Shown piece by piece: positions 1 through 21,475 of a stretch of DNA of 21,475 nt. The notes under the pieces are model-generated. The model searched no databases. It saw nothing but the letters and a program-made list of their open reading frames with translations, and was not told the origin of the DNA. The DNA is from a virus, in IMG/VR virus record IMGVR_UViG_3300037245_002164, positions 1 through 21,475 of that record; one strand, 5' to 3'. Both the position numbers and the translations under genes were made by a program. Position 1 is the stretch's first letter. Each line of letters starts with the position of its first letter.

Positions 1-119
1 GCGAAGCTCTCGATGATCGCGGGGTCAAAGGCCCGCTCCATGGTCTGCCCGAGACCCTTGATCGCCCGATCGTCAACGCCGATCTCGACGACTGTGCGTT
101 GTCTGCTTTCCCCCGCCAT
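1..119 (-). CDS. Probable tail tape measure protein, N-terminal fragment (runs off left edge)
   Basis: Only the first 39 codons lie in the window, starting at the ATG at 119-117 and reading off the left edge. The N-terminus (MAGESRQRTVVEIGVDDRAI) followed by a charged, helical-looking stretch resembles the start of many phage tape measure proteins, which set tail length and line the tail tube lumen. The main argument is position: the gene starts 13 bases after the end of the frameshifted tail assembly chaperone, which is where tape measure genes normally sit. The ribosome binding site is weak (AAGG about 9 bases upstream), consistent with translational coupling to the chaperone. The visible sequence alone does not prove the function. 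Confidence 0.7.
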   Translation of the reverse strand, partial: MAGESRQRTVVEIGVDDRAIKGLGQTMERAFDPAIIESF

Positions 120-132
120 GGCCGTAACCTTA

Positions 133-910
133 TCAGTCCCCTAACCGCTCAGATAGCAAAGGGCGGGTCGGATCGGTCTCTGCAAGCTCGACCGCATCCC
201 ACTCCGCGTCACCCGTCAAATGAGGCACGTCGGCGACCCGCTCCGCTGCTTCGCCGGTCACGGTCTCGACTTCGGGAGCTGCCCACTCATCCACGTCCCG
301 CCATGCGGGGGCCTTCTTGCCGGCACGTTTCTTCATGTACGCGCTGAAGGCCGTCTGCTCGAAGACTTGCTCAGCCGCTTCTCTCAGAGTGAGAGACAAG
401 AGTCTCCCGTCGTTTGGAGGGCGGTTGAACTTTTCGACCCACAGTAACTTCACTAGGCGATTCAGGTCCGTCAGATTCGAGAATTCCAGCGCTTCCAGCT
501 CCACTTCGAGCTTCGGAATCGTCCTCATCCCCTCCGTGAAATTTTCGCTCGTAATTGAGCGCCTCCTTGTATACCGCCCCAAGGGGAGCCGCGTCGTAGA
601 ACTCGCTAGGCTTCCACCAATCGGGCTTCGGGTCTTGGATCGTGACCGCCAAGTAGCACAACTGCTCGACGATGATCGCCGCGTTCGGGTCGGCCATACC
701 CCCTTGCGGAAGGTACTCGCTCTTGAGCCGGCCAATGCTCACTTGATCGATCATGCGCGGCACGCGGTAGATGAAGTCGCCTTGGTAGCGAACTCCGCGC
801 GTGCCGACCACGTTGACGTGGAACTTGGTGATACTAGGAAGCGTCGTTTCGGCCTCTTGAGCCTCTTCGTCGCGTTCGAATTTTTCTAGCAGCTCGTCAG
901 GGGTTTTCAT
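133..910 (-). CDS. Tail assembly chaperone, long product by +1 frameshift (about 258 aa)
   Basis: The predicted long product uses 910-539 (codons 1-124, ending Arg-Lys-Phe) and then 537-133, skipping base 538. The downstream frame is open from 735 to 133, but it is protein-like only after the overlap point: upstream of it the frame is Ser/Arg-rich nonsense, downstream it gives regular helical sequence ending at TGA 135-133. The total resembles the gpG-gpGT arrangement of lambda. An alternative is a separate 131-aa gene starting at ATG 528-526. That ATG has GGAGG only two bases before it, too close for normal initiation, so frameshifting is favoured. A sequencing indel is the other alternative. 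Confidence 0.7.
371..910 (-). CDS. Tail assembly chaperone, short (unshifted) product, 179 aa
   Basis: This is the upstream frame of a two-frame tail chaperone, the functional analogue of lambda gpG. ATG at 910-908 has a good Shine-Dalgarno (AAGGGGG) just upstream, 12 bases after the tube gene. Residues 1-124 look like an ordinary folded acidic protein. From residue 125 to 179 the composition changes to Gly/Ser/Glu-rich sequence with few hydrophobics, as expected when a ribosome stays in a frame whose partner frame carries the real protein. Tail chaperones bind the tape measure protein and recruit tube subunits, and are usually absent from the virion. The gene lies between tail tube and probable tape measure, the classical position. 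Function is inferred from position and two-frame architecture rather than from a sequence match. Confidence 0.75.
   Translation of the reverse strand: MKTPDELLEKFERDEEAQEAETTLPSITKFHVNVVGTRGVRYQGDFIYRVPRMIDQVSIGRLKSEYLPQGGMADPNAAIIVEQLCYLAVTIQDPKPDWWKPSEFYDAAPLGAVYKEALNYERKFHGGDEDDSEARSGAGSAGILESDGPESPSEVTVGRKVQPPSKRRETLVSHSERSG
537..547 (-). other. Candidate +1 programmed ribosomal frameshift site (CGA AAA TTT C)
   Basis: On the minus strand the zero-frame codons are CGA AAA TTT CAC. Slippage of tRNA-Phe from TTT to the overlapping TTC, or of tRNA-Lys from AAA to AAT, moves the ribosome to the +1 frame. Both routes give the same peptide junction (RKF-TEG). A strong Shine-Dalgarno-like AAGGAGG lies inside the coding sequence at 568-562, 20 bases upstream of the TTT. 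A -2 shift would give the same final frame, but the re-pairing is worse. The site is inferred from where protein-like sequence changes frame. Confidence 0.6.
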
Positions 911-922
911 GTCCCCCTTCTA

Positions 923-1357
923 CTACGCGATTTCGGATTCGTCGCGGATTCTGATCGCCACGAACTCCACGTCGTTCAACACGATCCCGCGCGCACCCGT
1001 GTTCTGAGTGTAGCGAGTCGCCTTCACGCGCTCGATATTCGCGATCACGTTCCCCGTCGCGCGATCTTCGATGGAACACGTCAGCTCAGGGGCCGAAAGA
1101 ATGTCTTCGAGCCGGGGCTGAATCACCACGCCATCGCGGAGCTTGATCGGGTTGGTGACGACCCGAACCATCTGTGCGCTAAAGGTTACATTATACGACA
1201 CGGGCACATGTTCGGCCACATCGAATTGATCCAAAACTTCGATGGCGTCATGGCGAATTTCTTCGCTGTACGAGACGTTTGTCGCGTACATGACCTTGAC
1301 CCCCTCGATCATGAGCCGCGCTCGCGCGCCTGAAAGAACCAAACCTCTACCGGCCAT
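923..1357 (-). CDS. Tail tube protein
   Basis: A 144-residue protein directly after the sheath gene, 15 bases downstream of it. The length and the alternating beta-strand pattern suit the tube protein of contractile tails: the N-terminal GRGLVLSGARARLMIEGVKV, then a middle strand around 'VPVSYNVTFSAQMVRVV' and a C-terminal strand pair. Tube proteins stack as hexameric rings to form the DNA conduit inside the sheath. The order sheath, tube, chaperone, tape measure is the standard order of myoviruses. A GGTAGGGGGG purine tract precedes the ATG. I am confident of the role and less sure of the exact family (XkdM-like or gp19-like). Confidence 0.82.
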   Translation of the reverse strand: MAGRGLVLSGARARLMIEGVKVMYATNVSYSEEIRHDAIEVLDQFDVAEHVPVSYNVTFSAQMVRVVTNPIKLRDGVVIQPRLEDILSAPELTCSIEDRATGNVIANIERVKATRYTQNTGARGIVLNDVEFVAIRIRDESEIA

Positions 1358-1372
1358 TGATGCCCCCCTACC

Positions 1373-3643
1373 TTATGCCGCTGCCCGCACCGCCACGAGG
1401 TGCACGGTGATTGGAATGAAGTTGATCGGGAGTACCGGAGCAATCTCGACCGAGACCGGGAACACGTCGCCGATCTGCTCTACTTGCAGCGCACGGTATG
1501 CCACGATGATCTCGTCATCGATGAGCCTTCCAAGCGCATCGTTAGCCAAGCCTTTGATGGCCGCCGCTGAACCGGCGAGCCCGCGCTGACCGATCTTCAG
1601 CTCTAGCGTCTGGCGCAGCTCGAAGATGGCCGTGTTGGCCGCCTCGTTCGCGCTCATTTCGCTGAACACCACGTTATCGTCGGCCAAGTGCGTGGTGATC
1701 GAGCGGACCCAGCGGATGCCAACGCCGTCGACCTTTTCGCTCATCATGAGCCCGGAGTCGATCAGCTCTTCCACGTCGTTCTCGACACTCCACGTGCTGT
1801 CATTGCGGGTGTCCGTGATATTGGGCCGCTTGCGGGTCATCGGCTCGCCGATGGGGCTTCCCGCCTGCATGCCGGCTGCGATCGAAGAGTAGATGTACGG
1901 CGGATACCAAGTGGCAACGCCGGTCTCCGGGTCGAAGCGCTGGCACTCTTCGCTGATCGCGCTGATATGCCGGCTCTGCAAGACCTGAATCTGAGACTTG
2001 ATATTGCTCCGTGTCTCACCCGCACCGTCCGTGGTGCCGAGACCCGCGTAGCCATTCGCTTCGCTGCGGAGTCGGCCCGCTCGCTCGACCAGATGGGAGA
2101 GCAAGAGGTTGTGCACTGCCGGGTCTTGAGTGAGCGGCACGATGGTAGTCACCCGCCGCTTACGAAGAAGCTCGAAGGCTTCTTGCCACTGACTGATCGT
2201 CGTGACGCCTTCGATCCCGCCCGTGAGATACACCGGACTTGCGGTGTCTGCCGGCGCTCCGGTGCCCCCCGTCGCGCGTGCGGCGCTGACGTAGGCACTC
2301 TCTGTGTTGAGCTTATCGATGATCTTGAAAAGATCCGCATCGAAGTCGGCCGTCACTGCCAAAAGATTCACTGCCGCCCCGTAGTCCATGTCGGTCATGA
2401 GAAAGGTGGTCGGGTTCCGCACAAGTGCTGCGGCAGTGAATCCATCGAGTGAGTTGAGCCGGTCTACGAGCTTCGACACGGTTGCAAACGTGCTGTGACT
2501 CGTCGCTTCTGCGTTACAGCTAATCGAGACTGTACGCGCCGCAGCGGTATCCCCAAGCTCGATTTGCGTGATTTTGGCGAACGTGGTGGCGCCGACCACG
2601 GGGGTCGTGTTCGCAGCGGCGGTGTCGAAGGTCTCCGCGATTTCGACGCCTGAAGCGTTGGTGCCCCGAACGACGACCTCACCCGCGGCGTCAATATCGA
2701 TGCTCAGGGTGATCACGCCGTTGACCGGGGTAGCGGTGGTGAGCACGAGACCGCGCGTGAGCACGGTCGTGAGGATCGTGAACAGCGTGGTGGTGACCGG
2801 GAAATTGCTCACGGTGACGGTGCCGGCGGCTACCGCATCGAGCGAGCATCCAAGCAGCTTGGTGAAGCTCACCGAACCCTGGACGTTCGTGGTGCCGCTC
2901 AGAGCAATGGTCTCTTTGATCGGCACGCTCAGCGCGTCGAGACCGTAGATCGTAATGCTTTGCGTAGTGTCGGCCCCGTTGTCGCTGGCCACGTCGACCA
3001 CGCCCGGTGCCGCGATATCGGCGGCGCGCTCTGCATCGAGCCCTAGCTCGTCTTTGGTGGCCGCTGCGAGGAACTGAGTCGCCGTGACCTGGCCCGTGAT
3101 CGTGTCGTAGCCGTCAGAGCCCGCGGTGTAGCCCACGGTGAACACCGGATCTCCACCCACGTCATCGAAGACTTCGCTCTCGTCCTCGAAGACGATAGTG
3201 AGCTTTTTGCCCTGATTCGTACCGGCTTCGACCGTGATATTGATCTGCTCCGTGAACAGCCCGTAATCGCGGCTCGTGAGATCCACGGCATCAACCGCGG
3301 AGCCATCTTGGAGCACGGCCGTGCTCCGGGTCGCGGGGTTGACCTTCACGGCGACGATCTTTTGCGCTCCGTTGGGCACGGCCTCATCGCTGGACGGTTC
3401 GAACGCGAAGAGCGAAGCCGTTTTCAGGTCGCCCGTGCGATAGCGATCAAAGACTTGCCCAGCCCGTGTCATATCGGAAAAGGTCTCGTCTACGGTCAAC
3501 GGAACGCCGCCTTCGACGTTGCCGATCAGCGCGACGATTCCGACCGCAGATGGGCTGATACTGCTCAGCGCGCTCGCGTCGATCTTGCTGACGACTTGCG
3601 GGACGTTGATCCTTCGGCCGTTGAAAAAAATTGCAGTCGCCAT
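1373..3643 (-). CDS. Tail sheath protein (large, with internal Ig-like insertion)
   Basis: A 756-residue contractile sheath subunit. The conserved C-terminal region is easy to recognise: residues about 470-756 hold the core ending in the typical strand 'VEIAPVLPINFIPITVHLVA', and residues about 510-620 contain the 'QSRHISAISEECQRF..ETGVATWYPPYI' style segment found in sheath proteins. Residues 1-200 are the N-terminal sheath domains. Residues about 225-376 form an extra region with two similar Ig-like beta repeats, which makes this protein longer than typical sheaths of about 400-550 residues. Sheath monomers surround the tube and contract on infection. The ATG at 3643 is followed directly by a good reading frame, and the tube gene follows. 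Confidence 0.95.
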   Translation of the reverse strand: MATAIFFNGRRINVPQVVSKIDASALSSISPSAVGIVALIGNVEGGVPLTVDETFSDMTRAGQVFDRYRTGDLKTASLFAFEPSSDEAVPNGAQKIVAVKVNPATRSTAVLQDGSAVDAVDLTSRDYGLFTEQINITVEAGTNQGKKLTIVFEDESEVFDDVGGDPVFTVGYTAGSDGYDTITGQVTATQFLAAATKDELGLDAERAADIAAPGVVDVASDNGADTTQSITIYGLDALSVPIKETIALSGTTNVQGSVSFTKLLGCSLDAVAAGTVTVSNFPVTTTLFTILTTVLTRGLVLTTATPVNGVITLSIDIDAAGEVVVRGTNASGVEIAETFDTAAANTTPVVGATTFAKITQIELGDTAAARTVSISCNAEATSHSTFATVSKLVDRLNSLDGFTAAALVRNPTTFLMTDMDYGAAVNLLAVTADFDADLFKIIDKLNTESAYVSAARATGGTGAPADTASPVYLTGGIEGVTTISQWQEAFELLRKRRVTTIVPLTQDPAVHNLLLSHLVERAGRLRSEANGYAGLGTTDGAGETRSNIKSQIQVLQSRHISAISEECQRFDPETGVATWYPPYIYSSIAAGMQAGSPIGEPMTRKRPNITDTRNDSTWSVENDVEELIDSGLMMSEKVDGVGIRWVRSITTHLADDNVVFSEMSANEAANTAIFELRQTLELKIGQRGLAGSAAAIKGLANDALGRLIDDEIIVAYRALQVEQIGDVFPVSVEIAPVLPINFIPITVHLVAVRAAA

Positions 3644-3657
3644 GTAACCCTTACCCC

Positions 3658-3996
3658 CTACCTAGGTTCGCTTTTGAAGGCTTCGAATGCCGTCTTCCAC
3701 TCATCGCGTGTCAGTTTCCGTGCAGCCTGCGTCAGCCGCTCTTGACTCGCGAACGAACGCAAGATTGGATCTTTGGTCCCCCGCACGAATGACTGGATCG
3801 TAACGCGTGGCGTTCGGTCTGGCAGCTCTTGCACCAAACTAACGGTAGAAGGGCTCTTTGCGGGCGCGGGCTCCGGTAAAACGGGCTCCGGCGCAGCCTC
3901 TAGTGCCGCCGCATTATCCTCTGGCGCCGGCTCCGACTTACGCGGCTCCGACTTACTCTCGGTGCTCCCCCCGGAGCGCCCCCTAGCTTTCGCCAT
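3658..3996 (-). CDS. Small Pro/Ala/Glu-rich protein, unknown function
   Basis: A 112-residue protein whose first 52 residues are low complexity (Pro, Ala, Ser, Glu, Lys) and probably disordered. Residues about 53-112 look folded and basic with a helical C-terminus ('RLTQAARKLTRDEWKTAFEAF'-like, positions 86-107). It overlaps the end of the upstream gene by 14 bases and precedes the sheath by 14 bases, so it is translated within the tail block. A role in tail completion or as a structural accessory is plausible from location only. I do not recognise the family. Confidence 0.7.
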   Translation of the reverse strand: MAKARGRSGGSTESKSEPRKSEPAPEDNAAALEAAPEPVLPEPAPAKSPSTVSLVQELPDRTPRVTIQSFVRGTKDPILRSFASQERLTQAARKLTRDEWKTAFEAFKSEPR

Positions 3997-4768
3997 TCTC
4001 AGATCCTTCTGGGACGTACGGTGTCACGCCCCCGCGTATCCCGTCCACTACGATATCATCCATGTACAGCCCTAGGACACGAACCTTTGCGGGGTCGATC
4101 ACGAGGCGTGGCACGGTCATCGGCGCGGTTGCCTGAACGCGCAGCACGCGCGCGTACATGTTATCGGGCAAGTACATTTCCTGTGGGCTCAGCTCGCCCC
4201 CGCTGAAGCTCAGCTCATTGAAGCCGGCGCACTGAAGTGACTGTTTTGCGCCGAAAATCACCATCTTGGCGAACTGGTAGAGGTAGACCGCTACATCGCT
4301 GTTCTGCGCGTAGATGTAGATCCCGTAGGTGTTGCGGAAGAAACCCCCCTCATACTCCGCGGCCTCGCCGGGCTCCCCTTCGAGCGTCATTCCGACGTAA
4401 TCCCCCATGACTTGGGGATCGGTCTCTTCCTCGCTCTCAAGGATAATGGCGAAGCACGGGAAGTCTCCCGACGCACGCGGATAGCCGATGACCGTGACCG
4501 GGGGCTCGCGCATGAAGTTGGTGACGAACCGAGCCCGCTCTTCGGCGCCGGCCGTGGGGTCGAAAAAGTGGCTGAAGAATCGGGTCAGCTCTTCCTCGTC
4601 ATCCTTCAGCCGGTTCACTTCGGAGCGCAAGAGGTTCAAGATCACGCGCTCCAAGAGCACGATGCTCGTGCGTGCGTTGGCGAGTACCGGCCCTTCGAAG
4701 AAAGGCTCGACCTCGTTTTCGAGTGCCCCGCCTAGATTGCGCGGGTTCGCTTTGTCTTTGCGCCCCAT
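3983..4768 (-). CDS. Probable tail terminator / tail completion protein
   Basis: A 261-residue protein encoded between an HK97-gp10-like gene and the sheath, where phages usually encode the tail terminator. The sequence has an N-terminal helical region (residues about 20-70), then strands and loops with 'NTYGIYIYAQNSDVAVYLYQ' near residues 145-164. An exposed hydrophobic alpha/beta region with a central 'IYIYA' strand occurs in phage neck and tail-completion proteins. Tail terminators cap the tube and sheath and join them to the neck. The start ATG is preceded by AGGGGAATA, and the start overlaps the stop of the upstream gene. The role is inferred from order and general appearance. A baseplate or other structural role cannot be excluded. 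Confidence 0.6.
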   Translation of the reverse strand: MGRKDKANPRNLGGALENEVEPFFEGPVLANARTSIVLLERVILNLLRSEVNRLKDDEEELTRFFSHFFDPTAGAEERARFVTNFMREPPVTVIGYPRASGDFPCFAIILESEEETDPQVMGDYVGMTLEGEPGEAAEYEGGFFRNTYGIYIYAQNSDVAVYLYQFAKMVIFGAKQSLQCAGFNELSFSGGELSPQEMYLPDNMYARVLRVQATAPMTVPRLVIDPAKVRVLGLYMDDIVVDGIRGGVTPYVPEGSENGES

Positions 4769-5571
4769 TATTCCCCTAAAATCTGCCGCAAAACGATGGG
4801 CGCGAGCTGTTCCACGCGCTCCCGTACCTTGGGCGCGAAGTTCACGGCCTTGATCCCCGGATGGTGCCAGCTCTTACGCATCTGCCCGGTCTTCGGGTCG
4901 ATCCCTGAGCGGGTGTTGGTGCTGATTCGCCGGAACGTCGTGTAGCCGCCCGTCTGGTTCGCTGATTCGTACTGCTTCTCGGTACGCTGCATGCCCGTGT
5001 AGATGCTCGTGGTATGCCAGTCTTTGGCCTTCGTGTTGAGCATCTTGGTGACCTGCTTGCTCACGCCGCGCCCGTGGGGCTCAAGGCGCTTTCCGTGGAG
5101 CGTGCTCTTGCCGCCCTCGCCCGTGAGCCGCTTGGCCTTGCTCTTGGTGCCATCGAGCTTCTTGGCGGCGTTGTAGATGGGCGTGGGCATTTCCGCCCCG
5201 ACGTTACGGCCGCCCGTGCCCTTGGAGCCGTGGCGGAACGGGATGGTGAGATACCGGCCGTTCTTGCCCATCTTGGATTTGGCGCCTTTCAGCATCCAAT
5301 CCCGCATGTCGCCACCCTTGAACCCGCCCTCGATCATGTTCGGGAGCACGCCTGTGAGCACGATGTACTCCCGGCTCTCCGTGGATCGGTGGCTAAGTGC
5401 AGCCGTGTAGGACGCCGATGAGCTGAGTAGCTTGGTTTTGGCGAGCTGCTTCCAATGCTGCATCGCCGATGCGCCCAGCTCCATTTGGAGCCGCCGGGTG
5501 TCGCTGAGCCGGGGCAAGCCCCGCGCCATGTTGGCCACCACATCGGCGAGATCGATTTTGATGAGCCCCAT
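4768..5571 (-). CDS. HK97 gp10-like neck / head-tail joining protein
   Basis: A 267-residue basic protein. It has a helical N-terminus with 'QHWKQLAKTKL' near residues 39-49 and a strand-rich C-terminal part with 'IKAVNFAPKVRERVEQLAPI' (residues about 242-261) ending in a helix. This pattern is typical of the gp10-like family of head-tail joining proteins, although this one is longer because of a basic Gly/Lys-rich middle section (residues about 95-175). It is one of a run of neck genes (head closure, gp10-like, terminator) that precede sheath and tube. The ATG overlaps the stop of the upstream gene. The family call is from memory of the pattern, not from a search. Confidence 0.6.
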   Translation of the reverse strand: MGLIKIDLADVVANMARGLPRLSDTRRLQMELGASAMQHWKQLAKTKLLSSSASYTAALSHRSTESREYIVLTGVLPNMIEGGFKGGDMRDWMLKGAKSKMGKNGRYLTIPFRHGSKGTGGRNVGAEMPTPIYNAAKKLDGTKSKAKRLTGEGGKSTLHGKRLEPHGRGVSKQVTKMLNTKAKDWHTTSIYTGMQRTEKQYESANQTGGYTTFRRISTNTRSGIDPKTGQMRKSWHHPGIKAVNFAPKVRERVEQLAPIVLRQILGE

Positions 5572-6422
5572 TATCCTGTGACCGGCGGCACCGCAGCCGC
5601 GTTGATATCGATGAGGTAATCGAGCCGTGCCCCGGCTTGAATGGGGAGCGAATACGCCGTGTCTTTGGGCACCTTGGTGCCCCGCACGTCATCGCGCGTT
5701 GCGTGCGGGTGGCTAATGATCTGAAACACGGGGTGGAAGTCGTAGAGCACGCTGTACGTCTGGCCGTCACTCACGGCGCTATTCCCCGGCGCGAGCCACT
5801 TGATCCACCCCTCTTCGCTCACTTCGAAATGGTAGCCTGATTCGAGTAGCGCGAACGAGTCTCCCGAATGATACGCCAGCCGCGTCACGGTGGTGATTCG
5901 GTAGCGGGCGGAATCATAGCCGTCTGGGAGCTTGCTCCGCCGGCCGCGTCGGTTCCCCTTCCGCAACAGCTCATTGAAGCTCATGAGTGCGTCTTCCATT
6001 TCGATGGAATCGCGGAAGCCGAGCCGGTACTGCGGGAGCACGGTGATTTGCACGTTGCCTTCGAGCCACATGCCGAACTTCTCGTAGATTTTGGTGGTCT
6101 TGTCGAAGCTCACCATGTGCGCGCGGATGCGGTGCTTGTCGACGTAGACGTAGCCCGAGCCATCGCAGTCCTCGCAATCGACTTGGGGCTGCCCCGTATC
6201 GCGGTTCTCGCACGGACAAAGCAGGGCCTTGCGCCACGTGACGTACTTGCCGTGCTGTCCGATGACCCGTTCGAACTCTTGGGGCCGAAAATCAGCCCGC
6301 GTCTTCTGCTTCGCGGGGTAGTCCTCGCTCGTGTCGTAGGCCCCGATGGTCAGCGGCACATCGACCGTTCGATCCGCGTGATCGACGGGCGCCGGGGGAG
6401 CGAGCTTCGAAGGGTCGGCCAT
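5571..6422 (-). CDS. Probable head-closure / neck protein with a four-cysteine zinc knuckle
   Basis: A 283-residue protein with a CPC...C..C cluster at residues 69, 71, 83 and 86, closely spaced like a zinc knuckle ('VDCEDCDGSGYVYV' follows). The rest is strand-rich: 'MWLEGNVQITVLPQYRLGF' around residues 117-136, and a C-terminal half with several beta segments. It sits just before the gp10-like gene, where head-closure or stopper proteins are encoded. The role is inferred from order; the zinc site is read directly from the sequence. The start ATG at 6422 has only a weak GCGGGG upstream. Confidence 0.55.
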   Translation of the reverse strand: MADPSKLAPPAPVDHADRTVDVPLTIGAYDTSEDYPAKQKTRADFRPQEFERVIGQHGKYVTWRKALLCPCENRDTGQPQVDCEDCDGSGYVYVDKHRIRAHMVSFDKTTKIYEKFGMWLEGNVQITVLPQYRLGFRDSIEMEDALMSFNELLRKGNRRGRRSKLPDGYDSARYRITTVTRLAYHSGDSFALLESGYHFEVSEEGWIKWLAPGNSAVSDGQTYSVLYDFHPVFQIISHPHATRDDVRGTKVPKDTAYSLPIQAGARLDYLIDINAAAVPPVTG

Positions 6423-6456
6423 GGCCCCGCAAGGTTAGCTCAGGGGCTCAGGATAA

Positions 6457-6990
6457 TCAGCTCCCTTGCTCTAGGATCTCTTTTTTGATCCGCTCTTGCA
6501 CGCGCGCCGTGGCTATGGGGTCGAGCCGCCACATCGGCGGAATGGGCTCCGGCGATGGCTCGTACGTCACCACCGTCTCATCGTCGTGCCACTTGCCGCC
6601 CGTCACCATGAGCCCGGCGGGGACTGGCATCCCGCGCTTCGGGCGTGACATTGCACCGGCTGCGCAATCGAACACCTTCCCCTTCGAGACACAAACAAGA
6701 TGGCTCAGGTAGCCTTCCCGGTCTGGGTTCCGGTGCGTGATACCCACCGACCATGCGTAGTGCGGCATTGGATCGTAGTGCCCGTCCACGCGTCGGCTAA
6801 CCCATTCGACGAACGCCCAATTCATTGCGACGGCATCCATGCTCGCAAGGCGCGCGGGTATCCCCTTGGCGCGCAAGATTTCCTGGCAGTGGTACGCGGC
6901 GGGAATGCACACGTCTTTCCGCCCGTACTCCGCGAACACGATGCTAGGGAGCTGCGCGACAAGACGCGCGAATAGCTCAGAGCGCTTCAT
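6457..6990 (-). CDS. Transglutaminase-like (papain-fold) protein
   Basis: A 177-residue protein with the signature of a transglutaminase-like core. Cys28 begins a helix ('CIPAAYHCQEILRAKGIPAR', residues 28-47) that matches the canonical pattern of catalytic Cys, helix, 'RA.GIPAR'. His97 lies in 'SHLVCV', and Asp108 in 'KVFDCAAG' completes a Cys-His-Asp triad in the usual order and spacing. Such folds act as peptidases, amidases or acyl transferases, and in phages may act on cell-wall peptides or cross-link proteins. It is the first gene of the tail block, 6991 onwards being its promoter region. Translation starts almost at the predicted transcription start, so a leaderless message is possible. 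The target is unknown. Confidence 0.6.
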   Translation of the reverse strand: MKRSELFARLVAQLPSIVFAEYGRKDVCIPAAYHCQEILRAKGIPARLASMDAVAMNWAFVEWVSRRVDGHYDPMPHYAWSVGITHRNPDREGYLSHLVCVSKGKVFDCAAGAMSRPKRGMPVPAGLMVTGGKWHDDETVVTYEPSPEPIPPMWRLDPIATARVQERIKKEILEQGS

Positions 6991-6996
6991 CCCCTC

Positions 6997-7025
6997 AGTA
7001 TACCACGCATCGTATACGATTGCAA
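6997..7025 (-). promoter_or_regulatory. Sigma70-like promoter for the tail block, spacer contains a 12-bp palindrome
   Basis: On the minus strand TTGCAA (7025-7020) and TATACT (7002-6997) are separated by exactly 17 bases. The -10 matches the consensus at five of six positions. Transcription would begin near 6991-6989, on top of the ATG of the transglutaminase-like gene. The spacer contains most of the perfect palindrome ATCGTATACGAT (7009-7020), a good candidate operator. A second, overlapping candidate is TTTACA (7036-7031) with TACGAT (7014-7009), spacing 16, which would give a short leader. Confidence 0.55.
7009..7020. promoter_or_regulatory. Perfect 12-bp palindrome, probable operator
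   Basis: ATCGTATACGAT is self-complementary and lies between the -35 and -10 of the minus-strand promoter, where a bound dimer would block RNA polymerase. The regulator is not known; the nearby HTH protein (7639-7983) is a candidate by proximity only. Confidence 0.45.
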
Positions 7026-7044
7026 ATGCCTGTAAAACGTGAGG

Positions 7045-7074
7045 CTATACGGTCGGTTTGACATTCTATACGGT
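7045..7074 (+). repeat. Direct repeat CTATACGGT x2, 21 bases apart
   Basis: CTATACGGT occurs at 7045-7053 and 7066-7074. The 21-base spacing is two helical turns, so two proteins would bind the same face of the DNA. One copy is upstream of the -35 of the plus-strand promoter and one is inside its spacer. The second copy is also half of an inverted repeat. Confidence 0.5.
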
Positions 7075-7086
7075 GGACCGTACTCT
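7058..7086 (+). promoter_or_regulatory. Plus-strand sigma70-like promoter with inverted-repeat operator
   Basis: A perfect TTGACA (7058-7063) is followed after 17 bases by TACTCT (7081-7086), a weaker -10. The spacer holds the inverted repeat TACGGT-GG-ACCGTA (7069-7082), which overlaps the -10. The promoter drives the DUF6011-like gene starting at 7109. The arrangement suggests a repressible promoter. It is divergent from the minus-strand tail promoter about 60 bases away. Confidence 0.6.
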
Positions 7087-7108
7087 TTAGGTGAAGGGAT
7101 TACGGACC

Positions 7109-7555
7109 ATGGACACCAACGAAATGCGCGGACGACTTCTCACCCCAGCCTTTGCGAAAGCGTACGCGCTCGCGGGCAACGCCACATTCACTGTGCTGAA
7201 CCCGGAGACCGGCAACCGCTTCACGTACAAGATCAAGCGCAAGGAAGTCGAAGAGAACAAAGAACTCTTTTTCGTCGGCTTGCTGAGCGGACCCGACAAC
7301 GATTCTGACTACTCGTTCCTCGGAACGATCTTCGACGCTGAGAAGTTCGTGCACGGACGCAAGAGCCAGATCACCGAAGCCGCGCCGAGCGCGCGAGCCT
7401 TCCGATGGCTTTGGAAGCGTTTCAATGACGACGCTGACTTCGCGCCCGCCGAGTTTTGGCACGAGGGGCGCTGCGGCCGATGTGGTCGTAAGCTCACGGT
7501 GCCGGAGAGCATTGAACGCGGGCTTGGTCCCGTGTGCGCGGGCTGGGGTCAGTAA
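7109..7555 (+). CDS. DUF6011-like protein with C-terminal zinc motif
   Basis: A 148-residue protein whose C-terminal segment 'CGRCGRKLTVPESIERGLGP' (residues 122-141) followed by Cys143 is the characteristic DUF6011 pattern: two closely spaced cysteines, a Leu-Thr-x-Pro-x-Ser-Ile segment, then Gly-x-Gly-Pro-x-Cys. Three cysteines (122, 125, 143), perhaps with His118, would bind one zinc. The N-terminal 115 residues look alpha/beta and are unrecognised. Proteins with this tail are common in phages and plasmids; their function is unknown. I chose ATG 7109 over the upstream in-frame GTG 7091 because AAGGGA lies about 10 bases before it. It is transcribed opposite to the surrounding structural genes. 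Confidence 0.8.
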   Translation: MDTNEMRGRLLTPAFAKAYALAGNATFTVLNPETGNRFTYKIKRKEVEENKELFFVGLLSGPDNDSDYSFLGTIFDAEKFVHGRKSQITEAAPSARAFRWLWKRFNDDADFAPAEFWHEGRCGRCGRKLTVPESIERGLGPVCAGWGQ

Positions 7556-7564
7556 GACGCTGGC

Positions 7565-7605
7565 TTGACAAGCGTCTACGGTCCGTCGAGTATGACGGAT
7601 CGTAG
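7565..7605 (+). promoter_or_regulatory. TTGACA element followed by a 12-bp-arm inverted repeat upstream of the HTH gene
   Basis: TTGACA (7565-7570) is a perfect -35 box, but no clear -10 follows at 16-18 bases (GAGTAT at 17). From 7576 to 7605 there is an inverted repeat: CTACGGTCCGTC (7576-7587), loop GAGTAT, GACGGATCGTAG (7594-7605), with 11 of 12 positions complementary and the last a G-U pair in RNA. No T-run follows, so it is not a simple terminator. TACGGT is shared with the operator-like repeats at 7045-7082, which suggests a common regulator. It could be an operator, an RNA hairpin covering the 5' leader, or both. Confidence 0.5.
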
Positions 7606-7638
7606 CTCTACAACCGACAACCCCGAAGGGAACCCCCG

Positions 7639-7983
7639 ATGCCCGCAAAGGCAAACACCACGCGCGTCAAGCGACGCAAGTTCACCCCCGCACAGAAACA
7701 AAAGTACGTCGCTGAAGCCGACCGTACGAGCGCGACCGCAGTCGCCAAAAAGCACAAGCTCAGCTCCGCACTGGTCTACAGATGGAAGGCGCAGCTTCAA
7801 GCCGTTGCGAAGTCCACATCCGTGCCGAAGGCCAAGACCAAGCGGCGTCGCAAGTCGCGCACACGGAGCACGAAGCTCGTACAGTTTGCGAAGACGAATG
7901 CCCTCGAAACCGAGAATCAGAGGCTTCGGAACATGGTCGTCGACCAGCTCTTGGTCATCCAAGAGCTACAGCACAGCGCGTGA
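7639..7983 (+). CDS. HTH protein resembling IS3-family transposase OrfA
   Basis: A 114-residue, very basic protein. Residues about 14-53 ('RKFTPAQKQKYVAEA..TSATAVAKKHKLSSALVYRWK') are the helix-turn-helix of the transposase OrfA type, with the typical 'F..eqK..vv.e...' start and the terminal 'vyrWk' helix. A Lys/Arg-rich linker (about 60-78) follows, then a probable leucine-zipper coiled coil (about 84-112, 'LETENQRLRNMVVDQLLVIQ'). In IS3 elements this coil dimerises OrfA, but no OrfB/DDE integrase gene or inverted repeats are seen here. It more likely acts as a stand-alone DNA-binding regulator. A strong GAAGGGA lies 7 bases before the ATG. The 3' end overlaps the convergent intein-like gene by 18 bases. 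Confidence 0.75.
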   Translation: MPAKANTTRVKRRKFTPAQKQKYVAEADRTSATAVAKKHKLSSALVYRWKAQLQAVAKSTSVPKAKTKRRRKSRTRSTKLVQFAKTNALETENQRLRNMVVDQLLVIQELQHSA

Positions 7984-9243
7984 GTCTCCAAGCGCCAGAT
8001 GATTCGCTAGGAAGATGTGCGGCTCGTCGTCCACTTCCACGCAATACATGAGCGCTTGAGTGATCGGCTCTGCATCCACCACGCCGACTTTGGCGTGGTG
8101 GTAGTGCAGCCCATCGGGGATTTCCAAGCTGAGCTTGCTGAGCCAATCGAATGCTGCCGGCCGGCGAAGCGCCAAGCCTTGCGACTCCGTGCGCGCGAGG
8201 CTCGTACGGTCGAGCTGATCTAGCTCTCGGAACGTCGGGCTCGCCACGCACGCGCGAACGATGGTCTGCGACGTGGACACAGGCAGAACATCCCAGCGCC
8301 CCGCACGGAAGGGTTCGCGCGCGTAGTCGCGGGAAGGCTCTTGCCGGAGCGAGGCAACTTGCTCCATGTAACTCTCCACGTCGGAGACCCGGATCTTGTG
8401 CACCGGACCGTCGCCGCCCCGCTTTTCGTGCGCCGCAATGCCCACACTCCAAAGGCACCGCAGTGCGGACTGGCGGAGCTGGGGCGGGTGTAGGTAGAGC
8501 ACGGGAGCGTTGTAGGTGTTATCCCATCGGCTTGCGCTCGCGAAGAGCCCCTTGAGCAACGCCTCGCGAATCCACGCCGGCCCCTGGAAAAAGCGGTTCG
8601 GGATGGTCTGCACTTCCGCGCTCGACCGGAACCCCAGATCCCGTAGCCATTGCTGAAAGCCCCGGTCCCAGATCGAGAGCATGGCGTGCTCGCCCTCGGA
8701 GCGCATGGCCGGGATCTCGTGGCGGTCACACATCGATTCGAACGTGTCGAGCAAGGGCTCGTCGGGCAGCGTAGGCGCGAAGACCCGAAATGACTCCGTG
8801 CGCAGCTCTTTGTCAGGAAAGTAGCCGCTTCCGAGCGCGTACCCGAGCAAGTGCCAGATGCCCGGATCTTCGAGTAGGGTGCGGGTAGGCGACCAGCCCC
8901 GGAAGTCGAGCCCTTCGAAGAAAGTCGACCCATTCAGCGCTGTATCCTCGCGTCGGTAGCTCATGAGCACGCGGTCACCCGCCTTGATCGCCCGTTGCTC
9001 GCGCCACAGGGGGGCTCCTAGGGCGCTCTCTGAGGGGACGACCGCTAGGGGCTGATCGGGGCTCACGAGCACGGAGAGCCCGTTTGTGAGCGCTAGGCGG
9101 GCCACAGAGGCGACTCCCACGGTGCGGACGCGCGCGGGCTCGTAGCATTGCCCCGTCCACACCTCGAAAGGGGTGTTTGCGAGAGCTTCGACGGGGGCGA
9201 GACCACGTGACGTGGTGATCAGAGTGCCGGGGGAGAGCGCCAT
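7966..9243 (-). CDS. Free-standing intein-like protein (Hint domain + LAGLIDADG), predicted inactive
   Basis: A 425-residue ORF that looks like a complete intein with no exteins. Block A-like 'ALSPGTLITTSRGLAPVEAL' (residues 2-21) has Ala where intein Cys1 normally sits. Block B-like 'GLSVLVSPDQPLAVV' (55-69) has Gln where the splicing His is expected. 'IKAGDRVLM' (86-94) is a normal Hint segment. Block F-like 'YCVEVDDEPHIFLAN' (400-414) keeps the His and carries Cys at the usual Asp position. The C-end reads 'LGDS' (418-421), so the usual His-Asn is Gly-Asp. The LAGLIDADG motifs 'LLGYALGSG' (132-140) and 'LKGLFASAS' (230-238) have Ser and Ala in place of the catalytic acids. ATG at 9243 lies 25 bases after the neck gene, whose stop is in another frame, and an in-frame stop at 9282-9280 limits any N-extein to about a dozen residues. 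Only five residues follow the block G region. Confidence 0.8.
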   Translation of the reverse strand: MALSPGTLITTSRGLAPVEALANTPFEVWTGQCYEPARVRTVGVASVARLALTNGLSVLVSPDQPLAVVPSESALGAPLWREQRAIKAGDRVLMSYRREDTALNGSTFFEGLDFRGWSPTRTLLEDPGIWHLLGYALGSGYFPDKELRTESFRVFAPTLPDEPLLDTFESMCDRHEIPAMRSEGEHAMLSIWDRGFQQWLRDLGFRSSAEVQTIPNRFFQGPAWIREALLKGLFASASRWDNTYNAPVLYLHPPQLRQSALRCLWSVGIAAHEKRGGDGPVHKIRVSDVESYMEQVASLRQEPSRDYAREPFRAGRWDVLPVSTSQTIVRACVASPTFRELDQLDRTSLARTESQGLALRRPAAFDWLSKLSLEIPDGLHYHHAKVGVVDAEPITQALMYCVEVDDEPHIFLANHLALGDSRAVL

Positions 9244-9268
9244 GCCCCGCTTATACGTCGGGCCGTTG

Positions 9269-10354
9269 TTACGCCCAAGTCATTTTGATGCCCCGATACC
9301 ACTGCTTGTACATCGGGATCGCGGCCTTGATCTCTTTCAGGTAGTTGCCGACTCGCGCGCCGTAGCCGCTGTTCGTCGCGCTCGATGTGGTGCCGATGGC
9401 TTGGCTCAGCCCATCCATGCTCAGGGAGATATTCGCGATGCCCGCGCCGGCAATGAGATCACCGAAAATGTGGAAGGGGCCGATGGACGCCATCATGCCG
9501 ATCAGGTTGATGATATCGGCGGGGATCTTCCCGTCCTCGAATCCCGCCGTGTAGCTCACTTCGAAAAGCTCAGGGAGATAGTCGAGCCCGTTGTAGATAG
9601 CCGGCAAGAAGCTGCCGCCTTGGCCGACAAGGATCTCGGAAAGCGTTCCGCTCGTCGGCACGATCTGCACGTGCCCTTCGAGCTTGCTCAGCCGAATCCA
9701 TTCGCCGGGGAAAATGATGACGTTCTGCCCCGATGGGTACTGCACCCGGAACTCGTCGACGCTGACCACCGGGGTGTTATCCAAGTGGATGAAGTTGAAC
9801 GAGTGATAGTCGTTCCGATAGTAGTCGTGCTTCTCGACAAACGTGGTCGGCAAGAGCGGGATATCGACCTGCTTCTCGAAGCCCCGAATCGCCGCCATGA
9901 TGTACGAAAGGTACACGTCGTCTCCGAGCGGTTCGCCTTTGTCATTCGTCAGGTCGAGCCCGAACATGTAGCGACTCTTCAGTTGCTCGACCGTTAGGAT
10001 ATTGCGGACCGCCAAGCCCGCACCGAGCATGGATGGGCTGGGGTCTGTGCACGCCTTCTCGCCCTTGATCGTGCCGACGTAGCGGGTGCGGTAGAGGTAG
10101 CCGGGATCGCCGCAACGGTCGAAGAACTCGTAGACGAACTGATCGGCCTTGAGCACGGGCCGCTCCGGTGCGTGCGAAATCTCTTCGTACGTGAGCCCCT
10201 GATCAGTGCTGCGCTCGACCGATAAGCGCTCGAAGCCCGCGTCGATGGCCACGGCAATCTTCGGGTCATTCGTCGTGACCCGAATGACGTTTCCTTGCGC
10301 GCGGGTATCAATGCCGCTGTTCTCTGCCGCATCGATTGGATTTACCTGGCCCAT
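9269..10354 (-). CDS. Neck / head-tail adaptor structural protein
   Basis: A 361-residue protein. Residues about 1-110 form a beta-rich N-terminal domain resembling an Ig/fibronectin-type module ('GNVIRVTTNDPKIAVAIDAG', 'FVYEFFDRCGDPGYLYRTRY'). Residues about 118-361 resemble head-tail adaptor (connector) proteins of large myoviruses: a helical stretch 'LTVEQLKSRYMFGLDL', then 'YHSFNFIHLDNTPVVSVDEF' (about 183-202), and a final helical part with Gly/Ala/Ser-rich 'GAGIANISLSMDGLSQAIG'. The latter resembles the gp6-like connector families, where an 'ISVDGLSQSI' stretch occurs before a basic C-terminal helix. Adaptors sit under the portal and link head to neck. A GGGGGGATC purine tract precedes the ATG. 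The role is inferred from family memory and position. Confidence 0.65.
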   Translation of the reverse strand: MGQVNPIDAAENSGIDTRAQGNVIRVTTNDPKIAVAIDAGFERLSVERSTDQGLTYEEISHAPERPVLKADQFVYEFFDRCGDPGYLYRTRYVGTIKGEKACTDPSPSMLGAGLAVRNILTVEQLKSRYMFGLDLTNDKGEPLGDDVYLSYIMAAIRGFEKQVDIPLLPTTFVEKHDYYRNDYHSFNFIHLDNTPVVSVDEFRVQYPSGQNVIIFPGEWIRLSKLEGHVQIVPTSGTLSEILVGQGGSFLPAIYNGLDYLPELFEVSYTAGFEDGKIPADIINLIGMMASIGPFHIFGDLIAGAGIANISLSMDGLSQAIGTTSSATNSGYGARVGNYLKEIKAAIPMYKQWYRGIKMTWA

Positions 10355-10367
10355 GATCCCCCCACGC

Positions 10368-10541
10368 TCATTCTGGCGTATTCGCCTTCAAAAGTGCAGC
10401 CCCGCCTTCCATGTCATCCCACATCTGAAAATACTCCGCGATGATCAGTGGGATCAGCTCCTTCACGAAGAGCTTTTGCTTGTCCGCTTCGCTCACGAGC
10501 CGCATTTCAAGCTCTTCAGGTACGTCGACTACGTGCTGCAT
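10368..10541 (-). CDS. 57-residue helical protein, unknown function
   Basis: A short complete ORF found by reading the gap between two longer genes. ATG at 10541-10539 abuts the TGA of the upstream gene with no spacer; the stop TGA is at 10370-10368. The sequence is acidic and helical, with 'LFVKELIPLIIAEYFQMWDD' (residues 25-44) forming an amphipathic helix. Back-to-back stop/start suggests translational coupling, and it is followed by the neck gene 14 bases on. The function is unknown; a small neck or assembly accessory is possible. Confidence 0.6.
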   Translation of the reverse strand: MQHVVDVPEELEMRLVSEADKQKLFVKELIPLIIAEYFQMWDDMEGGAALLKANTPE

Positions 10542-10901
10542 TCACTTTTTCTTCTTTCGGATATAAAGGCGCTTCTCGATGGTGATCAGTCGTTCCCCGT
10601 GCTCTTTGTCCGTGTTCTGCATGCTATCGAGCGTGTCTTGATTCACCCCATGTGGCTGCTTCGCGTGCGCTTCGACGGCCTGCTTTAGCCCCGCTTGTTC
10701 AATGCGCTGATTGTCTTCTTGCGTGCACCCCCGTTGCCACGAGCCGATCAATGAGAGCAACAGCATCGCGGCAAGCACTTGGAAAACCCGAACCTGAGTT
10801 TCGAGCTTTTCAAGTTTGCGGAGCCGAGCATCGTGCTCTTCCAGCTCCACGCCCATATCGACCTTGCGATAGGGGCGTATGCTCGCCTTCGAGTCAATCA
10901 C
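10542..10901 (-). CDS. Single-TM coiled-coil protein with lysine-rich C-terminus
   Basis: A 119-residue protein (GTG start, overlapping the upstream stop as GTGA) with three parts. A charged helix (about 18-37, 'VELEEHDARLRKLEKLETQV') is followed by a hydrophobic segment at about 39-54 ('VFQVLAAMLLLSLIGSW'), then a long polar helical tail ending in RKKKK. A second possible start is ATG at 10856-10854, which has AAGG five bases before it and would give 104 residues. The topology is compatible with a small inner-membrane phage protein, such as a holin/XhlA-like or spanin-like accessory, but its location inside the neck genes is unusual for lysis. I do not assign a function. Confidence 0.6.
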   Translation of the reverse strand: MIDSKASIRPYRKVDMGVELEEHDARLRKLEKLETQVRVFQVLAAMLLLSLIGSWQRGCTQEDNQRIEQAGLKQAVEAHAKQPHGVNQDTLDSMQNTDKEHGERLITIEKRLYIRKKKK

Positions 10902-11209
10902 TCACTCCCGGCGTCGATCAACGCCCAAAGTGCGGCCTCTAATGCCGCCCACGGCGCATCGAGCGGCGCGTCGCCCACAAAGACGTTCCGACGCCGGTTG
11001 ACCGGACGGAACCGTTGTTGCTCGTCCTTGTAGCCTTCGGCCCAATTGCAAGTGACGCTAAGCCCGCTGGCCGTTGGCATGATCTTGACGCTGTGAATCT
11101 GTTCCTGATCAAGCGTCACTTCGATCTCGACCCGTTCGGGCACTGGCGCAATGTCGATCGGCTGTTGAACCTTGGCGGTTTCAGCGACTCCCTTTTTGCT
11201 GCGTGCCAT
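10898..11209 (-). CDS. Small unknown protein (103 aa)
   Basis: A 103-residue protein with a Pro/Ala/Val-rich N-terminus (about 1-27), a compact strand-rich middle ('VEIEVTLDQEQIHSVKIMPT', 27-46, and 'LSVTCNWAEGYKDEQQRF') and a helical tail. It overlaps its neighbours at both ends (TAATG-type junction with the 11209 gene and GTGA with the next), so it is translated as part of the same operon. I do not recognise the family. A structural accessory of head or neck is plausible from position. Confidence 0.6.
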   Translation of the reverse strand: MARSKKGVAETAKVQQPIDIAPVPERVEIEVTLDQEQIHSVKIMPTASGLSVTCNWAEGYKDEQQRFRPVNRRRNVFVGDAPLDAPWAALEAALWALIDAGSE

Positions 11210-11577
11210 TATCGCTTGTCCCTTGAAACCTTGGTGACTTGAACGACGGGTGTGCCCCCGGCCCCCCAGAACGCAAGCCCGTTGTCGTCCTCGTTCCGCA
11301 CCATGACGACCAAAAGGGGGCTCTGTAGAAAGCCGAGATCGGTGTGCCCCACGAACTCAGTCGAAGGGGGTGCCGGCGTTGCGGTCACAGAGCCAAACGC
11401 ACCTTGCCGCACCCATAGGTTACCCCCGCCGTAAGCGACTACCCGAATGATGTAGCGGCCTGGGCTCAGCGCCGCGAGCAAGGGCTTTGACGGCCCGCCC
11501 GAAGAGACCGTAATCTCTACCGTGTCCCCTAGGGTCTCCGCGTAAAAGTACCGCAGATCGTCAGCATGAGCGGCCAT
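11209..11577 (-). CDS. Unknown beta-rich protein, possible head decoration or fibre component
   Basis: A 122-residue protein with a beta-sandwich-like pattern: 'DTVEITVSSGGPSKPLLAAL' (18-37), then 'GRYIIRVVAYGGGNLWVRQG' (40-59) and 'PLLVVMVRNEDDNGLAFWGA' (87-106). Small beta proteins encoded directly after the capsid gene are often decoration or fibre components. The start ATG follows GGGGGAATA and overlaps the stop of the upstream HeH-domain gene. The function is a guess from place and fold type. Confidence 0.6.
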   Translation of the reverse strand: MAAHADDLRYFYAETLGDTVEITVSSGGPSKPLLAALSPGRYIIRVVAYGGGNLWVRQGAFGSVTATPAPPSTEFVGHTDLGFLQSPLLVVMVRNEDDNGLAFWGAGGTPVVQVTKVSRDKR

Positions 11578-12011
11578 TATTCCCCCTCATCCTCGAAGAT
11601 CGCGGCTTCAACCGCGGCCTTGATATCGTCTTTGCGCATGTGCGCGTCTACATCGTCGACCCCGTACTCCGCCGCGGTCGCTAGAAGCTCCGCTTTGGTC
11701 ATGGCTTCGAGATCGGGGCCTTCGGCCTCATCGGCGCCTTCATCTACGGCGTCGTCTCCCTCATCGCTCGCTGGGGCCGGCTCAGACTCCGCTACGGGCT
11801 CTTCGGGCGTCGGGTCTGGCTCAGGCGCCGGATCGGGCACTGCGGTCAACGGAGTGCCCTTCTTGGGCTTGGTCCAGCCCGGAGTGCTCAGAAGGAATTC
11901 CGCGTCTTTGTCCGGTACATCGAACACGCCATCGGCATCCCCCGTCACAGTCCCCGTACCGTACTTGAGGCCCAGCTCCATGCCGGCCAGACTTGGATTC
12001 TTGATTTTCAT
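11577..12011 (-). CDS. Acidic protein with C-terminal HeH/LEM-like domain
   Basis: A 144-residue protein in three parts. Residues 1-47 include 'FDVPDKDAEFLLSTPGW' (30-46), a motif seen in small phage proteins encoded next to the capsid gene. Residues about 54-100 are a Pro/Glu/Asp-rich disordered linker. Residues about 103-138 ('MTKAELLATAAEYGVDD' then a Lys/Asp helix) match the helix-extension-helix pattern of HeH/SAP/Rho-N-like domains, which bind nucleic acid or protein. It is the first gene after the terminator that follows the capsid gene, with GGAGGG about 12 bases and AAAGGT just before the ATG. It may be a capsid-associated factor. Confidence 0.65.
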   Translation of the reverse strand: MKIKNPSLAGMELGLKYGTGTVTGDADGVFDVPDKDAEFLLSTPGWTKPKKGTPLTAVPDPAPEPDPTPEEPVAESEPAPASDEGDDAVDEGADEAEGPDLEAMTKAELLATAAEYGVDDVDAHMRKDDIKAAVEAAIFEDEGE

Positions 12012-12036
12012 TACCTTTGTTCCCTCCGAAAAGCAG

Positions 12037-12066
12037 AAAAGGCGAGCGAACCTACGCCCGCTCGCC
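12037..12066 (-). terminator. Intrinsic terminator downstream of the major capsid gene
   Basis: Read on the minus strand, GGCGAGCG (12066-12059) pairs perfectly with CGCTCGCC (12048-12041), an 8-bp GC-rich stem with a 10-base loop, followed by TTTT (12040-12037) and a second TTTT a few bases on. It lies 35 bases after the capsid stop codon and would reduce expression of the downstream neck genes relative to capsid protein. Confidence 0.8.
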
Positions 12067-12100
12067 CCGTTCTACCAGCTTTCGCTATGGGCTTCCTCCC

Positions 12101-13510
12101 TTAGAGGCTACCCGGTTCGCGGCCGATATTCTTGACCACGATGTTACGTGCGGGCGTGTAGAGCTTTATCGCACCATAGACTACCTGTGCCCACCTTATG
12201 CTCGTATCAATTGTGGCCAAGGGCACACGAGTCATTGGCAAGAGCTGAGCCCATGCCATTGACCGTTGGTTTTGCTGCAAAACAAAGCCCTTGGTGGTCC
12301 CCGGAATGTCAGCGTTGGTGTCCGTAATGACCTGCGTTGCGCCAGTGCGCGAGACGCGAGTCATGAGCTTGGCGGTTCCAACCGCACCCCCCACATCGCT
12401 ACGATAGATTTCGTAGAACGTGGTGCCCTGGCCGCCATCGCCCACCGTGAAGGTGACGTTCTCGCCTACCGCAACCGTGACCCCAGCCGTGTCGACCGGA
12501 GTGCTCAGGCCGTACTTGTTGCCACCCACCACTTGGTAGATGTAAACACCAATGTCAGCCGCGATGAACTGGCTGCCCGTACCGGCCGCTGCCGGAGCAA
12601 CGGTAATGGTCGGAGTGAGCGGCGCCTTCGACGAATCGCCAAGGCCGGCGGCCAACGAAGACTGCTCGTCTTCGAAGAACACATGGTCGTGGAGATTAAT
12701 TCGCCCGTGCTGGCCTTGGAAGGCCGTGACGGTCGTACCGAGCGTGCCCGGTGCCGGCGCTAGCGCGAATCGCTGACGCTCGTAGACCTGCTTCGCGAGA
12801 TCCGAGAATGCCCCGGCGCTGAAGTAGGCGTCAGTCCCCATGCCGTAGTTCTGACGAATCTGCAACAGCATGTCGTTCATCGCACCCTCAGTGAGAGCGG
12901 CGCCTCGAAGGTCGACCACGTTATCGGGCGCAGCGTCGGTGATCAGCTTTTCCAAGCCGTCGACCTGCTCAGGAATGAGCGAGCTGTTTCCGAAGAAGAG
13001 GGCGTTCTCAAGGTTCTTGAGAAGATCCATCGTCTTGTTCATGGTTTCGAGCGCGATCACGTTACCGTGAGCAGCCCGGATCGTGTTGGCCACATGTGTG
13101 ACCCTTCCCACAACGCCGAGATACTTTGTGAGCACGGTCACACGTTCGTACGTGCTGTCTTCCTCTTCAGGAAGTGCTCCCTCACTCATCCAACCCATAT
13201 TGAAGCGGCGACTGCCCGAGCGGCTGTAGCTCACTAAACGGTTGAATTCCTCGACCGTATTGCTCGCTGGCACCTTGGCGATGCTGCGGAACAACTTGAT
13301 CTCTGACATTTCGAACGTCAGATTCTTGAGCTGCGCTTCGAGTGATTCCGTCCTCAACGGAAATCCGACACCGGGCGCAACGCCTGGGTCGTTCACATCG
13401 CTGCCGGCCGTAAGGGCCTTGCGAAGCTCTGCTAGTTCATCCGGCGACGATGTGCCCCACCCGCCGTAGTCGCGGTAGTCTCGCGCCGAAACAAATGATC
13501 CTACACTCAT
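12101..13510 (-). CDS. Major capsid protein (HK97 fold with an inserted beta domain)
   Basis: A 469-residue protein placed immediately after protease and scaffold-like genes. Residues about 60-295 and 408-469 have the HK97 fold pattern: N-arm with 'LTFEMSEIKLFRSIAKVPAS' (64-83), spine helix, 'LENALFFGNSSLIPEQVDGL' (167-186, the typical 'Al..G....p.q.dGL'), and the C-terminal strand 'VPLATIDTSIRWAQVVYGAI' (429-448). Residues about 296-407 form an extra Ig/FnIII-like beta domain, as in capsid surface decorations. Residues 31-57 carry a block shared with the prohead protease, possibly near a maturation cleavage after Lys31. AAAGGAAAAG precedes the ATG. The long N-terminal region may be a scaffold-like delta domain. 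Confidence 0.92.
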   Translation of the reverse strand: MSVGSFVSARDYRDYGGWGTSSPDELAELRKALTAGSDVNDPGVAPGVGFPLRTESLEAQLKNLTFEMSEIKLFRSIAKVPASNTVEEFNRLVSYSRSGSRRFNMGWMSEGALPEEEDSTYERVTVLTKYLGVVGRVTHVANTIRAAHGNVIALETMNKTMDLLKNLENALFFGNSSLIPEQVDGLEKLITDAAPDNVVDLRGAALTEGAMNDMLLQIRQNYGMGTDAYFSAGAFSDLAKQVYERQRFALAPAPGTLGTTVTAFQGQHGRINLHDHVFFEDEQSSLAAGLGDSSKAPLTPTITVAPAAAGTGSQFIAADIGVYIYQVVGGNKYGLSTPVDTAGVTVAVGENVTFTVGDGGQGTTFYEIYRSDVGGAVGTAKLMTRVSRTGATQVITDTNADIPGTTKGFVLQQNQRSMAWAQLLPMTRVPLATIDTSIRWAQVVYGAIKLYTPARNIVVKNIGREPGSL

Positions 13511-13540
13511 GTTTCTTTTCCTTTGTTCTTTCTAGGCGCG

Positions 13541-14461
13541 TTAGGCGTACTGCCGAGCCGCGTCCGCCTCATTTGGATGGGTTTGCAGGAAGCTACGAAC
13601 GGCACCGACGGTCTTCTCATCGATGACATTGCCCCCCTCGAACAGCCCGACTAGTTCGGACGTGCGCTGACCGTTGATCTCGTGCATGCCCTTTTCCAAG
13701 TTCATGTACGTGAGGGTCGAAAGGATTTCGCTCTTGCGAAGATCCTGGCCACCCTGGCCAAGCTCGCCCGGAAGTGCCTTGTGAAGCGGTTGCGCGCCGG
13801 AGAGCTGGGTAGCTCCCTTCTGCGGTGCCGGGGTACTCTCGACGATATTCAGGCGCTCTCCGAGAACCTGAATCACGCCGGTCTGACTCTTGAGCAACCC
13901 ACCGATTTGGTGGAGTGCCGCAGCGAGCTTCTGATTCACATGGTTTTGCTGACCCTCGAAGTGGCCCGCGCTCTTGCGAATCGCATCGAGCTGATCGGCC
14001 GTGCGGGCCGTCAGCGCCTCAAGGAATGGCGATACATCGATGGTGTCGGAGAGATCCTGGTCTTCCCGGTACGCGTCCATCGACTTCTGGAAAGCGGGCT
14101 CAAGGCTCTTGAACGCCTCTTCCTCTTCCTCGCCGTCCTCTTCCTCTTCCTCTTCCTCTTCGTCTTCCTTCTTCATGAAGGCCGAAAAGGCGTTGATGAT
14201 CCCGGCGGGAATGCCCGCGGCGCTCATCTTGGCGACCATGAGTGAATCAAGGCCCCCTACGTCGCCGTCTCCGGCGAGAGTGCCTGAGCTGGCCCCATCC
14301 TCGTCGACCCGGCCACCCGACTCGACTGAATTGGAACCCTTGCCTGAGTGCGTGGCGGCCTTGCTCAAGCTCGTGGCGTCAGCCGCCTTCAGAAGCTCAT
14401 CGAGAGCGTTCCCAAGGCCGTCATCCGTTACCTGCGGTCCCGATGTTTGTTCATCCGGCAT
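13541..14461 (-). CDS. Scaffold-like acidic capsid-assembly protein
   Basis: An approximately 306-residue protein between protease and capsid genes, the usual place of a scaffold. It has a disordered N-terminal third, a Glu/Asp run at residues about 101-117 of the GTG-started form, a long helical middle (about 140-210) suited to a coiled coil, and a helical C-terminus that could bind capsid protein. This matches the general features of scaffolding proteins; the specific family is unrecognised. I use the ATG at 14461 with GGAGG nine bases upstream. The GTG at 14467, two codons earlier, is also possible. It overlaps the protease end by 11 bases. Several Lys-Ser/Ala pairs could be cleavage sites. 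Confidence 0.75.
   Translation of the reverse strand: MPDEQTSGPQVTDDGLGNALDELLKAADATSLSKAATHSGKGSNSVESGGRVDEDGASSGTLAGDGDVGGLDSLMVAKMSAAGIPAGIINAFSAFMKKEDEEEEEEEEDGEEEEEAFKSLEPAFQKSMDAYREDQDLSDTIDVSPFLEALTARTADQLDAIRKSAGHFEGQQNHVNQKLAAALHQIGGLLKSQTGVIQVLGERLNIVESTPAPQKGATQLSGAQPLHKALPGELGQGGQDLRKSEILSTLTYMNLEKGMHEINGQRTSELVGLFEGGNVIDEKTVGAVRSFLQTHPNEADAARQYA
14116..14172. repeat. TCTTCC microsatellite coding for a poly-glutamate tract
   Basis: A near-perfect purine/pyrimidine repeat built from CTTCCT/TCTTCC units lies inside the scaffold-like gene and encodes the Glu/Asp-rich run. Such repeats can change length by replication slippage, but units of three or six bases would keep the frame. 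Confidence 0.7.
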
Positions 14462-15191
14462 GTTCACTATCCTCCGTTTCGGCGTGCCACTTCAGCGCGT
14501 ACGCCACGATTTTCTCTGCTAGCGCGCCGTCCAGGTTTGGCCGGATTACGCGGAGTCTTTCGACCGCCTCAGTCGCTTTGTAGAGGCGCTTCTTTTTCTT
14601 CTTTTTCTTGCCGCCATCGAGCGATTCCGTTCGAAGCGGGAAGCCTTCACCGGGTGCTGTGCCGGGGTCGCTCACGGCGCTGCCGGCGCTCAGCGACTTT
14701 GCGAGCACATCGAGCCCGGTGCCGCTGTTCACGGGGCAGCGTGTGATCGCGACCTCGCGCACCGTGGCTTTGCGGACGACCTTGGGGTTCTTGGGGTCGC
14801 GCTCTTCGATTTGCCCTTCGACACTGAACCCGAGCCGGCGGTCGCTCTTTTGGAGCGCTTGGGCGATGTTCCAAAGGTTGTCGGAGCGCGCGTGGCCCTT
14901 GAGTAAGTAGCCTTCGACGTACCAACCTTGCTCCCCATCGGGCAGCTCCCGAAGCTCGCAAAGGTCAGGATAACCGACTAAGGCTTCGGTCGAATGGTCA
15001 TGGTTATCGTTGAACCAACCACCCTTTAGGAATGGGCTGAAATCGAGCCCCTTCTGGATCAGGCGCTCGCCTTGCCGGTCAACTTCGCCAGTCGACACGA
15101 TGCCCCCGATGCGGCGCTCTTTGGAGGGATCGACACCCGCCTTTTCGAAGCACTCAACTTGAACATCGAACTTGAATGGTGTTGCTGCCAA
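14451..15191 (-). CDS. Prohead maturation protease (HK97-type, S78-like), TTG start
   Basis: A 246-residue protein with the prohead protease signature. Residues 27-29 'RIGGIVST' begin the usual first strand. The histidine site is 'WFNDNHDHST' (59-68) and the nucleophile is in 'GFSVEG' (121-126). The conserved 'VREVAITRCPVN' (144-155) completes the family pattern. The protein presumably cleaves scaffold and capsid during maturation. The start is a TTG at 15191-15189 with a GGGGGG tract six bases upstream; no ATG candidate exists in the early frame, so the TTG is preferred. The C-terminal region after residue 160 contains the block shared with the capsid protein, a poly-Lys tract (195-201) and a helical tail. 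It is preceded by an intrinsic terminator. Confidence 0.9.
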   Translation of the reverse strand: MAATPFKFDVQVECFEKAGVDPSKERRIGGIVSTGEVDRQGERLIQKGLDFSPFLKGGWFNDNHDHSTEALVGYPDLCELRELPDGEQGWYVEGYLLKGHARSDNLWNIAQALQKSDRRLGFSVEGQIEERDPKNPKVVRKATVREVAITRCPVNSGTGLDVLAKSLSAGSAVSDPGTAPGEGFPLRTESLDGGKKKKKKKRLYKATEAVERLRVIRPNLDGALAEKIVAYALKWHAETEDSEHAG

Positions 15192-15208
15192 TTTGCCCCC
15201 CAGAACGC

Positions 15209-15244
15209 AAAAAAGGCGGCCAACCGTCGATGGTTGAACCGCCT
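15209..15244 (-). terminator. Intrinsic terminator just upstream of the protease gene
   Basis: On the minus strand AGGCGG (15244-15239) pairs with CCGCCT (15219-15214) and AACC (15235-15232) with GGTT (15225-15222), with a small internal loop of wobble pairs. It is followed by TTTTTT (15214-15209). The hairpin is 18 bases upstream of the protease TTG start codon. It would stop or attenuate transcription coming from the portal/MuF side, so protease and capsid may be controlled separately. Confidence 0.75.
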
Positions 15245-15284
15245 CTAATGATCACGCCCCCGCGTAACCTAGGCCCCGATGATG

Positions 15285-15313
15285 ATCTGACAGTATCCTC
15301 TAGGGTGTGTCAA
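15285..15313 (-). promoter_or_regulatory. Possible weak promoter upstream of the terminator
   Basis: A perfect TTGACA at 15313-15308 overlaps the stop codon of the zinc-ribbon gene. At 17 bases the -10 position is TCAGAT (15290-15285), only three of six matching. If used, the transcript would be about 70 bases and end at the terminator at 15209, unless readthrough occurs. This is a weak call. Confidence 0.3.
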
Positions 15314-15525
15314 CTCTTTGGGACGGTGAAAACGGCCTTTCGCAGCTCGATTTTCGCCCTCGCGAGGATAACCGCGCGCTTGCATGAGCCGCAGTTGATC
15401 TCCACGTCGCCACTCTTGTGCAACACGACGATCGACGTTTTGGCTTTGTAGCGCGCGCCAGAACTACTTTTGCGGAAGATCGGACGGGCACAATGGGGAC
15501 AATACAAATGCTTGTCGCTGTTCAT
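15310..15525 (-). CDS. Small zinc-ribbon protein (Com-like)
   Basis: A 71-residue protein with Cys9-x2-Cys12 ('YCPHCARP') and Cys45-x2-Cys48 ('NCGSCK'), a treble-clef or zinc-ribbon arrangement. It resembles small phage zinc-finger regulators such as Mu Com in size and the spacing of the two pairs, and is followed by a basic, helical tail. The start ATG at 15525-15523 has GGGG four bases upstream and is 14 bases after the MuF fusion gene. An in-frame extension of 67 residues upstream exists but is a shadow of the MuF gene and low quality. It could regulate translation of a neighbour, or act as a small DNA/RNA-binding protein. Function is not proven. Confidence 0.65.
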   Translation of the reverse strand: MNSDKHLYCPHCARPIFRKSSSGARYKAKTSIVVLHKSGDVEINCGSCKRAVILARAKIELRKAVFTVPKS

Positions 15526-15539
15526 TATCCCCTGATCAG

Positions 15540-17786
15540 TCATGCCCAGATTTTTCGATACGCTTTGTGGACAAATGCGAACTGCCGTGGCCATCGGAGC
15601 ATAAGCCGCGGGCGATGGTACAGATAGTTCATCGTAACTTCGGCGGCGTTCTCGATGGGCTCGCGCTTCGCGTAGTCGCTCACGTAGCCTTCCGACCGGC
15701 TGATCGCATCGAGCTTGGTGTGCCATTGCTTCACCGCTTCGACGCTGCCGAACTTGTGCATGAGGTAGACGTTCAGGGAGTGCCCGATCTCATGCGGGAG
15801 CACGCGCGCAATGCGCTCCGCGGGAAGGGTCTGCGAGACCCGGATTTCGTTGCCGCTCCAATACGCGTAGTCGTGTTCCTCTAATGGATTCTGAGCACGG
15901 GGGATATCGGTGGTAACAAACGTGATACCCACGTTTTTGTCAAAGATTTCAGGGGGTGTCTTGTCGATCACCATCTGAATCTCCGCGTGCACTTCGGGGT
16001 CTCCGACCCGGATAACGATGCCCTTGTCGGGTCGGCTCTCCCCGTAGCTCAGCAAAGGCGCAACGGGGTCGCCCTTTTTCAAGCCGGAGCGCGTCTTCTG
16101 CCACCGCTCGAAGTCTCCCACGGGCATCATGACTTCGATGCTCTTACGCCCGGCCGCACGGGCCGCAGCCACGCGGTGGTTCCCGTTGGCCACGTAGGCT
16201 TTTCGCTGCCCCCGCTTGTGGCTCCGAGCGTTGTGCAGAGCGCGGATCGGTGGGGCTGGGGTCTTCTGCGCGGCGTACTCCGCGACCCGCTTCTTTTCGG
16301 CCTCAGAAGGCTTGTAATCCCCATCGTCGAAGTGCGTATTCAGCTCGCTCAGCGGCACGTTGACCAGCACGTGGGGCTCCGTGATCCGCGCCTCTGAGGC
16401 TTCCATGTTTTGCCCGGCTTGCTTGCCCCCGGTATTGGCGAATCGTTCGATCGCACGGGCCTCTGTGGCCGTGAGCGTGGCGTGGGCCTTGAGCGGCTTA
16501 GCGGCCTTCCATGGGATCTTGTGCTGGGCGTCGGCCCATTTTCCCCCTCTAGGCCCGATGTACGGACCCGCTTTGCGGAGATCCCATTCGAGCCAATCGC
16601 TGCGCAGTAGCGCTTCTGGGAGCATGTCGCCGTCTTCATCGAAGCCCCAGCCTTCGGGCACATGGATGAGATCGCAGCCACACCATGGGTGCACAGGGCC
16701 GACCGTGGCTTGCCAATTGGCGGCTTTGCGGCCGACGTTGCTGCCGTTCTCCACAAGCTCGCTGAGCTTGAATATCCTGAGTCGGCCGTCCCGGTGCTTG
16801 TGCAGCCGAAGGCAATGCGGGCACGCGTCGGGATTGGGCATCTTGGCGACCCGGATATCGTCAGGGTCGCCGTAGCGCTCCACGAGGCCGGTCACGATGC
16901 CCTCTTGCATGGCCTTGTGCTTCTCCGTGGCGGCGATGCGCTTGAAATCGCGGGACCAGTCCCCGGTCTTGTGGCCCAAGTCGCTCGCGAGCTGTTGCAC
17001 GGTCTCTTGGCGCTGAATGTTCTCCGAGACTGAATCACGGATGACACCTTCGTAGCGGCGGCGCAGATTCTTGTCCGCTTCGATGGCGATGGTGCTGAAG
17101 TCCCCCGCGACCTTGTTCCCGAGCCCCTTGATCTCCGTGGCGGCGGAGTGCTTGGCCCATTCGATGGCGTGCTTCTCGTTCGGGCCGTTCGGCACCTTCG
17201 GCGCGTACGTGCGTACGAACTGATCGTAGGTGATCCCATAGGTGCGCTTGCGCTCTTCGTACGTGCGCGCCGCGGAGAGCACATGGCCATAGCGGTAGGC
17301 GTCTTCGATGGCGTTCATCGCCGCGGGCGGGAGCACCTTGTCGGTCGGAACGAACGTGTGCTGCAAGTCTTCGGGAAGGATACCGGCGTCGATCAGGCGC
17401 TTGACCTGGCCCGGTGGCAAGGTCTCTGGCCCCACGGTCCCCGCAATGAACGCTTGGTGGTAGTCCTCGATGATCTGTTGCAGCTCGTACAGCTCGCCGG
17501 GCGTGAGCAAGGGCCGGTAGGTGTCGGCCTTGGTGATTCGCGTCCCTGTGGTCTTCTCGATGTGCTTCCTGAGCGCCTTCATCATGGCCACGAGCTGGGC
17601 GTCGTACGCCTTCTCGAAGCGCAAGACGCTCGTCACCATGGGTTTGTAACGGCGGAACGTGCGTTCGCCGTAACGAGGCACGGGCTCCGCCTTCACTAGA
17701 AGTCCGTTTCCGACCACCGCTTGGGCGATCTCGATAGGATCTAGGTTGGCCGGTGCTTGAACTCGTATCTTGGCTCGCGACGCCAT
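15540..17786 (-). CDS. MuF-type minor head protein fused to ParB-like and zinc-metallopeptidase domains
   Basis: A 748-residue multidomain protein. Residues about 205-375 look like a MuF/minor head domain: Cys322-x2-Cys325 ('CPHCLRLH') and His366/Cys369/Cys371 in 'VHPWCGCDL' form the usual metal-like cluster. Residues 407-426 carry 'GPYIGPRGGKWADAQHKIPW', a short linker often seen after MuF regions. Residues about 470-560 resemble the ParB/Srx nuclease-like fold ('YVANGNHRVAAARAAGRKSI' at 531-550). Residues 590-748 hold a zincin with HEIGH at 665-669 and a downstream 'ENAAE' (712-716) as the likely third ligand. MuF proteins sit with the portal. The C-terminal part could be an effector packaged in the capsid. 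The gene follows portal and another structural gene. Confidence 0.8.
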   Translation of the reverse strand: MASRAKIRVQAPANLDPIEIAQAVVGNGLLVKAEPVPRYGERTFRRYKPMVTSVLRFEKAYDAQLVAMMKALRKHIEKTTGTRITKADTYRPLLTPGELYELQQIIEDYHQAFIAGTVGPETLPPGQVKRLIDAGILPEDLQHTFVPTDKVLPPAAMNAIEDAYRYGHVLSAARTYEERKRTYGITYDQFVRTYAPKVPNGPNEKHAIEWAKHSAATEIKGLGNKVAGDFSTIAIEADKNLRRRYEGVIRDSVSENIQRQETVQQLASDLGHKTGDWSRDFKRIAATEKHKAMQEGIVTGLVERYGDPDDIRVAKMPNPDACPHCLRLHKHRDGRLRIFKLSELVENGSNVGRKAANWQATVGPVHPWCGCDLIHVPEGWGFDEDGDMLPEALLRSDWLEWDLRKAGPYIGPRGGKWADAQHKIPWKAAKPLKAHATLTATEARAIERFANTGGKQAGQNMEASEARITEPHVLVNVPLSELNTHFDDGDYKPSEAEKKRVAEYAAQKTPAPPIRALHNARSHKRGQRKAYVANGNHRVAAARAAGRKSIEVMMPVGDFERWQKTRSGLKKGDPVAPLLSYGESRPDKGIVIRVGDPEVHAEIQMVIDKTPPEIFDKNVGITFVTTDIPRAQNPLEEHDYAYWSGNEIRVSQTLPAERIARVLPHEIGHSLNVYLMHKFGSVEAVKQWHTKLDAISRSEGYVSDYAKREPIENAAEVTMNYLYHRPRLMLRWPRQFAFVHKAYRKIWA

Positions 17787-17790
17787 GGGC

Positions 17791-18546
17791 TTACGGCGTC
17801 GTGACCAGATCCCCGGCGATCATGACGCGCACCCGCGCATCGGCCGTGGTGGAAAGATTGCTCAGAGACACGGAACTCGTGTTGATCGTCGCCAAAAAGT
17901 AGGCGAGCACGCCATCCGCAGCGGTTGCGCCCGAAGGATCGGCGGGGCGCTGGATTTGCAGCGGCGCGGTGCCCGGTGTGGCGTTGATCCCGTTGGTAAT
18001 CCCGATGGAATGACCCAAAATCGCCAGTCCGGTGCCGCTCTGAATGTCGATTTCCGACCCGGTGCCGGTTAGGCTACTCGCGAGCCGTAGCTCGCCTCCG
18101 TTATCCGATGCAACGGGGCCTTGCCCGTTCAGCGCAAGGCACGAGTTGATGCGGTTGATGACCTGAGCGAGCGACTGATCGGCCGCGTCGAAGCTACAGG
18201 ACACGAGCCCGCCGTTGTCCACTTCGAGATTCAGGGTCTCGCCGCCGGCAAAGCCGGTCGGATAGGTGCCCGCTACCCCGTCGACGATGGCCGACGTGGC
18301 TACCGCGCCGCCGAAGGTCACTTCGATCTCCAAGTCGCTTTCGATGTAGATGAGCCGGGCCTGGGTCACGTCGCTCATGGGCACGGCGAGGTTCGTAGTG
18401 CTCGCTTCGAGCGTAATGACCTGCGAAGTCGCATGGTCGAGCGTGTCTAGCAGCTCTGTGAAGCTCCGCTCAAAGAGGCAATCGTCGAGTGAGTTGTCTA
18501 GTCCCACTTCGAGCGAAAGCACCGTGTTCGTCCGTACCCCCATCAT
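17791..18546 (-). CDS. Unknown structural protein between portal and MuF gene
   Basis: A 251-residue, Thr/Ser/Gly-rich beta protein. Residues about 124-180 ('QSLAQVINRINSCLALNGQG', then 'LRLASSLTGTGSEIDIQSG') follow the 'helix, INxxL, then strand..S..tG....i' pattern found in flagellar hook/sheath-like and many phage structural modules. Location beside the portal and MuF genes suggests a capsid or portal-associated part. The first ATG (18546) overlaps the portal stop as ATGA; a second ATG is next to it. I cannot assign a family. Confidence 0.6.
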   Translation of the reverse strand: MMGVRTNTVLSLEVGLDNSLDDCLFERSFTELLDTLDHATSQVITLEASTTNLAVPMSDVTQARLIYIESDLEIEVTFGGAVATSAIVDGVAGTYPTGFAGGETLNLEVDNGGLVSCSFDAADQSLAQVINRINSCLALNGQGPVASDNGGELRLASSLTGTGSEIDIQSGTGLAILGHSIGITNGINATPGTAPLQIQRPADPSGATAADGVLAYFLATINTSSVSLSNLSTTADARVRVMIAGDLVTTP

Positions 18547-20315
18547 TCCCCCACAATCTCTACATCGATGATCTGGCGGTCATTGTGCACTCTTTGGCTC
18601 TTTCGCAACACTTCGACCGTCCGTATCGCGTCCATGGACGCCGCTAGGGCTTCCTTCTGGCCGTTCTGACCGCCTTTGACGCCCGAAGGTAGGTCTTTGC
18701 CCGAAGCCTTCTCGCCGGGCTTGTCCTTGGCGTCTGTGCCCTCTTTCTTCTTGTCGTCGTCGGGCTCGTTGTCCTCGCCCGAAGCGGTCTTGAACCAGTC
18801 GGGCATGTCGTCACCGCCCTCTTCGCCGAAGCCCTCTTCACCGCCTTCGTCCGCACCCGTCTTGCTTTGGAACCATTGGAAGAACACCGGGTCGAGAATG
18901 ATCTCGCCGAGCCCATCGGGCAGCGGGTCTTCATCCATTTCAGCGCGGATCTCGTCCACGGTCTTGACCTTGGTGACTTCAGTCATGCGGGCCTCACGCT
19001 CTTTGTCTTCGGCTTTGGCGTCGAAGCCAGTGAACGAGAACTCGAAGTCGGGCTCTAGCTCCCAAATGATGTGCTCGTTGATCGTGTCTTCGATGTGCTC
19101 GATGAGCGGTCGAAGCCCCTTATCCTTCGACTCTTGCACTTCGTGCTGGTTCGGCCGGCCCTCGAAGAGCGTGGAGCCCCCGCCAGCCGAGCCATAGATG
19201 AACCCGATCTCTACCGGGTCGATCCCGTAGACCGAACAGATGCTCTTGGTTAGGAAGTCGAGCCATTGGCCGAATTCCATTTCGCGGTTCGTCGAATGGA
19301 GCGAGACCCACTGAAGGTCTTCGGCATTCAGAATCGGAGTCTTCCACGAGTTTTGCACCCCCGTGACCATCGAGTACCACATGCGCCGGAACGCACGGAG
19401 CTGACGGTCGGGGATGGCGCCCTTGACGTTGATCACGCCCTTGATTGCCGAGCCCTGCGAGAAGAACTTCGTATTGTATTCGAAGCCGTAGAGCCAACTC
19501 GTGATCATGCGGATCAGTTGCTCGATAGGGCTGAAGCCGAAGCCGTTCACGCGTAGGTCGGAACGCGGGTTCATGACGCTCCATGCAAGGTCGTCAGGTC
19601 CGAATTCGGCGATCACTGAATCTTCGTATACCTGAACGTATGCCACCCGGTTGCGGCGCTCTTCGGGGTCCATGTGCTCCACGTCCGCGACGGCGGGGCG
19701 AATGGTCTCCGTGGGTAGTGCGATGAAGCGGCTGATCCGGCCTTTGCGGTCACGGATCTTCTCGATGCAGATTTGATCGTAGGTGAGGCAGTCACGCACG
19801 ATTTTCTTCAGGAACGAGCGGAACGAATCGCGGTCGTAGGGCTTCTCGTCAGGCAGCATGTACCCGGTCGATTCGAGCATGCGCTCTAGCTCCGTGGCCT
19901 TCGTTTGCTGCGCCTTCGTCATGACTTTGTTCTTGTCGCGACGGTCCCGAAGGATAATGCGGTAGCCCCGGTCGTAGTTGCCTTGCTGCGGGACGGCGAA
20001 CTGACTGAGCTGGTTCACGCGGGTCTGGATAATGGCCGCGATCACCGTGTTCGATATGCTCATTTGTCGGAGCGTATCGTACGTGAGAATGCTGGGACGT
20101 TGCCGCCAACCGCCCCAATCCATGACGCTGTAGGGATCATGAAAGAGACCGCGGGGCTTCTCTTCGGTGGGCAGCGCGAGCCCGCCCTTCATGAGCGCAT
20201 CCTGCATGTCATCGAACGGCACGTCATCGCCTAGCTCATCGGCTTTGCGCAATGACTGAACGGCGCCTTCAAAAGCGCCGGAGCCCGCCGTTCGGATATC
20301 GTCTAAGAGCCCCAT
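18543..20315 (-). CDS. Portal protein
   Basis: A 590-residue portal of the phage-portal superfamily. Key segments are 'SNTVIAAIIQTRVNQLSQFA' (about 88-107), 'RFIALPTETIRPAV' (about 190-203), and 'VYGIDPVEIGFIYGSAGGGS' (about 358-377), which matches the 'vfgvpp..ig' motif common to portals. The C-terminal part after about 480 is acidic, repetitive and probably disordered, ending in a basic helix with VLRKSQ (568-573). The portal forms the dodecameric vertex where DNA enters and where the terminase docks. It overlaps the next gene by four bases (ATGA) and its own start overlaps the upstream stop. Confidence 0.93.
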   Translation of the reverse strand: MGLLDDIRTAGSGAFEGAVQSLRKADELGDDVPFDDMQDALMKGGLALPTEEKPRGLFHDPYSVMDWGGWRQRPSILTYDTLRQMSISNTVIAAIIQTRVNQLSQFAVPQQGNYDRGYRIILRDRRDKNKVMTKAQQTKATELERMLESTGYMLPDEKPYDRDSFRSFLKKIVRDCLTYDQICIEKIRDRKGRISRFIALPTETIRPAVADVEHMDPEERRNRVAYVQVYEDSVIAEFGPDDLAWSVMNPRSDLRVNGFGFSPIEQLIRMITSWLYGFEYNTKFFSQGSAIKGVINVKGAIPDRQLRAFRRMWYSMVTGVQNSWKTPILNAEDLQWVSLHSTNREMEFGQWLDFLTKSICSVYGIDPVEIGFIYGSAGGGSTLFEGRPNQHEVQESKDKGLRPLIEHIEDTINEHIIWELEPDFEFSFTGFDAKAEDKEREARMTEVTKVKTVDEIRAEMDEDPLPDGLGEIILDPVFFQWFQSKTGADEGGEEGFGEEGGDDMPDWFKTASGEDNEPDDDKKKEGTDAKDKPGEKASGKDLPSGVKGGQNGQKEALAASMDAIRTVEVLRKSQRVHNDRQIIDVEIVGE

Positions 20316-21475
20316 TAGTTACACGTGCACTTGCCCATCGGGAGCAGAAGATTCTGCATCTTGGTGAGATCCCCGTACCCGTGAAGCGGACAATCTCCGT
20401 CCCCCTTTACCACGAACTCTGACTCTTCGGCGGTAAATGCGCGCTGCCGCTGAGCATCTTGCGACTTGCGTAGCACGATGGCGGGGTCTTCGGTGTCATC
20501 GGTGAACGAGGCTTGCTTGTGGTGATCGGTCATCTGCGGTGCTGGGCGCACGGCCGGGTCGTCCTGAAGCCATGGCGATGCCCCGGAGCGCACGAGCGAG
20601 TCTTCGCCCGACCAGCCATTGCCTTCCGCGTTGTCGAAGCCGCTCACGTCAGGCTGCATGAGCCCTGAGTTACGGAGGATACTGGCGATGCTATCGCCCG
20701 TCGCATCCTTGCCGGCTGCCATGAGATCGGGGTTGTTCCGCATGTAAATGACCAGCTCATTCATGATACGCATGGCAAAGAAGTTGATCTGATCATTGTA
20801 GCCCGCTGGCTTGTTCTTCACGTGCTCGCACTCTTGCTTCTCGTGCTCGTACGCTTGCTCGACGAACGCCGCGAGGTACTGAGGCAAGAGGTTGTCGGAG
20901 AGCTTGCGGCCCTTCTGTTCCGCACCCAGCTCGAAGGCGTAGAGCCCCTTCTTGAGTGAAGGTTCGAAGTGGCTCTTGCGCGCCTTGCGCGCCTTGCCCG
21001 TATTGCACCGACCGATGAGCTGTTGGATCACGTCATCCTGAATGCCTACGGCCTTCATTTTGCCGATCAGCTCTTGGGTAATATCTCCACCCTTCATCTT
21101 CGCGATCAGCTCTTGGATCACATCCCCTTTGTTCTTCCCCATGAATGCGCTCTCTTTCTCTGGCCACCGTGCCCCCGCGTACTTGGCGGTCATCTTACCC
21201 GACCCGTAATCCATATCGTAGTACCGGGCTTTGCTCAGCTCTTCCAAGCCTTCGACTGCATCGGCACTCTTCTTTCCCAAGTCGCCTAGCGCATCCGCAG
21301 CCTCACGCCGCTTTCGGGCAAACTCTTTGATCTCATCGCCGCTCAGCCCACCCGCTTCAGGGGATGTATTGCGCGGCTGGGGGGTGCTCTCCTTACCGCC
21401 CATGGCATCGAGTAGCTTCTCCACTAGTGCACCGCCCGCATCGTCGTACATGTAGTGGCTGCGGCCCGACTGCCC
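20315..21475 (-). CDS. Unknown head-region protein, probably 5'-incomplete
   Basis: The reading frame runs from the stop near 20315 to the right edge without a stop. The ATG at 21451 has no visible Shine-Dalgarno and the eight codons before it are still open, so the true start may lie outside the window. From that ATG there are 378 residues. They include a Lys/Glu-rich start (about 35-75), a short tandem repeat (109-148), a helical middle (160-250), and a C-terminal Cys/His cluster ('CPLHG' and 'CTC') that might bind metal. VLRKSQ (325-330) is identical to a segment in the portal C-terminus. It lies just upstream of the portal, where a terminase or scaffold-related gene is expected. I do not recognise it. 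Confidence 0.65.
   Translation of the reverse strand, partial: GQSGRSHYMYDDAGGALVEKLLDAMGGKESTPQPRNTSPEAGGLSGDEIKEFARKRREAADALGDLGKKSADAVEGLEELSKARYYDMDYGSGKMTAKYAGARWPEKESAFMGKNKGDVIQELIAKMKGGDITQELIGKMKAVGIQDDVIQQLIGRCNTGKARKARKSHFEPSLKKGLYAFELGAEQKGRKLSDNLLPQYLAAFVEQAYEHEKQECEHVKNKPAGYNDQINFFAMRIMNELVIYMRNNPDLMAAGKDATGDSIASILRNSGLMQPDVSGFDNAEGNGWSGEDSLVRSGASPWLQDDPAVRPAPQMTDHHKQASFTDDTEDPAIVLRKSQDAQRQRAFTAEESEFVVKGDGDCPLHGYGDLTKMQNLLLPMGKCTCN
21008..21127 (-). repeat. Three imperfect tandem repeats in the unknown head-region protein
   Basis: The translated units are GDVIQELIAKMKG, GDITQELIGKMKA and, after four residues, DDVIQQLIGR. Each is an amphipathic helix. The encoding DNA shows matching near-repeats of about 40-50 bases. 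The likely role is a helical array or coiled contact surface. Confidence 0.6.

Follow-up and report, generated by a model that had tools for sequence, protein, structure and literature searches.

A free-standing intein descendant without its catalytic residues beside a putative head/neck gene of an uncultured virus

The locus and its gene order

The stretch of DNA analysed here, called the window throughout, is the whole of IMG/VR record IMGVR_UViG_3300037245_002164, 21,475 bases of an uncultured virus. It holds a minus-strand head-and-tail cluster in which PHROG recognizes a portal, a head protease, a major head protein and a tail sheath. On the same strand lies an open reading frame for a free-standing dead intein, hereafter fs, which starts 25 nt past the stop codon of the adjoining upstream head/neck gene, hereafter nb. 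The features of the locus are as follows.

6457 to 6990, minus strand: gene for 177 residues without a Pfam match, fs companion in the same loci as the HTH_Tnp_1 gene
7091 to 7555, plus strand: DUF6011 gene, fs companion in the same loci as the HTH_Tnp_1 gene
7639 to 7983, plus strand: convergent HTH_Tnp_1 gene (Pfam), fs companion in L003, L006, L009, L010, L012 and L014
7966 to 9243, minus strand: fs, free-standing dead intein gene with Hint and predicted LAGLIDADG parts, 425 residues (open reading frame, relatives and model)
7966 to 7983, minus strand: fs tail SRAVL and stop codon, sharing 18 nt with the end of the convergent gene at 7639 to 7983
7984 to 8049, minus strand: fs blocks F and G, residues 399-420, ending in Gly-Asp and not His-Asn (alignment)
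8521 to 8562, minus strand: fs LAGLIDADG motif 2 (block E), residues 228-241, acid position Ala237 (alignment)
8818 to 8856, minus strand: fs LAGLIDADG motif 1 (block C), residues 130-142, acid position Ser139 (alignment)
8953 to 9240, minus strand: N-terminal half of the fs Hint domain, residues 2-97, with Ala for Cys1 in block A and, in block B (SPDQ), Gln for His (profile and alignment)
9250 to 9255, minus strand: TATAAG box 6 nt before the fs ATG, the sole TATAAG or TATAAA on the minus strand of the window
9269 to 10354, minus strand: nb, read as a head/neck gene (PHROG and SPO1 matches), host of a mini-intein in three relatives, site empty here
9350 to 9409, minus strand: nb codons 316-335, which have the insertion point among them (between 9371 and 9370), a peak of synonymous divergence

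The fs frame opens with an ATG at 9243 and its stop codon ends at 7966; an earlier, sequence-only reading of this DNA had these coordinates and the 425 residues right and left out the strand. Upstream of the ATG the frame continues for 12 codons to the preceding stop without an ATG, GTG or TTG. The gene nb has a PHROG match to family 772, which is named tail fiber protein, and a weak one to family 442 (head-tail adaptor), and shares 39.6% identity with SPO1 gp6.3 over 65% of its length; the name head/neck gene is a reading of these matches and of gene position.

Relatives of fs are encoded at seven viral loci, among which L003, L004 and L006 are identical in their overlap, as are L007 and L008. 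The window included, there are five distinct full-length proteins (window, L002, L003, L005 and L007), and L013 adds a 5' fragment only. All five full-length proteins stand alone, at the same position in their genomes, and none lies in frame inside a host protein, in keeping with the earlier proposal of a free-standing intein, Hint plus LAGLIDADG without exteins. A frameshift fusion between nb and fs was considered as a conserved design and rejected, small genes intervening between the two in L010 and L014. In the outgroups L018 and L020 the next homolog past nb is that of the window gene at 6422-5571; neither fs nor its three companions has a match in the L018 and L020 loci, and the fs profile was negative across both whole records. 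The set of fs and its companions came in as an insertion, or built up into one.

Both ends of the gene deserve comment. The 18-nt overlap with the convergent HTH gene is common to the window, L009, L010, L012 and L014. Past Asp420, the fs protein carries five residues, SRAVL, and SR(A/T)VL is all that extends beyond the Hint end across its relatives; because the same 18 nt end the convergent gene, the constancy of this tail can be explained, and the idea of SRAVL as a conserved released peptide was set aside on account of the overlap. At the other end, a TATAAG or TATAAA box directly precedes fs in the window, L009, L012, L013 and L014, and in L010 it precedes the inserted small gene and not fs. 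A sigma-70 consensus scan called no promoter at the TATAAG box. It is possible, as a lead only, that the box is the promoter of a leaderless fs message.

Fold, closest relatives and active-site residues

Curated libraries do not recognize the window protein: there were zero matches in Pfam and NCBIfam at E<=10 and zero in PHROG at E<=0.01, with the same outcome in PADLOC. The assignment of fs rests on relatives and predicted fold because these libraries gave no match. In local profile-profile comparison with phage intein sets, fs reached a probability of 91.9-96.9% for four of the five sets and 71.3% for the fifth, which consists of four close RNR inteins. Controls stayed at or below 1.0% in 60 shuffled comparisons (20 column shuffles, three sets) and at or below 0.6% in 4 comparisons with the reversed fs alignment (four sets). 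The profile search that the sequence-only reading proposed thus gives a match to inteins at 71.3-96.9%, the curated libraries themselves staying silent.

Comparison with DNA-polymerase inteins of huge phages gave hhalign 97.5% over 386 columns. The closest full-length relatives found are the inteins of LR745208.1 (485 kb; L029/L043) and of L044, a 497 kb contig. The extein of the L029 intein matches DNA_pol_A at 1.7e-12, and the L044 intein is flanked by the same gene, with the same flanks. These inteins share with fs the full-length architecture, including the stretch past the nuclease domain, and the VWTG and MYxxEV motifs; an alignment of seven sequences (five fs and the two intact inteins) pairs PGIWHLLGYALGSGYF with PVLWEFLGMVYGDGSL and REALLKGLFASAS with RAAFLRGYFSADG. 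Unlike fs, they lie in frame within a family A DNA polymerase and keep Cys1, the block-B His, both Asp residues and the terminal His-Asn.

Other searches gave weaker or no signals. Taken alone, the LAGLIDADG part of fs is weak by sequence (8.2%, 0.9% and 0.2%, and 0.7% in the polymerase-intein comparison). The best PDB profile match is PI-PkoII over residues 119-285 at E 0.098, which is suggestive only, and there were three weak phage matches, the best at E 0.03, to RNR inteins and LR745208. Plasmids gave no match to fs, and in bacterial genome contigs, scanned once with the fs alignment and once with the polymerase inteins, no relative could be confirmed. Profile scanning of viral contigs brought back the same seven loci for fs and the same six for the polymerase inteins; such contig scans depend on short exact patterns and may miss distant kin.

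An AlphaFold model of fs from the seven-sequence alignment has a pLDDT of 64.8 and a pTM of 0.54, with residues 141-192 below pLDDT 50, and the fold may be influenced by the two intact inteins among the seven; a model from the five sequences without them reached pLDDT 43 and was unusable. The seven-sequence model includes a helical stretch at residues 322-370 of this protein without a Pfam match. Foldseek matched the model to 12 PDB chains at E<=0.001, all of them inteins (best TliVMA, 4e-11) and 11 of them from the nuclease-bearing inteins TliVMA, PhoVMA, PI-PfuI, PI-PkoII and PI-SceI; at that threshold no unrelated fold came up. Matches to the LAGLIDADG fold comprise PI-PfuI, PI-PkoII and PI-SceI at E<=0.001 and I-DmoI from E 0.002. 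In VIA-align the model superposes on the NpuDnaB intein over 129 residues at 1.7 A (Z 17.4) and on the TliVMA intein over 301 residues at 6.4 A (Z 15.9). The protein fs carries a Hint fold with blocks A, B, F and G. Its motifs and the predicted model give good support to a LAGLIDADG domain as well, and descent of fs from an intein is well supported.

The key residues were read by alignment of fs against the two intact polymerase inteins. The window protein has Ala2 for Cys1, Gln64 for the block-B His, Leu66 at B:12, Ser139 and Ala237 in place of both LAGLIDADG Asp residues, Cys401 for the block-F Asp, a retained His409, and Gly419-Asp420 for His-Asn. Every residue change listed in the sequence-only reading (Ala, Gln, Cys, Gly-Asp, Ser139, Ala237 and Leu66) agrees with this alignment, and the loss of nuclease and canonical splicing residues that it described recurs in all five sequences. 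Position 1 reads A, A, A, A, S across the five and the block-B His is Gln in every one; the first LAGLIDADG acid is replaced by S, S, N, G, S and the second always by Ala; the block-F Asp position holds C, C, Y, A, R, thus Cys in two of five; and the block-F His reads H, H, H, H, A, the Ala being that of L007. Gly-Asp followed by Ser ends the Hint part in 5/5, with Asp at the position of the terminal Asn. Ser1 of L007 could in principle be a nucleophile, in a protein that also lacks the block-B His and the terminal Asn. A penultimate Gly is by itself no defect, as six phage RNR inteins end in Gly-Gln before Cys.

Class 3 inteins are defined by Trp at B:12, Cys at F:4 and Thr at G:5 (as given in PMC5222942). 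In fs, B:12 is Leu in all five proteins and F:4 is Cys in two, which places fs outside class 3 as judged on these two positions. The earlier suggestion that the block-F Cys serves as a nucleophile in the class 3 manner, or in a protease, does not hold up, given the variation at that position and the Ala that replaces the block-F His in L007. The CxxC mark of a zinc finger is absent from all five sequences.

Selection on fs and the intein site in nb

The fs frame has been maintained, as the sequence-only reading held. All five frames are free of stops despite nucleotide differences of up to 32%, and omega between homologs is 0.16-0.40 (Nei-Gojobori, 10 pairs). Purifying selection on fs is well supported, and it is milder than on nb, where omega is 0.09-0.17. 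Differences between the window fs and L007 fall 103/95/188 by codon position, and neutral simulation to the L007 distance left 0 of 2000 frames without a stop; for the nearer relatives, stop-free frames numbered 5 (L005), 8 (L003) and 144 (L002) of 2000. The LAGLIDADG region (residues 120-300) has a pN/pS of 0.06-0.43 and is the lowest of four fs regions in five of the six pairs without L007. It is the lowest in none of the four L007 pairs, where it stands at 0.40-0.43 against 0.30-0.40 for the Hint C-terminus. Distances in fs track those in nb (r 0.95, 10 non-independent pairs), as for vertical descent. From these five sequences, fs travels with the genome and is maintained although its catalytic residues are gone, which argues against simple decay.

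The neighbouring gene is itself the site of an intein. A mini-intein of 140 residues follows nb codon 328 in L012 (=L002), L013 and L014 (=L005). Its C1, block-B His, block-F Asp and His, and terminal His-Asn are invariant and are followed by Ser, and it is too short for a nuclease domain. The NCBIfam models intein_Nterm and intein_Cterm match it above their cut-off in L012 and L014 and below it in L013, and all three copies match Pfam Intein_splicing at E 2e-6 to 3e-5, short of the cut-off of that model. No intein occupies the site in the window, L009 (=L003=L004), L010 (=L011) and the outgroups L018 and L020; contigs L015, L016 and L017 end short of it. It is filled in three of the six fs-bearing lineages (L013 with the fs start only) and in 0/2 lineages without fs, numbers too few to speak of an association. 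This mini-intein in the adjoining nb of relatives was beyond the view of the sequence-only reading.

Apart from fs, the only Hint domain in 12 related records (seven also by way of PF14890; most records are fragments) is this mini-intein. It is complete, which speaks against the earlier thought that fs is a trans-acting split-intein partner, within these mostly fragmentary records. Identity between mini-inteins is 81% for L012-L014 and 61% for L012-L013, and dS in nb is 0.62 and 0.34 for the same pairs. Since the identities disagree with nb dS, the mini-intein has passed from phage to phage while lacking a nuclease. By BLAST, fs scores higher with the mini-intein (54 bits) than with any other intein (41 bits at best). 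It may be that fs arose by duplication of the mini-intein, but a Hint tree of 154 columns and 21 sequences gives no supported sister placement (84.8/57 at the deciding node).

The codons around the insertion point carry a second mark. Among six sequences, nb codons 316-335 rank first of 342 windows for synonymous divergence (shuffle P 0.005 for the maximum), and codons 315-334 give a residue-matched P of 0.0014, values that are not fully blind as this 20-codon window was chosen after a first look at 60-nt windows. The residues TTSSATNS are constant here, while each of their three serines (codons 324, 325 and 329) is encoded now by AGY, now by TCN. Among 11 genes compared in five genomes, nb alone has a peak at P<0.05 (P 0.007 uncorrected; the others at least 0.12); 14 of the 24 window genes entered the test, and g6422, g5571 and g4768 were dropped with fewer than five genomes covering them. 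Such a peak could come from escape from cutting or from import of flanks by past homing. Both would fit, and the peak hints at past homing.

A possible binding protein on an intein scaffold

Several known systems resemble fs in part. HO and WHO of yeast are stand-alone intein descendants, resistance to which comes from allelic sequence differences (PMC7282813). They are like fs in having no exteins, and a WHO gene mostly sits immediately downstream of its target, as fs does of nb; they differ in having a C-terminal zinc finger and, in the case of HO, a nuclease that is active. In some WHO clusters the 3' end of the target gene is present in copies (PMC7282813). The fs locus has no such copy: comparison of the last 600 nt of nb with window positions 6300-9268 (3 kb) gave no match longer than 15 nt, the best at E 0.34. 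WhiA, a LAGLIDADG protein with no nuclease activity, serves as a transcription factor (PMC11701221); like fs it has kept the LAGLIDADG domain without the nuclease, and it has an HTH domain and, unlike fs, no Hint. In the PhoVMA intein an active-site Asp is lost and the fold kept, as in fs, with the difference that PhoVMA sits inside a host protein (PMC8966425). In layout and descent, fs can be filed as a phage counterpart of HO/WHO that has neither the zinc finger nor the catalytic acids.

What, then, could a protein with neither active site be kept for? The explanation that best fits the evidence, and the probable one, is that fs is an intein-derived homing protein of HO/WHO-like layout that has lost both enzymes and been domesticated as a non-catalytic binding protein. 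Its ancestor would have been an active full-length intein of the polymerase-intein kind, with Hint and LAGLIDADG, that left its host protein; the simplest history would be a single loss of the catalytic residues before these phages split. Thereafter fs appears to have been inherited with the genome and held by purifying selection, and its present function would be binding on the intein scaffold without catalysis. Its partner might be the head/neck protein, the DNA of the former homing site, or another molecule; a protein-binding accessory of late functions and a DNA-binding protein seem about equally likely. The recruitment proposed in the sequence-only reading thus stands, its protease-like version falls, and on its DNA-binding version the charge comparison is indecisive. 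The net charge of the central region is -2.6 to -4.5 in fs and +7.2 and +9.1 in the two polymerase inteins, which hints away from DNA binding and is not decisive given the controls: RNR inteins with their acids in place (by eye) span -3.8 to +4.1, CcrC1, without clear LAGLIDADG motifs, has -8.9, and the Gizmo portal intein +6.4. Charge gives no verdict on DNA binding because several of the RNR controls with acids are also slightly negative.

Could fs instead be a selfish element that has died and not yet been removed? Once they have invaded, homing genes usually accumulate mutations that inactivate them (PMC13405050), and PhoVMA with its dead nuclease is a precedent (PMC8966425); a functionless, WHO-like phage homing gene in its dead phase could have left the synonymous peak at the nb intein site by past homing, and L018 and L020 lack fs. 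Decay is nevertheless unlikely because the frames are open, at an omega of 0.16-0.40, without catalytic residues in these five sequences, and the simulation to L007 left no frame open in 2000, although the nearest pair (L002, 144/2000) alone would not exclude decay. As a special case of the preferred explanation, the dead nuclease might still bind the nb intein site and shield or regulate it. The peak at that site, the low pN/pS of the LAGLIDADG region in most pairs and the WhiA precedent (PMC11701221) agree with this. Against it, the region is not the most constrained in any L007 pair, shielding would make codon change at the site less needed, and the central region is net negative where the nearest active relatives are basic (not decisive), so that binding to this one site seems decidedly unlikely. 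Also improbable is that the dead protein acts as a guard, which would recognize the nb intein site and control homing there while mini-inteins without a homing endonuclease (HEN) circulate and the codons escape cutting.

Two further proposals would have fs still taking part in catalysis or mobility. Free-standing nucleases that act with nearby introns are known, in what has been called collaborative homing (PMC10448857), and fs could on this model move the HEN-less nb mini-intein in trans. Like those genes, fs adjoins a gene with a mobile splicing element, next to a site filled in L012, L013 and L014 by a mini-intein that has no nuclease and has moved sideways (81% and 61% identity against nb dS of 0.62 and 0.34); unlike those nucleases, which are paired with introns, it is a Hint scaffold without catalytic acids. 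With both acids missing in 5/5 fs, with fs persisting next to empty sites in the window, L009 and L010, and with ordinary phage recombination able to move the mini-intein, such a role is very improbable. Hardly tenable is the view of the Hint domain as a self-cleaving protease, acting through the block-F Cys or releasing the C-terminal SRAVL after Asp420. The Gly-Asp then Ser end is constant in all five, and the six phage RNR inteins also have a penultimate Gly (Gly-Gln before Cys); yet the block-F position reads C, C, Y, A, R, its His is Ala in L007, the block-B His is Gln throughout, and the 18-nt convergent overlap can account for the constant tail.

Free-standing intein descendants have already been described for yeast, as HO and WHO. 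Among the best-ranked papers in searches of an open-licence library, none has a title or abstract opening that describes a free-standing dead intein in a phage. Among viral predicted structures matching fs at E<=0.001, 49 of the best 50 of 175 are longer than 450 residues, as inteins within larger proteins, the exception being A0A481YWE8 of a marseillevirus, with 358 residues; among these best 50 of 175, a stand-alone fs is unusual. If the preferred explanation, a domesticated non-catalytic binding protein, is true, an intein scaffold can be kept for binding alone after both active sites are lost. With an intein site in nb, a mini-intein present in some phages and absent from others, and a dead relative adjoining it, this locus is a place to test homing, escape and domestication together.

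The intein site of the head/neck gene

In three related viral contigs the head/neck gene adjoining the free-standing intein-derived gene carries, after codon 328, an insert that lacks a homing endonuclease, at a site that is empty in the window:

L012:6985-7404; L013:3934-4353; L014:6985-7404, mini-intein without homing endonuclease, 140 aa
window 9350-9409, head/neck gene codons 316-335, local synonymous-divergence maximum around the intein insertion point

The relationships of the mini-inteins in these three contigs conflict with those of their host gene. L012 and L013 differ at 2 of 60 nt on one side of the intein and at 1 of 60 on the other, and the mini-inteins between these near-identical flanks are 61% identical. 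The insertion point is also a strong local maximum of synonymous divergence, and serines within codons 316-335 are encoded now by AGY, now by TCN; none of ten other genes given the same test had a significant peak. Four contigs break before the site (L015 and L016 end 25 nt and L017 136 nt from it; L019, the same as L003, starts 124 nt from it), as if assembly had stopped at mixed filled and empty alleles.

Surroundings of the free-standing gene

window 7639-7983, +, HTH_Tnp_1 gene, transposase OrfA-like
window 9250-9255, -, TATAAG, 6 nt 5' of the free-standing gene's ATG
L010:7087-7460, small gene between the head/neck and free-standing genes, 117 aa
L014:7507-7766, small gene at the same junction, 62 aa, hydrophobic

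The HTH_Tnp_1 gene keeps a convergent arrangement with the free-standing gene, overlapping it by 18 nt, and no transposase partner was found among the neighbouring genes searched. TATAAG, which lies 17 nt after a TTGGGC, is a possible promoter that would give a leaderless message. Among the 50 structure matches listed, only BFVD A0A481YWE8 (a marseillevirus DOD-type protein, 358 aa) has a length that would fit a free-standing intein. The small genes of L010 and L014 had no match in a Pfam search. They are unlike each other, so the junction that they occupy looks like an insertion hot spot.
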